Assembly: GCF_027587175.1 (NCBI RefSeq)
Contig: NZ_JAPCID010000046.1
Location: 1-64,000 of the forward strand
Source of the DNA: Solirubrobacter deserti
Lineage (GTDB): Bacteria > Actinomycetota > Thermoleophilia > Solirubrobacterales > Solirubrobacteraceae
DNA: 64,000 nucleotides
Direction of reading: 5' to 3'
The notes under the pieces were generated by a model, which was not told the origin of the DNA, ran no database searches, and worked only from the letters and a program-made list of their open reading frames with translations. Within the stretch, counting starts at the first letter, position 1; the number at the start of each line of letters is the position of its first letter. This document shows positions 1-64,000 of the stretch, one piece after another. The position numbers and the translations under genes are program-made.

Positions 1-383
1 CCGGCGGCCGTCGCCGCACCGCCATGCGGCGCACCCGCCGCCGTCGTCGCGCCCGCCGCCGCGCCGCGCGCCACGCCCGCGGCCTTCATCGCCGCCGCGG
101 GGACGCGGACCTTGACCACCGCGGACTTGCCGCGCGCCAGCGCGCGCGTCGTCGCGCGGGCGACCACCTTGTCGCGGCGATCGCGCTTGGCGTCGGCGGA
201 GAGGACGAGGCGCACCGTCGAGCGCGCCGCTCGCGCCCGGCCGACGTTGCGGACGGTCACCTTGACCGTCGTGGACGTCGCCGAGGCGGCCGGCACGCGC
301 AGGTCGGGGCGAGCGGCGGCGTCGGCGGTGGACGGGACGAGCGCGAGCAGGATCAGGGTCAACGAGCACGAGGTCGACTTCAT
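1..383 (-). CDS. Secreted CARDB-like protein, C-terminus cut off by the window edge
   Basis: Reading leftward from an ATG at 381-383, the frame is open to the window edge (about 127 codons). The start has a GGGAGAG ribosome-binding sequence about 8 nt upstream. Residues 1-22 form a signal peptide (K-S-T then a Leu-rich core ending T-A-D-A-A-A). The mature part has the alternating pattern of a CARDB/cell-adhesion Ig-like domain: T-V-K-V-T-V-R-N-V-G-R, later V-R-L-V-L-S-A-D, then V-V-K-V-R-V-P. It is probably an extracellular, sugar- or surface-binding protein. Substrate and full length are unknown because the 3' end lies outside the window. Confidence 0.6.
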   Translation of the reverse strand, partial: MKSTSCSLTLILLALVPSTADAAARPDLRVPAASATSTTVKVTVRNVGRARAARSTVRLVLSADAKRDRRDKVVARATTRALARGKSAVVKVRVPAAAMKAAGVARGAAAGATTAAGAPHGGAATAA

Positions 384-562
384 GTCCGGGACTCTCCCGA
401 CCGGACCATCCCGTTCCGATGCGCCTAACGCGCGGCCGCATGGCGCCGCGCCGCCACCCGGCGGCGGCTAACCGCACGCAGGTGCGGGAGCAGGCTCGAC
501 CTCGGGTGTCCCCCACCCCCGCGACGCCGGACCGCCTCAGGGCGAGACGGTCGTCCGCTCCA

Positions 563-591
563 CCGACACGGCGCCGGCCCGGCCGTAGCTT
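563..591 (+). promoter_or_regulatory. Candidate leaderless promoter of the DUF2807 lipoprotein
   Basis: CCGACA (563-568) and TAGCTT (586-591) are separated by 17 bp. They resemble the housekeeping -35/-10 hexamers, and the -10 box ends 7 nt before the ATG at 599. That spacing puts transcription initiation at or next to the start codon, so the mRNA would be leaderless. No ribosome-binding sequence is seen before this ATG. Confidence 0.45.
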
Positions 592-598
592 GCATCGC

Positions 599-1168
599 AT
601 GCGCTCCCTGCTCGCCCTGCCGCTCCTCGCCCTGTCTTTCGCCGCGTGCGGCGACGACGGCCCGCGCACCGCGCAGAGCCGCGACGTCGCGCCCTTCACC
701 AAGCTCGTCAACGACACGTCGGTGGACGTGCGCCTCCACGTCGGCGGCGAGCCGCAACCACTCCGGGTCCGTGCGGGCGAGAACGTGATCGACGACGTCC
801 GCACCGAGGTCCGCGACGGCACGCTGCACATCGCGTTCGACCACGACGGCTGGGGCGGAGACGACGTCCAGGTCGAGGCCTGGACGCCCACGCTGGACGC
901 GATCACCGTCGACGGCTCCGGCAACGTCGAGGCCCGCGGCAGCACCCCGCGCCTGCAGGTCGTGTCCGACGGGTCGGGCGACGCGAAGCTCGCGGACCTT
1001 GAGGCGGACGCGGCCAAGGTGAACGCCGACGGCTCTGGCAACGTCGAGGTGCGCGCCGCCGACACGCTCGACGTGTCGCTCGACGGCTCCGGCGACGTTC
1101 GCTACCACGGCGAGCCGCGCCTGACCCAGCACGACGACGGCTCCGGCGAGGTCGAACGCGCCCACTGA
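599..1168 (+). CDS. DUF2807 (GIN-domain) surface lipoprotein
   Basis: 189 aa. Residues 1-18 are a lipoprotein signal ending in S-F-A-A-C, so Cys18 would be lipidated and the protein anchored outside the membrane. The remainder is a right-handed beta-helix-like repeat domain of the DUF2807/auto-transporter-adhesin-head type: the phrase D-G-S-G-N/D recurs about every 20-22 residues in the second half (VDGSGN, SDGSGD, ADGSGN, LDGSGD, DDGSGE). Such domains are common in cell-surface proteins, with no known enzymatic role. The start at 599 is chosen for the signal peptide and -10 spacing; an in-frame upstream extension to 419 is Arg/Pro-rich and looks non-coding. Confidence 0.8.
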   Translation: MRSLLALPLLALSFAACGDDGPRTAQSRDVAPFTKLVNDTSVDVRLHVGGEPQPLRVRAGENVIDDVRTEVRDGTLHIAFDHDGWGGDDVQVEAWTPTLDAITVDGSGNVEARGSTPRLQVVSDGSGDAKLADLEADAAKVNADGSGNVEVRAADTLDVSLDGSGDVRYHGEPRLTQHDDGSGEVERAH

Positions 1169-1243
1169 AGCAAAGGCTTTCCGCTCTAGGAGAGTTGTCC
1201 AGTCGCGGCCACTCGAGGTCCGCCGGGACCCGATGCACACTGC

Positions 1244-1864
1244 ATGAAGTTCCTGATGGTCGCCGCGCTCGCCGTTCTACTCCTCCCCGCCGCCGCTCAA
1301 GCCGCTCCCGTGGAGTGGGCGCCCGGCGACCATCCGCTCGGCCGTAGCCAGCTGAGCCCGGCCAACGTCGCCAAGCGCGGCAGCACGTTCCGGCTCAACC
1401 TGCCGGCCGGGACGACCGACGGCGCCGAGATCCGCAGCGCCCAGCAGTACGCGTCCGGCGTCGTGCGCTCGCGCATCCGCGTGGCCAACGCGCCGTCCTC
1501 GCTGACCGGCTTCTTCCTCTATGCGGCGCCGGACTACGCCAGCGAGATCGACATCGAGATCATGAATGACCGTACGGGCACCGTGCTGTTCTCGACCTAC
1601 TCCGGCGGCAGCCAGACGCACACCGAGACCACCAACCTCGGCTTCGATCCCACGGCCGCCGCGCACACCTACGAGATCGCGTGGGGCGCGGGCCGCGTGC
1701 AGTTCACCGTCGACGGCGTGGTCCGCCGCGTCTGGACGGACGGCGTGCCCACCGCCCCGATGAACCTCTACGCCAACGCGTGGTTCCCCAAGTGGCTCGA
1801 CGGGCTCGCGCCCGCCGGCACCCGCACGACCGTGATCGATCGCATCGAGTACCGGCGGCGCTGA
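1244..1864 (+). CDS. Secreted GH16 beta-glucanase (lichenase-like)
   Basis: 206 aa with a clear signal peptide cleaved after A-Q-A (residue 20). The protein is a single concanavalin-like jelly-roll domain. The GH16 catalytic signature E-I-D-I-E is at residues 101-105, giving nucleophile Glu101, assisting Asp103 and acid/base Glu105. Length matches bacterial lichenases (about 210-240 aa). It should hydrolyse beta-1,3/1,4- or beta-1,3-glucans outside the cell; the exact linkage cannot be read from sequence. It is a single gene, tail to tail with the secreted protein ending at 1872. Confidence 0.85.
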   Translation: MKFLMVAALAVLLLPAAAQAAPVEWAPGDHPLGRSQLSPANVAKRGSTFRLNLPAGTTDGAEIRSAQQYASGVVRSRIRVANAPSSLTGFFLYAAPDYASEIDIEIMNDRTGTVLFSTYSGGSQTHTETTNLGFDPTAAAHTYEIAWGAGRVQFTVDGVVRRVWTDGVPTAPMNLYANAWFPKWLDGLAPAGTRTTVIDRIEYRRR

Positions 1865-1871
1865 CCGGCCG

Positions 1872-2885
1872 CTAGAAGATCCGGCGCGTGATCCGCATGC
1901 TCCCGTACTGGGTGCCGCGGGTGACGGCGGGACCGCCGCTGTAGGAGAAACGCACGCGGTAGGTGCCGCGCGCGAGCCGGAAACGCAGCTTGAGCACGCC
2001 CTGGCTGTTCACGCGCGCCTTGCCGAGCGTGCGGAAGCGCTTGCCCTTCTTGCCCTTGGCCACGGCGACGGTGACGCGGCCGCCGGCGATCGCCTTCTCG
2101 CGCACGGTGGCAGCCAGCTGGTAGCTCGGCCCGCGCGAGTCCGGGAACGAGACGCTCGAGATGTCGAACGGGGACTGCATGTTGATCGTGATCGGCGCGC
2201 TCCACGGGGTCGCAGCCCCGAGGTAGGTCGCGCGCGCGACCATCACGTAGGCGCCCGGCCCGTCGTAGGGCGAGAACGCGACCTTGCCCGTCGCGTCGTC
2301 CACGCGAGCCGGGTTGCTCGGGCCGGCGATCGCGCCGTCCGGGCCGATCGTGCCGCCCTTGGCGTAGCGGACCTCGTAGACCGACGTGCCGGGGTTGCCC
2401 GCGAAGTCGATCAGGTGCGTATTGGTCGTGAGGCTGTTCGCCGGGCGCAGCAGCAGCGGACCGCCGGGCTGGCCGAGCGAGACGCCGGCGTTGACCGACC
2501 AGCTGTAGGCGGTGCTCTTCGCCCCGCTGGTGCAGCGCGTGTCCGTGTAGGTGGACAGCGTCAACGTGTACGGGCCGTTGCCGGCGTACACGATGCGGCC
2601 GCTGTCCTTGCGGATCGTCGACCAGCAGTTGTCGGTGGAGATCGACGTGGCCGTGGTGCCCGAGGGCCCCGTGGCGATCCACTTGTACGACGCGCCGTCG
2701 CCCTGCGGCACGTCCAGCGCGACCGTCTGGTTGATGGTGCGCAGCGGCGTGGCCACCCCCGGGGTCAACGCCACCGGGTTGCCGTCGTCGCCCGTGACGG
2801 TCACCGTCGCCGCGCTCGCGCTCGCCGGCGCGAACAGCCCCAGAGCCACGGCGACCGTGGCGAGAGTCCTTCCCCCTACCTGCAC
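1872..2885 (-). CDS. Secreted Ig-like-fold protein of unknown function
   Basis: 337 aa. It starts at GTG 2883-2885 with a perfect AGGAGG (complement at 2892-2897) in front. Residues 1-25 are a signal peptide (A-S-A-S-A-A cleavage area). The body is beta-rich with two Cys in the N-terminal third. The C-terminal 80 residues (V-A-K-G-K-K-G-K-R-F..., then F-R-L-A-R-G-T-Y-R-V-R-F) match the tail common to secreted proteins of Thermoleophilia, which I know only as hypothetical. No catalytic motif is visible. It is probably a cell-envelope or exported binding protein. Confidence 0.75.
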   Translation of the reverse strand: MQVGGRTLATVAVALGLFAPASASAATVTVTGDDGNPVALTPGVATPLRTINQTVALDVPQGDGASYKWIATGPSGTTATSISTDNCWSTIRKDSGRIVYAGNGPYTLTLSTYTDTRCTSGAKSTAYSWSVNAGVSLGQPGGPLLLRPANSLTTNTHLIDFAGNPGTSVYEVRYAKGGTIGPDGAIAGPSNPARVDDATGKVAFSPYDGPGAYVMVARATYLGAATPWSAPITINMQSPFDISSVSFPDSRGPSYQLAATVREKAIAGGRVTVAVAKGKKGKRFRTLGKARVNSQGVLKLRFRLARGTYRVRFSYSGGPAVTRGTQYGSMRITRRIF

Positions 2886-2929
2886 GTACTGCCTCCTGCT
2901 GGATTTCTGACTTGTGAAGCCAGGGAATC

Positions 2930-3148
2930 CTAGGCGAGTGGACTCGACGGTCCGCCGGTTCTCGACTCGTCAGCGGTGAAGACGGCCAGCACCTGGCCGC
3001 CCAGCGCGTTGACGCGATGGCCGAGATCGATCAGGTCGAACGGGCCCGAGACCACGGAAACATCGCCGGTCCGGACGATGATCGACTCAGGGAAGGCGAT
3101 CGGGACGATGTACGGCGGGAGGCCAGAAACGTGCACCTCGTACTGCAT
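2930..3148 (-). CDS. Small hypothetical protein (72 aa)
   Basis: ATG at 3146-3148. Codon third positions are nearly all G/C, as in the neighbours, which supports real coding. The product (M-Q-Y-E-V-H-V-S-G-L-P-P-Y..., ending S-S-P-L-A) is hydrophobic/acidic and has no signal peptide or TM segment. An in-frame extension to 3211 adds 21 Arg-rich residues and seems less likely. No family was recognised. It lies in the same direction as, and between, two secreted-protein genes. A short regulatory or binding protein is possible. Confidence 0.5.
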   Translation of the reverse strand: MQYEVHVSGLPPYIVPIAFPESIIVRTGDVSVVSGPFDLIDLGHRVNALGGQVLAVFTADESRTGGPSSPLA

Positions 3149-3229
3149 TCGGAGCCGTACATGTCCCGACCTCCGAGCCGGGAAACCGACCAACCTTCCC
3201 TGAGCGATCAAAAGCTCACGCGGGGTCTG

Positions 3230-4696
3230 TCATCCAGAAGACCGCGCGCCGAACTCCTCGACGCCGATCACGGGCCGCAGGCCGCGTTCCAGCGCGCGAT
3301 CGGCGAACGCGTGGCGCAGGACGTCGCGCTCGAGCGCGTTGCCCAGCGCGGCCATGATCATCCCCTGGTCCAACGACAGGTACGAGTTCGAGACCACCCC
3401 GCTGTCGACGTTGACGGCGTCGCGGAAGCCCCACTTCGTGTACAGGCCCGGGAAGTCCCGCTGCAGCTTCGTCAGGTTGCGCAGCGTCGCCTCGGGCGCG
3501 TAGCGCAGGCCGAGGAAGGCGGCGTGCGGCGTGACGACGCCGTTGGTGTAGGCGGATTGCGGCGGGTCCGGGAGGGCCGGCCGGTCAGGGCAGCCCGGGA
3601 AGCCGCGGTCGATCAGCGTGCGGTCGTTGTTGGACGGGTTGCCGTTCGGGTCCATGCCGGTGCCGTCGACGCCGTAGACCGAGTAGCCGCCCTCAGGCAC
3701 GTTCGACGGCGAAAAGCCCCAGTAGCCGTAGCCGGCCTCCACGAGCCCGTGGTGGATCTGCGCGCGCACCGTCAGCGGGTGGTTGACGCCCCAGGAGCGC
3801 GGCGCCCACTGGGCCTCGGGCACGAACAGGTCAGGCATCAGCGCCTCGAACATCGATCCGCCCCACGACGGCGTCACGAGCGTCCCGGCGTACGGGTACG
3901 CACCCTCGAACACGTCCACGCCGTAGTACTTGCGCCACTTGCCGATCGGCTTGGTCTCCTGCCAGCTCCACTCGCAGGTGTCGGGGAACGTGCGCCACGT
4001 CCCGTAGTAGCTCTTGGCCGGCAGCTGACCGCGCACGATCCCGATGTACGTGGCGATGCGGCTCTCGCTGACCACGGTGTCGTAGCAGCACGGCGCCGCG
4101 CCGGTGTCCGGCTCGATGTGGAACAGGATCCGGTTGACGTCGGCCCGGTAGTAGACGCCGAAGTTCATCGACTCGTAGAGCGCGCCCGCACGCCGTGACA
4201 ACTGCGGGACGGCGTTCTGCACGATCCGCAGCCCGACGGCGAGCCAGCCGTTGTCGACCGAGGACAGGATCGGGTTCCGCGGCTCCCCGGAAGGCGGCCA
4301 GACCGTCAGCTTGGCCCCCGTCCGGTGGTCGTACCAGTTGTAGAACTGGCCGCCGGTCCCGCGCTCCATGACCTCGAGCGTCGAGAGCGTCCGGTCGAGC
4401 CGGCGCACGAGCTCGCGCTTGTGGATGAACCCGAGCCGCTCGGCGACGATCGCGCTCCACATGTAGGCGCCGATGTTGGTCGTGCTCGTCTGGACGCTGC
4501 GCGAGCCGTCGGCCTCCAGGATGTCGGCCGGCAGCCCGGACCGCTCGTCGGTCATCGCGACGAACGAGGACCACGTCGTGCGCGCGTACTCACGCAGTTG
4601 CCGATCACCACCCCCGTGGCGACCGTCCGCGGCGGCCTGGCCCGCCGGCACCAGCACGAAGGCCGCTACGAGCGCGACCACGAATTTGCTTCGCAT
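3230..4696 (-). CDS. Secreted DUF3131 / glucoamylase-like glycoside hydrolase
   Basis: 488 aa. It starts at ATG 4694-4696, preceded by GGGGGAG. A signal peptide (residues 1-23, A-G-Q-A-A-A) is followed by an alpha-helical (alpha/alpha)6-type domain. The phrases G-Q-F-Y-N-W-Y-D, S-S-V-D-N-G-W-L-A and Y-W-G-F-S-P-S-N-V-P-E-G-G-Y are characteristic of the putative glucoamylase / DUF3131 superfamily, related to GH144 and the glucoamylase-like domain of cyclic beta-glucan synthases. It likely acts on extracellular glucans or envelope polysaccharide, fitting the GH16 gene nearby. Substrate and catalytic residues cannot be fixed here. An in-frame extension to 5077 overlaps cysC and is rejected. Confidence 0.75.
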   Translation of the reverse strand: MRSKFVVALVAAFVLVPAGQAAADGRHGGGDRQLREYARTTWSSFVAMTDERSGLPADILEADGSRSVQTSTTNIGAYMWSAIVAERLGFIHKRELVRRLDRTLSTLEVMERGTGGQFYNWYDHRTGAKLTVWPPSGEPRNPILSSVDNGWLAVGLRIVQNAVPQLSRRAGALYESMNFGVYYRADVNRILFHIEPDTGAAPCCYDTVVSESRIATYIGIVRGQLPAKSYYGTWRTFPDTCEWSWQETKPIGKWRKYYGVDVFEGAYPYAGTLVTPSWGGSMFEALMPDLFVPEAQWAPRSWGVNHPLTVRAQIHHGLVEAGYGYWGFSPSNVPEGGYSVYGVDGTGMDPNGNPSNNDRTLIDRGFPGCPDRPALPDPPQSAYTNGVVTPHAAFLGLRYAPEATLRNLTKLQRDFPGLYTKWGFRDAVNVDSGVVSNSYLSLDQGMIMAALGNALERDVLRHAFADRALERGLRPVIGVEEFGARSSG

Positions 4697-4745
4697 GAGC
4701 TCCCCCTGAGAGTCGGACGAGGCCACATGTACCCCGATCCCGGGT

Positions 4746-5366
4746 ATGCGCACTTCAACGATGCCCGCGCCGCATCTCCGTTGGCAAGCACTCGAGGTCG
4801 ACAAGGACGCCCACGCCGCGCTCAACGGCCACCGGCCGCGGGTGCTGTGGCTCACCGGGTTGTCCGGCGCGGGCAAGTCGACGATCGCGAACCGGCTGGA
4901 ACACGAGCTGTTCGCCGCCGGCGTGCACACGTGCGTGCTCGACGGCGACAACGTGCGCCACGGCCTGTGCGGCGACCTCGGGTTCAGCGACGCGGATCGC
5001 GACGAGAACATCCGCCGCGTCGCTGAGGTCGCGAAGCTGATGGTCGAGAGCGGCCTGGTCGTGATCGTCGCGTTCATCTCCCCGTTCCGAGCCGAGCGCG
5101 AGGCCGCCCGCGCGCTGTTCGAACCGGACGAGTTCGTCGAGGTCTTCGTCGACGCGCCGCTGGACGTGGCCGAGGCGCGCGACCCGAAAGGGCTCTACCG
5201 CAAGGCGCGCGCCGGCGAGCTGAATGGCTTCACCGGCATCGACGCGCCGTACGAGCCACCGCAAGCGCCCGAGCTGCGCGTGGACACGGCGCGGCTGAGC
5301 CCTGAGGCCGCCGCCCAGGTGATCCTCGACCACCTGGCGCGGACCGGCCTCTACGCGGCGCGGTAG
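4746..5366 (+). CDS. cysC: Adenylyl-sulfate kinase (APS kinase)
   Basis: 206 aa, cytosolic. It phosphorylates adenosine 5'-phosphosulfate at the 3' position to make PAPS, the sulfuryl donor. The P-loop G-L-S-G-A-G-K-S-T is at residues 38-46. The family phrases [35 protein letters not shown] and F-T-G-I-D-A-P-Y-E are all present and in order. It is a stand-alone kinase with no ATP-sulfurylase fusion. A second in-frame ATG lies five codons downstream (4761). The 3' end overlaps a convergent sulfotransferase gene by 16 bp, so PAPS producer and a likely consumer are adjacent. Confidence 0.95.
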
Positions 5367-6028
5367 TCCCGGATCGCGTCCAGCGCCCCGTCGACGAGCA
5401 TGTCGCCGAAGGACTCGCTGTCGTTGACGTGTGGGAACGGCGCGTCGGGCACCGGCACCTCCAGGAACGCGCACAGCGGCTCCCAGCCGTCCTTGGGCAA
5501 CCACACGAGCAGCCGGTCGGCGGGCACCAGGCGCCGCATGTCCTGCGTGTAGCGCTCACACGCGGCGGCCATCTCCTCGTCGCTGGAGTCCTGGGTCATC
5601 AGCTCGCTGCGCGCCCACATCTCGCGCATCGTGTCCGAGTACTCGGCCCACAGCGGGTCCACCTTCGTGCGCGCCCGCGCCATCAGGCCGACGAGGTCCT
5701 CGCCGTAAAGCGCCTGCCAGATCGTCGCGCGCATACTCTTGGCCCACGCCGCGCCGTCGCGGGCGCTCAGCAGCACCTTCGCGTCCGGGAAGTCCTCCAT
5801 CAGCTCGTGCGTGAAGTACGAGCCTGGCCAGTCCACGGTCGCCGGGAACTCCCGCAGGATCTCCGACGCGCGCAGCTCACCGTCCAGTGCCGCGCGCCAG
5901 CGCCGCGCGACGGGCAGGTCCGCGAACACGCTGACCATGTGGTAACACGGCGCGAACCCGAGCATCTCGAGCGCGACCTTCTGCGACAGCGTGCCGGTGC
6001 GCGGCAGTCCGGCTCCGATGACCTTCAT
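5351..6028 (-). CDS. Sulfotransferase-family protein
   Basis: 225 aa from ATG 6026-6028. The N-terminus [13 protein letters not shown] is the 5'-phosphosulfate-binding loop typical of this family. [14 protein letters not shown] corresponds to the 3'-phosphate-binding segment. The rest ([31 protein letters not shown]) matches the P-loop sulfotransferase/NAD-dependent-epimerase-like subgroup common in actinobacteria. It probably transfers sulfate from PAPS to an unknown acceptor. It is convergent with and overlaps cysC. Confidence 0.85.
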
Positions 6029-6188
6029 GTCGCGGACCTTACTCGGACACCCAAAAGGTCCTAAACCCAGTCGGGTATTTGACATTCGTCTGGGACGCGA
6101 GTAAGGATGAGACGCGTGTTAGAGGGCGGCGGTTGCGCCCTTTCTCCGGTCCATCCCAGTGGAGGTCCTCCTCTCAGTGCCCCATGTC

Positions 6189-8954
6189 ATGCCCGTGCGG
6201 CTCGCGAAGGCCGCGGCTGCCGTCGCCGCCGCAGCCTCGCTGCTGCTCGCGCCGGCCGCCGCCTCGGCCGCGTGGCCGCAGCAGAACGTGCTGCCGGTCT
6301 ATCCGGACAATCCGAACGACGCCTCGATCCCGATCGGCGTCATCCCGTACGACGAGATCGCCCCGAAGCTGAACGCTCTTCAGGCCGCCAGCAACCGCGT
6401 GTCGGCGCGAGTAGCGGGCAAGTCCTCCGGTGGCCGCGACCTCTACGTCGTCACGGTCACGTGGCCGGAGACCGACGCCGAGTCTGCGCAGCAGGAGGCG
6501 TGGAAGGACAAGATCGAGGACGACCCGGTCGCCGCGCGCACCGACGAGGCGCTGCTCGCGGGCTACAAGACGCCGCTGTTCGTCAACGGCAACATCCACG
6601 GCAACGAGTGGGAGGGCACCGACGCCATCCTGCGCGTGATCGAGAAGTGGGCGACGGCCACCGACGCCGCCACCGAGACGCTGCTCAAGCGCAACCGGAT
6701 CACGCTCAACGTCACGTCCAACCCGGACGGCCGCGTGCTCGGCACGCGCCCGAACGAGGCGGGCTACGACCTCAACCGCGACCTGACGATCATCTCGCAG
6801 CCGGAGTCGCGCCTGATCCGCGACCTGACGGTGCAGACGCAGTCGCTGTTCCTGCTCGACCTGCACGGCTACGTCTCCCCGACGCTGCTGTGGCCGAGCA
6901 CGCCGCCGCACAACCCGAACAACGACTACGACCTCTACATCAAGCACGGCCTGCCCGCCGCGCTGGACATGGAGCAGGGCCTCAAGGACCTCGGCTACCC
7001 CGAGACCCAGCGCGCCCGCATCCCGTTCCGTGACGACGAGGCCGGCGTGTGGGACGACTACCCGCCGATCTACGTGCCGTCGTTCGCGCTCTACCAGGGC
7101 ACGATCCCGTACACGATCGAGGCGCCGCTGAACCCGCGCGGCGGCAGCCTCTCGCTCGAGGAGCGCAAGCGCCGCTCGGGCATCAACACCGACGTGCACG
7201 AGGTCGCCATCAACAAGGCGCTCGCGTACATGCAGACCAACCGCAACCAGCTGATCTTCGACCAGGCGGAGCTGTTCCGCCGCGGCTGGGCGGGCGAGCC
7301 GACCAAGGACATCCCGGACAACTTCGTCCCGGGCTGGGGTCCGGAGGACAACTACAAGACGACGTTCCCGCGCTCGTACGTGATCCCGGTCGGCGCGGGC
7401 CAGCGCTCCAACGCGGCCGCCAAGCGCCTCGTCGACCTGATCATCGAGAGCAACGGCCGCGTCACGCAGGCCAAGGCCGCGTTCACCGCCGGCGGCAAGT
7501 CCTACGCCGCGGGCTCCTACGTGATCGACATGCACCAGCCGCTGCGCGGCATCGTGAACACGCTGCTGGAGCCGGGTCTGGACATCACCGACCGCGTCGA
7601 CGACCTCTACGCCGGCCCGGCCGGCTGGAGCCACGCGCTGACGTGGGGCGCGACCGTCGACACGCTCACCAGCGAGCTGCCGACCGTCCAGACCGAGCGC
7701 ATCTTCTCGGCCCCGGCCGTGTCGTCGGTCCCGACCGCGCAGACGAACCTCGTGCTCGACCCGCGCGACGCGCAGGACCTGCTCGCGATCAACGCGCTAC
7801 TGGCCAAAGGCATCAAGCTCACGCGCCTGAGCGACGGTTCCGTGCTGATCCCGGCGAGCGCCCGCGCCGACGCGCTCGAGGAGGCGCAGACGCGCGGCCT
7901 CACGCTCACGTCCGCGCCCGCCTCGTTCGCGGGCGCGACGCTCGAGGACAAGATCGTCGTCGCCTACAACGGCGGCGCCGAGGTGCGTGACGTGCTCAAG
8001 GCCCTCGGCTTCGAGGCCAAGGCCTTCACGGCCGCGACCCTGGGCACGACGCTGACCGACGACGTCGACGTGCTCGTCGTCCGCGACACACTCGACCCGG
8101 CCGCGCTCACCGGAGCGAACAAGGCCGCCTACGACGCGTTCATCGCGCGCGACGGCGGCGTCGTCGGCCTCGGCGACCGCGCCGCGACGTACACCACCAA
8201 CGCGGGCCTGCTGACCGCGACCGGCCAGGCGGGCGCGAGCCTCACGTCGGGTGTTGCCAACGTGGTCAACCATGGCGGCCCGGTGGTCAACAGCGCCCAG
8301 TCGACCGCGTGGATCTTCCAGCCCTCGTGGTACTCGAACCTCGGCCCGAACGCCGTCGTCGAGCAGTCGTTCGCCGCCGACCCGCTGCTCGCGGGCTGGT
8401 GGCCGGTGGACGGCAACCAGGGTCAGACCAACGCGGCCGGCAAGGCGAGCGTCGTGCGCGGCGTGTCCGCGGGCGGCAACGGCGTGGTCCTGATCGGCAC
8501 GAGCGTCGTCACGCGCCTCCACGCCAAGGGCCTGAACGCGACGTTCGGCCGCGCGATCCTGTTCGCCGCCGATCCGGTCTCGAAGACCAGCGTCCCCGGC
8601 ACGGTCGGCGGCACCGTCCCGGCGACGCTGTCGCTCGCGCTCGGCGCTCCGGCGGCGTTCCAGCCGTTCATCCCGGGCGTGCTGCAGGACTACACGGCCG
8701 AGACGACCGCCAAGGTCATCTCGACCGCGGGCAACGCGACGCTCTCCGTGAGCGAGCCGGGCCACCTGACCAACGGCGCGTTCCAGCTCGCCGAGCCGCT
8801 GCGCGTCGAGTTCTCGAAGTCGACGTGGGACGGCCCCGTCTCCAACGACGAGGTGGACGTCGCGTTCAAGCAGCTGATCAAGGCGAACGACCCGCTCCGC
8901 ACGGGCACGTACTCCAAGACGCTGACCTTCACGCTCAGCACCACCCAGCCGTAG
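6189..8954 (+). CDS. Large secreted M14 zinc carboxypeptidase
   Basis: About 921 aa. A signal peptide (A-A-A-S-A-A cleavage) precedes an M14 domain with zinc ligands H-G-N-E (His137, Glu140) and L-D-L-H-G-Y (His226). The substrate-binding N-R pair is in Y-D-L-N-R-D (196-197), and a candidate catalytic Glu lies in T-I-E-A-P. The C-terminal half (about 500 aa) is a beta-rich region seen in large actinobacterial M14 proteins. It should release C-terminal residues from peptides outside the cell. The start is uncertain: GTG at 6177 has GGAGG 11 nt upstream and GTG 6159 is also in frame; ATG 6189 gives the cleanest signal peptide. A 12-bp hairpin follows the stop. Confidence 0.88.
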   Translation: MPVRLAKAAAAVAAAASLLLAPAAASAAWPQQNVLPVYPDNPNDASIPIGVIPYDEIAPKLNALQAASNRVSARVAGKSSGGRDLYVVTVTWPETDAESAQQEAWKDKIEDDPVAARTDEALLAGYKTPLFVNGNIHGNEWEGTDAILRVIEKWATATDAATETLLKRNRITLNVTSNPDGRVLGTRPNEAGYDLNRDLTIISQPESRLIRDLTVQTQSLFLLDLHGYVSPTLLWPSTPPHNPNNDYDLYIKHGLPAALDMEQGLKDLGYPETQRARIPFRDDEAGVWDDYPPIYVPSFALYQGTIPYTIEAPLNPRGGSLSLEERKRRSGINTDVHEVAINKALAYMQTNRNQLIFDQAELFRRGWAGEPTKDIPDNFVPGWGPEDNYKTTFPRSYVIPVGAGQRSNAAAKRLVDLIIESNGRVTQAKAAFTAGGKSYAAGSYVIDMHQPLRGIVNTLLEPGLDITDRVDDLYAGPAGWSHALTWGATVDTLTSELPTVQTERIFSAPAVSSVPTAQTNLVLDPRDAQDLLAINALLAKGIKLTRLSDGSVLIPASARADALEEAQTRGLTLTSAPASFAGATLEDKIVVAYNGGAEVRDVLKALGFEAKAFTAATLGTTLTDDVDVLVVRDTLDPAALTGANKAAYDAFIARDGGVVGLGDRAATYTTNAGLLTATGQAGASLTSGVANVVNHGGPVVNSAQSTAWIFQPSWYSNLGPNAVVEQSFAADPLLAGWWPVDGNQGQTNAAGKASVVRGVSAGGNGVVLIGTSVVTRLHAKGLNATFGRAILFAADPVSKTSVPGTVGGTVPATLSLALGAPAAFQPFIPGVLQDYTAETTAKVISTAGNATLSVSEPGHLTNGAFQLAEPLRVEFSKSTWDGPVSNDEVDVAFKQLIKANDPLRTGTYSKTLTFTLSTTQP

Positions 8955-8967
8955 TTCGCATGTAGGT

Positions 8968-8997
8968 GGGCGGCGATCCGTCACAGGATCGCCGCCC
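8968..8997 (+). terminator. Strong hairpin terminator after the M14 gene
   Basis: A perfect 12-bp stem (GGGCGGCGATCC paired with GGATCGCCGCCC) closes on a 6-nt loop 14 nt after the stop codon at 8954. No U-tract follows, as is usual for high-GC actinobacterial terminators. It separates the peptidase from the sigma-factor gene starting at 9017. Confidence 0.7.
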
Positions 8998-9016
8998 CCG
9001 CGCACTCTGGGGGTGG

Positions 9017-9586
9017 ATGCCGGACGACACGACACCCCTCGGCGCGCCGCTGACGACGCCCGACGGCTTCGTCGCCCTCTACCGCCGCGAGGCGGAGCTC
9101 GTCCTGCGCTTCTGCACCCGCCGGGTGCTCGACGCCGAGACCGGCGTGGACCTGTGCGCCGAGACGTTCGCCCAGGCGTTCCGCTCGCGGCGCTCGTTCC
9201 GCGGCGCGACGCAGGCCGAGGCGCGCGCGTGGTTGCTCACGATCGCCCGCCGCCAGGTCGCCCGCTACCTGAAGAGGGGCGCGTTGGACCGCCGTGCGCG
9301 CGAGGCGCTCGGGATCGTCACGCCCGTGCTGCAGGAGGGCGAGGCGGAGGAGATCGAGCGGCTCGCCGGGCTCGCGCCGCTGCGGGCGGCGCTGGCCGAG
9401 GAGCTGGCTCGGCTGGGCGGCGACCAGCGCGAGGCGCTGCGCCTGCGCGTGGTCGAGGAGCAGCCGTACCCCGAGGTGGCACGGTCGCTCGGCGTGACGG
9501 AGGCGACGGCACGAGCGCGGGTGTCACGCGGGCTGCGGACGCTCGCCGCGTCGTTGGAACTGCGATGGGAGGGCGAGCGCCCATGA
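9017..9586 (+). CDS. ECF-type RNA polymerase sigma factor
   Basis: 189 aa from ATG 9017. Region 2 is seen as F-V-A-L-Y-R-R-E-A-E-L-V-L-R-F-C-T-R-R followed by D-L-C-A-E-T-F-A-Q-A-F and A-W-L-L-T-I-A-R-R. Region 4 is L-R-V-V-E-E-Q-P-Y-P-E-V-A-R-S-L-G-V-T-E-A-T-A-R-A-R-V-S-R. The stop codon overlaps the next start (ATGA at 9583-9586), so it is translationally coupled to a single-TM protein that probably acts as its membrane-bound partner. The family directs transcription of stress or envelope genes; its target promoters are unknown. Confidence 0.9.
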   Translation: MPDDTTPLGAPLTTPDGFVALYRREAELVLRFCTRRVLDAETGVDLCAETFAQAFRSRRSFRGATQAEARAWLLTIARRQVARYLKRGALDRRAREALGIVTPVLQEGEAEEIERLAGLAPLRAALAEELARLGGDQREALRLRVVEEQPYPEVARSLGVTEATARARVSRGLRTLAASLELRWEGERP

Positions 9587-10860
9587 GGATCCTCGACGAG
9601 CTGGAACGCGAGATCGAGCGGGTGGCGCACGCGGCGGGAGAAGCGCGGCCGCGCCGCCGCTGGTGGCGTTCGGGCGCGCTGCTCGTGCTGGCGCCGCTGC
9701 TGGCCGGCACCGTCGCGGTGGCGGCGACGACCGGGATCCTGTCCGGCGAGCCGGTCTCCAGCGACCCGCACGCGCCGCGGGACCCGAACGCCGGGATCGG
9801 CGTCAACGCCGGTCCGGGCAAGCTGCTGGCGGTCCGCGCCGCCGATCCGGCCGGCGGCCCGGAGTGGGGCCTGCGACTGGTCAAGACCTCGCGCGGGCTG
9901 GGCTGCCTGCAGGTCGGCCGCGTCGTCGACGGTCGGCTCGGACGCCTCGGGCAGGACGGCGCGTTCGGCAACGACGGCAAGTTCCACGAGCTCGGCCCCG
10001 AGATCCTGGAGACCTCCAGCGAGTGCCAGCAGCCCGACGGCGCCGGGAACGTCTTCTTCGCGATGACGTCGATCGGGCAGCCGGCCAGCGCCGACCCCGC
10101 GAGCTGCGCCGTCCGCCCGCGCGGCGAGGACAAGCGCCCGGCGTGTCCGCGCGGCTCGCTGCGCGACGTCTTCTACGGCCTGCTCGGGCCGGAGGCGGCG
10201 GCGATCACCTACCGCGAGGGTGGGAAGACCGTGCGCCAGGCGGTCGAGCGCCCCGCCGGCGCCTACCTCGTCGTGCGCGCCACCGACCCGGACCGCCGCG
10301 ACGTCGGCTGGTGGTCCCCCAGCGTCACCCCGAGCTGGGTCGAGTCGATCGAGTTCCGCGACGGCACCGTCTGCCGCCCCGACGAGCGGCCGCGCCGCCA
10401 CGGCCGCCACGAGTGCCCGCTCAAGGGCTACGTGAAGCCGCGGCTCGACATCGCCACGCGCGCCGAGCTCGCCACCCCGATCACCGTCCGCGTGGGCACC
10501 GCGCGCGAGAAGCCCTACCCCGAGATGGACCGCAAGTCGCTGGAGCGCATGGAGTGGCAGCGTCGCGTCACGATCAGCTTCCGCGCCCGCCGCGCCGCAG
10601 ACGCCCGGTCCTTCTACAAGCTGACCGCCGAGATCCCGGGCCGTCCCCCGAACTGCGGCGTCGGCCTCGGCAGCCCGATCGCGCGCGACATCGCCGCCGG
10701 CGAGACGGTCACCGAGACCCTGTGGGTCGCGCACCGCTGCTCGGGCACGATGACGATCCGCATCGGCTACGAGCAGCAGACCGCTCCGTCCCAGATGCCG
10801 TTCCACGGCGACGGGCCGCCCAACGCGAAGGTCGGGACGGCCCGCGTGCGGATCCCCTAG
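9583..10860 (+). CDS. Membrane-anchored partner of the upstream ECF sigma factor
   Basis: 425 aa. A short cytosolic N-terminus (M-R-I-L-D-E-L-E-R-E-I-E-R-V-A) is followed by basic residues, one TM helix (about 30-50, G-A-L-L-V-L-A-P-L-L-A-G-T-V-A-V-A-A) and a large extracytoplasmic domain containing several Cys (C-L-Q-V-G, S-E-C-Q-Q, S-C-A-V-R, A-C-P-R-G). No zinc-type anti-sigma H-x3-C-x2-C motif is present. Coupling to the sigma gene and the topology suggest an anti-sigma or sensor role; that is inference from context. The gene is convergent with the giant operon and overlaps its last gene by 4 bp. Confidence 0.75.
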   Translation: MRILDELEREIERVAHAAGEARPRRRWWRSGALLVLAPLLAGTVAVAATTGILSGEPVSSDPHAPRDPNAGIGVNAGPGKLLAVRAADPAGGPEWGLRLVKTSRGLGCLQVGRVVDGRLGRLGQDGAFGNDGKFHELGPEILETSSECQQPDGAGNVFFAMTSIGQPASADPASCAVRPRGEDKRPACPRGSLRDVFYGLLGPEAAAITYREGGKTVRQAVERPAGAYLVVRATDPDRRDVGWWSPSVTPSWVESIEFRDGTVCRPDERPRRHGRHECPLKGYVKPRLDIATRAELATPITVRVGTAREKPYPEMDRKSLERMEWQRRVTISFRARRAADARSFYKLTAEIPGRPPNCGVGLGSPIARDIAAGETVTETLWVAHRCSGTMTIRIGYEQQTAPSQMPFHGDGPPNAKVGTARVRIP

Positions 10861-13800
10861 TTGCCGCCCGGGTTCTCGCCGATCAGGGTCGCGAAGCGCA
10901 GCAGGTACTCGTCGGAGGTGCCTCCGTCCGGGTCGGCGACGTGGTCGCTCTGAACCGCCACATCCGTGTCGGTCGGGCCTTCCCAGAACGGCGCGAGCCG
11001 CCCCAGCCCGCCCTGCGCGACGAGGTCGCCCACGAGGTCGACGCATGAGCGCGTTCCGCCCAAGCGCGACCAGTCCGCGTCCGTCGCCGGGGCGACCGGC
11101 GCCGTCACCCCGGTCAAGGACGCGAGCAGCGCCTGGCGGAAGGTGCGGATGCGGGCGCTCGCGCCGCCGCCGTCGGTCGTACGGTCGAAGCCGACGATGT
11201 CCACGCCGTCGTCGAACGTCATGCCGCGCCGGCGCCAGTGGGAGGTGCCGACCAGCGCCCACGCGTCGTCGACGACCACGGTCGTGGAGCGGATCGCGAC
11301 GGCGCGGCCCGGGAAGCCGTTTGGGTGGAACGCGACCACGCGCGCCGGGTCGACGTCTTTGAGCACCTGCAGCGCCGCGTTGCGGGCCTTGAACGCCTGC
11401 CGCACCCAGCCGCCGTAGAGCGGGTCGGCGTCGGGCCAGCGCGGGACGCACACGAGCACGAGCAGTGACTGCTGCTCGTTCATGCGCAGCGCGAGCTCGG
11501 CCACGAGGTCGAGCTCGTGTGGCGCGGCGGGCCCGGGCGGGTCCTTCTCGTGCTTGGTGGCCGAGAACGCGGGCGAGCTGATGAACACGAGGTCGCGCGC
11601 CTGGCGGACGGCGCGCCGCAGCGCCCACTGGGCGTCGCGCGAGCCGAAGCGCTGGGTGTGGAACTCGCGCCGGATCTCGCGGACGATCTGCGCCTCGTTG
11701 GTGAGGTCGACGTCGTCCACGTCGTCGGGGTCGAAGCCGAACTTCTGCACGATCACGTCGATCAGGTCGTTGATCGACGCGTCGGCGGCCGGGATGTCGT
11801 CGATCAGGGCGAGCTCGGGCGACTCGCACTTGACCGCGATCGTGCGCAGCACGGCGGCGGCACACGAGCGCGGCGCCGTCTGACCCGCGGGCGCGGTGTC
11901 GTTCGCGGGCTCGGCGGGCGCCGCCCAACCCGTGTTGGCCACCACGGGCAGCCAGCCGACGCCGGCGCTCGCCAGGAAGGGCAGCAAGGGCTGCGCGCGC
12001 CGCGCCGCGATCTGCGCGACGTCGAACGCCGCCGCCCCGTCCACGCGCACCCCGGCGGCGTGCACGTCCGGCCCGGCCGGGTTCCCGGGGTTGCCCAGCG
12101 CGTGCATCGCGCTGCGCGTCTCGCGCGCCCAGCGCCCGCCGCTGACGACGGCGTCCCAGGTCATCGGCGCGGCCGTGTCCCCCGTGCCGACCGTCAGCAG
12201 CGACGCAAAGCGAGCCTGGGTCGGCAGCCGCGGCCCTTCCCGCGGGTCGCTCTCGCCCCCGAGCCGGCGCAGCATCTCCAGGATCGACGTCGGCAGCGCC
12301 GGGTCCACCTCCGGCGCCGGGATGCCGAACACGGGCGCCGCCGCGACCGCCTTCAGCACCGCCCCGTTCCCCGCCATCGGGTCGGGCGTGCCGAAGGCGT
12401 CGACCGGCGTCGCGCCGCTCGGCGCCCCGATCGGCACGATCACGTTGCCGAACGTGCGCGTCGCGTTCATCCGGTCCGTCACGACGAGGTCGAAGATCAG
12501 CCGGCGGCCGGGCGGCTGCACGGCGCCGACGGGCAGGTCGAGCGGGTTCGTCAGCAGCAGCGAGAACGCGTTGTTGTCAGCCACGACGTGCGCGGCGCCG
12601 TCGCCGCGCAGGAAGCTCGGCGCCGGCCCGATCGACTCGATGCGCTTGAACACCTGGGGGTACACGCGCACGTGCCAGTCGAGCGGGATGGTCCCGCCCG
12701 GGAAGGTCAGCAGCACGTCCTGGTCGCCCGACCAGGACGCCACCAGCCCCGTGTCGGGCTGCCCGGACGGCGGCGCCCCGCCGCCCAGCGCCACCGGGAA
12801 CGCCGGCCAGTGCCCGCCCGGCAACCCGACGCCGTCGTCGATCACCGGCGAGGACGCGAACGCGAGCCCCTGCCAGCCCGCCCCGATCGCCCCCAGCACG
12901 CTGCCCGACGCGCTCAGCACGTCGACTCCGTCGACCAGGAAGTCGAGCCGCACGCGGTCACGCACCGCGGGCCGGAACTCCTCCGGGATCGCCTGGTCCG
13001 CGCCGTCGATCCCGTAGACGACCGTGTTGGAGCGGTTGCCCAGCAGGTGCCACTTGAGGTCGACCGCGGTCACGCGCAGGAACTGGCGCGCGATCCCCGC
13101 GGGCACGCCGGCGGGAACGGTCAGCGTCGTGCGGTCGAGCACGCCGTTGTGCGTCCACCCCACCCGGATCCGCGCGGCGCCGTCGCCGGAAGCCGGGATG
13201 CCGATGCCATCGGCCGCGTTGAGCGCGACGAGCCCGACCGCGTCGCCGGAGTCGGTGCCCGACACGAACTTGCGCGGCGCGAGCGAATCGACGGCCCGGA
13301 ACGGCGCGCCGTGCGGATCGACGACCTGCACGACGATCCCGGTCGCCTTCCCGGCGATGCTCGTGACGCCGCCCGGCGTGTTGAGCACGCCCAGCGGCGC
13401 GAGCGCGGGGAACGCCGTCGCCAGGTCGTTGAACAGCGCCGCGACCGCGACGGGGTCGACGATCAACCCGCGCGCGTCGTGGAAGCTCATCACCGGCGTG
13501 TCGGCCGGGTCGATGTCGATCGACTCGCCGGGCGCGAACCAGCGCGCGGTCAGCGCCGGGTTGGTGGCGCAGCGCACGACCATCGTGTGCGGCACCGGCC
13601 GGATCGGTCCGGCGGCGCCCAGCCGCGTCGCCACGAGCTGGTCCAGCCGCGTCGCCGCCTGCGGGTGCAGCCGCAGCACGGCGCCGATCCCGGTCAGCGG
13701 CAAGCCGCTCACGTCATAGACCCCCGCGCGCCGCAGGTCGGCGACCCACGTCCGGATGCCGAGGAACGGCGGGCGCGCGCCGCCGCCGGGCGTCATCGTG

Positions 13801-13949
13801 AGCGTCAGCGCGGCATTGTCGAACGTCGCGTCCGCGTTCGACCACGACGGCCCCAGCAGCGGCACCGTCAGGCCCAGCGCGAGCAGCCCGTCGTCCGTCA
13901 GCCGCTGCTGCGCGTCGTTGGGCGTGATCACGGGCGGCAGGGCGGTCAT
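10857..13949 (-). CDS. Giant operon protein C: 1030-aa protein with degenerate PLD-like C-terminal module
   Basis: It starts at ATG 13947-13949 with GGAGGT upstream and overlaps the stop of the preceding gene (ATGA), so it is translationally coupled. No signal peptide or TM segment is visible. Residues 1 to about 650 are beta-rich and unrecognised. The last third resembles the phospholipase D/PLDc_2 fold: A-R-D-L-V-F-I-S-S-P-A-F, then L-L-V-L-V-C-V-P-R-W-P-D, then T-T-V-V-V-D-D-A-W-A-L-V-G-T-S-H-W-R-R-R followed by D-D-G-V-D-I-V-G-F-D. The H-x-K of the HKD motif is replaced (R-S-T), so phosphodiesterase activity is doubtful. Function unknown; it probably works with the two genes upstream. Confidence 0.8.
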   Translation of the reverse strand: MTALPPVITPNDAQQRLTDDGLLALGLTVPLLGPSWSNADATFDNAALTLTMTPGGGARPPFLGIRTWVADLRRAGVYDVSGLPLTGIGAVLRLHPQAATRLDQLVATRLGAAGPIRPVPHTMVVRCATNPALTARWFAPGESIDIDPADTPVMSFHDARGLIVDPVAVAALFNDLATAFPALAPLGVLNTPGGVTSIAGKATGIVVQVVDPHGAPFRAVDSLAPRKFVSGTDSGDAVGLVALNAADGIGIPASGDGAARIRVGWTHNGVLDRTTLTVPAGVPAGIARQFLRVTAVDLKWHLLGNRSNTVVYGIDGADQAIPEEFRPAVRDRVRLDFLVDGVDVLSASGSVLGAIGAGWQGLAFASSPVIDDGVGLPGGHWPAFPVALGGGAPPSGQPDTGLVASWSGDQDVLLTFPGGTIPLDWHVRVYPQVFKRIESIGPAPSFLRGDGAAHVVADNNAFSLLLTNPLDLPVGAVQPPGRRLIFDLVVTDRMNATRTFGNVIVPIGAPSGATPVDAFGTPDPMAGNGAVLKAVAAAPVFGIPAPEVDPALPTSILEMLRRLGGESDPREGPRLPTQARFASLLTVGTGDTAAPMTWDAVVSGGRWARETRSAMHALGNPGNPAGPDVHAAGVRVDGAAAFDVAQIAARRAQPLLPFLASAGVGWLPVVANTGWAAPAEPANDTAPAGQTAPRSCAAAVLRTIAVKCESPELALIDDIPAADASINDLIDVIVQKFGFDPDDVDDVDLTNEAQIVREIRREFHTQRFGSRDAQWALRRAVRQARDLVFISSPAFSATKHEKDPPGPAAPHELDLVAELALRMNEQQSLLVLVCVPRWPDADPLYGGWVRQAFKARNAALQVLKDVDPARVVAFHPNGFPGRAVAIRSTTVVVDDAWALVGTSHWRRRGMTFDDGVDIVGFDRTTDGGGASARIRTFRQALLASLTGVTAPVAPATDADWSRLGGTRSCVDLVGDLVAQGGLGRLAPFWEGPTDTDVAVQSDHVADPDGGTSDEYLLRFATLIGENPGGN

Positions 13950-16900
13950 GACACCTCCACGTCGATCGTGTGGGAGCGCCCGTCCGGCGCCGTGAGCCGG
14001 AGCTTGAACGCCTTCACCGGCACGCGCGCGAGCACGGCGTAGGCGCGCTTGCGCCCACCCGCTCCGCGCCGCACCTGCAGCGGCTCGTTGCCCGGCGGCT
14101 GGCCCTGGTCGCGCGGGATGTCCGGCAGCGCGATCTCGAGCAGCAGCGTCTTGGCGAGCGGCGGGCCGAACGGCGGCTTGACCACGACCGCCGTCCCTCG
14201 GTCCCGCGACGGCACCAGCGCGCCCGGGCGCTCGACGACCGGGAACGGCTTGACCACCGCCGCGCTCTCGGGCGTCGCCTGCACGCGCAGCATGTACGCG
14301 AGCCCGTGGTAGCGCTCCAGCGGCGCGTCGCACGCGAACTGGAGCACGATCCCGCCCGGCGTCTTCGACAGCTGCGGCGACAGCAGCTCCGGCGCGGGCA
14401 GGACGGACCCCGCGGGCACGTGCAGCGTGCGCGTGCGCGACCGGCCGAGCGGGTCGATGACGCGCACGGAGACGTCGATCGCCGGGTCGTTCACGGCCCG
14501 TCGCACCAGCGCGCGGAACGACCCGCCGCCCACGCGGAAGAACCCGTTCTCGCTTGCCCCCGGCGGGTCGGTGGGCGCGCGCCCGAGCTCCCCGAAGTAC
14601 GAGAACAGCGGGTCGGCCGCGCCGACCGAGCGCACCACCACTTCCAGTTTGTGGGGCCCGAGCGCCGTCGGCGCGAGCGGTGCGGTGGTCGTCCAGTCCA
14701 GCTGCACGTCGGCGGCGGCGCTGCCCGGCCACGAGGTGGTGATCGCCGACAGGTTCGGGTCTCCGGCGGGCGGCGTCACCACCGACACCGGGTTCGACGG
14801 CGCCGAGCGCCCGCGGACCAGCCCGCGCTCGGCGATCTTGTACGGCAACGGCCCGCCCGTGTCGAACTCCTCGTCGGCCCACGCGACCGCCCGGTACCAG
14901 ACGCGCTTCCAGCTACCGCCGGGCACGTCGGTGCACGTGAACGTGTCGCCGTTGACGTTCCAGGCCGGGTTCAGCGGCGGGCCCATGGTGTCCAGCGAGC
15001 GCGCGGCGTCGTCGACCCGCACGCGGTAGAGGTCGACCTCCCCCACGCGGTGCCCGTCGCGCGCGGTGACCGTCAGCTTGACGCTGCCGTCGGCCTTCGC
15101 GAGCGCCTCGAGCATCGGCGGCGCGGGCGTCGCGATCCGCGGCGCGGCGCGCAGGATCACTGCTTCGCGCACGTCCGGCCCGGCCGGCCACGGCCCTTCC
15201 ACCCCGCCCGGCGAGAGGGAGACGACCGCGTAGGCGTGGATCGCCGTGGAACCGGCCGGGAGCGCGACATCCAGGCTCGTCCCGGTCAGCGGCTTCGTGT
15301 TCACGCGCGTGAACGGCCGCCGGTCCGGGCTGGCCTCCCACAGGTCCAGCAGCGCCGTCGCGCGGTCCGACAGCGTTGCCGACAGGTCCGGCTCGGGCGC
15401 GCCGTAGTGCGCGAGCATCGTCAGCTCGTCGGAGGTGTAGACGACGTAGCCCGCCGCGCCGTGGGCCACCGGCCAGGAGATCCGCGCGTGCGAGCGCCCC
15501 TCGGCGTCGGGCAGCGACGCGAGCGGGACGAGCTCCGGCGGCACGGGCGGCGCGACCGGGTCCGACGCGTACGCGATCACCGGCGCGCTCGCAGCGGCCG
15601 GATGTTCCGGCGCGATCAGCTCGGTGCCCGAGAGCCACAGCACGAGCCCGATGTGCGGGGTCGCGGTGAAGTTCGCCTGCAGGCCCTCGATCGTGAGCCG
15701 GTAGCGCCGCACGTCCTCGCCCTGCTCGCCCGGGTCGACGGCCTCGTCACCCTCCGGGTTCAGGTAGACGAGATCGCCCTCGCTCTGGACGGCCGCGTCC
15801 CCGCCGGAGAACGTCAGCGTGACCGCCTGGTCCCCGGCGGCGCCCCCGATCGCCCGCTGCAGGACCGCGGGTGCAACGGTGCTGGGCGGCGGCGCGGCCC
15901 GGTCGGCGGCCGCGTACATGCGGCCGACGAGCCGCAGCTCCTTCGGCCGGCGGTCCGTCCAGTCCCACGTGACGTCGACGGTCAGCTCGCCCGTGCACAG
16001 CTTGCCGCTGGCGGGCGCCGTGACCGCCAGCGTCGCAGCGACGATCCGCGGCGCGGGCGTGAGCGGCTGCTGGGCGTCGAACCCGACGCCCAGCCACGGG
16101 CTCCAGAGCGAGAAGATCGACTGGGTCGCCACGGAGTAGCGCACGTTGCGCTCGCCCGGGTTGTTCGGGATCATCAGCCGGCGGTCGGCGAGGTGGACGA
16201 AGTTGGACTGCGGGTCCTTCTCGGCCTGCCCGGGCGCGATCGGCTTGTGGCCGCCGCTCGGCCGCGGCTCCATCAGCGGCGCGGCCACGGCCGCCGCCGT
16301 GTCGTTGCGCGCCGCGGCGTAGCTCGCGACCCGGATCAGCGTGTTCGACGGCGGCCGGTTCCAGCGCACGATCGCGCTCGCCGCCCAGTCCGCGTCGCGC
16401 GCCGCCGGGGCGATGAACGCCGAGTGCTCGCTCGCGAGCTGCGCGGGCGGGAACGGCGGCAGCGCGGCGATCGGCCGCAGCGCGTAGGCCACGAGCTCGA
16501 CCGGCGCCGAGTTGCCGTCGAGGCCCTTCGCGTACGGCGCGGTGATCATCCAGTCCCAGCGCGAGCCGTCGTGGTAGGCCTTGCCCTCCGGCTGGGTGAT
16601 CTCGGGCAGGTTGGTGCCGTAGCCGAGCGCGAGGCTCAGGAACGGGTCGGCCGCCGTGGCCACCCGCAGCAGCATCAGCGGCGAGACCTTCGCCTTCGTC
16701 GGGTTGGCGTTCATCGCGTCGCCGTCCAGCGTCGCGGGCGGCGGCACCTCGACGTCCATCAGCGTCGCCGCCTGATCGCGTTGCGGGCGGGTCAGCACCG
16801 TCCGCAGCGCGGGCACGACGTCCTCGTTGACCTCGTCCACCAGCTTGGCCGGGACCGGCGGCTTCCACACCGGCGCCGCGACGCCGGCCATCACCTGCGC

Positions 16901-17602
16901 GTCCCACCCGAACCCGGGCGTGCCGCGGTCGATGCGGCTGATCGCGGCGTCGCGCGGGCTCATGAGCGGCGGCCCGACCGGCCCCTGCGGCGAGAAGTGC
17001 GTGCCGATCCCGCTCCAGGAGGTGTCGACCGGCATTCCGACGATCTCGACCGGCTGCCAGTTCGGCAGCGCCTCGTACTTGGCCACGGGGATGCCGGTCA
17101 CGCCCGTGACGCTCATCCCGCTCGGGATCAGCAGGCCGTTCATGTAGCCGCCGTGGATCTCGACCGACGTCGCGCCGCCGGGCGCGTGGCTCGTCGTGAC
17201 CAGCGAGTACAGCGACGGCGCGTTCGAGAGGCCGTGGATCGCTCCGCCGCTCGCGCTGTTGATGCTCAGCCGCGCCCACGCCACGGGCTGGTGGAAGAGC
17301 ACGAGCCGCCCGCTCAGCAGGAACGTCGCCGTCAGCGAGTAGCCGATCGGCACCTCGGCGCCGCCGGAGAACGACGGCCGCCGCCAGACCGTGAACGGTC
17401 CGGTCGGGAGGCCCACCCCGCGGTCCTTGCCGTCCGGCCCGAGGTTGCCGGCGGCGCCGTTGATGTGCCAGCGCAGGGCGACCACGCGCGGGAACCCGCG
17501 CGGCTTGACGTCGAGCTTGCGCCGGCGCGCCTCGACGTTCCAGTCGATCATGGCCGCCTCGACGATGAACAGCCGGGGATCGACGATCCGCGTGACGGCC
17601 AT
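13946..17602 (-). CDS. Giant operon protein B: 1218-aa beta-rich protein with FnIII-like modules
   Basis: ATG 17600-17602 is preceded by GGAGGAGG and lies one base after the stop codon of gene A. No signal peptide and no TM. The middle and C-terminal parts contain fibronectin-III-like strands: A-R-I-S-W-P-V-A-H-G-A-A-G-Y-V-V-Y, L-D-V-A-L-P-A-G-S-T-A-I-H-A-Y-A-V-V-S-L and R-V-W-Y-R-A-V-A-W-A-D-E. A Trp-rich segment (S-R-W-D-W-M-I-T-A-P-Y) lies in the N-terminal half. No enzyme motif was seen. It ends with a 4-bp overlap onto gene C. The architecture suggests an extended structural or binding protein. Confidence 0.8.
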   Translation of the reverse strand: MAVTRIVDPRLFIVEAAMIDWNVEARRRKLDVKPRGFPRVVALRWHINGAAGNLGPDGKDRGVGLPTGPFTVWRRPSFSGGAEVPIGYSLTATFLLSGRLVLFHQPVAWARLSINSASGGAIHGLSNAPSLYSLVTTSHAPGGATSVEIHGGYMNGLLIPSGMSVTGVTGIPVAKYEALPNWQPVEIVGMPVDTSWSGIGTHFSPQGPVGPPLMSPRDAAISRIDRGTPGFGWDAQVMAGVAAPVWKPPVPAKLVDEVNEDVVPALRTVLTRPQRDQAATLMDVEVPPPATLDGDAMNANPTKAKVSPLMLLRVATAADPFLSLALGYGTNLPEITQPEGKAYHDGSRWDWMITAPYAKGLDGNSAPVELVAYALRPIAALPPFPPAQLASEHSAFIAPAARDADWAASAIVRWNRPPSNTLIRVASYAAARNDTAAAVAAPLMEPRPSGGHKPIAPGQAEKDPQSNFVHLADRRLMIPNNPGERNVRYSVATQSIFSLWSPWLGVGFDAQQPLTPAPRIVAATLAVTAPASGKLCTGELTVDVTWDWTDRRPKELRLVGRMYAAADRAAPPPSTVAPAVLQRAIGGAAGDQAVTLTFSGGDAAVQSEGDLVYLNPEGDEAVDPGEQGEDVRRYRLTIEGLQANFTATPHIGLVLWLSGTELIAPEHPAAASAPVIAYASDPVAPPVPPELVPLASLPDAEGRSHARISWPVAHGAAGYVVYTSDELTMLAHYGAPEPDLSATLSDRATALLDLWEASPDRRPFTRVNTKPLTGTSLDVALPAGSTAIHAYAVVSLSPGGVEGPWPAGPDVREAVILRAAPRIATPAPPMLEALAKADGSVKLTVTARDGHRVGEVDLYRVRVDDAARSLDTMGPPLNPAWNVNGDTFTCTDVPGGSWKRVWYRAVAWADEEFDTGGPLPYKIAERGLVRGRSAPSNPVSVVTPPAGDPNLSAITTSWPGSAAADVQLDWTTTAPLAPTALGPHKLEVVVRSVGAADPLFSYFGELGRAPTDPPGASENGFFRVGGGSFRALVRRAVNDPAIDVSVRVIDPLGRSRTRTLHVPAGSVLPAPELLSPQLSKTPGGIVLQFACDAPLERYHGLAYMLRVQATPESAAVVKPFPVVERPGALVPSRDRGTAVVVKPPFGPPLAKTLLLEIALPDIPRDQGQPPGNEPLQVRRGAGGRKRAYAVLARVPVKAFKLRLTAPDGRSHTIDVEVS

Positions 17603-17603
17603 C

Positions 17604-20600
17604 TCAGTCCTCCTCCCACGGAGCCTTGGTGAACGCCACGTCGACGAGCTTGGGCAGATGGTCGCTCGCGCCGGGCCCGTCCAGGTAGCCCTCCTTGAAC
17701 GCGAGCCGTTTGAGCACGAGCGAGAGCGTCTTGCCGCGCGAGCCCGGCTTGAGCAGCACGATCGCGCGCTGCCCGCCGGGCGCGCGGACGATCCGCTGCA
17801 CCACGTCGTCGGAGCCCGAGCCCTCCTCCGGGAAGATCCAGTCGTCGCGCGTGAGCTCGTAGTGCTTGACGTCGGTGCCGGTGAGCGTCTCGAGCGTGGC
17901 GCGCTCGCGCTCGCGCCACAGGGGCTCGGTGGAATCGATCACGACCGCGGTCGGCTGCGGCGTGCCCGCGCCCTCCCACCACACGATCACGCGCGGCTTG
18001 TCCGGCACCGGCATCGGCTCCAGCCCTTGCCCGGCGAGCACCTGATCGAGCTCCTCACCCTCGGGCTGGTGGGACGTGAACGCGAGCTTGACCGCGTTCG
18101 CCAGCCCGTTCGGCACGGCGCGATGCGTCACGCGCGAGCCGCGCACGAACGCCGCCATCGCCTCCAGCGACGCGAAGCCGGAGGTCGCGAACGCGCGCCG
18201 GAACACCCGCTCCTCGGTCTTGCCGGTCGTGCCCTCGTCCGGGACGCGCCAGATGTCGAGCAGGTAGTCCGTCGCCGGGTCGAGCGGGATCGGGATCTTC
18301 GTCACCGAGTGGCGCTGACGGTCCTCGTCGACGTCCACGCAGTCCGGGTCGATCACGTCGAGCACGGTCGACTCCCAGGGCGAGAAGATGTCGCCCGGGA
18401 TCTGCTCGACGTTGGCGTTGACGCCCTCGGTGGCGAGCACGATCGGGTACGGGAACGGAAGCTCGTCCGGGTCCGGATGGCGTGCCGAGGCCGCCAGCAG
18501 CCGCAGCTCGAGCGTGTAGCCGTGCGCCTTGAACAGGTCGAACAGGTCGTGCGTGGCGAACGCGATCTGCAGCGGCTCGCCGCCGAACACGTGCCGCTCG
18601 CCCTCATAGGGCAGACACGCCAGCACCCACGGGTCCAGCCGCAGCGGCGCGTCCTCCTGGGTCCTGAACCAGAAGCTCTGCGTCGCGCCGTCGCTCGCGA
18701 TCTCCCCCGCGGCGTTGGACGCGTCCGCCGACCACGTCACGTCGACCCGGTAGGCCGTGCCCGGCGTCATCAGCGGCACGTCCGCGCTCTCGGCCCCGAG
18801 CGCGGCCTCCAGCACCTCGTGGTTCTTGGTGACCGTGTGCTCGTCGTGGTCCGAGCGCGCGATCTCGGCCTCGAGCAGGGCCTCGAGCGCGGCGACGTAG
18901 TAGATCGGGCCGCTCAGCGTCTCCTCCTGCTTGCCCTCCGGCGGCATGCCGACGACGATCCGGTCGGCCTTCAGCGCGCCGCCGACGTCCACCAGCACGG
19001 CGACGTACTGCTCGCTGTCGGGCAGGGCGAGCAGGTGGTTCATCACGAGCGTGACGTCGTCGTCCCACGGCCCGGCGGCGTCGACCCACGGGCTCGGGAG
19101 CGTCACCCAGCTCACGGCCATCGAAGCGTCCACCTGCTCGGCGAACACGATGTCGTCGTCGGGGGTGACGGCGCGCACCACGATCCGCTTGTTGAGCACG
19201 CGCTTGTGCACGAACAGCAGCAGCCGCGCGCGGTCGAACACGCCCGGCTCGAGGATGACGGCGTCGGCGAGGTCACCGGGCTTGAACTTCAGTGCGTCCC
19301 AGCGCTTCTGGATGTCCTGCTCGCGCGCCGGATCGCCGGTCGGCGGCTTGAGCGTGTCGAAGCGCGGCGCGGCGAGGATGCGGCTCGGGCACGTGCGCGC
19401 GGGCGCCTGGGCTTCGGCCACGACGCCGCGCAGCGCCGCGTTGCTCATCGGCACGCCGAGCTTGAGCCGGCGCTGGATGTCGGTGATCGAGAGCCCGCGC
19501 TCGTCGAGCACGTCGGGGGTCTTGAGGCCCTTCACGCGTTCGGTGCCGGGGCGGGCGAGCGCCGGCTTGCCGGGCTCGGGCTGCGGGCAGGCGACGATCG
19601 CGCCGACGACCTCCGCGGGCAGGATGCCGCGGAACGGGTCGACCATCGGGTCGCCGCAGCGCCAGCGCTCCTCCACGTCCAGCCGGGTCGGCGTCGGCAG
19701 CGACCGTACGGTCTCCGGCGGGTCCGGCCACGCCTCACCGAACACGATCCAGCCGTCCTCGGACGGGCCGAGCGGCTCGTAGCGGAACGTCCACAGCACG
19801 GGCGTCGGTGGCGCGGCCTGGTAACACACGGTGCCCCAGCGGTCCTTGACCGTCTCGGTCAGCTGCTCGGACGCCTGCAGCGCCTTCGGCGTCGGGTTCG
19901 GCACCCACGACAGCAGCGCGAGCTGCGCCGCCTCGTTGGCCTCGGTCGGCGGGCGCAGCGTCCACCACGTGGCCGGGCCGCCCGGCTTGGACAGCGGGCC
20001 GGCGATGTCGACCGCGGTCAGCGTGTAGGAGAGCTTGTCCGAGCTGCGCTGGATCTCGCGACCGCCGCCCGAGCCGCCGAGCGCGTCACCGCGGAACTTG
20101 AGGTCGTTCTTCTCGAACGGCGGCGCGGTGAACTCGATGACCGGGATGGCGTTGATCGGAACGACCGGGATCTTCGGGTCGTCCTGGGTCGCCGTGGCCT
20201 TGCCCAGGCCCCCGTCGACGGGCTCGTCGGAAGCCGTGCCGTGCACCAGCGCAGGCGTGCGGCTGACGAGGGTCACGCCGCCCACCAGGGCCGGGATCGC
20301 GATGTCCGGCGGCTGGTCCTCCTCGAGCGTGAAGTCGACGCAGCCCTCGATCTCGAAGAAGAACAGGTCGATCGACCCGCACACCTCGCCGTGGATGCGG
20401 TAACCGGTGGAGTCCGGGTCGTCGGGCAGCTCGCCCAGCCGCACGTTCAGCTCGGCGCTGGCCGAGATCGAGACGATGAACAGGCGCAGCTCGCCGCGGC
20501 CGTAGAGGATGCCGGCCACCAGCAGGGGCGAGAAGCCGAGGATGGCGTCGAAGCCCGCGGCCAGCTCGGCGTACAGGCCGACCGACTTCGAGCCCCAGAC

Positions 20601-23600
20601 CATCGAGACGTGCAGGCCGGCGGAGATCGCGAACCCGTGCGGCACGGGCAGCTCGGGCATGAAGTCGTCCGCGCTGTTCTTCCCGTCCCCGACGAGCATG
20701 AGGTAGCCCGAGCCCTTGAAGACCTCGAAGATCTCGGCGCGGATCGGGTCCGGGTACTGGCCGAGGTACAGGTGCCAGTTCTGCGGCTCCTTGCCGTCGA
20801 AGAACGCCTCGACCGGGATCCGCAGCTTCAGGATCGGGTCGATCGTGTAGTCGATGACCAGCCCGATCGTGAGCGTCTCACGCCCGACGTCGAGGTCGAC
20901 GACGGCGAGCAGCGTGCCCTCCGCCTCGGTCTCGAGCTCGGGCATCGGCACGAGCAGGTTCGCCTTCATCATCAACAGCAGGCGCGGTCCCGGCAGCTCC
21001 AGCAGGACCATGCCCTTCATGTTGAAGACGATCGAGCTGCCCATCGTGCCGACGAGCGCGCCGACGCCGAACGCCCAGCGGTCGATCTGCGGCTTCCACA
21101 GCGCCGGGTCCTCGACCTTGGTGATGTCACCGCCCGCGCGCTTGAGCCAGGACAGCGCCTTCGTGGTCGAACCGGCGTCGGGCTCCTCGTTGCGCGCGAA
21201 GTGCATCGCAAACAGGCCGATGAAGCCGTAGATGCCCAGCCCGGAGGACCACAGCGGGATCGCGACCGGGAAGTTGACCTCGATGCCCACGGCGACGCCC
21301 GTGGCCGGGCCGCCCTGGTCCTCGGGGATGTTGCGGATCGCGAGCGACGCGGCGATGCGCAGGCTGAGCGGGACGAGCGTGATGTCGATGCGGCCCGCGA
21401 AGCCCGTCTCGTCGAAGGCGAGGTAGCCCGAGCCGGCCAGCACGCCCGGAATGTCGACGCCGACGCCGAGTGCGGTGAGCTCGACGCCGAACGGGTCGCC
21501 GAGCGTGATCCGCACCCCGGCGCGCTCGAGCGCGACCACGCCGAGGTCCACGGCCGAGGCGAGGTTGACCTCGAGGTAGGTCGGGTTGGTGCGCGAGATC
21601 TTCGCGCCGTCCACGCGCAGCACCTGGCCGAGCGGGTCGGCGACGGTCAGCGAGCCGGGCTTGGAGACGTCGAGCGTGTAGCCCTTGGAGGAGTCGAAGA
21701 CCGGGTGGAAGATCGGCTCGCCCGTCGGGCCGGCGCCGAAGCGCACCCCGATCGCCTTGTAGCGGGCGACGAGCGGCTTGTCGCGCGCGATCGTCAGCAG
21801 CCGCAGCGGGCCGATCTTGATGTCCGCGCTGACCGCGGTCTCGATGTCGGCGAGGATCGCCGTCGACCACGCGCCCGCGTGCTGGCGCACGACCAGCTCG
21901 CCGCCGTACCAGACGACGCGCTCGACGGTGAACCAGTCGGTCGCGGTCAGCAGCGCGGGCAGCCCCGCCGCCGCGGCGCCGAGGACCAGGTCGGTGACTT
22001 CCGCGCTGCCGGGCTTCTCCGGCGCGAGCTCCGCCAGCAGCGGCCAGAACAGCAGGTACAGGCCGAGCAGGTTGCGCGCGGTGGACGGCTCCGCGAGCGG
22101 CTGGCCGGGCAACGAGCCGGTGGCCGCGAGCCCGTCCACGTCGGACGGATCGGCGCCGAAGAGCACGCTCAGCTGCCACTCGTCGCTGCCCGGGTTCTGC
22201 GTGTACACGCCGCGGAAGGCGACGATGCCGTCGCCCGGGTTCTGGTGGCCGAGGCCCTGGAACTCCGGCCCCTCCCCCGCCTGCACGCCGCTTTCACGCA
22301 GCGTGCGCTCGGCCGCGGTGTCGACGTCGATCTCGCCGTGCAGCTCGACCGCCACGAAGTCGTCGCGGACGATCCGCACCTTTGCGCCGATCGAGCGCAG
22401 GAAGTCGGGCGGCTCCGGCGGGTCGTCGGTCGGCGGCGGGTCGGGCAGGTCGATCGTGATCTCTTCGTTGATGACCGGCGGGCGCTTGACGACGGCGGTC
22501 GTGACCGGGCCGGCGAACGCGATCGGCGTCAGCAGCTCGGCGCGCCACCAGCGCCGGCGCGGGTTGTTGGCCGGGTCGCCGATCTGCGCGGGCTTGGCCT
22601 GGGTGAACCCGCGCGGGTCGGTCTCGATGATCAGGCGCCCGGCGCCAGCGAGCTGGTCGTAGAGCCGGCGCGCGACCTTGGCCCGGCGCTCGGACAGCGC
22701 CTGGTTGTAGCCGGCCTTGGCGTCGTCGCCCTCCCAGGAGGCGTGGCCGACGACGGTGATCTCGTCCTGCGCCGCGAGCGAGCGCAGCGCGTCGCCGTAC
22801 TCGGAGGACGCGAGCACCGACATGCCGCCGGGCGTCCAGCCGCTGTCGATCGTCTGGTCCAGCGACTCGGTCGTGTGCGTGAGATCGGCGTTGTTGGCGT
22901 ACTCGTTGAGCTGGGCGTCGGTGAGCTGGTCCGGCTCGTCGTAGTGGAAGTAGACGGGCGCCTTGGTCGTCGTGCCGGGCACCGTGGCCTCGACCGTCTG
23001 CTGGCTGTCGGGCGCGAGCGGGAACGTGGCGGAGGTGGCCGGGCCGCCGGGGACGGTCACGCCGCCGACCTCCCAGGTGGCGGCCGAGTTGTCCTCGAGC
23101 GCGACCGTGACCGTCGTGTCGGTCTGGCTGCGGATGACGAGCCGCGGGTTGGTGACCGTCGCGCCGCCGCGCATGGTCGTCGACGACTCGACGTGCGCGG
23201 ACGGGATCGCGCCCGGGATGGTGATGGTGCCCGAGCTGCCGCCGGGCGCGTTGCGCTGCGCGTCGATCGTGAGGATGACCGGCTCGTCGCCCTGCGCGGT
23301 GACCTCGACCTCGATCTTGATCTCGTCGGTCTGGCCCCAAGCGTCGATCGTCTTGATCCGCTCGGTCTCCCACGCGCCGCCGTCGATGCGGATCCTGGAG
23401 AGGTACGGCGGCCTGCGGCCCTCGATGTCGACCACCATCGTGGACTCGTCGGGCAGCACCACGGACAGGTGCAGGTCGTCGATGCGGCGGACGTTGATCG
23501 GCTCGCCGAACAACGTGTAGAAGCGCGCGCCCAGGTGCAGCTCGCCGCCCTGGTTGACGACGTCGAGCATGAAGTCGCCGGTCACGCCGGGCGTGTTGCC

Positions 23601-24515
23601 GATGCCGATCAGCAGGTTCGTCGCGCCCGCGCTGACCGCCCAGCCCTCCGCGCCCTGCGGCGAGACGAACAGGCGGATCTCCGGGAAGTAGACGCCGGTC
23701 CAGTCCTGGTCGTAGCCGAACTGCTCGAGCACGGCCGGCGGCGTCGAGCCCTGCGAGAGGTCGAGCACGGCCGAGCGGAAGCCGAAGCCGACCACGCGGC
23801 CCGTGCCGATGAACGCGTACGGCGGGTCCATCGTGACCATCTGCGCGACGCCGATGTCCCCGGGGTCGTCCAGCCCGGAAGCGCCGAACGACAGCAGCTG
23901 GATGGTCGGCTGCGAGCCGAGCGCGGAGCCCTGCGTGATCCGCAGCTTGACCTTCGGCAGCGTCAGTTTGACCTCGGTGGCCGTGTCGTGCGGCTCGAGC
24001 ACCTGGTCGGTCGGGCGCAGCTGGGCGGGCTTGAGGAACGGCGGGCGCAGCACCGCGGACGTGATCACCAGGTCGAGCACGAACTCGGTGCTCGGGTAGT
24101 CCGAGACCGCACCGATCGGCGGCGGGTCGAACGCGTCGAGCACCGCGTCGACCGGCGTGCCGTTGAGCGGCCCTGCGCCCTGCACGATGATCGCCGAGCT
24201 CGCCCGGGGCGCGAGCAGCTGGAAGTCGATCGTCGTGTCGCGCAGGTCGATCCACGGCTGCCGGCGCGACGGGTCGTCCTGCGGGTGGCCCTCCGTGTTC
24301 TCGGCGCGGACGCCGAAGCTGAACGTCATCGGGTCGAAGTAGACGTCGACGTCGGCGTGGATGCGGGCGCGGCCGCGGAGCACGCTCGCCGACGGGTCAG
24401 CGCCCTCCTCGTACTCGTCCACGGCGAGCGTGGCGAGCGCGGCGTGGAAGTTCCCCGCGGCGTTGCCGAGCAGGAAGTACGGGCTGACGAGGTCCCACAG
24501 CGCTACGTCCGGCAT
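17604..24515 (-). CDS. Giant operon protein A: 2303-aa protein with OmpA-like module and DUF6603-like core
   Basis: It starts at ATG 24513-24515 and is the first gene of a three-gene leftward operon. No signal peptide or lipobox. Residues 1-540 are beta-rich with phrases such as D-W-T-G-V-Y-F-P-E-I-R-L-F-V. Residues about 545-660 resemble an OmpA/MotB peptidoglycan-binding domain (E-I-T-V-V-G-H-A-S around His591, then Y-N-Q-A-L-S-E-R-R-A-K-V-A). The usual Asp after G-H-T is Ser593 and the H-to-N loop is three residues longer. Residues about 900-1400 contain D-I-P-G-V-L-A-G-S-G-Y-L and G-L-G-I-Y-G-F-I-G-L-F-A-M, which recall DUF6603-type giant proteins (from memory, unverified). The C-terminal 900 aa are unrecognised. 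Confidence 0.82.
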   Translation of the reverse strand: MPDVALWDLVSPYFLLGNAAGNFHAALATLAVDEYEEGADPSASVLRGRARIHADVDVYFDPMTFSFGVRAENTEGHPQDDPSRRQPWIDLRDTTIDFQLLAPRASSAIIVQGAGPLNGTPVDAVLDAFDPPPIGAVSDYPSTEFVLDLVITSAVLRPPFLKPAQLRPTDQVLEPHDTATEVKLTLPKVKLRITQGSALGSQPTIQLLSFGASGLDDPGDIGVAQMVTMDPPYAFIGTGRVVGFGFRSAVLDLSQGSTPPAVLEQFGYDQDWTGVYFPEIRLFVSPQGAEGWAVSAGATNLLIGIGNTPGVTGDFMLDVVNQGGELHLGARFYTLFGEPINVRRIDDLHLSVVLPDESTMVVDIEGRRPPYLSRIRIDGGAWETERIKTIDAWGQTDEIKIEVEVTAQGDEPVILTIDAQRNAPGGSSGTITIPGAIPSAHVESSTTMRGGATVTNPRLVIRSQTDTTVTVALEDNSAATWEVGGVTVPGGPATSATFPLAPDSQQTVEATVPGTTTKAPVYFHYDEPDQLTDAQLNEYANNADLTHTTESLDQTIDSGWTPGGMSVLASSEYGDALRSLAAQDEITVVGHASWEGDDAKAGYNQALSERRAKVARRLYDQLAGAGRLIIETDPRGFTQAKPAQIGDPANNPRRRWWRAELLTPIAFAGPVTTAVVKRPPVINEEITIDLPDPPPTDDPPEPPDFLRSIGAKVRIVRDDFVAVELHGEIDVDTAAERTLRESGVQAGEGPEFQGLGHQNPGDGIVAFRGVYTQNPGSDEWQLSVLFGADPSDVDGLAATGSLPGQPLAEPSTARNLLGLYLLFWPLLAELAPEKPGSAEVTDLVLGAAAAGLPALLTATDWFTVERVVWYGGELVVRQHAGAWSTAILADIETAVSADIKIGPLRLLTIARDKPLVARYKAIGVRFGAGPTGEPIFHPVFDSSKGYTLDVSKPGSLTVADPLGQVLRVDGAKISRTNPTYLEVNLASAVDLGVVALERAGVRITLGDPFGVELTALGVGVDIPGVLAGSGYLAFDETGFAGRIDITLVPLSLRIAASLAIRNIPEDQGGPATGVAVGIEVNFPVAIPLWSSGLGIYGFIGLFAMHFARNEEPDAGSTTKALSWLKRAGGDITKVEDPALWKPQIDRWAFGVGALVGTMGSSIVFNMKGMVLLELPGPRLLLMMKANLLVPMPELETEAEGTLLAVVDLDVGRETLTIGLVIDYTIDPILKLRIPVEAFFDGKEPQNWHLYLGQYPDPIRAEIFEVFKGSGYLMLVGDGKNSADDFMPELPVPHGFAISAGLHVSMVWGSKSVGLYAELAAGFDAILGFSPLLVAGILYGRGELRLFIVSISASAELNVRLGELPDDPDSTGYRIHGEVCGSIDLFFFEIEGCVDFTLEEDQPPDIAIPALVGGVTLVSRTPALVHGTASDEPVDGGLGKATATQDDPKIPVVPINAIPVIEFTAPPFEKNDLKFRGDALGGSGGGREIQRSSDKLSYTLTAVDIAGPLSKPGGPATWWTLRPPTEANEAAQLALLSWVPNPTPKALQASEQLTETVKDRWGTVCYQAAPPTPVLWTFRYEPLGPSEDGWIVFGEAWPDPPETVRSLPTPTRLDVEERWRCGDPMVDPFRGILPAEVVGAIVACPQPEPGKPALARPGTERVKGLKTPDVLDERGLSITDIQRRLKLGVPMSNAALRGVVAEAQAPARTCPSRILAAPRFDTLKPPTGDPAREQDIQKRWDALKFKPGDLADAVILEPGVFDRARLLLFVHKRVLNKRIVVRAVTPDDDIVFAEQVDASMAVSWVTLPSPWVDAAGPWDDDVTLVMNHLLALPDSEQYVAVLVDVGGALKADRIVVGMPPEGKQEETLSGPIYYVAALEALLEAEIARSDHDEHTVTKNHEVLEAALGAESADVPLMTPGTAYRVDVTWSADASNAAGEIASDGATQSFWFRTQEDAPLRLDPWVLACLPYEGERHVFGGEPLQIAFATHDLFDLFKAHGYTLELRLLAASARHPDPDELPFPYPIVLATEGVNANVEQIPGDIFSPWESTVLDVIDPDCVDVDEDRQRHSVTKIPIPLDPATDYLLDIWRVPDEGTTGKTEERVFRRAFATSGFASLEAMAAFVRGSRVTHRAVPNGLANAVKLAFTSHQPEGEELDQVLAGQGLEPMPVPDKPRVIVWWEGAGTPQPTAVVIDSTEPLWRERERATLETLTGTDVKHYELTRDDWIFPEEGSGSDDVVQRIVRAPGGQRAIVLLKPGSRGKTLSLVLKRLAFKEGYLDGPGASDHLPKLVDVAFTKAPWEED

Positions 24516-24662
24516 GACCCGACCAACGACATCGACGAACCCCCTCGGCTGGTTTCGGCGACCTTTCCCGGCATGGGCGGCCCGGGGGAACTAACTCAGT
24601 GGTGGGACGCTACGGCGTGAAGCGCTGCTCTCCGGTCTGTAAGGACCCGGACAATTCACATC

Positions 24663-26834
24663 TCAGTCGGCGCCAGCGCCGGCGCGGAAGCCGCGGTCGG
24701 CGACGCCGAACCAGTGCGCGAGGAGGCGGCGCGCGGCGGGCGCGGCGGTGGCGGCGCCGAAGCCGCCGCGCTCGACCGTCACCACGACCACGATCGGGCG
24801 CTTGCGATCGTTGACGAAGGCCGCGTACCAGGCCTGGTCGGGATGGTCGATCCCGCGCTCCGCGGTGCCGGTCTTGCCGAACACGGGGTAGCGGCGCATG
24901 GGCCAGCCGGCGAACACCTCGGCGGACGTGCCGTCCTCCTCGCGCGCGGCGCGGCGTAGGCCGTCCAGGACCGCCCGGTGGTGCGCGGCGTTGAAGCGGA
25001 TCCTGCGGCGCGGCTCGGGACGGAAGGACTGGATCGGGATGCCCTGGCCGTCGTCGACGGACTGGGCCAGGTGCGGGCGGACGACCGTGCCGCCGTTCGC
25101 GAGCGCCGCGTAGGCCACCGCCACCTGCGTCGGGGTCGCCTCCAGGTCGCCCTGGCCGACGGCGAGGTTGACGTTGTCGCCGGGCGTCCACGGCTTCTCC
25201 ATCCCGCCGCAGGTCACCAGGGCCCGCTCGGTGCCGCGCGGCACGTTCTCGCGCTCGGTGCACGCGAGGTAGCGGGCGTGGCCGGCTTGGCGCCACCTGC
25301 GGTCCGGCACCCGCCCCGGCGCCTCGTTGGGCAGGTCGATGCCGGTGCGGCGGCCGTAGCCGAAGCGCTCCGCCCAGCTCTGGATCAGCCGGCCGCGGTC
25401 GTCGGCCTGCGCGCCCAGCTTGAAGAAGAAGATGTCGGACGACACCTTCAGCGCGTCCGCCACGTCGATCGAGCCGAACCGCGCCTCGCGCGCGTTCTGG
25501 TAGTCGCGGCCGCCGAACTTCCAGTGACCGTCGTCCTGGAGCTTGCGCGTCGGCGTGATCAGGCCGTCGGCGAGCGCGGCGAAGGCCGTGACGGGCTTGA
25601 ACGTGGAGGCGGACGGATATGGATATTGGGTGGCGCGGTTGATGAGCGGCGCGGCGGTGCGGTCGGACGTGAGGTAGCGCCAGGTCCGCTCGGTGAACGG
25701 CCGCGCGAAGAGGTTGGCGTCGAACGAGGGCGCCGAGCCCATCGCGAGCACCTCGCCGTTGCGCGGGTCGAGCGCGATGAACGCGCCCGCGCGGGCCTGG
25801 TGCTTGGAGGCCTGGATGGCTTGCTCGAGCGCCTGCTCCCCAGCGCGCTGGAGGTCGAGGTCCAGCGTGAGCCGCAGCCGCGATCCCTGCGCGGGCCGCT
25901 CGGTGACGACGGCGCCCTGGTCGTCGCGGACGCCGTGCGCATCGACCGTGTAGCGCGCGGTGCCGTCCGCGCCGCGCAGGAACTTGTCGTACCGCGCCTC
26001 CAGGCCGGACTGCCCGATCCGCGTGCCCGGCTCCACGTCCTTGAAGCGGGGCTCGCCGAGCTGCGCGTCGGTGATCTCGGAGATCGTCCCGAACAGCTGC
26101 GCCGCGAGCCGGCCGCGCGGATACTCGCGGATGAAGCGGTTGGTCACCACGACGCCGGTGAACTCCTCCGGCCGCTCGCGCATGTAGTTGAACTGCGCGA
26201 GCGGGACGTTCGTGCGGACGGTGACGTTGGCGAACGGACGATCGGCGACGCTGCGGATGACCCGTTCGTGGATGGACTTCGGGGAGATTCGGAGCGTGTC
26301 GCCGATGCGGGCGTAGCGGGTGGCGAGCTCGGTCTCGGAGGCGGGGAGCGGCGGGATCGGGACCTCGCGGGCCGTGTCGGCGAGCGCGCTCAGGCGGCGG
26401 CGCTCGCGCTTCTCAGCGGTGGTCGAGGCGCGGCCGTCGTCTCGCAGCCGGCGGCTCAGCGCGTCGTAACGGGCCTTGTGGCGCAGGCGCTCCGTCTCGG
26501 CCGCCGCGAGGCGTTGACGGAACTCGTCGGCCTGGTCGAGGACCGCCTCGGGGAGCGTCGCGGGCACGAGCTGGACGACCGCCGCCTTGCGGGTGCGCAC
26601 GAGCTGGCGGCGCTCGCGGTCCACGATGTCGCCACGCGGCGCCTCGATCCGCTCCGTGCGGACGCCGTTGCGATTGGCCGCGGCCCGCTGTACGTCGCCC
26701 GTGAGCACCTGCAGGTACCAGAGCCGGAAGAAGATGATCGCGAACAGCACGAACGCGAGGCCCCCGAGCACGGCGACGCGCCACGCGAGCTGGGGCGTGA
26801 TCGGCCGCAGGCGATCCTCCATACGCGGGGGCAT
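24663..26834 (-). CDS. mrdA: Penicillin-binding protein 2 (class B PBP, elongation transpeptidase)
   Basis: 723 aa. A short cytosolic tail and one TM helix (residues about 19-40) precede the PBP dimerisation domain, which carries a charged coiled insertion (about 110-165), and a C-terminal transpeptidase domain. Active-site motifs are S410-T-F-K413, S465-S-D467 and K654-T-G. The S-x-D second motif is the usual form in the PBP2/MrdA subfamily. It cross-links lateral-wall peptidoglycan with a SEDS glycosyltransferase (RodA), which is not in this window. A second in-frame ATG at 26822 is possible. No neighbouring mre or rod genes are present. Confidence 0.93.
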   Translation of the reverse strand: MPPRMEDRLRPITPQLAWRVAVLGGLAFVLFAIIFFRLWYLQVLTGDVQRAAANRNGVRTERIEAPRGDIVDRERRQLVRTRKAAVVQLVPATLPEAVLDQADEFRQRLAAAETERLRHKARYDALSRRLRDDGRASTTAEKRERRRLSALADTAREVPIPPLPASETELATRYARIGDTLRISPKSIHERVIRSVADRPFANVTVRTNVPLAQFNYMRERPEEFTGVVVTNRFIREYPRGRLAAQLFGTISEITDAQLGEPRFKDVEPGTRIGQSGLEARYDKFLRGADGTARYTVDAHGVRDDQGAVVTERPAQGSRLRLTLDLDLQRAGEQALEQAIQASKHQARAGAFIALDPRNGEVLAMGSAPSFDANLFARPFTERTWRYLTSDRTAAPLINRATQYPYPSASTFKPVTAFAALADGLITPTRKLQDDGHWKFGGRDYQNAREARFGSIDVADALKVSSDIFFFKLGAQADDRGRLIQSWAERFGYGRRTGIDLPNEAPGRVPDRRWRQAGHARYLACTERENVPRGTERALVTCGGMEKPWTPGDNVNLAVGQGDLEATPTQVAVAYAALANGGTVVRPHLAQSVDDGQGIPIQSFRPEPRRRIRFNAAHHRAVLDGLRRAAREEDGTSAEVFAGWPMRRYPVFGKTGTAERGIDHPDQAWYAAFVNDRKRPIVVVVTVERGGFGAATAAPAARRLLAHWFGVADRGFRAGAGAD

Positions 26835-26879
26835 TTCATCTGTCTAGTTCGCGCGGGCCGCGATTTTGTGACCGGCCGG

Positions 26880-27542
26880 CTACGGGAGGATGTCGCGCAG
26901 CGTGACTTCGTAGCGGCCGCTGCTCTCCTGCAGCTCGCCCTCGATGTGCAGCTGCGCAGGGCCGTCCTCGGCCCACAGCTCCAGGAAGAACGTCCAGCCC
27001 TCCTGGTCGGGCTCGTCGATCACCGTCAACGCCTCGACCCGATAGACCTCGCGCGGCGGCATCACGTACGCGGCCGGGCAGTCGTCGTCCACGCGCCGGC
27101 GGATGTCCTCGATCTCGAGCGTGTCGCCGGACAGCTCGCGGACCTCTTCGTAGTCGCCGTCGACGATCAGCTCCACGAGGTCCTCGAGCACCTTGATCAT
27201 CGGCTCGGGCATCGGCTCCAGGCCCGGCGGGATGTTCTGCAGCGGCGTGAGCGCGAGATCCGGCTGCAGTTCGAGCCGGTTGTAGAAGTAGTCCTCGCAC
27301 GCGGCGCGCGCCTGGCGCCGGATGGCCTTGGGCACGCCGGCCTGGGCCAGCGCGAAGTTGCCCGCTTCGATCGCGTCCTCGAGCGTGTCGTGACGGCGCG
27401 TCAGCTGGGCCGCGACGGCGCGCCCGTGCTCGGTGTCGGTGGCCAGCGAGGTCCCGTCCATGAGCATGGAGGGCGCCTCGTGCCGGTCATAGCCCGGGCA
27501 GGCACGCACCGCGGCGTGCTGGACGATCAGATGGTCTCCCAC
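26880..27542 (-). CDS. DUF7668-like protein with toxin/nuclease-like N-terminus
   Basis: 220 aa from GTG 27540-27542, preceded by GGAG 6 nt upstream. The N-terminal 90 residues (D-H-L-I-V-Q-H-A-A-V-R-A-C-P-G-Y, then M-L-M-D-G-T-S-L-A-T-D-T-E-H-G-R) resemble the His-containing HNH/polymorphic-toxin type of domain. The C-terminal 100 residues (V-E-L-I-V-D-G-D-Y-E-E-V-R-E-L-S-G-D and later R-Y-E-V-T-L-R-D-I-L-P) match the DUF7668 type often found beside such toxins. Function is unproven. It may be an orphan toxin- or immunity-derived gene. Starts further upstream would run through the small-RNA region and are rejected. Confidence 0.6.
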   Translation of the reverse strand: MGDHLIVQHAAVRACPGYDRHEAPSMLMDGTSLATDTEHGRAVAAQLTRRHDTLEDAIEAGNFALAQAGVPKAIRRQARAACEDYFYNRLELQPDLALTPLQNIPPGLEPMPEPMIKVLEDLVELIVDGDYEEVRELSGDTLEIEDIRRRVDDDCPAAYVMPPREVYRVEALTVIDEPDQEGWTFFLELWAEDGPAQLHIEGELQESSGRYEVTLRDILP

Positions 27543-27583
27543 GCCGCTCCATCCTACGAGCGTGACGTCGATCACTGGTGGGG

Positions 27584-27611
27584 TGGACTCGTCGGCCCGC
27601 TTCGCTACTCT
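27584..27611 (+). promoter_or_regulatory. Promoter of the candidate small RNA
   Basis: TGGACT (27584-27589) and TACTCT (27606-27611) are spaced by 16 bp, a reasonable housekeeping -35/-10 pair. They point rightward into a region with no open frame on the plus strand that ends in a hairpin terminator. Confidence 0.45.
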
Positions 27612-27616
27612 CAATG

Positions 27617-27735
27617 GCGTCGGATAGCGAAGGCAACCAGAGGGCGAGACCTTCTTCTGAACGTCCCCTTGCCAGCGAAAGCCGCCTGATCTTCCGATGG
27701 CCGAGAGTCCACCCACGGGTGGGCTTTCCGCGTTT
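27617..27735 (+). ncRNA. Candidate structured small RNA (about 115 nt), family not recognised
   Basis: The stretch lies between the DUF7668 gene and the radical-SAM gene. It is flanked by a promoter-like pair on the left and a terminator hairpin (27706-27725) followed by TTCCGCGTTT on the right. Nested complementary segments suggest one long imperfect hairpin: TCGGA pairs with TCCGA, GGCAA with TTGCC, and GGG with CCC around the apex. No protein with the local codon bias reads through it. It does not carry the conserved cores I know for SRP RNA, tRNA, 6S RNA or tmRNA. A riboswitch in the other orientation is less likely, since the terminator polarity favours the plus strand. Confidence 0.4.
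27706..27735 (+). terminator. Intrinsic terminator of the candidate small RNA
   Basis: An 8-bp stem (AGTCCACC paired with GGTGGGCT, one G-U pair) with a CACG loop is followed by TTCCGCGTTT. The U-rich side lies on the plus strand, which fixes the direction of transcription as rightward. Confidence 0.5.
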
Positions 27736-27746
27736 AAGGGCCCGTT

Positions 27747-28802
27747 TCAGGTCCAGTAGAGCAGCCGCGCGTTCGGAAGCGTGGCGGCGAGCGCGCGCTC
27801 GAAGAAGGCCTTGAGCGCGGCCATCACGGGCTTGGGATAGACGTGCTTGACACCGCCGAACTTCGTGCGCTTCTGGGCGCGCAGGTCGTCGTCCATCTCG
27901 AGTGTCGAGGCGGGATACCAGCTCCGCAGCACCGCCCGCGAGGTGTCGGTGAAGCGGTGCGTGATGCATTCGACGGTCAGGTCGGCGTCGAGTCCCTCGA
28001 GCGCGGCCGCGACGCGGTCCAGCAGCTCCTGATAACCAGCGTCCCAGTCCTCGAGCGGCATGATCGGTGCGATCGTCAGGCCCACCGGATAGCCCGCCGC
28101 GGCCAGCCGGCGCAGCGCCTGCAGGCGGGCGTCGAGCGGCGCCGTTCCGCCCTCGTAGCGCTTGGCCACGAGCGGCGCGTTGACGGACATGCGCGCCCGC
28201 GTGCGGCCGCCGTGGTCGAGGCGCAGGAGCTCGTCCACGGCATCGAACTTGGTCGTGAACCGCAGCTGCGTGCCGGGCCGGTCGGCGAAGTGCTCGATCG
28301 TCGCCGCGAGCGAGCCCGTGAGGTGCTCGATGCCCAGCGGGTCCGTGTAGCAGGAGGCCTCGAAGGTCGTGCCCTCATGCGCGCGTGCGTCCTGCTTGGA
28401 CGTCACCGTCCCCCGTCCCTCATAGGCCGCGAGCTCGCCGAGGATCTCGTCGAGGTTCGCGAAGGCGCGGGTGACCGGGGCGCCCGGCAGCGAGCCGGCC
28501 AGATAGCAGTATTGGCAGTGCGCCGGACACCCGCGCGCGATGTGGAACTGCCAGTCGGCGCTCGGCGGGATCGGCTGCGGGCGCCGCGCGCTCGGCGGAG
28601 CGACGACGACCGCGAGCGTCGACTTCGCGCGCCGGTACCGGTCGCGTTCATTGCCCTGTCTGAGGCTCGGCAGCCGGTCGGACGCCAGCCGCTCGACGGG
28701 GATGCCGAGCCGCTCGCAGCGCGCCGCGATCGCGTGCCCGTGCTCGAAGTCCAGCGCGGCGCGCGTGACCAGCACGTGCTTCGGCGTCCACAGCTTCGCC
28801 AT
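27747..28802 (-). CDS. Spore-photoproduct-lyase-like radical SAM protein
   Basis: 351 aa, cytosolic. The [4Fe-4S]/SAM cluster motif is C92-P-A-H-C96-Q-Y-C99-Y-L, the C-x3-C-x2-C spacing of this family. A-S-C-Y-T-D-P-L-G-I-E-H, F-T-T-K-F and S-V-N-A-P follow, and the C-terminus K-H-V-Y-P-K...L-L-Y-W is typical of SplB relatives. The family reverses a thymine dimer using a 5'-deoxyadenosyl radical. No sporulation gene is nearby, so this may be a general UV-repair or related enzyme, as in other non-endospore-forming bacteria. The gene is convergent with the candidate small RNA. Confidence 0.8.
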   Translation of the reverse strand: MAKLWTPKHVLVTRAALDFEHGHAIAARCERLGIPVERLASDRLPSLRQGNERDRYRRAKSTLAVVVAPPSARRPQPIPPSADWQFHIARGCPAHCQYCYLAGSLPGAPVTRAFANLDEILGELAAYEGRGTVTSKQDARAHEGTTFEASCYTDPLGIEHLTGSLAATIEHFADRPGTQLRFTTKFDAVDELLRLDHGGRTRARMSVNAPLVAKRYEGGTAPLDARLQALRRLAAAGYPVGLTIAPIMPLEDWDAGYQELLDRVAAALEGLDADLTVECITHRFTDTSRAVLRSWYPASTLEMDDDLRAQKRTKFGGVKHVYPKPVMAALKAFFERALAATLPNARLLYWT

Positions 28803-28847
28803 CCCAGTTGGTACGGCCGTGGGCGCGGCCGCGCTTACTTCGGCCGT

Positions 28848-29405
28848 TCAGCGCTTCGGCACGAGGATCTGCGCGAGGGCGCCGCTCTTGAAGCGCTCCT
28901 CTTCGACGACCTCGAACTTCAGGTGCGACCCGAGGTCGGCGAACGGGCTGCGTCCCGCGCCGATGGCGATCGGGACCGTCATCAGCTGGTACTCGTCGAC
29001 GAGGTCGAGACGGGTCAGCGACTGGGCGAAGCCGGGGCCGCCGTGAACGAGGACCGTGCCCGCATCGTCGCGGGCCTTGAGGTCCGCGATCGCCGCGGCC
29101 AGGTCTGCGCCGAAGAACTCGACCGGTCCCCAATCGCCCTGCGCCACGGTGCGGGAGAACACGGCCTTCGGCTTCTCGTTCATCGCCGTCGCGATCGGCC
29201 CCTCGGACGCGGCCCAGTGCGGACCCATGATCTCGTAGCTGCGGCGCCCCATCGCGTGCACGCCGGCCGCGTCGAGCGCGCGCCGGTTCCACGTGCCCGA
29301 GTCCTCGCCGAAGAACTCGAACATCCACTCGTGCGTCCCGTCAGGGCTGGTGACGAAGCCGTCCAGGGACATGACCATCTTGAGAACCACTTTGCGCTCG
29401 CTCAT
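28848..29405 (-). CDS. Dihydrofolate-reductase-family protein (RibD C-terminal type)
   Basis: 185 aa. The opening M-S-L-D-G-F-V, the middle A-M-G-R-R-S-Y-E-I-M and V-L-V-H-G-G-P-G-F-A-Q-S-L, and the closing L-D-L-V-D-E-Y-Q-L are hallmarks of the YyaP/RibD_C NADPH-binding fold. It probably reduces an unidentified small molecule; it is not a housekeeping DHFR. It sits in a leftward run eamA - this gene - radical SAM with 62- and 45-bp gaps. A second member of the same family lies at 44268-44813. Confidence 0.85.
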   Translation of the reverse strand: MSERKVVLKMVMSLDGFVTSPDGTHEWMFEFFGEDSGTWNRRALDAAGVHAMGRRSYEIMGPHWAASEGPIATAMNEKPKAVFSRTVAQGDWGPVEFFGADLAAAIADLKARDDAGTVLVHGGPGFAQSLTRLDLVDEYQLMTVPIAIGAGRSPFADLGSHLKFEVVEEERFKSGALAQILVPKR

Positions 29406-29467
29406 GCGGGCAAGGACGCCGCCGCGGCTCAGAACTCATCGCTGAGGTCGCCGGGTACCGCGTGCTT

Positions 29468-30349
29468 TCAGGCGGCAGTGCGACGGCGCGAGGGGTGCAG
29501 CTGCGCGGCGAGGATCGAGGCCAGCGCGACGACGAACCCAAGCGTCTGCAGCGCCGTGAGCGGCTGGTCGAGCACGAGCCATCCGAGCGCCGTGGCCACG
29601 ACGGGCGACAGCAACACGAGAAACGACACGGCGGTGACGGGGAGCCGGCTGAGGCCCTGGAACCAGAGCGCGTACGCGACGAGGCCGCCCATCACGGCGA
29701 GCCACGTGTAGCCGCCGATCGCGGCACCGTCCAAGGACGGCAGCGGCCGCTCGAAGACCAGCACGAGCGGGATGAACAGCAGCCCGCCGGCCGTGAGCTG
29801 CCAGCTGGTGAAGGCGAGCAGCCCGACGCGCTCCGGCCGGCCCCAGCGGCGCGTGAGCACGATGCCGGTGGCCATCGACACCGCCGCGCCCGCGGCGGCG
29901 AGGATGCCGACCAGGTCGAACGTCGCGTTCCCACGCAGGACCAGCAGCGAGACCCCCGCGACGCCGGCCGCGCCCCATCCGAGCCGCCACCCGGTCGGTC
30001 GCTCGTGGAGCAGCAGCAGGGCGAGCCCGGCCACGAGCAGCGGCTGCGTCGAGGTCACCGTGGCGGCAACGCCTCCCGGCAGCCGGTAGGCGGCGACGAA
30101 CAGCAGTGCGTTGAAGATCCCGATGTTGAGCAGGCCCAGGATCAGCGAGCGCCACCACCACTCGCCGTGCGGCAGACAGCGGGCGATCGCCAGCAGCACC
30201 AGGCCGCCCGGCAGCGCCCGCAGCACGCAGGACAGCAAGGGTGCGTCCGGCGGCAGGAACTCGGTCGTGACGAGATAGGTCGTGCCCCAGACGCAGGGCG
30301 CGATCGCGGCCAGCGCGACGGCGCCTCGGTTCAGACCTGAAAAGTTCAA
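29468..30349 (-). CDS. EamA/DMT-family transporter
   Basis: About 293 aa with ten hydrophobic helices in two EamA repeats (P-C-V-W-G-T-T-Y at the N-terminus; F-T-S-W-Q-L-T-A-G-G and L-S-P-V-V-A-T-A-L-G-W in the second half). The family exports metabolites or drugs across the cytoplasmic membrane; the substrate is unknown. No ATG or GTG fits the frame, so the start is most likely TTG 30347-30349, which sits right after a TAAAAT -10 box and would be nearly leaderless. The start codon lies inside a 14-bp palindrome shared with the divergent marR, which suggests repression by that regulator. Confidence 0.82.
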   Translation of the reverse strand: MNFSGLNRGAVALAAIAPCVWGTTYLVTTEFLPPDAPLLSCVLRALPGGLVLLAIARCLPHGEWWWRSLILGLLNIGIFNALLFVAAYRLPGGVAATVTSTQPLLVAGLALLLLHERPTGWRLGWGAAGVAGVSLLVLRGNATFDLVGILAAAGAAVSMATGIVLTRRWGRPERVGLLAFTSWQLTAGGLLFIPLVLVFERPLPSLDGAAIGGYTWLAVMGGLVAYALWFQGLSRLPVTAVSFLVLLSPVVATALGWLVLDQPLTALQTLGFVVALASILAAQLHPSRRRTAA

Positions 30350-30387
30350 CGTTGAACATTTTAGGCCGGGCGGTAGGGTTCCGTCAA
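30344..30387. promoter_or_regulatory. Overlapping divergent eamA/marR promoters with a palindromic MarR operator
   Basis: GTTCAACGTTGAAC (30344-30357) is a perfect 14-bp palindrome. On the plus strand its right half supplies TTGAAC (30352-30357), 16 bp from TAGGGT (30374-30379) and 7 nt before the marR ATG at 30387. On the minus strand TTGACG (complement of 30382-30387) lies 18 bp from TAAAAT (complement of 30358-30363), just before the eamA TTG start. A protein on the palindrome would cover the marR -35 and the eamA start region at once. Both transcripts would be leaderless or nearly so. Confidence 0.7.
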
Positions 30388-30908
30388 TGGACGACCACCT
30401 GGACCGGGTGCTTGCGCAGTGGAGGTCCGAGCGTCCGGACCTGCAAGCAGCGTCGATGGGCGTCGTCGGCCGCATCCAGCGCGCCAGCCGCCTGCTCGAA
30501 CGCTCGCTGGCCGAGAACTTCGCTCGCCACGGCCTGGAGTTGTGGGAGTTCGACGTCCTCGGCACGCTGCGCCGCTCAGGGCCGCCGTACCGGCTCACGC
30601 CCGGCGCGCTGTCGGAGAGCTCGATGGTCACCGCCGGGGCGATCACCAACCGGATCGACCGGCTCGTCCGCAAGGGGCTCGTGACCCGGGATACCGATCC
30701 GGACTCCCGCCGCTCGGTGATCATCACCTTGACCGAGCAGGGGCGCTCGATCGTCGAGGACGTGCTCGTCCCGCACATCGACCACGAGGACCGGCTCCTC
30801 GCGGTCCTGGACCGCGACGAGCGCGAGCAGCTGGCGGCTGTGCTGCGCAAGCTCCTGCTCGAGCTCGGCGACCGCCCCTCCCCCGCGATGCGCGTGCCCG
30901 AGCGCTGA
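30387..30908 (+). CDS. MarR-family transcriptional regulator
   Basis: 173 aa. The winged-helix region contains L-W-E-F-D-V-L-G-T-L-R-R-S-G, T-P-G-A-L-S-E-S-S-M-V-T-A-G-A-I-T-N-R-I-D-R-L and G-L-V-T-R-D-T-D-P-D-S-R-R, the recognition helix and D-x-R wing of the family. It likely dimerises and represses the divergent EamA exporter and itself through the palindrome at 30344-30357, released by a small-molecule ligand. The ATG at 30387 is favoured because the -10 box ends 7 nt before it. The gene is followed closely by an ACT-domain gene in the same direction. Confidence 0.9.
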   Translation: MDDHLDRVLAQWRSERPDLQAASMGVVGRIQRASRLLERSLAENFARHGLELWEFDVLGTLRRSGPPYRLTPGALSESSMVTAGAITNRIDRLVRKGLVTRDTDPDSRRSVIITLTEQGRSIVEDVLVPHIDHEDRLLAVLDRDEREQLAAVLRKLLLELGDRPSPAMRVPER

Positions 30909-30909
30909 C

Positions 30910-31272
30910 ATGAGCGACCGGACGCAGGACCTGCGCGTGCTGGACGGGCGCTACGTGATCGAGCCCTCGACACCACCCGCCGGGGCGGAGCTCCTGGCCG
31001 TCGTCTTCGGTCCGGACGGCCAGACGACGATCCGCCGCGACGACGCTGCCCGGGACGGCTGGGCGGCCCTGTGGAGCGGGGACCATCCTCACGACCCTTC
31101 GGCGACGGGGATGCTCAGCGCCATCGTGGCGCCGTTGGCGGCCGCCGACACGCCGGTGATGGTCGCTTCGACCTTTCACGCCGACCTCGTCCTGGTGCCC
31201 GCGGCCCGGCTGGACGACGCGCTCGCCGCGCTGCGCGCCGCCGGCCACCGCGTCGCGCTCGCCCAGGGGTGA
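30910..31272 (+). CDS. ACT-domain protein (CASTOR/POLLUX-type ACT)
   Basis: 120 aa, starting one base after the marR stop, so co-transcribed. The pattern L-D-G-R-Y-V-I, A-L-W-S-G-D-H, T-G-M-L-S-A-I-V-A-P-L-A-A-A, D-T-P-V-M-V-A-S-T-F-H-A-D-L-V-L-V-P is that of small ACT-domain proteins thought to bind amino acids or similar ligands. It may sense the substrate of the neighbouring exporter; this is inference from the operon only. No DNA-binding or membrane segment. Confidence 0.8.
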   Translation: MSDRTQDLRVLDGRYVIEPSTPPAGAELLAVVFGPDGQTTIRRDDAARDGWAALWSGDHPHDPSATGMLSAIVAPLAAADTPVMVASTFHADLVLVPAARLDDALAALRAAGHRVALAQG

Positions 31273-31408
31273 GCAGGTTCACCCCCAGGGTCGGTTGGAG
31301 CCCCGCCCGCCGGCCACCAAGATGTGCCTCACAGCGGCTGACCACCGCACGACAGACAAGGCCCCGGGCAGTTCCCTCCTCCCCCCGACACCCGCCGCCT
31401 TCCTCTCC

Positions 31409-31437
31409 GGCCGCCGCGCCTGACCAGCGCGGCGGCC
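31409..31437. terminator. GC-rich hairpin between convergent ACT and luxR genes
   Basis: A perfect 11-bp stem (GGCCGCCGCGC paired with GCGCGGCGGCC) with a 7-nt loop lies 8 bp beyond the luxR stop codon, in the gap between two convergent genes. It could terminate transcripts from both sides. Confidence 0.6.
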
Positions 31438-31444
31438 ACCCCTC

Positions 31445-32512
31445 TCAGCCCTCGAGCGCCGGCAGGAAGTGCTCCGCGAACAGCTTCGCGGTGAGCTCCG
31501 GCCGGCTGGCGACACCGACCTTGGCGAAGATCGACTTCACGTGATCGCGCACGGTGTGGCGTGAGAGCCACAGCGCCGAGGCGATCTCGTCCGTGGCCAG
31601 GCCGCGCACGAGCAGCTGGGTGACCTGCTGCTCGCGTTCGCTCAGCTCGTAGAGCTCGACCACGAGCGACGCGAGCTCGGCGCGCCGCGCGGGCTCGATC
31701 ATCACGGCGACGCGTTCGCCGGAGCCGCCGCGGTCGCGCAGGCACGCGGCGTGCAGGACCAGCCAGCGACCCGTGCGGGTGGCGACGCGGGCGCGCGGGA
31801 CGCCACCGGCGGCGTGGCGGGCGCGCAGGGCCACCGCGTGCACGGCGTCGGGCAGCTCGAGCCCGCCCGTGCCGATCTCCGCCAGCAGCTCCTCCGCCAC
31901 GAGGCTCACCGACTCGACCGCGCCGTCGGGCCCGAGGACGACCATGCCGGGAGCGTCCGCCGGCCGCGACTCGTCGACCGCCGCGAGCAGCAGCGCGGTA
32001 CGCAGTCCGTGCGCGACGTGGTCGCACAGCGAGCCGACGAACTCAGCTTCCGCGCGCGTGAAGTCCGGGTCGCCCTCGCGACGGGTGAGGCAGGCGACGC
32101 CCCAGCACGCGCCGCCGGTCGAGAACACGGCGCGCAGCTCGCCGCTGTAGCCGTTCGGGACGTGCAGGCGGCGATGGCGGGCGCTCAGCTCGGGGTCCCC
32201 GGCCGTCGCCTCGCTGAGGATCGCGACGCGCTCGGGCCGGCGGACGATCTCGCCGAACTTCGCAAAGTCGGGGGCCGTCAGCTCGTTCTCGAAGAAGTCG
32301 AGATGGAGCGCACCGTCGACGTTCTCGACCATCGCGTCCGTGTACAGCATCGTCGCCGGGTCGGTCGACAGCCACCCGGCCGACTGGTAGGGGACCAGTG
32401 GCCGCAGCTTCTCGCCGACCTGCGCGAACAGCTCACGCGCGGGCAGCCCGCTCGTACACGTCCGAATGATTGCGTCACGGGCGAGGTCACCTTTGAGGCC
32501 GAGCGGTCCCAT
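31445..32512 (-). CDS. LuxR-type HTH regulator with GAF-like sensory domain
   Basis: 355 aa from ATG 32510-32512. The N-terminal 200 residues (L-F-A-Q-V-G-E-K-L-R-P-L-V-P-Y, then W-G-V-A-C-L-T-R-R-E-G-D-P-D-F-T) have the look of a GAF-like ligand domain. The C-terminal HTH is L-S-E-R-E-Q-Q-V-T-Q-L-L-V-R-G-L-A-T-D-E-I-A followed by S-R-H-T-V-R-D-H-V-K-S-I-F-A-K. No receiver domain is present, so it is not a classical response regulator. The gene is divergent from a cupin gene, with an inverted repeat between them. An in-frame extension upstream is possible. Confidence 0.85.
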   Translation of the reverse strand: MGPLGLKGDLARDAIIRTCTSGLPARELFAQVGEKLRPLVPYQSAGWLSTDPATMLYTDAMVENVDGALHLDFFENELTAPDFAKFGEIVRRPERVAILSEATAGDPELSARHRRLHVPNGYSGELRAVFSTGGACWGVACLTRREGDPDFTRAEAEFVGSLCDHVAHGLRTALLLAAVDESRPADAPGMVVLGPDGAVESVSLVAEELLAEIGTGGLELPDAVHAVALRARHAAGGVPRARVATRTGRWLVLHAACLRDRGGSGERVAVMIEPARRAELASLVVELYELSEREQQVTQLLVRGLATDEIASALWLSRHTVRDHVKSIFAKVGVASRPELTAKLFAEHFLPALEG

Positions 32513-32572
32513 GGCGGGATCGTACGGGCGCCACCGCCGCGCGTGGAATCCCTCAGCTGCGGGATTGGACGG

Positions 32573-32602
32573 ATGGCCAGGACCACGGACCATCCTGGCC
32601 AT
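32573..32602. repeat. 10-bp inverted repeat over the cupin start (candidate operator)
   Basis: ATGGCCAGGA (32573-32582) and TCCTGGCCAT (32593-32602) are exact inverted copies separated by 10 bp, centre to centre 20 bp, or two helical turns. The right half includes the first two bases of the cupin ATG (32601). It lies in the luxR-cupin intergenic region, so the LuxR-type protein is the obvious candidate to bind it. An mRNA hairpin over the start codon is the alternative. Confidence 0.55.
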
Positions 32603-33074
32603 GACCACGACGCTCTCCACCGCAGAAACATTCGCCTTTATGGGCGAGGTCGTCGCCGTCCGGCTTCCCGCCGAACGCACGGCCGGCGCCGTCTCGATGC
32701 TCGAGCACCTCGCACCGCAGGGCATGGCCACGCCCCTGCACGTCCAGCCCAACGAGGACGAGGTCTTCTACGTCCTCGACGGCCGCATCACCGTCCACCT
32801 CGACGGCGAGGTCTCCGAGGCGGGCGCGGGCGACGTCGTCCTCCTCCCGCGTGGCGTCCCCCACGCCTTCCGGGTCGACTCCGAGCGGGCGCGCATCCTC
32901 GCGCTCTCGGTGCCCGGCCACCACGAGCGCTTCTTTCGGCTCGCGGGTGACCCGGCCGACACCTTCGAGCCCGCCGCGGCCGCGACCGCCGACCCGCCGG
33001 ACTTCGCCCGCATGACCGCCGCGGCCGCCGAATCGGGGTTCGAGATCCTGGGGCCGCCGCCGTTCGAGGGCTAG
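32601..33074 (+). CDS. Single-domain cupin protein
   Basis: 157 aa. Cupin motif 1 is H-V-Q-P-N-E-D-E-V-F-Y-V-L-D-G and motif 2 is L-P-R-G-V-P-H-A-F-R-V. His, Glu and the second His are in place to bind a metal (H-x3-E-x6-G, then P-x4-H). It may be a quercetinase-like or ligand-binding cupin; the substrate is unknown. It is divergent from the LuxR regulator, which probably controls it. Its end overlaps a possible short reverse gene by 4 bp. Confidence 0.85.
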   Translation: MTTTLSTAETFAFMGEVVAVRLPAERTAGAVSMLEHLAPQGMATPLHVQPNEDEVFYVLDGRITVHLDGEVSEAGAGDVVLLPRGVPHAFRVDSERARILALSVPGHHERFFRLAGDPADTFEPAAAATADPPDFARMTAAAAESGFEILGPPPFEG

Positions 33075-33205
33075 GCGAGGATCGGATTGTCGTCTGCGTC
33101 GGTTACGGACAGCACGCTGATTGGAAGCTTGCCCGCTGCGTCCTGAACGAGCGCGCGCTCTCGGATGACGATCGCCGAAGCGAACTCCGCCGTCGAGACC
33201 CTCAT
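33071..33205 (-). CDS. Possible small protein (44 aa)
   Basis: The ATG at 33203-33205 opens a 44-codon frame beginning M-R-V-S-T-A-E-F-A-S-A-I-V-I and ending D-N-P-I-L-A. It has mostly G/C third positions but no clear ribosome-binding sequence, no domain and no recognised relative. It may be real, or the end of a decayed gene. It sits between the cupin and FkbM genes. Confidence 0.3.
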   Translation of the reverse strand: MRVSTAEFASAIVIRERALVQDAAGKLPISVLSVTDADDNPILA

Positions 33206-33260
33206 GCATCCCACCGGCTGGAGCGGTCTCTTGACGAGCACGCCCAGGCGGCCCGGCTCG

Positions 33261-34127
33261 TCAGCGGGCGGCGCGCCGGCGCAGTTGGGCCACGCGCCGG
33301 CCGACGGCAGTTTCGGCAAGGCCGGGCAGCGAGGTCAATGCCTGGCGGAGGCCTGGGGCAGCGACCGCGCGCGCGTACCGCGAGCCCTCCACCTTCCGCA
33401 GCCGCCGCGGGTGCCGGTTGACGAGCACGAGCACGCCGTACTCGTCGGTCTGCGCCCGCTCGCGGTAGCGGTCGTCGCCCAGATACGGAGCCCAGGGGTA
33501 CGCCGTCGAGCGCTCGACGACGAACGTCTCGGCCGTCACGCGCTCGATCTCGCGACGCCGCTCGAGGTCGTGGTACTCGAGCATGATCAGCGACACCGCG
33601 GTGAGGTCGAGCGCAACGAGAATGGCCAGCTCGCACCCTTCGACGTCGAGCTTGATGATGTCGGCGGGGGGCAGGTCACGCGGGTGCACGACCGGGACCT
33701 CGATGCTCTCCGCGGCGTCTGCGCCGGAGAGGAACTCCGTCGCGACCGGCGCCAGCGCCGCCTCGATGTCGCCGCCGCCGCGGCGAACGAGCCCGGTCGA
33801 AGCCGCGTCCATCGGGTAGACGGCGGCGTGCACGCGGTGGATTTTCGGATGGTCCCGTGTGTTGCGCTTCAGCAGCGCGAACGTCTCCGGATCGGGTTCG
33901 TAGGACGTGATCGTGCTGCCCGGCCAGCGCAGCTGCGCCCACAGCGCGAACGCACCGACGTTGGCGCCCAGGTCGAGTATGGCCAGGTCCCGGCCGGCGT
34001 ATGGAGCGTCGTACTCGCCTCCGAAGACGTCTTGTGCCGCGGACGCGACCTCCGATCGCATGATCGGCGAAAGCCCACTCAGGTCGAGCGCGACCGGGAT
34101 GACCGCCTCGAAGACGTGCTCGCCCAT
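33261..34127 (-). CDS. FkbM-family SAM-dependent methyltransferase
   Basis: 288 aa. The SAM-binding motif I is L-A-I-L-D-L-G-A-N-V-G-A-F-A-L-W, and Y-E-P-D-P-E-T-F-A-L-L-K-R-N is the acidic-loop motif. D-I-I-K-L-D-V-E-G-C-E is the FkbM hallmark. These enzymes O-methylate sugars or other hydroxylated metabolites. No glycosyltransferase or pathway genes are close, so the substrate is open. It is the last intact gene before a decayed stretch. Confidence 0.88.
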   Translation of the reverse strand: MGEHVFEAVIPVALDLSGLSPIMRSEVASAAQDVFGGEYDAPYAGRDLAILDLGANVGAFALWAQLRWPGSTITSYEPDPETFALLKRNTRDHPKIHRVHAAVYPMDAASTGLVRRGGGDIEAALAPVATEFLSGADAAESIEVPVVHPRDLPPADIIKLDVEGCELAILVALDLTAVSLIMLEYHDLERRREIERVTAETFVVERSTAYPWAPYLGDDRYRERAQTDEYGVLVLVNRHPRRLRKVEGSRYARAVAAPGLRQALTSLPGLAETAVGRRVAQLRRRAAR

Positions 34128-34229
34128 GGCGGGAGCGTAACCGCTTGGGCGCGGCGCGGGGGACGGTCGAACCCCGGTGCGTGCGCCGTCCGGTCGCAGG
34201 GGTCCTCAGCGGCGCAGGTCGAACGGGAA

Positions 34230-34528
34230 GGGCGTTTCGATGCAATGGATGAGGTCTTCAAGCGCGACCAACGCGCGACCGACATCTGCGACGAGAACCC
34301 CGGCGCCCTGCTCCAGTGGCCGTGCTACGGCGGCCTCGGCCAACGCTGGGAGTTCGATCAGGTTGGGCCGGGGGCGTTTTACAGCGTCATCAAGAACGTC
34401 TACACCGGCTTGGCCATCAACCAGGCCGGCCCCACGACGGCGCCGGGCGGTCGTCATCCAATGGCCGCCGACGTCGGGCGACAAACGAGCGGCTCGTGAT
34501 CGCGCCCGTGCAGTCCTCCACCCACTGA
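34230..34528 (+). pseudogene. Frame-shifted ricin-B-type lectin remnant
   Basis: Three frames read in turn reconstruct the end of a beta-trefoil lectin: G-A-L-L-Q-W-P-C-Y-G-G-L-G-Q-R-W-E-F and Y-T-G-L-A-I-N-Q-A-G in one frame to about 34448, V-V-I-Q-W-P-P-T-S-G-D in a second to about 34483, and N-E-R-L-V-I-A-P-V-Q then a stop (34526-34528) in the third. The Q-W repeats are the ricin-B signature. At least two indels and the missing upstream portion make it non-functional. Such domains are usually attached to secreted glycosidases. Confidence 0.6.
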
Positions 34529-34585
34529 CGTCGACCACCTGATCGGAACAACGCTCGCGGTGAGTCGGGATGGCAAGACGCAGGG

Positions 34586-35010
34586 CGGTATCCGGCGGAG
34601 GTCCGCGAGCCGGTGCGGATGGTGTTGGACATGAGCGCGAGTACGCGTTGTCGTCTGCGGCAAATCGCGGCGCACGACGAGCCCCGATGAGGCCGCAGAT
34701 CGTCCGGCCGCTTTCGGCCGAGCGTGACTTCACCGCGTCTGCGCCCAATCGCTTGCGGTGGCGGATTTCACGTAGTCGGGCTACCGGCTGGCGCGCAGTT
34801 GATCTGCCACAACGACGCCGGCAGTCAGTACCTGAGCTTCGCCTTCACCCAACGGCTCATCGACGCCCGCGTCGACGCCTCCGTCGGCGCGTCGGCGACG
34901 CTTACGACAACGCCTCGCCGAGACCACGATCGGCCTGTTCGAACCGAGAAGATCCGCCGCGAGAGCCGCTGGAAGACCCCTCGCCGGTATCGAGCTGGCC
35001 GCTCGGTCAA
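34586..35010 (+). mobile_element. Degraded IS3-family insertion sequence remnant
   Basis: A short OrfA-like start, R-Y-P-A-E-V-R-E-P-V-R-M-V-L-D-M, runs to a stop at 34688-34690. OrfB fragments in shifting frames follow: E-R-D-F-T-A-S-A-P-N-R-L, then L-I-C-H-N-D-A-G-S-Q-Y-L-S and T-Q-R-L-I-D-A, then V-G-D-A-Y-D-N-A-S, then a T-I-G-L-F-E-type piece. These match DDE transposases of the IS3 family in the right order, with internal deletions. No terminal inverted repeats were identified. The element is dead and runs into the 3' end of the epimerase gene. Confidence 0.65.
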
Positions 35011-35966
35011 AGGCCGTGTGCGAGGCCCTGTCGCCAGGTTGCGTAGCGCGGCTGCCAGCCGAGTTCGCGCTTGGCCTTTGCGTTGGAGGCGCCCCGCACC
35101 TCGGTCATCATGACGGTGGCCATCTCGCCGGCCGCCATCCGCCCGAGCCAGCGGGGAACGCGCCGAGGCGGCTTGGCGTCCAGCGCGCTTGCCACCGCGG
35201 GGAGCCACTCGCGGACGGCTACGGGCTCGTCGTCGACGATGTTGTAGACGCCCGGCGCGCCGCGCTCGATCGCGGCGACGGTCGCCGCGGCAGCGTCGTG
35301 GATGTGCAGGTGCGACCAGACGCCGCCTCCATCCCCGATGATCGGAAGCCGGCGCTTGCGGATCGCCGTTGCCATCACGGCATCCGGCGCGAGGCTCAGT
35401 CCGGTCTCGGGTCCGTAGAAGCCGCCGAAGCGCAGCGCGAGGCCCGCTCCCCAATCGATCGTCGTGACCGCCGTCTCGAGGTACTGGTATCCCGCTTGAA
35501 CCGCCCGAAGCGCAGCCGGAGGGTCGGGCTCCAGCGGATCGGCCTCGGTCAGGACCGGCCCGCCCATCCGCGCGTAGCGAAACGCCCCGAAGCTCTGCGC
35601 GACCACGCGCCGCGCACCCACGGCGCGGCCGGCGGCGACCAGGTGGTCCGTTGCTTGCGTGCGCAGTCGGTTGGTCATCGTCGCCGCGAGCGAGCGGTCC
35701 GGGTGCCGCGCATCGCGGAGGCTCATCGGACCCGACAACGCCGTGAGCTGATGCACGATCACCTCGGGCTCGGCGGACGCCACCGCCCGCATGACCGCCT
35801 CAGGGTCCAGGGCATCCGCCACCACCGGGTGCGCGCCCAGGTTGAGCAGGAGGTCCTGTTTGGACGCGCTCCTGGTCATGCCGACCACGTCGTGGCCTCG
35901 CGCCACCAGCTCGGGGACCAGCGTTCTGCCGATGGCGCCCGTGGCGCCGGCGAGGAAGATCTTCAT
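35007..35966 (-). CDS. NAD(P)-dependent epimerase/dehydratase-family protein (ECF41 target)
   Basis: 319 aa from ATG 35964-35966 with AGGAG upstream. The Rossmann motif is F-L-A-G-A-T-G-A-I-G-R (residues 4-14). It is an extended/atypical SDR; W-S-H-L-H-I-H-D-A-A-A-A and G-V-Y-N-I-V-D-D-E-P are typical of the family. Substrate unknown. It is divergent from a second epimerase gene, and both have ECF41-type promoters, so the pair probably responds together to the sigma factor at 36980. Confidence 0.88.
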   Translation of the reverse strand: MKIFLAGATGAIGRTLVPELVARGHDVVGMTRSASKQDLLLNLGAHPVVADALDPEAVMRAVASAEPEVIVHQLTALSGPMSLRDARHPDRSLAATMTNRLRTQATDHLVAAGRAVGARRVVAQSFGAFRYARMGGPVLTEADPLEPDPPAALRAVQAGYQYLETAVTTIDWGAGLALRFGGFYGPETGLSLAPDAVMATAIRKRRLPIIGDGGGVWSHLHIHDAAAATVAAIERGAPGVYNIVDDEPVAVREWLPAVASALDAKPPRRVPRWLGRMAAGEMATVMMTEVRGASNAKAKRELGWQPRYATWRQGLAHGL

Positions 35967-35998
35967 CGCGTGCTCCTGTGGTTGTCTCTGCTGTCTGA

Positions 35999-36025
35999 GA
36001 CGAGCCAGAGGCGGCCGATGTGACA
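35999..36025 (-). promoter_or_regulatory. ECF41-type promoter for the leftward epimerase
   Basis: Reading leftward, TGTCACA (complement of 36019-36025) is followed after exactly 16 nt by CGTC (complement of 35999-36002). This is the published ECF41 motif TGTCACA-N16-CGTC as I know it. The ATG lies 33 nt further down with AGGAG in between, so this transcript would have a normal short leader. Confidence 0.75.
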
Positions 36026-36045
36026 TGGAGCCCGCGGGGTGCGGA

Positions 36046-36072
36046 TGTCACGCTCGCGCCGGCTGCCTCGTC
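36046..36072 (+). promoter_or_regulatory. ECF41-type promoter for the epimerase-sigJ operon
   Basis: TGTCACG (36046-36052) is followed by 16 nt and CGTC (36069-36072), one mismatch from the ECF41 consensus. CGTC ends only 8 nt before the ATG at 36081, so initiation would fall almost at the start codon, although GGGGAG is also present there. It would make the sigma gene autoregulated. Confidence 0.72.
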
Positions 36073-36080
36073 AGGGGAGC

Positions 36081-36983
36081 ATGAGCGAAATCGTCATCAC
36101 CGGAGCGACCGGCGTGATAGGACGCCGGGTTGTGCAACGGCTCGTCTCGGCGGGCCACGACGTCGTGGGCGTGACCCGGTCGGCGCAGGGCCGCGGGGCC
36201 GTCGAGGGTCTCGGGGCGCGCGCCGTGGAAGTCGATGTGTTCGACCAGGACGCACTGACCGTCGTGTTCTCCACCGCCGACGCCGTCGTGAACCTGCTCA
36301 CGCGCATCCCGGACGCCAAGCACATGAGCACGCCCGGAGCGTGGCACGAGAACGACCGGCTCCGGCGCGAGGCGTCCGCCGTCATCGCCCGCGCCGCCCA
36401 CGCCGCCGGCGTCCCGCGGCTGGTGCAGGAGTCACTGGCGTTCGTCTACGCGGACGGCGGTGACGAGTGGCTCGACGAAGACGCGCCCGTGCACGCGACC
36501 GGCCCGACCGAGACCGCGCTGGTCGCCGAGGCGAACGCCGCGCAGCTGTTCGCGGGCGAGACGGTGGTGCTGCGGTTCGGCCTGTTCATCGGGCCGGACA
36601 GCGCGCTCACGCGCTCGGACATCGACGCCGCACGGGCCGGTCTCTCGCCCAGCCTCGGACGGCGGTCGGCGCACCGGCCGACCGTCTGGCTCGACGACGC
36701 CGCCGCGGCAGTGATCAGCGCTCTCGCCGCACCGCCCGGCATCTACAACGTCGCCGACACGCACCCACCGACGCGCGCCGAGATCGACGCTGCACTTGCC
36801 GCCACCGTCGGTCGCGGATCTCTGCGTCCGGCATTCGACGAGGTACCGCCCGCAGTCGAGGTGATCGCGCGCTCGCAGCGCGTCTCGAGCTCGCGGCTGC
36901 GCGAGGCGACCGGCTGGACGCCGTCCGTGCGCGGCGGAACGGAGGGCTGGTCGCTCATTCTCGGGCAGCGGAGGGCGGCATGA
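36081..36983 (+). CDS. NAD(P)-dependent epimerase/dehydratase-family protein, coupled to the ECF41 sigma gene
   Basis: 300 aa from ATG 36081. The Rossmann motif I-T-G-A-T-G-V-I-G-R-R is at the N-terminus. V-Q-E-S-L-A-F-V-Y-A-D-G-G and V-W-L-D-D-A-A-A-A-V plus G-I-Y-N-V-A-D resemble the leftward epimerase at 35007, so the two are distant paralogues. The stop overlaps the sigma-factor start (ATGA at 36980-36983). ECF41 sigma genes are characteristically linked to carboxymuconolactone decarboxylases, oxidoreductases or epimerases, which this pair fits. Confidence 0.9.
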   Translation: MSEIVITGATGVIGRRVVQRLVSAGHDVVGVTRSAQGRGAVEGLGARAVEVDVFDQDALTVVFSTADAVVNLLTRIPDAKHMSTPGAWHENDRLRREASAVIARAAHAAGVPRLVQESLAFVYADGGDEWLDEDAPVHATGPTETALVAEANAAQLFAGETVVLRFGLFIGPDSALTRSDIDAARAGLSPSLGRRSAHRPTVWLDDAAAAVISALAAPPGIYNVADTHPPTRAEIDAALAATVGRGSLRPAFDEVPPAVEVIARSQRVSSSRLREATGWTPSVRGGTEGWSLILGQRRAA

Positions 36984-37858
36984 CGGCCGCGCAGCGTTTC
37001 GCCGAGCTGCGCCCGCGCCTGGTGCGCATCGCCTACAGCGAGCTCGGCGATCTCAGTGAAGCCGAGGACGTCGTCCAGGAGGCGTGGCTGCGGCTGGAGC
37101 GGGCCGGGGCCGACTCGGTCTGCGATCTCGAGCGCTGGTTGACCGTCGTCGTGGCCCGCTTGGCCCTGGACGCGCTGCGCTCGGCCCGGGCACGGCGCGA
37201 GACGTATGTCGGCCCGTGGCTGCCGGAGCCGCTGCTCTCGCCGGACGCGACGGAGGACCCCGCCGACCGCGTCACGCTCGACGAGACCGTCAGCTACGCC
37301 CTGCTCGCCGTGCTCGAGCAGCTCTCGCCCGCGGAACGCACGGCCTTCGTGCTCCACGACGTCTTCGACGTCCCGTTCGACGAAGTCGCCGACGTCGTCG
37401 GTCGAACGCCGCAAGCGGTGCGCCAGCTCGCGTCCCGGGCCCGCCGGCACGTCGAGCACCAGCGGCCGCGCTTTCAGCCGACCCGCGCCGAGCACGACGA
37501 TGCCGTGCGCGCGTTCGCGAGCGCCATCGCCGAAGGCGACCTCGCCGAGCTGATCGCGGTGCTCGACCCGGATGTGATCTGGACCACCGACGGCGGTGGT
37601 CAGGCGACCGCCGCGCGCAAGCCGCTGCGGGGCGCCGATCGCGTCGCACGCGCGTGGATGGCGCTCCGTCGTAAGCCGGCCATCGCTCCCGAGGCCACGC
37701 CGGTCGCCGTCAATGGCCATCTTGGCCTGACGATCGCCGTCACCGACGGCCACGCGATGGTCCTGTCGTTCGTCGTCGAGCGGCGCCGGATCACCCGCAT
37801 CGACGCCGTCCGCAACCCGGACAAGGTCCGGCATGCGCTGGCGCGAGCTCGACCGTGA
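36980..37858 (+). CDS. sigJ: ECF41-group sigma factor with C-terminal SnoaL-like domain
   Basis: 292 aa. Sigma region 2 (L-R-P-R-L-V-R-I-A-Y-S-E-L, A-E-D-V-V-Q-E-A-W-L-R) and region 4 (L-S-P-A-E-R-T-A-F-V-L-H-D-V-F, T-P-Q-A-V-R-Q-L-A-S-R-A) are joined by the ECF41 linker W-L-P-E-P. A 90-residue SnoaL-like extension carries D-G-G-G-Q and N-P-D-K-V, the two other signature motifs of the group. In ECF41 proteins the extension regulates the sigma factor in cis instead of an anti-sigma factor. It is co-transcribed with the epimerase at 36081 and overlaps the membrane gene at 37855. Confidence 0.93.
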   Translation: MTAAQRFAELRPRLVRIAYSELGDLSEAEDVVQEAWLRLERAGADSVCDLERWLTVVVARLALDALRSARARRETYVGPWLPEPLLSPDATEDPADRVTLDETVSYALLAVLEQLSPAERTAFVLHDVFDVPFDEVADVVGRTPQAVRQLASRARRHVEHQRPRFQPTRAEHDDAVRAFASAIAEGDLAELIAVLDPDVIWTTDGGGQATAARKPLRGADRVARAWMALRRKPAIAPEATPVAVNGHLGLTIAVTDGHAMVLSFVVERRRITRIDAVRNPDKVRHALARARP

Positions 37859-38511
37859 CTCGGCAGCGCCACCGCTGCGGCCTCCAGGCGTCGACACCCG
37901 CGCGATCGATGGCGGCGAACTCGCCGACCCTCCCAAGCCCCGAGCCCGGTCGTTCGCTCACCTGGGCCGGCTACGCGGCGTTCGTCTGGGCGACCGGTTA
38001 CGCGATCGCGGTGCGCGGTTACCACGGGCTGGGCGGAACTGTCGGGATCGCCGGCAGGTTTGATGACCCAGCGACCATGCGGCGGGCCAGTCTCATCGCC
38101 GGTGCAGGCATCCTGCTCGTGGGCCTCGGGGCACTCGCGCTGGTGCGGCCGTGGGGCCTGCGCATCCCGCGACGACTGCTCATCGTTCCGGCGATCACCG
38201 GCTCGGCATACGTCATGGCCCACGCACTGACCGCATACGTGACCAAGCCACTCCATGCGCTGGGCGTCATCGAATTGCGATTCGACGGCTGGGCGAAGCG
38301 CGACCAGACGGCGCAATTCCTCTGGGACCTGTTGTTCTATGAGCCCTGGTTCCTCGGCCTCGGCGTCCTCGTCACCCTCGCCGCGCTCCACCACCATCGC
38401 CGCTCCGGCGGCACCGAACGCGCCGCAAGGCAACTGATCCTCGCTTCGGCGCTGGCGACGCTCGCATTCACCGCCATCGCCTGCACGCTCGTCGTCGTAC
38501 GAGGGCGCTGA
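37855..38511 (+). CDS. Multi-spanning membrane protein (DUF3995-like)
   Basis: 218 aa. GTG 37855 overlaps the sigJ stop (GTGA), so it belongs to the same operon. Four hydrophobic helices are visible: around W-A-G-Y-A-A-F-V-W-A-T-G-Y, G-A-G-I-L-L-V-G-L-G-A-L, L-L-I-V-P-A-I-T-G-S-A-Y-V and A-L-A-T-L-A-F-T-A-I-A. The conserved-looking F-D-G-W-A-K-R-D-Q-T-A-Q-F-L-W-D-L-L-F-Y-E-P-W-F between helices 3 and 4 agrees with DUF3995-type proteins of unknown role. It is presumably part of the ECF41 response. Confidence 0.75.
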   Translation: MTRQRHRCGLQASTPARSMAANSPTLPSPEPGRSLTWAGYAAFVWATGYAIAVRGYHGLGGTVGIAGRFDDPATMRRASLIAGAGILLVGLGALALVRPWGLRIPRRLLIVPAITGSAYVMAHALTAYVTKPLHALGVIELRFDGWAKRDQTAQFLWDLLFYEPWFLGLGVLVTLAALHHHRRSGGTERAARQLILASALATLAFTAIACTLVVVRGR

Positions 38512-38605
38512 GCGGCGACCGCTGAACCGGTTCATCGGGGTGCGCTCTAGCGCGAGAAGTCGCGTGTGTCGACGATCTGGTCGCTTCGGTGGTTGTGGTG
38601 TCGCG

Positions 38606-39061
38606 CTAGTGCCCGCGCCGCGATGAATGGGCTCGTCGCGAGACACGCTGAGGAGGCTCGTCGCTCGCTACCCGGCTGAGCCCTCGCGCCAGCACGCCGA
38701 TGCCGACACCGGCCGTCAAGGCCGCGGTCATTGGAATCAGCGCGAAGGCGATGAAGAAGAAGTGGTAATTGCCCCAGTCCTCGTCGGAGCCGCAGACTGA
38801 GCAGGTTCCCGCGAGCAGGTCGTAGATGCGCAGGACAGCCAAGAACAGCAGTGACCAGATCGTCGGCAGCAGCAGCACCCACGCCCGTGCAATCACAGCT
38901 CCGAAGATTGCGATGGGAATGAGAAAGACGGCCGCCGCGACAGCATCAAGCTCGTCAGAGCCCATGAACGCTAGAGCGACGCTCGACACGGCCACGATGA
39001 GTGGGAACGTCAAGACCGTGATCGCAATTCTGCGTTTTCGGCGCCCGGGCGCATCGCTCAT
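38606..39061 (-). CDS. Small multi-spanning membrane protein
   Basis: 151 aa with four hydrophobic segments (I-A-I-T-V-L-T-F-P-L-I-V-A-V-S-S-V-A-L; V-F-L-I-P-I-A-I-F-G-A-V-I; L-P-T-I-W-S-L-L-F-L-A-V-L; F-F-F-I-A-F-A-L-I-P-M-T-A-A). A C-S-V-C pair lies in the loop between helices 3 and 4, which could bind metal or form a disulfide. The C-terminus is Arg/Ser-rich and cytosolic. Not recognised as a named family. Confidence 0.65.
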   Translation of the reverse strand: MSDAPGRRKRRIAITVLTFPLIVAVSSVALAFMGSDELDAVAAAVFLIPIAIFGAVIARAWVLLLPTIWSLLFLAVLRIYDLLAGTCSVCGSDEDWGNYHFFFIAFALIPMTAALTAGVGIGVLARGLSRVASDEPPQRVSRRAHSSRRGH

Positions 39062-39219
39062 CGCTCCGCAGGTACCCGTCTACGGAGGTCGGCAGCCTCA
39101 AGACCTTGCCCGGTCGTTCGGACTGGCCATACGCGGTCTCCTACGCTGGCAGTCTTCACTGGACGTCGGTTGACGAAGCAGCAACTTTCGACGAAGTCGC
39201 GCGTCAGGAAGGCGTTGCG

Positions 39220-39807
39220 TCAGCGCCACTTGCGGTCGTAGATGCCGTCGTAGGCCCCGAAGCCACCGCGACCGTCATTGACGTGTTGGCGGCCAAGCAG
39301 ACGGCCCTGAGCGTCAAGTGCCACGATGTCGTTGGCGTGTACGAGGCTGAGACCGTCCACAGGCACGTGAACGGCGAACACGCGTTTAGAGGAATCGCCG
39401 GGCATCGGGGCCGTCGGAGCGCGTAGCGCGTCGCGCCCCTTGCCGAACCGCACCGCGGCGGCTTCAGGGATCGTGACGCCGACGAGGGCATCGCCCGTTT
39501 CGGTTCGGAGCAGCTCGGATTCAACGGCCCAGCCGGAAGTGAACGTGCGTCCACCGCCCACGCCGGCGCCATAGTGGAGAATCATCGGCTTCCCGTCACC
39601 CCGACGACCGATGGCCAGCTTGATCCCCGTTCCGGCGAGCGCTTCGGGCTCCCACCGGACAGCGCTCTCGCCAGGGTGGCCGAACTCCTTCGCGATGTCC
39701 TTCGGATCGTTTGAGTCGGCGCCCGTGATGCGCAAGCTGATTCCCGCGACCGCGAACAACGAAAGGCACGCTACGCACCCGAGCGTTACCGCGACGAGAC
39801 GATGCAC
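39220..39807 (-). CDS. Secreted or membrane-anchored protein of unknown function
   Basis: 195 aa. The first 28 residues form a signal peptide or anchor (V-A-V-T-L-G-C-V-A-C-L-S-L-F-A-V-A-G-I-S-L). The exported part is mixed alpha/beta with G-H-P-G-E-S-A-V-R-W-E-P and T-F-T-S-G-W-A-V-E-S-E-L-L-R near the middle, and ends G-I-Y-D-R-K-W-R. Codon bias is normal for the region. No domain was recognised and no operon partner is close. Confidence 0.65.
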   Translation of the reverse strand: MHRLVAVTLGCVACLSLFAVAGISLRITGADSNDPKDIAKEFGHPGESAVRWEPEALAGTGIKLAIGRRGDGKPMILHYGAGVGGGRTFTSGWAVESELLRTETGDALVGVTIPEAAAVRFGKGRDALRAPTAPMPGDSSKRVFAVHVPVDGLSLVHANDIVALDAQGRLLGRQHVNDGRGGFGAYDGIYDRKWR

Positions 39808-39980
39808 AGTCTGGATTCTAGATCCAGCGGACCGGCATCGACGGAACGCTAGAGAAGCCTCGATGGGCGCGCTCCGTGCTTGGGATCAGCAGCGCGAGTT
39901 TCGACGGTTCCACTACTTCTGGTCGAGGGCCTCGGCAGCGCTGCGCGCTTGTTCGGCGACCGGGCGAGCGGCCGTGACGC

Positions 39981-40511
39981 CTAGTTGTTCGCGCTCGGAA
40001 GGAACCGGACCACGCCGTTAGCGAGTGGCGTTCCGACGAGGTCGCTTGGCTCTGGTCCCTCGATCAGGCGCACCAGGAATTCGGTCGCTGTCATTGCGAC
40101 CAGCTCGTGGAGTTGCTCGTCTTCTCGCAGGACGACTACGGGCCAGTGGGAGGGCTCGCCCTTCGTCAGCCAGAACAAGTCGTGCTCGTTGGCAATGGTC
40201 GCCCACTTCACGAGCGCGCCTTCGGCCGGCCAGAGCGGGTATGGGGGCCAGTCGTTCGCAAGCCGCTCACGATGTCCCGCCATCTGCTCGGCGGACTCCC
40301 GAGTGGAAGCGACCATGTCGTAGAGCCGCCGCGGATTGTCGACCGACAGCAGGAACACGTAGCCGTCGAACGCACCGGGTCCGTAGACCGCCATCAGCTC
40401 CGCGTAGTCGGGCGGAAGCGCGAGCGTACGCCCGTCGGTGTCGATGACCACGTCCGATGGCACCGGGCTGGCGGCCGGCGCGACATGCTGCTTGAGACGA
40501 TCCAGCGTCAT
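39981..40511 (-). CDS. SUKH (SMI1/KNR4-like) domain protein
   Basis: 176 aa from ATG 40509-40511. L-P-P-D-Y-A-E-L-M-A-V-Y-G-P-G-A-F-D-G-Y-V-F-L is the SUKH core. W-P-P-Y-P-L-W-P and T-K-G-E-P-S-H-W-P-V-V-V complete the fold. SUKH proteins often act as immunity proteins against contact-dependent or polymorphic toxins. No toxin gene is adjacent, so it is an orphan, and a housekeeping role cannot be excluded. An in-frame extension to 41120 lies antisense to the PD40 gene and is rejected. Confidence 0.8.
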   Translation of the reverse strand: MTLDRLKQHVAPAASPVPSDVVIDTDGRTLALPPDYAELMAVYGPGAFDGYVFLLSVDNPRRLYDMVASTRESAEQMAGHRERLANDWPPYPLWPAEGALVKWATIANEHDLFWLTKGEPSHWPVVVLREDEQLHELVAMTATEFLVRLIEGPEPSDLVGTPLANGVVRFLPSANN

Positions 40512-40698
40512 CAGGCCGCCATCGTACGTCCAGGTCGAGCAAACGCAGGCGCAGGAAGCGCAGGTTGACGTAGCGCTTCTCGACGGTTGCGCTAAAGCGA
40601 GGAGTCCGGCGCGGGCGCGAGGCGAACGTTGCACGGCCGGGCATGCGAAGCCTTGTCCTGGGCGGTCAGGTTTATCACCAGCCAGCTTCCGCTGACCG

Positions 40699-42018
40699 GT
40701 GAAATGGCACATCGTGGCGGCTGTGCGATTCGCTCGTGCTGCAGCACTCGTCATCGTCGGCGCCGCGGTTGTCCCGGCGTACGCGCAAGCCGGGTTCCCG
40801 GGCCGCAACGGGCAGCTGGCGGTTGGCGGACAGGTGGTCAACCCGGACGGCACGGGCTTGAGGCCGCTCGTGGACGGCTCTCGCGTGCGCTGGTCCCCCG
40901 ACGGCATGCGCATCGTGTATGTCCCCAGAACCGGCGGGATCGCAGTGGCCAAGGGCGACGGCAGCGACGTGCGGATCATCAGTACGTCCGTGGTCGATCG
41001 CGACCCGACCTGGTCGCCAGACGGCGGGCGAATCGCCTTCTCCCGCCAGGTCTTCGGCGGACCGCCGAGTACGCAGGTGTTCACGGCGGCCGCTGACGGC
41101 TCCGATGTGCGCCAGGTCACTCAGTTGACTCCCGGTTCGTCAAGCCCGGAATCCCGCGTCATGTCGGATTGGTCCCCGGACGGCGCCACGATCGCGTACA
41201 CGCTGTTGAACCTGCGCGGATGCGGAGGGCTGCTCGGAGCTCGCACGGACGGTGGCCCGGCGCCGCTGCCGGTCGATGTCGTGATCCCGGCTCGCGCGGA
41301 GGATCCCGATTGGGCGCCGGACGGCTCGGGAGTCGCGTACGGGCGGGCCAACTGCGGCCCATTGCCGTTCGGATCGAGCCTCATCGGGCCCGATCGCCGC
41401 GTCCTTGTCCGTCTGGACAAAGACGACTGCGGGCCCATCGGTCCGACGTGCCGGTGGTACTACAACACCTCGCCGGCGGTGGCGCCGCAGGGCGGTGTGA
41501 TCGCCTACTCGCAGGCGTTCACGGGCGGACCAGGCGGAACGGGCTCCAACGTTCGCATGATCAACGTCGACGGGACCGGCGATCGTCATCTGATGGACGG
41601 GACCGGCCCGCTTGACTGGCGCCCGCTCCGGCAGAGCGCGCCGGCGGGCGCTTGCCGTGCTCCGGGCGCGATCGTCGGCACGGGCCGAGACGACGTGCTC
41701 GTGGGCACTGCGGGCGACGACGTCATCTGCGGCGGCGGAGGCAGCGACGTGATGCTCGGTGGGGACGGCGACGACCTGCTCGTGGGAGGGGTCGGACGCG
41801 ACTCGATCGCCGGAGGCCCGGGCCTGGACCGCCTCTGCGGCGACGGCGGAGGCGACACGCTGCACGGGAACGCCGGCGACGACGTGCTCGCCGGCGGGGC
41901 GGCCCGTGACCTGATCAGCGGCGACGACGGGGCCGACAGCCTGATCACCGACGACGACGGCGGCACTCGCGACGACGGCACGCAGGTCTCGCGCGTCGAT
42001 CTCTTGCTCAGGGACTGA
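40699..42018 (+). CDS. Secreted TolB-like (PD40) protein with C-terminal RTX calcium-binding repeats
   Basis: About 439 aa from GTG 40699. The signal peptide ends A-Y-A-Q-A (near residue 30). At least four PD40 beta-propeller blades follow, each with (W)-S-P-D-G-x-x-I-(A): R-W-S-P-D-G-M-R-I, T-W-S-P-D-G-G-R-I, D-W-S-P-D-G-A-T-I, D-W-A-P-D-G-S-G-V. The last 110 residues are G-G-x-G-x-D-x-L nonapeptide repeats (G-G-G-G-S-D-V-M-L, G-G-D-G-D-D-L-L-V) that fold around Ca2+ outside the cell. It is probably an extracellular binding or scaffold protein, a common combination in Solirubrobacterales. Confidence 0.88.
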   Translation: MKWHIVAAVRFARAAALVIVGAAVVPAYAQAGFPGRNGQLAVGGQVVNPDGTGLRPLVDGSRVRWSPDGMRIVYVPRTGGIAVAKGDGSDVRIISTSVVDRDPTWSPDGGRIAFSRQVFGGPPSTQVFTAAADGSDVRQVTQLTPGSSSPESRVMSDWSPDGATIAYTLLNLRGCGGLLGARTDGGPAPLPVDVVIPARAEDPDWAPDGSGVAYGRANCGPLPFGSSLIGPDRRVLVRLDKDDCGPIGPTCRWYYNTSPAVAPQGGVIAYSQAFTGGPGGTGSNVRMINVDGTGDRHLMDGTGPLDWRPLRQSAPAGACRAPGAIVGTGRDDVLVGTAGDDVICGGGGSDVMLGGDGDDLLVGGVGRDSIAGGPGLDRLCGDGGGDTLHGNAGDDVLAGGAARDLISGDDGADSLITDDDGGTRDDGTQVSRVDLLLRD

Positions 42019-42162
42019 CGCCCCCACGGTGATGCGCAGCGGGCGTGCCCCGACTCGTCCGCTGCCGCCTATAGGCGCCGTCGACTGCGCACCACCACGG
42101 ACATGACGCAAGCGGCGTGTCTCGACGGTGCCGCCACGTGCATCCGGGGAACCGGCACTGTC

Positions 42163-42330
42163 ATGCCGATCATCGGGCCGTTCGAGGTTCTCGTCCTGCT
42201 GGTCCTGATCGCCCTGGACGTCGTCGTGCTCGCTCCCACGAGGCGCCGGCGCGGCTCGTCATCCGCGATCCCTGGGCCGGCCACGAGCGACGGTGCTCAC
42301 TCAGCCGCCGCCTGCCGGTCCGGGCACTGA
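42163..42330 (+). CDS. Short single-TM protein resembling the TatA N-terminus
   Basis: 55 aa from ATG 42163. M-P-I-I-G-P-F-E-V-L-V-L-L-V-L-I-A-L has the G-P-x-E-L start and TM helix of TatA/TatE. The F-G hinge and the long amphipathic helix are missing, replaced by L-A-P-T-R-R-R-R and a polar tail. It may be a degenerate TatA paralogue or an unrelated small membrane protein. An alternative ATG lies at 42103. Its 3' end overlaps the convergent membrane protein gene by 30 bp. Confidence 0.4.
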   Translation: MPIIGPFEVLVLLVLIALDVVVLAPTRRRRGSSSAIPGPATSDGAHSAAACRSGH

Positions 42331-43194
42331 GTACAACCGTGACCGCGCCGCCTCGTACCCCGTCTCGGTGCGATCGACCGCGGCGTCGGGATGTTGCTCT
42401 TGGAGGCTCAGCTGAGCGGTCGTGTCATCCGTGGCGTCGAGCGTCCGGTAGGTCTCGAACCGGGTCGTGACGCGTGAGCGGTCGGGCGAGGTGGCGGTCA
42501 GCTGGATCGGTTCGTACGTGCGAGCGTCGACGAGGTAGGTCCAGTGCTCCGCCGCGCCGCTTGGGAGGGGATTGCGGTACGCGAAGCGGATGACGTCGCG
42601 ACCGTCAGCCGTCGATCGCTGCTGCTCGCGGGCGCGTCCGGAGCGCAGCAGGTCCGCGAGTTGCTCGCGCATGGGGTCGCCGTCGGCCGCGGGCATCGGC
42701 GTGCCGAGTGCCGGGCCGGCGTCGGGCGCGTTCGTGTAGATCGTGTTCGTGGCACGGTCGTAGAGCTGCGCCGGCCGGTCTCCTACTATCGCCGTCTCGA
42801 CACGGGCACCGTCCGTGCGTGTGGTGATCTCGCGTCGCGCGTACGGGCGGGAGGTCTGCCGCCACGTCTCGGTGCGCCAGCTCGACGCGTTGCCGTCCGC
42901 GGCCACCTGACGGTACACGGCGATCTCGTGCACGACTGATCCCGGCGGGGCGCTCAGCACCGCCGCCGCGCGTTCGGCGGCGGACGCGGTGGACACCCCA
43001 GGCGGAGCGACACTGGTGTCGTCGATCGGCAGCGAGAAGGCGCCGAGCGCGATCGCGACCGAGCCGACCGTCACGGCCCCCATGCGCACGAAGGTCCTCC
43101 GGCGCCGACGCCGATCCGCGAACTGGTCGCGCTCGATGGCCCGCTCGAGCTGCGTGGCGAAGTGAACAAGGGATTCGGGCAGCGGTTTGGTCAT
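42301..43194 (-). CDS. Membrane-anchored partner (putative anti-sigma) of the 43.7-kb ECF sigma factor
   Basis: 297 aa. The N-terminal 30 residues are cytosolic and charged (F-A-T-Q-L-E-R-A-I-E-R-D-Q-F-A-D-R-R-R-R-R-R), followed by a TM helix (V-R-M-G-A-V-T-V-G-S-V-A-I-A-L-G-A-F). The exported domain (L-Y-D-R-A-T-N-T-I-Y, R-F-A-Y-R-N-P-L-P, W-T-Y-L-V-D-A-R-T-Y-E-P-I) is similar in layout to LolA/MucB-like sensor domains. It overlaps the sigma gene by 4 bp (ATGA), which together with topology suggests an anti-sigma function. Confidence 0.75.
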   Translation of the reverse strand: MTKPLPESLVHFATQLERAIERDQFADRRRRRRTFVRMGAVTVGSVAIALGAFSLPIDDTSVAPPGVSTASAAERAAAVLSAPPGSVVHEIAVYRQVAADGNASSWRTETWRQTSRPYARREITTRTDGARVETAIVGDRPAQLYDRATNTIYTNAPDAGPALGTPMPAADGDPMREQLADLLRSGRAREQQRSTADGRDVIRFAYRNPLPSGAAEHWTYLVDARTYEPIQLTATSPDRSRVTTRFETYRTLDATDDTTAQLSLQEQHPDAAVDRTETGYEAARSRLYSVPGPAGGG

Positions 43195-43754
43195 CGTTCC
43201 TCTCTCAGACTCAGTTGAGCGAGACGGCGAAGGGCACGCGACACGCGCAACCGGGCCGCCGCCGGGCGGATCGAGAGCTGGCGCGCGACCTCGCCGTAGG
43301 GCAGCTCGTCGATGATGCGCAGCTCGACCGCGTCACGCTCATGGTCGGGCAGCTCGTCCAGCACCGCGGCCAGGGCAAGACGTGGTGACAACCGATCATC
43401 GACCGCGGCGTACTCGTCGTCCTCCGCGAGCGCGAGCGGAAGGCCGAGCCGCTCACGCGCCCGCGACTCGATCCGGTCGCGCCGCGCCGACTCGCGCAGC
43501 ACGTTGTGGGCGATGCCCAACAGCCACGGCAGCGCCCAGCCGTCGTGCTCGTCGCGGAAACCATGGCGCCGCATCCAGGCGCGCGCGAACGTCTCGGCGG
43601 TCAGGTCGGCGGCCGCCCAGGCGATCCTGCGCTCGAACCATACGTGCACCCGGCGCACATGGCGGCGATACAGCTCGCCGAAGGCCGCGGCGTCCTGCTC
43701 TGCCGCCGCGAGCAGTTCGGCATCTGTCCGCGTGGCACGCTCGTCGTTCCACAT
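43191..43754 (-). CDS. ECF-type RNA polymerase sigma factor
   Basis: 187 aa. Region 2: F-G-E-L-Y-R-R-H-V-R-R-V-H-V-W-F, D-L-T-A-E-T-F-A-R-A-W and P-W-L-L-G-I-A-H-N-V-L-R. Region 4: L-P-D-H-E-R-D-A-V-E-L-R-I-I-D-E-L-P-Y-G-E-V-A-R-Q-L and A-R-L-R-V-S-R-A-L-R-R. It is translationally coupled to the membrane protein at 42301, which is expected to hold it inactive until an envelope signal arrives. It differs from the sigma factors at 9017, 36980 and 56120. Confidence 0.9.
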   Translation of the reverse strand: MWNDERATRTDAELLAAAEQDAAAFGELYRRHVRRVHVWFERRIAWAAADLTAETFARAWMRRHGFRDEHDGWALPWLLGIAHNVLRESARRDRIESRARERLGLPLALAEDDEYAAVDDRLSPRLALAAVLDELPDHERDAVELRIIDELPYGEVARQLSIRPAAARLRVSRALRRLAQLSLREER

Positions 43755-43907
43755 ACCCCTTCATGACGCTAAGGCAGCGCGCCGTATCCGGGCAGCTCGT
43801 GCAACCACGGCTGGCGCCCGGCGCCGCGACGCCCGCAGGCGTAGCGGCTCTCAATATCGCGGCCGCCCGCGTCGAGGTGTAGTCCGGCCACCGGTCAGTC
43901 CGCCTAA

Positions 43908-44183
43908 GCGCGGATCGAATGCGGCGAAAGCTCCCGCAGGCGCAGATTCGCCTCGCGGGGCGAGTCGATCAAGCGCGGCATACCAGCGGATCTCGACCCG
44001 CCGTACACGATCAGCGTCGGGCAGAATCGAAGCGAGGAGGCTGTGGTCTTCTACGTCGCCGGCGACCATTACACGGAGGTGCCGAGGCGGCATACGATCA
44101 CGCCTTCGGCGGCGCGGGCCGCAATGCGGCATTTTGTTGCCCCCGGTGAGTTGTCGCCGGACGTGACCTGGGGGGAAGGCTGA
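43908..44183 (+). pseudogene. Imm1-like immunity-protein fragment without a start codon
   Basis: The frame between TAA 43905-43907 and TGA 44181-44183 reads D-L-D-P-P-Y-T-I-S-V-G-Q-N-R-S-E-E-A-V-V, F-Y-V-A-G-D-H-Y-T-E-V-P and A-R-A-A-M-R-H-F-V, then ends with D-V-T-W-G-E-G. This matches the C-terminal half of Imm1-type immunity proteins (Y-x-x-G, T-E-x-P, A-x-x-A-x-x-x-F, x-V-x-W). The first possible start (GTG) is at codon 46, inside the fold, so the N-terminus has been lost or frame-shifted. Nothing else was recognised in this 0.5-kb gap between genes. Confidence 0.45.
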
Positions 44184-44267
44184 GCCAGCTGCGTTGTCGA
44201 CGCGGGTGCTGGCTGAGTTCGAGCGCCAGCTGACCACTCGCCCGAAGCTGCGGCGAGTAGCGCTTCG

Positions 44268-44813
44268 TCAGCTGGCGAGCCCGTAGGCGTGGATGACCGC
44301 ACCGGTGGCGAAGCGCTTCTGATCGAGGAGCTCGAGGGTGGCGGCGCTGGCCGGGCGGAACAGCGGCTCGCCGCCTCCCTTGATGATTGGGGAGGTGCAG
44401 ATCCGGTATTCGTCGAGCAGGCTGCCCGCGGCGAGGGCGTCGGTGAGTTGGCCGGTGCCCCAGATGATGATGTCGCCGCCTTCGGCCTGCTTGAGGCGGC
44501 TGACCTCGTCGAGCAGGTCGGGGCCGGGGATGACGACGGTCGGGTTCCACGCGGAGGTGTCGACTGGCCGGGAGGCGACGACGTACTTGGTGATCGAGTT
44601 GACGTGGTCGGCGAAGGGGTTGCCGCTCCGGGTGGGCCAGGCTTGGGCCATCCCCTCGTAGGTGATGCGGCCGAGCAGCAGCGCGTCGGCGGGCAGCGTC
44701 ATCTCGAGGCCGTACTCCTGGAACTCCTCTCCGGAGTAGCGGAAGGACCACTTGTGCGGCTCGTCGATGTAGCCGTCGAGTGTGGCGTGGGTGAAGCTGA
44801 TGATCTTGCGCAC
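44268..44813 (-). CDS. Dihydrofolate-reductase-family protein (RibD C-terminal type)
   Basis: 181 aa. F-T-H-A-T-L-D-G-Y-I-D-E opens the fold. A-L-L-L-G-R-I-T-Y-E-G-M, G-D-I-I-I-W-G-T-G-Q-L-T-D-A-L and L-L-D-E-Y-R-I are the NADPH- and substrate-site motifs of the family. The physiological substrate is unknown. It is divergent from a PadR-type regulator with a 181-bp gap, so that regulator may control it. It is distantly related to the gene at 28848. Confidence 0.87.
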   Translation of the reverse strand: MRKIISFTHATLDGYIDEPHKWSFRYSGEEFQEYGLEMTLPADALLLGRITYEGMAQAWPTRSGNPFADHVNSITKYVVASRPVDTSAWNPTVVIPGPDLLDEVSRLKQAEGGDIIIWGTGQLTDALAAGSLLDEYRICTSPIIKGGGEPLFRPASAATLELLDQKRFATGAVIHAYGLAS

Positions 44814-44994
44814 GGAACGGTTCTCCCGGTCGAATGGTCAGCGGCGCCGACGGTGTGGGTTCTTCTGGCGTGACGTATCGGAACAGAAGGTCGGCGTCGG
44901 CACAACGGGGTCGGCACCACCGGTTCGCGCAGACCCATTGACCCCGTCTGCATAATCCGGGCCGATGCATCGCGGTGGAACAGCGACCTGAACG

Positions 44995-45543
44995 ATGCGG
45001 CTCAGGCCCGGCGCGTACCTGATCCTGGGGATGCTCGAGCGGGGCGTCCGGACGGGCTACTCGATCAAGCGCACGGTCGATCGCAGCACGCGCTTCTTCT
45101 GGGCGGCGTCGCTCGCCCAGGTCTATCCGGAACTCGCCGCGCTGGAGGCCGACGGCTACGTGACCGGGACAGAGGAGCCGCACGGCAACCGGCCGCGCAA
45201 GAGCTACCGCCTGACCGACAAGGGCCGGGCGGCGCTGGGAGAGTGGCTGCGCAGCGAACGGGTGCCGGACTTCGAGCAACGCGACGAAGGGTTGCTGCGG
45301 TTGTTCTTCGCCGACGCGCTGCCGCCCGAGGACGCGCTCGAGCTCGTGCGGCGCCTACGCGCGCGAGCGGAGCAGATCGACGCCCGCTTCCAAGCCGAGA
45401 TCCTCCCGCTCGCGCGGCAGGCCGGCAGTCGCTTCCCGCTGATCGTGGCCCGGGAAGGCGCCGACTACTTCGCATGGCGGGCCGACTGGTTCCGCCGGAT
45501 CGAGGCCGAGCTCGCGAGCGAGCTCGACGGCACAACACCCTGA
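44995..45543 (+). CDS. PadR-family transcriptional regulator
   Basis: 182 aa. The winged helix (Y-L-I-L-G-M-L-E-R-G-V-R-T-G-Y-S-I-K-R-T-V, then V-Y-P-E-L-A-A-L-E-A-D-G-Y-V and K-S-Y-R-L-T-D-K-G-R-A-A-L) is followed by a C-terminal helical dimerisation region (L-E-L-V-R-R-L-R-A-R-A-E-Q-I), the PadR-s2 layout. It probably represses itself and the divergent reductase gene, released by a small ligand. No distinct operator was seen. Confidence 0.88.
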   Translation: MRLRPGAYLILGMLERGVRTGYSIKRTVDRSTRFFWAASLAQVYPELAALEADGYVTGTEEPHGNRPRKSYRLTDKGRAALGEWLRSERVPDFEQRDEGLLRLFFADALPPEDALELVRRLRARAEQIDARFQAEILPLARQAGSRFPLIVAREGADYFAWRADWFRRIEAELASELDGTTP

Positions 45544-45786
45544 CCTGAGCGACTGTCCGCCCGCGTTTCCTCCGTCGTGGGAAGGCGACGGCGCCGAGCG
45601 GTTTGCGGTTCCGCACGCGACCTGCCGTCTTGCGAAGCGCCGGGGCTCGAGCCCGACTCGACGAGAGCGGATCGGGCACGCCGTCAGAGTGGCGCTTCGA
45701 CGAAGGGACCTTCTTGGCGAAACCGCGTCTCGCACCGTTCGGGCCAGCAGACGCGGGCGAGTCGACCCCTCGCGCGCTACCGGCGA

Positions 45787-46038
45787 TCAGCTACGCCGAG
45801 AATCCTTTGCTGGGCCCCACATGGGGCCACGGGCATCGTCCGGTCCGCCGCTTGGCGTGCGGAAGCCCTGTATCAGCGTCACCACCGAAGCGACCAAGAA
45901 GCAGACGCCGACAGCGAGGAAGAACCAAGCGGCGGGCGGCTCGAGCACGCGTGCAGCGGCGTTACACAAGACTCCGCACCCGACAAGCAAGCCGACCCGA
46001 CGATTCTTGTCCGCGCGGGGACCGCGGTAGCGCTTCAT
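45787..46038 (-). CDS. Small two-TM membrane protein
   Basis: 83 aa from ATG 46036-46038. A basic N-terminus (M-K-R-Y-R-G-P-R-A-D-K-N-R-R) precedes two hydrophobic helices (V-G-L-L-V-G-C-G-V-L-C-N-A-A and A-W-F-F-L-A-V-G-V-C-F-L-V-A-S-V-V) and a polar tail. Not recognised. The 240 bp to its left, after the PadR gene, hold no gene I can support. Confidence 0.5.
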   Translation of the reverse strand: MKRYRGPRADKNRRVGLLVGCGVLCNAAARVLEPPAAWFFLAVGVCFLVASVVTLIQGFRTPSGGPDDARGPMWGPAKDSRRS

Positions 46039-46103
46039 TCGGCGCGCATTGTCGCCTACGAGTGCCGAGCCGGCTTGACTTCAAGTGCGATTGAAGCTGT
46101 AGC

Positions 46104-46358
46104 TTGCTGCTGAGCAAAGAAGACGGCGAGTCGCTGAGCGCGTACACGGCGCTCCTGCGCGCCGGGGCACGGGCTGACCTCCCCGCTCCCTACGCGGAGC
46201 TGTGGGTGGTGCTGAGCGGCACCCTCCGCATCGGCGCAGCCGCCGACCCCGTGACCGTGCACGCCGGCGAGTTCGTGCATGTCCCCGAGCACACGCCCGG
46301 TCACGTCGAGGCGCTTGCCGACACCACGCTGGTCTGCGTGTCTGTCCCTGCGCACTGA
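46104..46358 (+). CDS. Small cupin-fold protein, start uncertain
   Basis: 84 aa if started at TTG 46104. A-E-L-W-V-V-L-S-G-T-L-R-I-G, V-T-V-H-A-G-E-F-V-H-V-P-E-H-T-P-G-H-V-E is the double-stranded beta-helix core of a cupin. The usual first metal-binding H-x-H is absent. No ATG or GTG exists upstream before a stop, so it uses TTG/CTG or is N-terminally truncated. The following 150 bp include a cupin-tail-like phrase (G-I-E-Y-L-A-F-G-P-R-H) in another frame, hinting at decay. Confidence 0.45.
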   Translation: MLLSKEDGESLSAYTALLRAGARADLPAPYAELWVVLSGTLRIGAAADPVTVHAGEFVHVPEHTPGHVEALADTTLVCVSVPAH

Positions 46359-46505
46359 ACACGAGCGCTGCAGACTCCATGCAACAGTGAGCAGGCGTGA
46401 TGGGGGCACCAGCGACTTGTGCGGACGCGCGCCACGGGACCCAACGGCATCGAGTACCTGGCCTTCGGTCCACGACACCAGGCGGAGGGCGTGCGACGCG
46501 CGTGT

Positions 46506-47153
46506 TCAGAGAACGCGGTCGTCCTGGTGGGCACCGAACCACGCGCTCTGCCGGCTCATGCGGTCGCGTGCCGTGGCCTCGCGGGGAAGCCCGTAGACCG
46601 TGCCCGGAAAGTCAAGCGGCTCTTGCACGGCCCAGAGGGCCTCATGCCGGTCCGGCGAGAAGAGCTGGGCCGGGTCGCCCGCTGCGATCCAGCCGATCGG
46701 CACGGTGGTCCCGGGCGCAAGCTTCGTGTTGACGTGAACTACGGCATGGATGCGGACTTCGCTGCCTGCGCCGACGGTCGAACCGGGAAAGACCGCGGCC
46801 CCTGTGGCGAGGAACGCCCCGTCCTCGACGACGGCGCCGTTGATGTGCGCGTGCGGTCCGACCAGCACGTCGTCGCCGAGCTTGGCCGGGGTGCGACGCC
46901 GGCCACGGACGAGCGCGTTCTCCATGACCACGGTGCGCTCGCCAACGTCGACCCGGCCGTCCTCGGCACTCAGGACCGCGCCGAAGAGGATTCGAGCGCC
47001 AGCACCGACGTGCACGTCACCGCACAAGACCGCGTTCGGTGCCACATACGCGGACGGATCAACGGTCGGGCTGGCCCCTCGGTGCTCGATCAACATGCTG
47101 GTGATGTTCCCAGGCGCCGGGTCCGCAAAGGGAGACTCGCCGTTGGGCGTCAT
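46506..47153 (-). CDS. Gamma-class carbonic-anhydrase-family protein (left-handed beta-helix)
   Basis: 215 aa from ATG 47151-47153, preceded by AGGGG. Hexapeptide repeats run through A-Y-V-A-P-N-A-V-L-C-G-D-V-H-V-G, T-V-V-M-E-N-A-L-V-R-G and V-L-V-G-P-H-A-H-I-N-G-A-V-V-E-D-G-A-F-L-A-T-G. The His residues in the V-G-P-H-A-H segment are the likely metal ligands. Family members bind Zn/Fe/Co at trimer interfaces; many paralogues lack proven carbonic anhydrase activity. A second in-frame ATG follows 19 codons downstream. Confidence 0.8.
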   Translation of the reverse strand: MTPNGESPFADPAPGNITSMLIEHRGASPTVDPSAYVAPNAVLCGDVHVGAGARILFGAVLSAEDGRVDVGERTVVMENALVRGRRRTPAKLGDDVLVGPHAHINGAVVEDGAFLATGAAVFPGSTVGAGSEVRIHAVVHVNTKLAPGTTVPIGWIAAGDPAQLFSPDRHEALWAVQEPLDFPGTVYGLPREATARDRMSRQSAWFGAHQDDRVL

Positions 47154-47181
47154 TTGATCCCCTGATTGAATAGGCGCCGTG

Positions 47182-47471
47182 ATGCAGTGGGTCGTTACGG
47201 TGCTCCTTGTCGGCATCGTGCTGGCGCTCGGCTGGGACGCGTTCGCACGCGGTAAGCGGGGCCCCGCGCTCGCCTGGTCGCTGGCCGCGGGTGCCGCGGC
47301 TGCAACAGCCGGGATACTGCAGGCGCAGAAGTCGATCCGCCGTGGCCGCTCGTCGCGTTGGTCGTCTTCTTCGCGCTGCACGTCGTCGCGATTCGTGCCC
47401 AACGACGGATGGATCAACCAGGCGTTCGGACAGCCGACGCACCGAGTGGCGCCTCAAACGAACAGCAGTAG
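47182..47471 (+). pseudogene. Small membrane protein interrupted by a frameshift
   Basis: From ATG 47182 the frame encodes two TM helices (V-V-T-V-L-L-V-G-I-V-L-A-L-G-W-D-A-F and A-W-S-L-A-A-G-A-A-A-A-T-A-G-I-L), then turns into Ser/Arg-rich nonsense near 47335. In another frame the expected third helix appears at once (D-P-P-W-P-L-V-A-L-V-V-F-F-A-L-H-V-V) and runs to TAG 47469-47471. One indel around 47330-47340, real or a sequencing error, explains this. Family not recognised. Confidence 0.5.
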
Positions 47472-47921
47472 GGAACCAGTGCGGCGCGAACGGGCTCACC
47501 GCCCATAGTTCGGCCCCCTTCGCGATCGTCGCGATCCAGCGCCGCTCGACAGACAAGGTGCGCCCGTGCGGTCTTTGCCGGCGGAAGCGGTGGTCAGGCC
47601 GCTGAAGCTCGCGGGGCGGGTCGTGTGCCGGTTCAGGGGGCCAGCGACGACGGGACGACCGCACGGGCGCAGCGCAAGCTTTGCCGCAACCCGAGGTGGA
47701 CCAAACGCCTCTGGACGGGTGTTCGAGCGCGCTCCGACTGTGAAAGCGTGGCCAGGCATGCCACGGCCGCCCGGAACAGCGTGTTCACCGGCTTCCGCAA
47801 CGTCGGCATCAGGGAGAACACCGTCGTGCCGTCAAGCGGCCGGCCACGCCCAGCTTGCAGGCTGAATCCCGCGCTGCGGGGACTCCTTCGCGCGCGAGTC
47901 GACAGTACGGACCGAGCGACC
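47472..47921. other. 450-bp stretch with no supportable gene
   Basis: Short frames here are Arg/Ser/Pro-rich on both strands and lack the strict G/C third-position bias of neighbouring genes. No promoter pair, strong hairpin or recognisable protein fragment was seen. It lies between a frame-shifted membrane gene and a gene of unknown function, so it may be more decayed sequence. Confidence 0.4.
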
Positions 47922-48458
47922 TCAGTTCGCTGAGGCCGCACCCAGGGAGTTCGCGATCGCTCGCGAGACTTGCTCGCGCGAGCGAGCAACGACCGCTGCG
48001 CCAAGCGCTTCGCGCCAGCGACCGTCAGTGACCGCGATCGGCTCGAGGCCGAGATCGGTTAGGACCGCTGCCTGGTCGAGATGGTCGGCGATCTGCTCAG
48101 CGCGGCGACGAGCCGCGAGGTGCTGAGCACGGTGCAGGGGAGTGTTGCCCTCTTGGGCGGAGAGCTCCATGAGGTCTGCGGCGACCTGCGGCACCGCGCG
48201 CCGCGCGCACTTCTCCCATGGCGCGTCCGCGGCGGAATCCACCACAACCTGACGGACCACGCGCCAGCCCGCGTGGTGGGACTGGCAGCGGGCGACCAGA
48301 AAGCGCGCGAGCGCCTCCGCTACGACGATCGCGCCGGGTTGCGACCCATACCTGTCCAGGTGCCGAAGCGCCTCGCCCACGTGGCGACCGTCGTCGACTG
48401 CGCGTGCCAGCTCCCGCGCTCCTCGTCGCGGACGCTGCCTAGCCCGGGCCAGCGTCAC
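47922..48458 (-). CDS. Hypothetical protein (178 aa)
   Basis: It starts at GTG 48456-48458 and has consistent G/C third-position bias along its length. The product is helical and rich in Ala/Arg with several His/Cys (R-C-Q-S-H-H-A-G-W-R-V-V-R-Q). The segments G-R-H-V-G-E-A-L-R-H-L and N-T-P-L-H-R-A-Q-H-L-A-A-R suggest a helical-repeat protein. No signal peptide or TM. Not recognised. Confidence 0.55.
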   Translation of the reverse strand: MTLARARQRPRRGARELARAVDDGRHVGEALRHLDRYGSQPGAIVVAEALARFLVARCQSHHAGWRVVRQVVVDSAADAPWEKCARRAVPQVAADLMELSAQEGNTPLHRAQHLAARRRAEQIADHLDQAAVLTDLGLEPIAVTDGRWREALGAAVVARSREQVSRAIANSLGAASAN

Positions 48459-48578
48459 GCGTGCCCCGAAACAGTACGAATCACAGTCGGGTGGGTCACC
48501 AGGCTCGCGCCTCGCTGAGAAGCATTGGGCGCGTGGCGATCAATACGTCGATTTGCTCAGTCTAGCCACGATGCGTCT

Positions 48579-49334
48579 CTAGCAGCAGGCCGAGAGCTTC
48601 CGGCTGTGGTGAAACAGGCGTGCGAGACGGGCGGAGCGGACTGGTCCGATCCCGGCGACCGCTCGAAGTTCTCGTTCGTCGGCGGCGAACACGGCCGCGA
48701 GCGAGCCGAAGTGCTCGAGCAGCCGGCCGGCGGTGACCGTGGAGATCCCGGGCAGGCAGCTCAGGACGTCGCCGGCGACTTGGTGCAGATCGTCGGTCGG
48801 GCGGCGGATGCGCGGCAGCCCGCGAGGCTCGCTGGGGCCTTTGCCTTCGAGCCGGTGCAGGCGCTCCAGCCATGCGGCGCTGTCGGCGCGGTCGGTGGTC
48901 TGCAGGAGGGACACGCCGGTGGTCAGCACGCGCGCGAGCGCGCCCTTCCAGCTCGCCTCCGCGATGTGCACGGGCTTGCCTTCGACGATCAGGACGACCG
49001 AGGCGTACGCGTCACGGAGGCGGTCGATCTGTTCGAACAGCCGGCGGTCTTTGATGGAGGCGGCGAGGTCGGCACCCGTCTTGCGCTCGACCACGAGCCG
49101 GTCGGAGACGAGGTAGTCGCCGGCCGGCAACCGTGCCGGGGCGACCTCCAGGCCGGCTGCGTCGAGTGCCGCCGGGATTCCCGACCGTACCTCGCCGTGA
49201 TCGAAGAGCACCGCTGCCATGCCGTGTTCAGGGTGTACCCGCGGCGGCGCTTGCTCAGCGGGCACGCGATCCCGCCACCGGCGCGGTTGGAGGCGCGGCT
49301 CGCCTCCACGAGCCGTCGGCGACGTGACGGACAT
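48579..49334 (-). CDS. ERCC4/XPF-type nuclease with helix-hairpin-helix domain
   Basis: 251 aa. The ATG at 49332-49334 overlaps the M28 stop (TGATG), which favours this start; ATG 49220 is an alternative that drops 38 Arg-rich residues. The nuclease domain has the catalytic motif V-V-E-R-K-T-G-A-D (E-R-K-x3-D). The C-terminal tandem HhH (L-S-C-L-P-G-I-S-T-V-T-A-G-R-L-L-E-H-F-G, then L-R-A-V-A-G-I-G-P-V-R) binds DNA. It resembles the Hef/XPF/Mus81 fold that cuts branched or flap DNA, without a helicase. It is co-transcribed with a peptidase and a rhomboid, an odd combination. Confidence 0.88.
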   Translation of the reverse strand: MSVTSPTARGGEPRLQPRRWRDRVPAEQAPPRVHPEHGMAAVLFDHGEVRSGIPAALDAAGLEVAPARLPAGDYLVSDRLVVERKTGADLAASIKDRRLFEQIDRLRDAYASVVLIVEGKPVHIAEASWKGALARVLTTGVSLLQTTDRADSAAWLERLHRLEGKGPSEPRGLPRIRRPTDDLHQVAGDVLSCLPGISTVTAGRLLEHFGSLAAVFAADERELRAVAGIGPVRSARLARLFHHSRKLSACC

Positions 49335-50593
49335 CAGGGCCGGTCGAGCGCCAGCTCCGCGAGCGCCGCTCCGGCCGCGCGCGCCGACGCGGTCAACACT
49401 TCGCGGTCCACGTTCTCGATCGTGTCGCACTCGCGGTGGTAGCAGCGGTCCAGGCCGGTGAAGAGCCCGCCGACCGGGATGCCCGCGCGGTCGAACGGCG
49501 CGTGGTCGGAGCGGGAACCGAGGTCGTCGGACGGCGCGTCCGGGCCGAGTTGGCGACGCAGCGCGGCGGCGATCGTCGCGTCGCCGTCGTAGATCGCGGG
49601 CCGCGCGCCCGGCGAGCCGACCATGTCGAGGTTCACGTACGCCGAGATCGCGCGCCGCTGCTCGCGCGAGAGGCCTTCGACGTACTGCGTCGAGCCCACG
49701 AGGCCGATCTCCTCCGCGCCCCAGAACCCGAAGCGCAGCGCGACGCCCTCCGGCAGCGCCCGCCCGCCGAGCTCCTCGGCGATCTCGAGCACCGCCGCGA
49801 CGCCGCTGCCGTTGTCGTTGAGCCCAGGACCTTCCGGCACGGAGTCCAGGTGCGCGCCCGCCATCACGACCCGGCCGGACCCGGCCTCGGCGATCACGTT
49901 CGCGGAGCGCCGCTCAGCCGATGACGCGTCCACGCGCACCCGGACGCGCGCGCCCGCGAGCCCCGCGCCGCGCCCGCCCACGGCGACCACGGGCACGCGC
50001 ACACCCGTGTCCTGCAGCGAGCCGCGCACGGGCGTGCGGTCGCTGATGAGCACGGCCCGCGCGCCGGCGCGCTGGGCGGCCAGCGCCTTCGAACGGAACG
50101 AGCACGTGCCGCGCCGGACCAGCGCGACCTCATCGCGGCGCAGTCCCGCGAACGCCGCGCGCGAGCAGCCCAAACCGACGGCGCGCACGCGGCCGGACAC
50201 GTTGCCGGAGCCGGAGAAGCGCAGCGTCGTCACCTCGATCCGGCGCGAACCGACGGTCACGCGCGGAGCCGTGCGCTCCCGGAACGACGACGCGGCCACG
50301 TCCTGCACGCGCACGCGGTACCCCGCGGCGCGCAGGCGCCCGGCGAGGTAGTCGGCCGTCGCGCGTTCTCCGGCGGTGCCGACGGAGCGGTGGCCGCCGT
50401 GCTCGGCCGCGATTCGTTGCAGCGCGGTCAGGTGCTCGTTCAGGCCCTCCGTGGTGATCCGCTGCTCGACGCCGCCGAGCGGGAGCGGGGCCTGGCGTGG
50501 CCGCGGCCGCTCGTGGTCGCCGTCACCGCCGCAGCCCACCAGCAGCGCGGCCGCGGCGACCGCGATCAGTCGCGCCGACGATCCAGAGCCCAC
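49334..50593 (-). CDS. Lipoprotein M28 aminopeptidase with PA domain
   Basis: 419 aa from GTG 50591-50593, 28 bp inside the end of the rhomboid gene. A lipoprotein signal ends L-L-V-G-C-G. A protease-associated domain (V-A-L-V-R-R-G-T-C-S-F-R-S-K, G-A-R-A-V-L-I-S-D) is inserted before the M28 catalytic core. Zinc ligands are expected in V-M-A-G-A-H-L-D-S-V, G-L-N-D-N-G-S-G, W-G-A-E-E-I-G-L, Y-V-N-L-D-M-V and C-Y-H-R-E-C-D. It should trim peptides outside the membrane. The Cys flanking the last His is typical of secreted M28 enzymes. Confidence 0.9.
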   Translation of the reverse strand: MGSGSSARLIAVAAAALLVGCGGDGDHERPRPRQAPLPLGGVEQRITTEGLNEHLTALQRIAAEHGGHRSVGTAGERATADYLAGRLRAAGYRVRVQDVAASSFRERTAPRVTVGSRRIEVTTLRFSGSGNVSGRVRAVGLGCSRAAFAGLRRDEVALVRRGTCSFRSKALAAQRAGARAVLISDRTPVRGSLQDTGVRVPVVAVGGRGAGLAGARVRVRVDASSAERRSANVIAEAGSGRVVMAGAHLDSVPEGPGLNDNGSGVAAVLEIAEELGGRALPEGVALRFGFWGAEEIGLVGSTQYVEGLSREQRRAISAYVNLDMVGSPGARPAIYDGDATIAAALRRQLGPDAPSDDLGSRSDHAPFDRAGIPVGGLFTGLDRCYHRECDTIENVDREVLTASARAAGAALAELALDRP

Positions 50594-51144
50594 GCCGCGA
50601 TCACCCCGCCCAGCGCGCCGAACGCGTGCCCCTGCCAGGACACGCCCGGCGTCGGCACGAACCCGAACGCGAGCGTGCCGCCGTAGACGAACAGGACCAC
50701 GACGCCGACGACGAGGTGCAGCGCGCGACGGCTCCAGAGGCCGCGCGCGATCAGGTACGTGATGAAGCCGAAGACGACGCCGCTGGCGCCGATGTGGAGC
50801 GTCGTCGCAGGCGCGACGAGCCACACGCCGAGCCCGCCGACGAGCGCCACGATCGCGGTCACCGACACGACGCGCACCAACCCGCTCAGCGCGATCACAG
50901 CGCCGAGCACCACGAACGGGATCGTGTTGCCGAACAGGTGTCCGAAGCCGCCGTGCAGGAACGGCGCGGCCACGATCCCGACCAGGCCCTCGGGATCGCG
51001 CGGGCGGATCCCGGCCGAGTCGAGATCGCCGGCCAGCACGTCGACGATCTCGACCATCCACATGACCGCGGCCATCACCGCGACCACCATGAGCCCGCGG
51101 ACCCGATCGTCGCGCCGCGGCTCCACCTCGCCCGTGCTCACCAT
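50566..51144 (-). CDS. Rhomboid-family intramembrane serine protease
   Basis: 192 aa from ATG 51142-51144; TATCGT (complement of 51152-51157) ends 7 nt before it, so the mRNA may be leaderless. Six TM helices. The catalytic dyad is S121 in H-I-G-A-S-G-V-V-F-G and H173 in W-Q-G-H-A-F-G-A-L-G-G. H-G-G-F-G-H-L-F-G-N-T is the conserved helix-2 motif. It cleaves within membrane-embedded segments of unknown substrates. It is the first gene of a rhomboid-M28-ERCC4 run with overlapping ends. Confidence 0.93.
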   Translation of the reverse strand: MVSTGEVEPRRDDRVRGLMVVAVMAAVMWMVEIVDVLAGDLDSAGIRPRDPEGLVGIVAAPFLHGGFGHLFGNTIPFVVLGAVIALSGLVRVVSVTAIVALVGGLGVWLVAPATTLHIGASGVVFGFITYLIARGLWSRRALHLVVGVVVLFVYGGTLAFGFVPTPGVSWQGHAFGALGGVIAAWALDRRRD

Positions 51145-51179
51145 GCGCGCCACGATAGGCGCGCACGCTTACGCGCAGA

Positions 51180-51701
51180 TCAACCCATGCGCACGCAGAT
51201 CGCGGTCGCGAACACGGTGTCCGCCGTGGCCGTGGTGTTGCGGTAGATGACGGTCCAGCCCGTCGGCGTCTGCCCCGTCATGCGGGGGTAGGAATCGGTC
51301 AGCGTGGAGACCTCCGTTTCGGTGATCCCACCGCCGCCGGTGGCCATGTGGCCGGCGGGGCAGTCGACGGTTGCCACCACGGACGTGGCGCCCGGGGCCG
51401 CGGGGACGTCGGCACCGTCAACGCTCGCGACGGCCACGGTCGGTGCCGGACCGGCCGGGCCGGCCGGGCCCGTCGGCCCTGCGGGACCCGCCGGGCCTGC
51501 CGGACCCGCCGCGCCGCGCGGCCCGGTCACCGAGCCCTTGAAGTCCTTCGCCGTCAATGACCGGTCCTTGATGTCCGCGCCGGTGAGCGAGGAGTCCTTG
51601 ACCTGCTTGCCGGTGATCAGCGTGGCCGCCGTCGCGCCGGCGCCGCCGACCAGCAGCACGGCGACGAGCGCTCCGACAATGACCTTCAACGTGGCGCGCA
51701 T
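51180..51701 (-). CDS. Secreted collagen-like protein
   Basis: 173 aa from ATG 51699-51701 with AGGAGGGG upstream. The signal/anchor helix (V-I-V-G-A-L-V-A-V-L-L-V-G-G-A-G) is followed by A-T-L-I-T-G-K-Q-V-K-D-S-S-L-T-G-A-D-I-K-D and a Gly-x-y tract of nine or so triplets (G-P-A-G-P-A type). A globular end follows with C-P-A-G-H-M-A-T-G-G-G and an I-C-V-R end. This layout is repeated many times in Thermoleophilia genomes. It is probably a trimeric surface protein; function unknown. Confidence 0.85.
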   Translation of the reverse strand: MRATLKVIVGALVAVLLVGGAGATAATLITGKQVKDSSLTGADIKDRSLTAKDFKGSVTGPRGAAGPAGPAGPAGPTGPAGPAGPAPTVAVASVDGADVPAAPGATSVVATVDCPAGHMATGGGGITETEVSTLTDSYPRMTGQTPTGWTVIYRNTTATADTVFATAICVRMG

Positions 51702-51759
51702 GACTGCCCCTCCTCGCGGTTGACCACACGAACCTCCCAGAGAAGGGCACAACGATCAA

Positions 51760-52911
51760 CTATTCCTGACGGAACGGGTCCGAGAAGCGCTTGTCGGTCA
51801 ATACGCGCTTGTCGGTGAGCGTCTTCAAGAACGCGACGAGATCGGCCTTGTCCCCCGGCTCGAGCACGATCTCGGAGATCAGCGGGTCCTTGTACGGGTT
51901 CGCCCGCCCGTCGCCGGCGAGCGGGCCGTCGGTGATCAGCCGGCCGCCGTTGGCGTAGTGGTCGACGGCGGCCTCCAGCGTCGGGATCGAGCCGTCGTGC
52001 ATGTAGGGCGCGGTGACCTCGACGTTGCGCAGCGACGGCGCCTTGAACGCGCCCATGTCCTTCGGCTCGCCGGTCAGCTCGAACACGCCGCGGTTGAGCT
52101 CCGGGAACGCGCCCGTGCCGGCCACGTTGTAGAGGCCGGTGTTGTGGAACAGCGGCTTCTCGGCCGGCGAGCCCTGGTAGGTCACCTGGTCGTTGAAGAT
52201 GAACGAGCCGTGGCAGTGATGGCACTCGGCGCGCTCGCCCATGAACAGCTCCATGCCGCGCTTCTCCGCGGCGGTCAGCTTGACCTTGCCCTGCAGGTAG
52301 CGGTCATAGCGCGAGTCGGCTGAGATCAGGCTGCGCTGGAAGGCGGCGATCGAGCGGATGATCGTGGTCCACGAGATCGGCCGCTGCTGGCCCGGGAACG
52401 CCCTCCGGAAGCGCGCCCGGTACCACGGGTCCTTCGTGATCCGCCGCAGGACCGCGTCCTTGTTGGCGTCCGTCACCCCCATCTCGACCGGGTCGGCGCT
52501 GAACAGCGGCACTTCCATCTGGCGCTCGAGGCTCACCAGCGCAGGGTTCGCCCAGGTCAGCGTCGAGTTGTAGACGACGTTGATCAGCGACTGTGCCCCG
52601 CGCGGGTGCAGCTGGCCGGTGGAGCCCACCGCCTGTCCCTTGCCGTCGGTGAACGCGAGCTCCTGGCGGTGGCAGGAGCCGCACGACTGCGTGCCGTTGC
52701 CGGACAGCCGCACGTCGTAGAACAGCCGCCGGCCGACGGCGACCTTCGCGTCGCTCATCGGGTTGTTCTTCGGGACGTTCGGCTTCGGGAAGCCCTTCGG
52801 GAGCTCCCAGCGGTACTGGGGCGGCGCCGACGCGGAGGCCATGCTGTGTACGACGAAGGAAGCCGCGGCAATCCCGGCCAGCAGGAGCAGTCGGCGCCGC
52901 ACCGCGCTCAT
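51760..52911 (-). CDS. mbnH: MbnH-like di-haem cytochrome c peroxidase/MauG-family enzyme
   Basis: 383 aa. The signal helix is followed by two c-type haem sites, C77-G-S-C-H81 and C230-H-H-C-H234. G-R-R-L-F-Y-D-V-R-L-S-G-N, R-G-A-Q-S-L-I-N-V, G-A-F-K-A-P-S-L-R-N-V and A-P-Y-M-H-D-G-S are shared by the CCP/MauG family. The start overlaps the stop of the MbnP-like gene (ATGA). In characterised MbnP/MbnH pairs the di-haem enzyme oxidises a Trp of MbnP to kynurenine, creating a copper site. It acts outside the membrane and needs a cytochrome c maturation system, not seen here. Confidence 0.85.
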   Translation of the reverse strand: MSAVRRRLLLLAGIAAASFVVHSMASASAPPQYRWELPKGFPKPNVPKNNPMSDAKVAVGRRLFYDVRLSGNGTQSCGSCHRQELAFTDGKGQAVGSTGQLHPRGAQSLINVVYNSTLTWANPALVSLERQMEVPLFSADPVEMGVTDANKDAVLRRITKDPWYRARFRRAFPGQQRPISWTTIIRSIAAFQRSLISADSRYDRYLQGKVKLTAAEKRGMELFMGERAECHHCHGSFIFNDQVTYQGSPAEKPLFHNTGLYNVAGTGAFPELNRGVFELTGEPKDMGAFKAPSLRNVEVTAPYMHDGSIPTLEAAVDHYANGGRLITDGPLAGDGRANPYKDPLISEIVLEPGDKADLVAFLKTLTDKRVLTDKRFSDPFRQE

Positions 52912-53765
52912 CGGTCGATCGGGCGAAAGACGGTCTGCTTGCCCGACAGGCCGAAGGCGCTGAAGATGCCAGCGCACTCCGGGTCGTCCGGGCCCGACAT
53001 GCAGCCCGGCGCGTTCCCGCGGTTGAGCGTGATGTCGTTGCCGGCGAGCATCGCGCCGACGTCCACCGCGACCTGCTGCCCAGCCGGATCGAACGTCTTG
53101 AGCTTGACCGCCGGGCGGTTGGAGGCCGCGCACTTGACGGTCGCGCCCGTCGCCGGGTTGCCCTCACAGCCCGCGCTGCCGAGGTGGATGAAGAACGTCT
53201 TCGCGCTCCACGCGCCGGTCGCGCCGCCCGGGTCGGCGAACTCGATCTTGGTGAACTTGCGGCCGACCTGCCAGGACCACGCCATCGCGGCGCTGTTGAG
53301 CGGGGCGGGCACCGCGGGCGCGTCCGTGTGGTTGAGCGCGAACGGCACGCCGACCGTCCAGCGCACGCCCACGTACTTGCCCTTCGGCACGGTCCCGCGC
53401 ACGACGTCGTTCATCGCGGCGGAGCCGTCGACCGAGCACGAGCCGGTGCCGTCCTCCAGGTCGATCAGCGTCACGCCGACGCCGTCGCGCGTGACGCGGA
53501 AGGCCGAGTTCTTGGCGAGCTTGACCGGCACCTGCTTGCCGCCGCGCCGGATCAACTTGACCTCGGAGACGAAGAAGCGCAGGTCCTGCAGTTGCGCGGC
53601 CTGGGCGGTCGAGCCGAGACCCGGGATGGGCGTCCCGCACGCGATGGGCTCGTCCCCCGCGACCGCCGTGAACTTGAGGTCGACCTTCTGCTGCTGGGCC
53701 TGCGCGGGCGCAGCCGACAGGGCCAGTGCGAGCGCAAGCGCGCCGCACACGCGAACGTGAGGCAT
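52908..53765 (-). CDS. mbnP: MbnP-like metalloprotein (metallo-mystery pair, four-Cys motif)
   Basis: 285 aa with signal peptide (A-P-A-Q-A-Q). The family outline is clear: L-K-F-T-A-V-A-G-D-E-P-I-A-C-G near the N-terminus, L-Q-D-L-R-F-F-V-S-E-V-K-L-I, G-V-R-W-T-V-G-V-P-F, then M-A-W-S-W-Q-V-G-R-K-F-T-K-I-E-F, and C-terminal Cys residues (G-C-E-G-N-P, K-C-A-A-S, G-C-M-S-G-P-D-D-P-E-C). The partner gene mbnH follows directly. Copper binding after Trp oxidation is known for characterised members and inferred here. A run of perfect hairpins lies just upstream. Confidence 0.82.
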   Translation of the reverse strand: MPHVRVCGALALALALSAAPAQAQQQKVDLKFTAVAGDEPIACGTPIPGLGSTAQAAQLQDLRFFVSEVKLIRRGGKQVPVKLAKNSAFRVTRDGVGVTLIDLEDGTGSCSVDGSAAMNDVVRGTVPKGKYVGVRWTVGVPFALNHTDAPAVPAPLNSAAMAWSWQVGRKFTKIEFADPGGATGAWSAKTFFIHLGSAGCEGNPATGATVKCAASNRPAVKLKTFDPAGQQVAVDVGAMLAGNDITLNRGNAPGCMSGPDDPECAGIFSAFGLSGKQTVFRPIDR

Positions 53766-53789
53766 TGATGTCCTTCAGGCGAGTGGGCA

Positions 53790-53956
53790 CGTGTCCCGCG
53801 GCGGGTGAGAGGTCCGCCGCGGGACACGCAGGAGAACCGATCGCCGGGCAAGCGATCGGGGTGCCCGGCGGGGATGAGGCCCCGCCGGGCCGTGGAGCGC
53901 GTGAGGAGAGGAGTTCACGCATCTCCGCGCCGCCGGCTTGGGCACAGGCCGGCGGC
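53790..53956. repeat. Array of four perfect inverted repeats upstream of mbnP
   Basis: Four exact stem-loops lie in 167 bp: 15-bp stem at 53790-53804/53814-53828 (9-nt loop); 8-bp at 53837-53844/53852-53859; 11-bp at 53863-53873/53880-53890 (6-nt loop); 9-bp at 53929-53937/53948-53956. The sequences differ from each other, so they are not copies of one repeat. They fill the gap between a small membrane-protein gene and mbnP, both leftward. They could be a terminator followed by a structured leader. Confidence 0.7.
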
Positions 53957-53975
53957 ACGTGGGGACGGGCGGCGC

Positions 53976-54269
53976 TTAGGCGGCCGCCGCGAAGCTGGGC
54001 GGGCCGCGGAACGTCCGCGGCGCACGAGCGAACAGCGAGCGGTGCGGGGCGGGCCGCGCCGGACGCCAGCGTGGCGCCGGAGCTCGCCGGCTGCGCAGCG
54101 CCGCTCGCACGTGAAGGGCGATGAGGCGCTCCTCCCCGACGTAGCGGCCGCTCGCCAGCAGGGCGAAGATCGCGACCAGCGGCAGCGCGAACAGCGCAGC
54201 GCCCGGGCCGGCCGCGAAGAGCACGGCGAGCACCACGAGGGCGGCGAGATGAGCACGGCGGAACCGCAT
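53976..54269 (-). CDS. Small two-TM protein, paralogue of the next gene
   Basis: 97 aa from ATG 54267-54269. Two adjacent hydrophobic helices (A-A-L-V-V-L-A-V-L-F-A-A-G and A-L-F-A-L-P-L-V-A-I-F-A-L-L) are followed by G-E-E-R-L-I-A-L-H-V-R-A-A and a basic, Pro-rich tail with L-F-A-R-A-P-R-T-F-R-G. The same arrangement recurs in the gene at 54379. Function unknown; it is in the same direction as the mbnP-mbnH pair. Confidence 0.6.
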   Translation of the reverse strand: MRFRRAHLAALVVLAVLFAAGPGAALFALPLVAIFALLASGRYVGEERLIALHVRAALRSRRAPAPRWRPARPAPHRSLFARAPRTFRGPPSFAAAA

Positions 54270-54378
54270 GACCTTTTCCAGCTTTAGCGCACTGTCGACA
54301 TCGCCGTCAAGGGGCGAATTTGCAGGACTTTCGCTGGTTGAAGGCAGGGGCGATCGACACGCCGCCGGCGCGTGAGAG

Positions 54379-54705
54379 TCAGTGCTCGTGGGCGAGCGCG
54401 AGCGGCGGCGGGCGCATCGCGAGCGCGGTCGCGAACGACCGTCCCACGGGGCGCACGAACAGCGGCAGCGGCGGACGCGGCGACGAGGCCGCGCGGGCAC
54501 GAGTGGGCGCCGCGGCCCGCGTGATCAGGCGCTCGATCAGCGCCTCGCCCGGCCGCACGCCGAGCGTGAACAGCGCGAGCAGGACCAGCGCGGGCGCGAA
54601 CGCGAGCGCGAGCCCGGGATCGGCCACCCCGGCCGCGAGTACGAGCGCCAGCAGCGCGGCGAACGCCAACGCGGTGCGACGCGGCATGACCAGGGCGCGC
54701 TGCAT
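54379..54705 (-). CDS. Small two-TM protein, paralogue of the previous gene
   Basis: 108 aa from ATG 54703-54705; a second in-frame ATG lies six codons on. Helices L-A-F-A-A-L-L-A-L-V-L-A-A-G and A-F-A-P-A-L-V-L-L-A-L-F-T-L-G precede P-G-E-A-L-I-E-R-L-I-T-R-A-A and a tail with L-F-V-R-P-V-G-R-S-F-A-T-A, matching the gene at 53976 block by block. The end A-L-A-H-E-H could bind metal, but this is weak. It starts 14 nt after the beta-lactamase stop, so the two may share a transcript. Confidence 0.6.
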   Translation of the reverse strand: MQRALVMPRRTALAFAALLALVLAAGVADPGLALAFAPALVLLALFTLGVRPGEALIERLITRAAAPTRARAASSPRPPLPLFVRPVGRSFATALAMRPPPLALAHEH

Positions 54706-54719
54706 GACCGTCCGCAGTT

Positions 54720-55640
54720 CTATCGACTCGCGGCGAGCGCGTCAACGACCGCCTCGGCCGCCTGGGCGATCAGCGCGTCGTCGTGCTCGTCGTCCTCGCG
54801 CGGGCGGTTGGTCATGACGGCGAGCACGATCGGATCGCGGTCCGGCGGCCACAGCACCGCGATGTCGTTGCGGGCGCCGTAGGTCGCACCCGTGCCGGTC
54901 TTGTCCCCCACCTTCCACCCGTCCGGCACCCCCGCGCGGATCAGCGCGTCGCCGGTGGTGTTCGTGCGCAGCCACTTGATGAGCTGCCGGCGCTCCGGGC
55001 CGGGCAGGACGTCGCCGAGCACGAACGCGTTCAGGTCGCGTGCGAGCGCGCGCGGGGTGCTCGTGTCGCGCTTCTGGCCCGGCGTCCAGAAGTTCAGCTC
55101 GGGCTCGGCACGCTCCAGCCGCGTCGCCTTGTCGCCGGCCGCCTGTTCGAGGATCGCGTCCAGGCCCTTGGGTCCGCCGAGGCGCTCGAGCAGCAGGTTG
55201 GCCGCGGTGTTGTCGCTGTGGCGCACCGCGGCGTCGCACAGCGCCTTGAGCGTCATGCTGCCGCCGAGCTCGCGTTCGGTGATCGGCGAGTACGCGTTCA
55301 CCAGGCCGGTGATCTCGACCTCCTCGTCGAGCTCGTCCAGCCCGTACTCGCGCAGCATCGCGGCCGCGGCGAGCGCTTTGAAGGTGGACGCGAGCGGGAA
55401 CCGCTCGTTCGCGCGGAACGCCAGCTCACGCCCGCTGCCGGTGTCCAGCGCGTAGACCCCGAGCCGCGCGTCGAACTCGCGCTCCAGCTGCCGGAACGCG
55501 CGCGTGTCGGGTGTGGCGGTCGCAGTCGGCGTGGGGGCGGTCGCGGTGGCCGTGGCGGTCGGTGTCGGCGCGGGCGCGGCGGTCTCGCCACAGGCCGTCA
55601 GGGTGAGCAGCGCGGCGGCGGCACAGAGTCTCCGGAGCAC
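54720..55640 (-). CDS. bla: Class A beta-lactamase (lipoprotein)
   Basis: 306 aa from GTG 55638-55640. The lipobox L-T-L-T-A-C is followed by a Pro/Thr/Ala linker (about 22-45) and a complete serine beta-lactamase domain: S85-T-F-K88, S142-D-N144, E179-P-E-L-N183 (the Omega-loop Glu and Asn) and K247-T-G249. All class A catalytic residues are present, so it should hydrolyse beta-lactams at the outer face of the membrane. The spectrum cannot be read. It is divergent from the YCII-ECF42 pair. Confidence 0.94.
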
Positions 55641-55665
55641 GCGGATCAGGGATACCGCATCCTCG

Positions 55666-55693
55666 TGTCGAGAGACCCGGATCGGCTCCGCTC
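55666..55693 (+). promoter_or_regulatory. Candidate ECF42-type promoter before the YCII gene
   Basis: TGTCGA (55666-55671) equals the -35 element reported for ECF42-controlled DGPF/YCII operons. About 17 nt on, CGCTC (55689-55693) is only a partial match to the expected CG(A/T)C -10 element. A GGAGG ribosome-binding sequence and the ATG at 55734 follow at sensible distances. Confidence 0.4.
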
Positions 55694-55733
55694 ACCAGGT
55701 GAAAGGGCCACACGACCACCCCGGAGGAACACG

Positions 55734-56141
55734 ATGCCCAAGTACCTGTTGCTCAAGCACTACCGCGGCGGCCCAGAGCCGCACCGTCCCGTGCCGCCGA
55801 TCGACCAGTGGGCGCCGGAGGACGTCGAGGCGCACATGGCGTTCCAGGATCACGTCAGCCGGCTGCTCGAGGAGAGCGGCGAGTACGTCGACGCGCGGGC
55901 GCTCACGCCGGCGCAGACGTGGGTGCGCTACGGCGGCCCGGACGCGGCGCCCGTCACCACCGACGGCCCGCATCCGGAGACCAGCGACCTGGTCGCGGGC
56001 TGGTGGATGATCGACGTCGACTCCTACGAGCGGGCGGTGGAGCTGGCGGCCTACGTCTCCTCCGAGCCGGGCCCGGGCGGTGAGCCGCTGTACGAGTGGA
56101 TCGACGTCCGGGAGATCCTGTGGGAACGTCCCACCGACTGA
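55734..56141 (+). CDS. YCII-related (DGPF) protein
   Basis: 135 aa from ATG 55734, with GGAGG 8 nt upstream. M-P-K-Y-L-L-L-K-H-Y-R-G-G, then T-T-D-G-P-H-P-E-T-S-D-L-V-A-G-W-W-M-I-D-V-D-S is the YCII/DGPF fold, here D-G-P-H in place of D-G-P-F. Genes of this type sit next to ECF42 sigma factors in most actinobacteria and are their main known targets; biochemical activity is unknown. It overlaps the sigma gene by 22 bp. Confidence 0.9.
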   Translation: MPKYLLLKHYRGGPEPHRPVPPIDQWAPEDVEAHMAFQDHVSRLLEESGEYVDARALTPAQTWVRYGGPDAAPVTTDGPHPETSDLVAGWWMIDVDSYERAVELAAYVSSEPGPGGEPLYEWIDVREILWERPTD

Positions 56142-57310
56142 CCGACGGGGCCGCGCTGCGGGACCTCGTCCCGCGCGTGCTCGCCAGCCTCGTCCGGCGG
56201 GGCGAGGCCTTCGACGCCGCCGAGGACGCGCTGCAGGAGGCGCTGATCGAGGCGCTGCGGGTGTGGCCCGAGCACCCGCCGCGCGACCCGCGCGCGTGGC
56301 TGGCGGCGGTCGCGACCCGGCGGCTCGTCGACGCCCGCCGCAGCGAGGCCGCACGGGCGCGCCGCGAGGAGGAGGTGCAGGCCGAGCCGCCGCCCGGCCC
56401 GGTCAGCGACGCCGGCGACGACACGCTGTTCCTGCTGTTCACCTGCTGCCATCCCGACCTCGCCCCCACCTCGCAGGTGGCGCTCACGCTGCGCGCGGTC
56501 GGCGGCCTCACCACGCGTGAGATCGCCGACGCCTTCTACGTCCCGGAGGCGACGATGGCGCAGCGGATCAGCCGCGCCAAGCGCACGCTGCGCGGGCGTC
56601 GCCTCGACCAGCCCGGCGACCTCGCCGTGGTGCTGCGCGTGCTCTACCTGATCTACACGACCGGCCACTCGGAGCGGGTGGACCTGGCGGCCGAGGCGAT
56701 CCGGCTCGCCCGCCAGCTCACGCTCGCCACCGAGGAGCCGGAGGCGCGCGGGCTGCTCGCGCTGATGCTGCTCAACCACGCTCGGTGGCCGGCGCGCTTC
56801 GACGCCGAGGGCCGGGTCGTCACGCTCGACCGCCAGGACCGCAGCCGATGGGACACGCGCGCGATCGCGGAGGGCGTGCGCGTGCTGCAGTCCGCGCTGG
56901 TCCTCCAGCGCCCGGGCCGCTACCAGATCGAGGCCGCGATCGCCGCCCTGCACGACGACGCGGCCAGCGCGGAGGAGACCGACTGGCCGCAGATCCTCGC
57001 CTGGTACGACGACCTCGTGGCGCTCACCGACGACCCGCCGCGCCAGGACCCGGCGGCCGTGCTCGGCCGCGCCGTCGCGGTCGGGCACGTCGTCGGTCCG
57101 GTCGCCGGGCTGCTCGAGACCGACCGCGTGCGTGGGGTGCTCGGCGACCGCTACCGCTGGCACGCGGTCCGCGCCTACCTGCACGAGCTCGGCGGTGACC
57201 GGCTGGCGGCGGGCGCCGCCTACGCGGAGGCCGCCCGCCGGGCCACGAACGTCGCCGAGCGCGACCACCTGGTCCGGCAGGCCGCGCGCGTGCGAGCTAG
57301 CGGAGCTTGA
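56120..57310 (+). CDS. ECF42-group sigma factor with long C-terminal helical extension
   Basis: 396 aa from GTG 56120 (GGGAG 6 nt upstream), inside the end of the YCII gene. Region 2: D-L-V-P-R-V-L-A-S-L-V-R-R-G-E-A-F-D-A-A-E-D-A-L-Q-E. Region 4: L-F-T-C-C-H-P-D-L-A-P-T-S-Q-V-A-L-T-L-R and Y-V-P-E-A-T-M-A-Q-R-I-S-R-A-K. The last 200 residues (L-A-L-M-L-L-N-H-A-R, D-L-V-A-L-T, Y-L-H-E-L-G-G-D-R-L) are TPR-like and required in ECF42 proteins. No anti-sigma factor is expected. It overlaps the convergent FHA-protease gene by 14 bp. Confidence 0.93.
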   Translation: MGTSHRLTDGAALRDLVPRVLASLVRRGEAFDAAEDALQEALIEALRVWPEHPPRDPRAWLAAVATRRLVDARRSEAARARREEEVQAEPPPGPVSDAGDDTLFLLFTCCHPDLAPTSQVALTLRAVGGLTTREIADAFYVPEATMAQRISRAKRTLRGRRLDQPGDLAVVLRVLYLIYTTGHSERVDLAAEAIRLARQLTLATEEPEARGLLALMLLNHARWPARFDAEGRVVTLDRQDRSRWDTRAIAEGVRVLQSALVLQRPGRYQIEAAIAALHDDAASAEETDWPQILAWYDDLVALTDDPPRQDPAAVLGRAVAVGHVVGPVAGLLETDRVRGVLGDRYRWHAVRAYLHELGGDRLAAGAAYAEAARRATNVAERDHLVRQAARVRASGA

Positions 57311-58868
57311 TCGTGCGCTTGAAGTGCAGGCCCTGGCGGACGATCGCCGACTGCAGCGAGTTCAGGCGCGCGCCGTAGAGGGCGAGCGGCGGGAAGCGGT
57401 AGCCCTCGACGCGGATGGTGTCGCCCGAGGACTTGGAGTTCAGGATGTCGCAGACGTCCTGGAACTTGCGCACGGGCGTGCCGTCGATCTCGTAGATCGT
57501 GTCGCCGAACTCGAACTTCTTCTTGTCGGCGGGCGAGCCGGCGTCGACGCTGAGGACGACGAGCGCGCTGCCGGTGCGGCCGGTGGTGCGCGGGCGCAAC
57601 GGGAGCTGGCCGCCGGTCATGGGCAGCAGCTGCCAGCCGACGAAGCCGCTGTTCTTGCCGGCGGTGAGGTCGGCGAGCAGGGTCTTGACGCGGTCGATGC
57701 CGATGGCGGCGTTCTGGTTCTGGCTGCCGCCGCGGCCGCTGGTGAAGGTGTTGACGCCGATCACCTGGCCGGCCTCGTTGAACAGCGGGCCGCCGGAGTT
57801 GCCGCCGTTGAGCGGCGCCTGGTGCTGGATGACCTCGGGCAGCGAGGGTGAGGCCTTGCCGAGCGTCGACTTGCCGGTCGGCGCCGAGACGATGCCCTCG
57901 GACGCCTGCAGGGTGCGGTCGGACACGCGCTCCTCGAACGCGGACGGGTAGCCGAGCGCGATCACGCGGTCACCGGCGGCGACCTTGGAGGAGGTGCCGA
58001 GCTGGGCCTCGACCAGGTTCTTCGGGGTCGGCCGCAGCGAGACGAGGGCGAGGTCCTCGCACGGCGCCTGGGAGACGACGCGCGCGCTCATCTCGGTGCC
58101 GCCGCCGACCTTGGCCTTGATCGACGTCTGACCCGCGACGACATGCGCGTTGGTGAGCACGAGGCCTTTCTCGGCGTCGACCACGATGCCCGAGCCGCCG
58201 CCCGACAGCGTCGTCTTGCGGCCGCGATTGAAGCCCGGGCCGCGCGTGGTGAGCTCGACGGTGGACGGCGCGCCCTTCTTGATCTGCTGCGCGACGGTCA
58301 GCTTCTTCGGCTCCACCGGGCTCTTGACCGCTTCGCCGTCGTCGCCGCCGCCGGCCGCGAGCGCGACCGCGACCCCGACCACCGCAAGCCCGGCGACAAC
58401 GCCGCCGCCGATGAGGGCGCCGCGCGGGACCGCGCGCGAGGGGACGGTCGGCTGCTTGGCAGCCGCGGCCGGCGTGGCCGGGACGGCGAGCGGCGTGCGC
58501 GGCGTGTCCTGCTGGCGGACCCGGCCGAACTGCGTCGGCTGCGCGGAGCGCCCGAGCGGGTCGAGCAGGCTGAGCTTGGTCTGGCCGACCTCGATCATGT
58601 CCCCCGGCTGCAGCCGGCGGCGCGTCGTGACACGCTCGTTGTTGACGTAGGTGCCGTTGGTCGAGCCGAGATCCTGGATCTCGAGGCCCCCGTCGGGCGT
58701 GGCCTGGATGCGTGCGTGGCGGCGGGACAGCTCGGGATCGTCGGCGAGGCGGCCGTCGTCATCGTCCGCGAGGCGCCCGATGAGGAACTCGCCCCTGCCG
58801 ACGACGATCTCGCGCCCCTTGGCGTTTCCGTCCGTGACCAGAAGCTTGTGCGTGTCCGTCGGGGTCAT
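57297..58868 (-). CDS. FHA - TM - trypsin-like protease - PDZ protein
   Basis: 523 aa. Residues about 8-102 are an FHA domain (F-L-I-G-R, L-S-R-R-H-A-R-I, L-G-S-T-N-G-T-Y-V-N). A Pro/Ala linker and a TM helix (about 150-172) lead to an extracytoplasmic HtrA-type protease with catalytic H242 (L-T-N-A-H-V-V), D272 (C-E-D-L-A-L-V) and S358 (N-G-G-N-S-G-G-P-L), then a PDZ-like domain (about 405-490). The FHA side is cytosolic and would bind a phosphothreonine, linking kinase signalling to an outside protease. It lies 59 bp behind the kinase gene in the same direction. Confidence 0.9.
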   Translation of the reverse strand: MTPTDTHKLLVTDGNAKGREIVVGRGEFLIGRLADDDDGRLADDPELSRRHARIQATPDGGLEIQDLGSTNGTYVNNERVTTRRRLQPGDMIEVGQTKLSLLDPLGRSAQPTQFGRVRQQDTPRTPLAVPATPAAAAKQPTVPSRAVPRGALIGGGVVAGLAVVGVAVALAAGGGDDGEAVKSPVEPKKLTVAQQIKKGAPSTVELTTRGPGFNRGRKTTLSGGGSGIVVDAEKGLVLTNAHVVAGQTSIKAKVGGGTEMSARVVSQAPCEDLALVSLRPTPKNLVEAQLGTSSKVAAGDRVIALGYPSAFEERVSDRTLQASEGIVSAPTGKSTLGKASPSLPEVIQHQAPLNGGNSGGPLFNEAGQVIGVNTFTSGRGGSQNQNAAIGIDRVKTLLADLTAGKNSGFVGWQLLPMTGGQLPLRPRTTGRTGSALVVLSVDAGSPADKKKFEFGDTIYEIDGTPVRKFQDVCDILNSKSSGDTIRVEGYRFPPLALYGARLNSLQSAIVRQGLHFKRTIKLR

Positions 58869-58927
58869 GGCGTGAGTTCTATGGCCGTCGGGTCAAGGGC
58901 TCCAGGGCCCCATGGTGTCGTCGGGGG

Positions 58928-61237
58928 TCACCCCACCCGGTACCCCGCCTCTTCGAGGCGGTCGAACGCCCCCTGCAGCGAGGTCTCGGCGCGCCGGGCG
59001 GCGCTGCGGGCTTGGGCGTAGGCGCGTTCGCGGCCGCTGCGGGCGGCCTGAGCGGCGTCCCCGTACGCGTCCGCGGCGGTCTTGACGCGGCTGGTGATCT
59101 GGGTCGCGAGCGCGCGCTCGGCCGGTCCGGCGGCGAGCTCGGTCTGCCCCGCCTCGCGGTATGCGCCGGCGAGCGCAGCGAGCGCGTTGGCCTGGGCGGT
59201 GCGTGTGCGGGCGCGGCCCAGCGCGCGGGTGGAGGCCGAGCGTGCGGCCTCCAGCTCGGAGGCGAGCCCGTCCACGTCCTCGGCGAACTCGGCGCTGGGG
59301 CCGACGGGCCGCGTGTCGTGGCCTTCGAGCCTCAGGCTCGCGGCGGTCTCGTCGCAGGCGCGCTGCGGGCCGTGGCACGCGACTGCGGCCGCGCCCGTGG
59401 TGAGCGGGACGACGTAGACCGTCAACGGCTTGTCGAACCCGTTCGGACGCAGGTCACGGAAGCGCATCGCCTCCGCCTCGCCGAGCTTGACGCGATCGTC
59501 GGTCGCAGGCGGGTTCCCGAGGCCCTCGAGGAACCCGGCGGGGAGCAGCTGCGGGCCGGAAGGATCGGTGAGCGTGCCGGCGACCGCGCCGCCGTCGGAG
59601 GCCCCGATCGACACCGGGTCCTTGAGATCCAGCCCCGGGATCACGGGCGCTTCCGCGCGCCGCCACCCCGTCGGCGCGGTGAGCTGCACGCCACCGGCGG
59701 ACACGGTGACCGGCGCGGGCGCCGCCACCGGCTCGGGCGAGCCGGAACGTCCCGCCAGGAACGCGCCCACGGCGGCCCCGACGACGATGACGGAGAGGAC
59801 CGCGAGCGCGGGCCGCCGCCGCTGGGCCGCTTCGGACGTGGTCGCGCCGGCGGCCGCGGTGCGCGCCGACACGCGCGTCTCGGGGACGGCCTCCCGCGCC
59901 ACGTAGGGCGTGTCGCCCGCCGCAGCTCCGCGTTCGGACACGCGCGTCTCGGGGGCCGCCTGTCCCGACTGCGCCCCGCGCTCGGACACGCGCGTCTCCG
60001 GCGCCGCCTCGCGCGCCTCCGCCGGCGCTTCGCCCGCCCATCCGCGCGTCTCGGGGGCCGCGGCCGCGCCGGCGCTCGCCGGCGCGGCCGCTCGTCCGGA
60101 GGCCGGCGTCTCGGAGGGTGCCGCCCGCACGGCGCCCGACGCTTCCTCCCCTGCCCTACGTTCGGATACGCGCGTCTCGCGCGCCGGCGTTTGCGGGGAG
60201 CGCACGCGCGCGGAGATCCGGGTGTCCGGCGCGGTCTCGGCCGGCGGCGGCGTGGCGACCGCCGCCGCCGTGCGCAACGGCGACGCGGGCGTGTCCTGCG
60301 CGGCCGCAGGCGTGTCCGCGCGGGGCGCCGCGGCGCGAGTGGTGCCGCGGACGGTGGTCGGTGAGCGCCGGGGATCGGTCGGCATCGGCGAGCCGAACGG
60401 GCCCGGCGCGTCTTCAGCGACGTCCGCCAGCGCCTCGGCGGCCGCCGCGACCATCGCCGAGGCGGACTCCAAGCGCTCCCCCGGCTCCCTCGCCAGCCCG
60501 CGCGCCATCACCGCGTCGCTCGCCCCCGGCAGGTCCCCCCGGCGGGCCGTCACGGACGGCGCCGGGTCGGCGACATGCGCGTACAGCAGCGCAGCGTCGG
60601 TCAACCGCACGAACGGGACCTCGCCGGTCAAGCACTCGTACAGCACGGCGGTGAGCGCGTATTGGTCGCTGCCGCGGCCGCCGATCTCGCCCGAGATCAG
60701 CTCGGGAGCGACGTAGTCGAACGTGCCGACGAACTGTCCGGTCTTCGTGACGCCCGTCGCGCCCGCTTCCTTGGTCAAGCCGAAGTCGGCCAGGTACGCG
60801 TGGTCACGCGCGCCGACGAGGATGTTCTGCGGCTTGATGTCGCGGTGGATGAGCTCGGCCTCGTGGGCGGCGTCGAGCGCGTCCGCGATCGGCCCGAGCA
60901 CGCGCAGCGCGCGCGCCACGCTCAGCCCGCCGCCGAGGATCAGCTCCTTCAGGTTGCTCCCGCGCACCAGGCGCATCGCCAGGAACAGGCCTTCGTCGAC
61001 CTCGCCCGCCTCGTACACGGGGACGATGTTCGGGTGATCGAGCGCCGCCTGGATCAGGCCTTCACGCCGGAAGCGTTCACGGAAGTCCTGGTCCGAGGTG
61101 AGGACGTCGGCCAGGAACTTCAGCGCCACCGTGCGGTTCAGCGAGAGCTGCGTCGCCGTGTAGACGACGCCCATCCCGCCGCGCCCGAGGACGCCGTCGA
61201 TCCGATAGCCGGCGACGATGTCGCCAGGAGCGAGCAC
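58928..61237 (-). CDS. Transmembrane Ser/Thr protein kinase with repeat-bearing linker
   Basis: 769 aa. A full PknB-type kinase domain: G18-R-G-G-M-G23, K40, H131-R-D-I-K-P-Q-N, D151-F-G and A-P-E. A 200-residue Ala/Pro linker holds six copies of [ED]-T-R, most as [ED]-T-R-[VI]-S-[EA]-R. A TM helix (about 478-495) and an extracytoplasmic domain with S-A-G-G-V-Q-L-T-A-P-T-G-W and a helical, Ala/Arg-rich end (about 660-769) follow. Two FHA-domain genes in the same run and one divergent make phosphothreonine-dependent recruitment likely. Target proteins are unknown. Confidence 0.93.
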   Translation of the reverse strand: MLAPGDIVAGYRIDGVLGRGGMGVVYTATQLSLNRTVALKFLADVLTSDQDFRERFRREGLIQAALDHPNIVPVYEAGEVDEGLFLAMRLVRGSNLKELILGGGLSVARALRVLGPIADALDAAHEAELIHRDIKPQNILVGARDHAYLADFGLTKEAGATGVTKTGQFVGTFDYVAPELISGEIGGRGSDQYALTAVLYECLTGEVPFVRLTDAALLYAHVADPAPSVTARRGDLPGASDAVMARGLAREPGERLESASAMVAAAAEALADVAEDAPGPFGSPMPTDPRRSPTTVRGTTRAAAPRADTPAAAQDTPASPLRTAAAVATPPPAETAPDTRISARVRSPQTPARETRVSERRAGEEASGAVRAAPSETPASGRAAAPASAGAAAAPETRGWAGEAPAEAREAAPETRVSERGAQSGQAAPETRVSERGAAAGDTPYVAREAVPETRVSARTAAAGATTSEAAQRRRPALAVLSVIVVGAAVGAFLAGRSGSPEPVAAPAPVTVSAGGVQLTAPTGWRRAEAPVIPGLDLKDPVSIGASDGGAVAGTLTDPSGPQLLPAGFLEGLGNPPATDDRVKLGEAEAMRFRDLRPNGFDKPLTVYVVPLTTGAAAVACHGPQRACDETAASLRLEGHDTRPVGPSAEFAEDVDGLASELEAARSASTRALGRARTRTAQANALAALAGAYREAGQTELAAGPAERALATQITSRVKTAADAYGDAAQAARSGRERAYAQARSAARRAETSLQGAFDRLEEAGYRVG
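59861..60229 (-). repeat. Six [ED]-T-R-V-S-like repeats in the kinase linker
   Basis: Kinase residues 338, 354, 396, 414, 430 and 453 begin D-T-R-I-S-A-R, E-T-R-V-S-E-R, E-T-R-G-W-A-G, E-T-R-V-S-E-R, E-T-R-V-S-E-R and E-T-R-V-S-A-R. Surroundings share A-A-P and R-G-A. The DNA shows the same ACGCGCGTCTC core again and again, so some copies arose by duplication. Each carries a Thr and a Ser close to acidic or Arg residues, suitable as autophosphorylation or FHA-docking sites (inference). Confidence 0.75.
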
Positions 61238-61240
61238 GGC

Positions 61241-61642
61241 TCAGCCGATCTCTTCGACCGGACGCGTCGCCGGCTTCTTCTTCGGTGTCGGCGAAGACGG
61301 CGACGGGGTCGTGGGCCGCGGGTTCGACGGTGCTGCGGTGGCGGCGGGCGGTGCGGTGGTGGTGGTGGTGGTCGTGCGCTGCGTCGGCGCCGGAGCCGAC
61401 GACGACGACGGCGGCGTGGCCGCCTGCGGCTTCTTCTTGGGCTTGGGCGCAGGACGCAGCGCCGGGATGGCACGTGCGGCGGTCACCCCGGAAGCCGAGA
61501 CGGGCGCGCCGGGCGCCAGCGGCTCAGGCGTCGGAGCGGGCGCGACGACCGGCGCTCCCGCGTCCGCGCGGGTCACCCGCCCGAGGCCGAACGCGACCGC
61601 CACAAGGCTCACACCGACCAAGGTCAGCACGACGATCCGCAT
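61241..61642 (-). CDS. Pro/Thr-rich membrane-anchored protein
   Basis: 133 aa, starting 1 nt after the previous stop and ending 3 nt before the kinase start. One N-terminal helix (I-V-V-L-T-L-V-G-V-S-L-V-A-V-A-F-G-L) is followed by a low-complexity, extracytoplasmic region rich in Pro, Ala, Thr and Ser, with seven consecutive Thr and two P-K-K-K-P clusters. It looks like a wall-spanning spacer, not an enzyme. Tight linkage suggests a structural role with the kinase. Confidence 0.7.
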   Translation of the reverse strand: MRIVVLTLVGVSLVAVAFGLGRVTRADAGAPVVAPAPTPEPLAPGAPVSASGVTAARAIPALRPAPKPKKKPQAATPPSSSSAPAPTQRTTTTTTTAPPAATAAPSNPRPTTPSPSSPTPKKKPATRPVEEIG

Positions 61643-61643
61643 G

Positions 61644-62717
61644 TCAGTAGCACGCTCCCTTTACGGGCGTGGACCTGCCCTCCGGCAGGCAGCGCGTCCA
61701 CGACTGGGTCATCGTCGTCTTCTTCACCGTGTAGCGGTAGGTCTCGCCGTTGTAGCCCGGCCGCGAGACGCTCACGTCGATCGTCGTGCCCGGCTTCAGC
61801 CGACCCGCTCGGAGCTTCTTCGCGCTCACGTTCAGTCGCGACTTGGTCGGCCGCAGCGTCTGCTTCTTGCAGCCGCGCGAGCACCGGACGGTGACCGTCA
61901 CGCCCTTGCGCGTCCCGCTCAACCGCAGCTCGCGCATGATCACGCCGCGGCCGCTCGTCGGGACGATCCGCCACTTGACGTCGACCTCCTGGCGCTTGCG
62001 GTCCTCGCACCCGTCCTGGTTGATGTCCCGCCCGCGCGTGCCGGCGCCGGGGCACTTGTCCTGGGCGCCGCGGATGCCGTCCCGGTCCGGGTCGGGATCT
62101 CCGGCGCTGTTGCCAAAGCCGCCCGTGGTCGTGGGCACCCCGCCGCCGGTTCCGCCACCCGTGCCGCCGCCGGACCCGTCGTCGGCGAGGAACGCCGTCG
62201 ACAGCCCGAAGTCACCGGACGCGGGAGAGCCTGTCCGCCGCGTGAGGCCGCCGATCTGGATGTGGTAGGTCTTGCCCGCCTCCAGGCCGCGCACCGCGAG
62301 GCCTTCACGCCCGTACGTGTCGCCGTTGTCGAACGAGTCGTCGGAGCAGATCCGCTGGCCCGTCGCCACGTCGTAGATGGCCATCCGCGCGTCGATGCCG
62401 ACCAGCGCGACGATCAGGATGCCGTTCTGGTTCGGGTGCACGGCCGCCCACACCGTCCGGCCGAACGTGGACCCGTCCGGGCAGGAGAGCTCCTCGTCGC
62501 TCTCGGCCACCGAGCTCTTGTTCTCGGCCCCGATGACGTGCGGGGCGTCGAGCGTGGGCATCGGCGTGCCGGGCGCGTTGATGCAGTACGGCCCGCTGCG
62601 GTACTCGCCCGCGAGCGGCGCAGTCTGTACGCAGTTCGTCTGCGCGTGCGCCGAGGGGGCGAGCAGCGTCATCGCCGCCACCGCCAGCAGTACCCCTGTC
62701 GCCGTCCGCAAGCCCAT
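61644..62717 (-). CDS. Secreted protein with TSP3-like calcium-binding segment
   Basis: 357 aa from ATG 62715-62717 with GGAGG upstream. Signal peptide cleaved after A-H-A. An N-terminal domain with several Cys (N-C-V-Q-T, Y-C-I-N-A, L-S-C-P-D-G, I-C-S-D-D-S-F-D-N) resembles PPC-type beta domains. A Gly/Thr linker leads to D-P-D-P-D-R-D-G-I and D-K-C-P-G...D-I-N-Q-D-G-C-E-D, a thrombospondin-3-like calcium motif. A beta-rich tail with V-R-C-S-R-G-C-K-K follows. Member of the kinase run; it may be the extracellular ligand-binding part of the system (inference). Confidence 0.8.
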   Translation of the reverse strand: MGLRTATGVLLAVAAMTLLAPSAHAQTNCVQTAPLAGEYRSGPYCINAPGTPMPTLDAPHVIGAENKSSVAESDEELSCPDGSTFGRTVWAAVHPNQNGILIVALVGIDARMAIYDVATGQRICSDDSFDNGDTYGREGLAVRGLEAGKTYHIQIGGLTRRTGSPASGDFGLSTAFLADDGSGGGTGGGTGGGVPTTTGGFGNSAGDPDPDRDGIRGAQDKCPGAGTRGRDINQDGCEDRKRQEVDVKWRIVPTSGRGVIMRELRLSGTRKGVTVTVRCSRGCKKQTLRPTKSRLNVSAKKLRAGRLKPGTTIDVSVSRPGYNGETYRYTVKKTTMTQSWTRCLPEGRSTPVKGACY

Positions 62718-62787
62718 CCGTGCCTCCAGGAAAGTACACCACCGCTGTCGACACGGTGTTAACAAGACGGATCCGGTCACGCCGAAT

Positions 62788-63108
62788 TCACGCAATGAGC
62801 AGCCGGAGACGGGTCCCGCCGACGCGCAGCTCGTCGCCCTCGAGCAGCGGATGCGGCAGCGCGATGCGCGCGCCGTTGACCCACGTGCCGTTGGTCGAGT
62901 TGAGGTCGTTCACGCGCGCGCCGTCCTCGAAGACGGTCACCAGCGCGTGCCGGCGGGAGACCTGGTCGTCCTCGATCACGATCCCGGCCGTGTCGTCGCG
63001 CCCGATCGCGATCGCGATCGCGCCCGCCAGCGGGAACTCCCGGCCGCTGTCCGGACCGTCGAGCACGACGAGCCGTACGCCCGCGGACCTAGAATCGCGC
63101 ACGGCCAT
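62788..63108 (-). CDS. Single-domain FHA protein
   Basis: 106 aa from ATG 63106-63108. I-A-I-G-R, V-S-R-R-H-A-L-V and L-N-S-T-N-G-T-W-V-N are the phosphothreonine-contact loops, all intact. There is no other domain. It is the promoter-proximal gene of the leftward kinase run, so it is a likely adaptor that reads the kinase's phosphothreonines. GGGAGGG lies 9 nt upstream, inside the first codons of the divergent gene. An alternative ATG at 63132 exists. Confidence 0.85.
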   Translation of the reverse strand: MAVRDSRSAGVRLVVLDGPDSGREFPLAGAIAIAIGRDDTAGIVIEDDQVSRRHALVTVFEDGARVNDLNSTNGTWVNGARIALPHPLLEGDELRVGGTRLRLLIA

Positions 63109-63769
63109 GGCCGTTCCCTCCCCCGTCGACATCAAGGCCCGCCTCGAAGCCGAGCGCGCCGGCACGCCGTTCCTGCTCTTCCGCGACGGCGAAGACGTCC
63201 AGCACATCCGCCCGCTCGAGCCCGCCGAGGCGCCGATCAGCATCGGCCGCGCGCCCGAGACCGCGCTCACGATCGCGTGGGACCCGGACGTGTCCCGGTT
63301 GCACGCCGAGCTGGAGATCTCCGGCGGCCAGTGGATGCTCGTCGACGACGGCCTCTCCCGCAACGGCTCGTTCGTGAACGGCGAGCGGTTGGTGGGACGG
63401 CGGCGCCTGCGGGACGGGGACGCGCTGCGCTTCGGTGAAACGCTCGTGCAGTTCCGCGCGCCGCTGCAGGGCGCGTCGCACGCGACGGCCGTCGCCGCGA
63501 ACCTGGCGACCGCGGCCGACCTGACCGAGGCCCAGCGCCGCGTGTTGGTGGCGCTGTGCCGGCCGTTCAAGGACGGCGACGCCTTCGCCACGCCCGCCAC
63601 CAACCAGCAGATCGCGGCGGAGCTGTTCCTGTCGGTCGACGCCGTCAAGGGCCACCTCCGCACGCTGTTCGCGAAGTTCGGGGTGGACGAGCTGCCGCAG
63701 ATGCAAAAGCGCGTGCGGCTGGCCGAGCGGGCGTTCCTGACGGGGGTCGTGACCGAGCGCGAGCTGTAG
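63107..63769 (+). CDS. FHA-domain protein with C-terminal helix-turn-helix
   Basis: 220 aa from ATG 63107. The FHA part has I-S-I-G-R, V-S-R-L-H-A-E-L and L-S-R-N-G-S-F-V-N. The C-terminal 95 residues (L-T-E-A-Q-R-R-V-L-V-A-L-C-R-P-F, T-N-Q-Q-I-A-A-E-L-F-L-S-V-D-A-V-K-G-H-L-R-T-L-F-A-K-F-G) are a LuxR/winged-helix type DNA-binding region. A TAGAAT -10 box (63090-63095) sits 11 nt before the ATG, so the leader is at most a few bases. It is probably a regulator recruited by phosphorylation. Confidence 0.88.
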   Translation: MAVPSPVDIKARLEAERAGTPFLLFRDGEDVQHIRPLEPAEAPISIGRAPETALTIAWDPDVSRLHAELEISGGQWMLVDDGLSRNGSFVNGERLVGRRRLRDGDALRFGETLVQFRAPLQGASHATAVAANLATAADLTEAQRRVLVALCRPFKDGDAFATPATNQQIAAELFLSVDAVKGHLRTLFAKFGVDELPQMQKRVRLAERAFLTGVVTEREL

Positions 63770-63848
63770 CACGGGCCAGGTTGTATGCGCCGCGGCCCGG
63801 CGCCACCACCAACCCGAGGTGTTGACCGGGCCACACCCCGGAAGCTCG

Positions 63849-63876
63849 AGCCGGTCGCAGTGGTGCCCGACCGGCT
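63849..63876. terminator. Hairpin between convergent genes at the right end
   Basis: AGCCGGTCG (63849-63857) and CGACCGGCT (63868-63876) form a perfect 9-bp stem with a 10-nt loop, between the stop of the FHA-HTH gene (63769) and the stop of the leftward gene (63887). It could serve both. Confidence 0.5.
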
Positions 63877-63884
63877 TGCGCGTC

Positions 63885-64000
63885 CTACTGCGCGCGAACG
63901 ACGCGCGTGGCCCGGAAGCGGTACCCGTCCTGCACGGGCCCGCCGAGGTCCTCGACGTCGCACGTCACCGGTTCTCCCGCCGTGAGCCCGCGGAAGCCGG
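63885..64000 (-). CDS. C-terminal fragment, possibly a cold-shock-domain protein
   Basis: The frame entering from the window edge ends at TAG 63885-63887 and reads F-R-G-L-T-A-G-E-P-V-T-C-D-V-E-D-L, then Y-R-F-R-A-T-R-V-V-R-A-Q. Its strand pattern and Gly placement resemble the last two strands of a cold-shock domain, but 37 residues are too few to be sure. The 5' part lies outside the window. Confidence 0.4.
   Translation of the reverse strand, partial: GFRGLTAGEPVTCDVEDLGGPVQDGYRFRATRVVRAQ

What the first reader, a model, noticed from the sequence alone, without database searches (positions are those of the whole stretch)
10857..24515. Three-gene, 13.7-kb coupled operon of giant proteins with no known function
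Three leftward genes (2303, 1218 and 1030 aa) are joined by a 1-bp gap and a 4-bp overlap, with strong ribosome-binding sites at the second and third starts, so they are made together in fixed order. None has a signal peptide, TM helix or classical enzyme motif. Visible pieces are an OmpA-like module and a DUF6603-like core in A, FnIII-like strands in B and a degenerate PLD-like end in C. Size, beta-rich make-up and stoichiometric coupling suggest a large assembly: a structural, injection or contact-type apparatus, or cargo of one. It is the best candidate in the window for an undescribed system.
Basis: partly seen in the sequence, partly recalled or inferred. Interest (0 to 1): 0.85.

Follow-up and report, generated by a model that had tools for sequence, protein, structure and literature searches.

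The report
Mobile operon of three giant proteins
A rare, tightly coupled set of two or three giant genes of unknown function recurs, in the same order, in unrelated soil bacteria; it appears to make a complex whose largest protein carries a long lipid- or membrane-type beta sheet and whose third protein is a phospholipase D that has lost its catalytic residues.

Summary
In detail: three leftward genes (2303, 1218 and 1030 aa), a 1-nt gap, a 4-nt overlap, strong Shine-Dalgarno sites, no signal peptide or TM segment. It is not a one-off. The same A-B pair, with or without C, occurs in about 20 genomes across Actinomycetota, Acidobacteriota, Alpha- and Betaproteobacteria and Myxococcota. Measured A-B junctions are 2 nt or less in 19 of 20 loci, trees mix phyla, and several copies are on plasmids. 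It is very rare: only the window's own genome among 396 Actinomycetota. No secretion or contractile-tail gene travels with it, and no other neighbour is conserved. A's core is a remote DUF6603 relative predicted as an uninterrupted amphipathic beta meander, best matched by apolipoprotein B's beta belt and outer-membrane barrels. C ends in a PLD fold whose catalytic H and K are replaced in 10 of 10 homologues, though a Mycetohabitans version keeps them. Best reading: an accessory, horizontally spread complex that binds lipid or inserts in membranes, A and B the obligate core, C an optional PLD-derived part. Function is inferred, not shown. Canonical DUF6603 genes, one in this genome, also sit in giant-gene operons with different partners. 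No paper in the held library names DUF6603.

The parts
17604..24515 (-). Gene A, 2303 aa, giant DUF6603-superfamily protein; no signal peptide
20316..21533 (-). Amphipathic beta-meander core of A (residues about 995-1400), predicted as uninterrupted antiparallel strands
   Evidence: model pLDDT mostly 80-90 in this stretch; fold matches; hydrophobicity alternation lag-2 z=6.7
20256..21908 (-). DUF6603-like region of A (residues 870-1420) used as profile A9
   Evidence: hhalign to the own-genome DUF6603 protein, probability 96%; PF20248 in 6 of 19 homologues
22653..22796 (-). OmpA-C-like motif of A (residues 574-621), degenerate (GHAS where the canonical motif has GHTD)
   Evidence: Pfam OmpA E=0.0023, below the curated cut-off; 4 of 19 homologues
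13946..17602 (-). Gene B, 1218 aa, family without any Pfam/NCBIfam/PHROG model; always next to A
17609..17614 (-). Shine-Dalgarno AGGAGG of B, inside the end of A
10857..13949 (-). Gene C, 1030 aa, C-terminal PLD-like fold; optional member
13953..13958 (-). Shine-Dalgarno GGAGGT of C, inside the end of B
11082..11648 (-). PLD-like region of C (residues 768-956)
   Evidence: hhalign to the HKD-bearing PLD of the Mycetohabitans operon, probability 95.6%; BLASTP to a Pfam-positive PLD of Nonomuraea
11265..11294 (-). Position of the second HKD motif of C: IRSTTVVVDD, with H->R and K->T, D kept

Best explanation
A-B(-C) is a self-contained, horizontally transferred accessory operon that makes a large protein complex which engages lipid. 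A supplies a very long amphipathic beta sheet (a belt like that of apolipoprotein B, or a barrel) that binds lipid or inserts in a membrane. B is a beta-type partner that is always co-translated with A and probably completes or chaperones it. C is an optional subunit that uses a phospholipase-D fold as a non-catalytic binding module; an ancestral or sister form (Mycetohabitans) keeps the HKD residues. Shown here: gene coupling, conservation of the linked set across phyla, rarity and transfer, absence of an export signal, homology of C to PLD with loss of H and K, remote DUF6603 homology of A. Predicted only: the beta-meander fold. Inferred: complex formation, lipid contact, the role of each part, and the benefit to the host.
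For: A-B-C collinear in the window, Acidobacteriales, Streptosporangiales, Ferrovum, Acidobacteria SZAS-4, Paracraurococcus, Rhizobium tropici (two strains), Planotetraspora and Polymorphobacter; A-B in the rest. A-B junction -4 to +2 nt in 19 of 20 loci. Trees of A, B and C mix phyla; starred branches force at least 6 changes for Alphaproteobacteria on the A tree. Plasmid copies in R. tropici, P. aminophilus, Azospirillum and Mycetohabitans. pAMI4 of P. aminophilus, which carries A-B, could be removed from its host (PMC3925955), so there it is dispensable. Core fold: ApoB-100 belt Z 14.4 over 327 residues, then OprD-type porins Z 13-14; Foldseek top hits are barrels, ushers, LptD and ApoB. 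Strong alternation of hydrophobicity in the A core (lag-2 z 6.7, against 2.9 for all of B and about -1 to -2 for C). C is PLD-derived with HKD lost in 10 of 10 while the Mycetohabitans operon keeps HKD.
Against: The model of the A core is moderate (mean pLDDT 69, pTM 0.43), rmsd to ApoB is 15 A and Foldseek TM-scores are low, so the match shows a type of sheet, not a relative. Long beta meanders also occur in proteins that bind no lipid. No lipid-metabolism gene is a conserved neighbour. The model of C is poor (pLDDT 46) and B was not folded. No expression or biochemical data.
Confidence: 0.35

Rival explanations
1. A pore-forming or delivery-type weapon: A(-B) is the carrier or pore and the third gene is a variable payload, released by lysis or an unknown route.
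For: Rare, patchy, plasmid-borne and dispensable; the third position varies (dead PLD, HKD-bearing PLD in Mycetohabitans, an unrelated 786-aa protein in Azospirillum, or nothing). Some canonical DUF6603 operons begin with an enzyme or Hcp gene: M64 peptidase, weak PhoD-like phosphatase, weak metallo-beta-lactamase, Hcp-like.
Against: C is catalytically dead in most loci and is long and conserved, unlike a payload; no immunity gene, secretion gene or known toxin domain; many loci have no third gene; Hcp adjacency seen once only.
Confidence: 0.2
2. A soluble intracellular scaffold or compartment that does not touch lipid: B as a chain of beta-sandwich domains, A and C as further structural units.
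For: No signal peptides or TM helices; weak FnIII match for B; proline- and glycine-rich proteins.
Against: Specific alternating hydrophobicity of the A core and barrel/belt-type fold matches; origin of C from PLD.
Confidence: 0.25
3. Part of a contractile injection or type VI-like apparatus.
Against: Sheath absent from 15 of 22 carriers and never adjacent; no conserved neighbour at all; the own-genome Hcp looks secreted and is unlinked.
Confidence: 0.04
4. An ordinary outer-membrane beta-barrel with accessory proteins (the Paracoccus copy is annotated 'outer membrane protein').
For: Porin, usher and LptD fold matches; annotation.
Against: No signal peptide and presence in Cellulomonas, Demequina, Solirubrobacter and other Actinomycetota that, from general knowledge, lack an outer membrane.
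Confidence: 0.06

Closest known systems
DUF6603 family (Pfam PF20248), function unknown
   Same: A core is a remote homologue (hhalign 96%); 6 of 19 A homologues match the Pfam model; canonical members also head operons of giant genes
   Different: The window protein itself is not recognised by the Pfam model; the second-gene partners of canonical DUF6603 genes show no detectable similarity to B or C
Phospholipase D superfamily (PLDc_2, PF13091)
   Same: C-terminal 190 residues of C align over the second HKD half, with D, the G of the GS motif and the RRG..FD region kept
   Different: H and K of HKD replaced in 10 of 10 homologues; about 760 extra N-terminal residues of unknown fold
Apolipoprotein B beta belt / outer-membrane beta barrels (fold only)
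   Same: Very long amphipathic antiparallel meander
   Different: No sequence similarity; no signal peptide; open or closed sheet not determined
Tc (ABC) toxin complexes (analogy of three giant genes only)
   Same: Three adjacent giant genes of roughly similar sizes (from general knowledge)
   Different: No Tc or RHS domain found in any of the three; A's core is predicted as a different fold type

Membership tests
DUF6603 (PF20248) | Pfam model match above 27 bits | tested here: not met
   window A not matched at E<=1; own-genome search with PF20248 finds only another gene, G000:C86
DUF6603 superfamily (remote) | profile similarity over the core and family members that match the model | tested here: met
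   hhalign 96%, 380 columns; 6 of 19 homologues hit PF20248, best 2e-11
Phospholipase D enzymes | HxKxxxxD catalytic motif | tested here: not met
   IRSTTVVVDD in the window; H and K absent in 10 of 10
Phospholipase D fold | profile similarity to bona fide PLD | tested here: met
   hhalign 95.6% to P0004, which has HKD and PF13091/PF00614
OmpA-C peptidoglycan binding | Pfam PF00691 above cut-off and conserved Asp/Arg | tested here: not met
   E 0.0023, below cut-off; GHAS instead of GHTD in the window (the role of the Asp is from general knowledge)
Fibronectin type III (gene B) | FN3 profile or structure match | tested here: inconclusive
   PDB profile hit to Ihog FnIII E 0.039; no Pfam FN3 in 18 members; B not folded
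Contractile injection systems | linked sheath, tube or baseplate genes | tested here: not met
   sheath absent from 15 of 22 carriers and never adjacent; no shared neighbours
Tc toxin complex | TcA/TcB/TcC or RHS domains | tested here: not met
   no such Pfam, NCBIfam or PHROG match in A, B or C
Known anti-phage defence systems | PADLOC model match | tested here: not met
   A, B and C without hits; only the Mycetohabitans PLD weakly resembles DrmC, also a PLD
Lipid-belt lipoproteins (ApoB type) | amphipathic belt that carries lipid | tested here: inconclusive
   fold match Z 14.4 tied with porins; lipid binding not testable here

The most novel reading that the evidence does not exclude
A mobile bacterial lipid-carrying or membrane-attacking machine: a giant DUF6603-type amphipathic belt (A) with an obligate partner (B), plus a PLD recycled as a non-catalytic lipid sensor (C); and a wider, undescribed class of 'DUF6603 giant operons' with swappable partners, of which this genome carries two kinds.
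Probability: 0.25. Interest if true: 0.85.

Novelty: categorically new. Interest (0 to 1): 0.62.

Why it matters
If the linked set is a real complex, it is an undescribed class of mobile giant-protein system that crosses phylum borders, and it gives a first genetic context for DUF6603, a family for which no paper was found in the held library. It also offers a testable claim: that a phospholipase D was kept without its catalytic residues as part of a lipid-facing assembly. A plasmid-cured strain has already been made for one carrier.

Tried and rejected
Viral origin: no relative of A in IMG/VR or in phage records. Contractile apparatus. Hcp linkage: adjacent in one relative's canonical DUF6603 operon only; the own-genome Hcp looks secreted and is unlinked. 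B or C homologous to gene 2 of canonical DUF6603 operons, or B to gene 3: no similarity found (gene 3 was compared as a single sequence only, so weakly tested). Solved-structure sequence searches with A, B and C profiles: nothing significant. Structure of C: too poor to search. Viral structure library: only porin-like or weak matches. Literature: no paper with DUF6603 or PF20248; the R. tropici and giant-operon text searches gave nothing useful. First genome-contig query with five divergent sequences failed for lack of conserved stretches.

Full report
Observation. A ends one base before B begins, and C begins inside the stop of B (ATGA); both downstream genes have near-perfect Shine-Dalgarno sequences inside the preceding gene. 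A has no clear ribosome-binding site, but its start is supported by alignment with relatives. None has a signal peptide or TM-like stretch. At 73% GC long ORFs are cheap (a 2409-aa ORF lies antisense to A), so the proof that these are genes is homology.

Distribution. tblastn of plasmids found all three genes, in order, on the R. tropici CIAT 899 megaplasmid. One scan of 84,980 species genomes with the A core gave 18 loci including the own genome. BLASTP, ORF maps and alignments of these and of four plasmid loci show four arrangements: A-B-C (window, two Acidobacteriota, Streptosporangiales, Ferrovum, Paracraurococcus, R. tropici, Planotetraspora, Polymorphobacter); A-B with no third gene (Cellulomonas, Paracoccus, Sphingomonas, Roseococcus, Demequina, two further Acidobacteriota; the Anaeromyxobacter contig ends within or just after B); A-B plus an unrelated 786-aa protein (Azospirillum); and, reordered, a 1322-aa putative B-like protein, an HKD-bearing PLD and A in Mycetohabitans. 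The assignment of the Mycetohabitans 1322-aa protein to B rests on position and short motifs only. A-B spacing is -4 to +2 nt in 19 of 20 loci and 19 nt in one. The set is rare: 1 of 396 Actinomycetota (the own genome) for A and the same for B, and 2 of 289 Alphaproteobacteria, one of them the genome used as centre. One copy per genome (a second very weak match in one). Trees of A, B and C mix phyla, which, with plasmid carriage, points to horizontal transfer. pAMI4 of P. aminophilus, which carries A-B, was readily removed from its host (PMC3925955), so the pair is dispensable there.

Neighbours. All-against-all comparison of up to 20 kb on each side in 16 genomes plus plasmid loci found no gene family that follows the operon; the recurring hits are large superfamilies such as ABC transporters, dehydrogenases and regulators. 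Sheath genes are absent from 15 of 22 carriers and not adjacent in the others. The window's own neighbours are ordinary: a sigma-70-family factor, M14 peptidase, sulfotransferase and glycoamylase-type protein on one side; a penicillin-binding protein and a spore-photoproduct-lyase family protein on the other.

A. The Pfam DUF6603 model misses the window protein but matches 6 of 19 homologues, and profile comparison with the canonical DUF6603 protein in the same genome gives 96% probability. AlphaFold2 with 18 homologues gives a moderate model of residues 660-1640; in residues 995-1400, where pLDDT is mostly 80-90, it is an uninterrupted antiparallel meander. Column hydrophobicity alternates strongly there (lag-1 z -5.3, lag-2 z 6.7) and not in C. 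VIA-align ranks the apolipoprotein B belt first (Z 14.4) and a crowd of porins next (Z 12-14); these rows are effectively tied, rmsd is large, and the match shows a sheet type, not kinship. An OmpA-like motif at 574-621 is probably real but degenerate.

B. No Pfam match in any of 18 homologues; a weak FnIII hit in the PDB. Its N-terminal L-R ... G-x-P-x-x-P-[FL] motif is shared across the types, more loosely in Azospirillum.

C. The last third is homologous to PLD, but the catalytic H and K are R/K/D/A and T/S in all 10 homologues, while D and the RRG..FD segment are invariant. The N-terminal 760 residues are of unknown fold; the model is poor.

Wider context. Canonical DUF6603 genes occur in 9 of 296 Actinomycetota genomes. 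In the seven neighbourhoods read beyond the gene, it is followed by further long genes; gene calls there were made by a GC-frame heuristic. The own genome has such a gene at a contig end. Those partners are unlike B and C as far as tested and have no Pfam matches. Several such operons start with a different enzyme or Hcp-like gene. So DUF6603-type sheets recurrently travel with giant partners, and the window operon is one divergent branch.

Mechanism. I favour a lipid- or membrane-engaging complex (0.35). Shown: coupling, conservation, transfer, PLD origin and loss of the catalytic residues in C, absence of signal peptides. Predicted: the amphipathic sheet. Inferred: complex formation, lipid contact, and the advantage to the host. 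A weapon with a variable third part (0.2) and a soluble scaffold (0.25) are the main rivals. The contractile or injection reading is not supported for this operon.

Novelty. I mark it 'categorically new' in the sense that no described system with these parts was found, not because a new mechanism has been shown; one domain family (DUF6603) and one fold (PLD) are known.

Noticed in passing
L013:3-4951 (own genome, contig C86): The same genome carries a second, canonical DUF6603 gene followed by another long gene that is cut by the contig end; its partner is unlike B or C.
   Followed up: partly
L077, L079, L080, L081, L082, L083, L084: Canonical DUF6603 genes in other Actinomycetota head operons of giant genes; upstream genes vary (M64 peptidase, weak PhoD-like phosphatase, weak metallo-beta-lactamase, WD40, Hcp-like).
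   Followed up: partly
L079:13912-14517 and G041:C25:16785-17174: Two Hcp-like genes next to a canonical DUF6603 operon in a relative of the same order.
   Followed up: partly
L090:1876-3061 (G179:C187): A frameshifted relic of a C gene, 81% identical to the Planotetraspora C over 201 residues, in a genome of the same class where no A core was found: apparently a decayed copy.
   Followed up: partly
L009:13678-21168: The Mycetohabitans A homologue has a concanavalin-like/3-keto-disaccharide-hydrolase-like stretch near its C-terminus (subthreshold), suggesting a sugar-binding insert.
   Followed up: no
window 3230-4702 and L038:1334-3628: A glycoamylase/DUF3131 protein lies near the operon in both the window genome and the Streptosporangiales genome, on different sides; probably coincidence.
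   Followed up: no
window 8966-10860: Sigma-70-family factor gene followed by an uncharacterised reading frame whose end overlaps the end of C, convergent with the operon.
   Followed up: no
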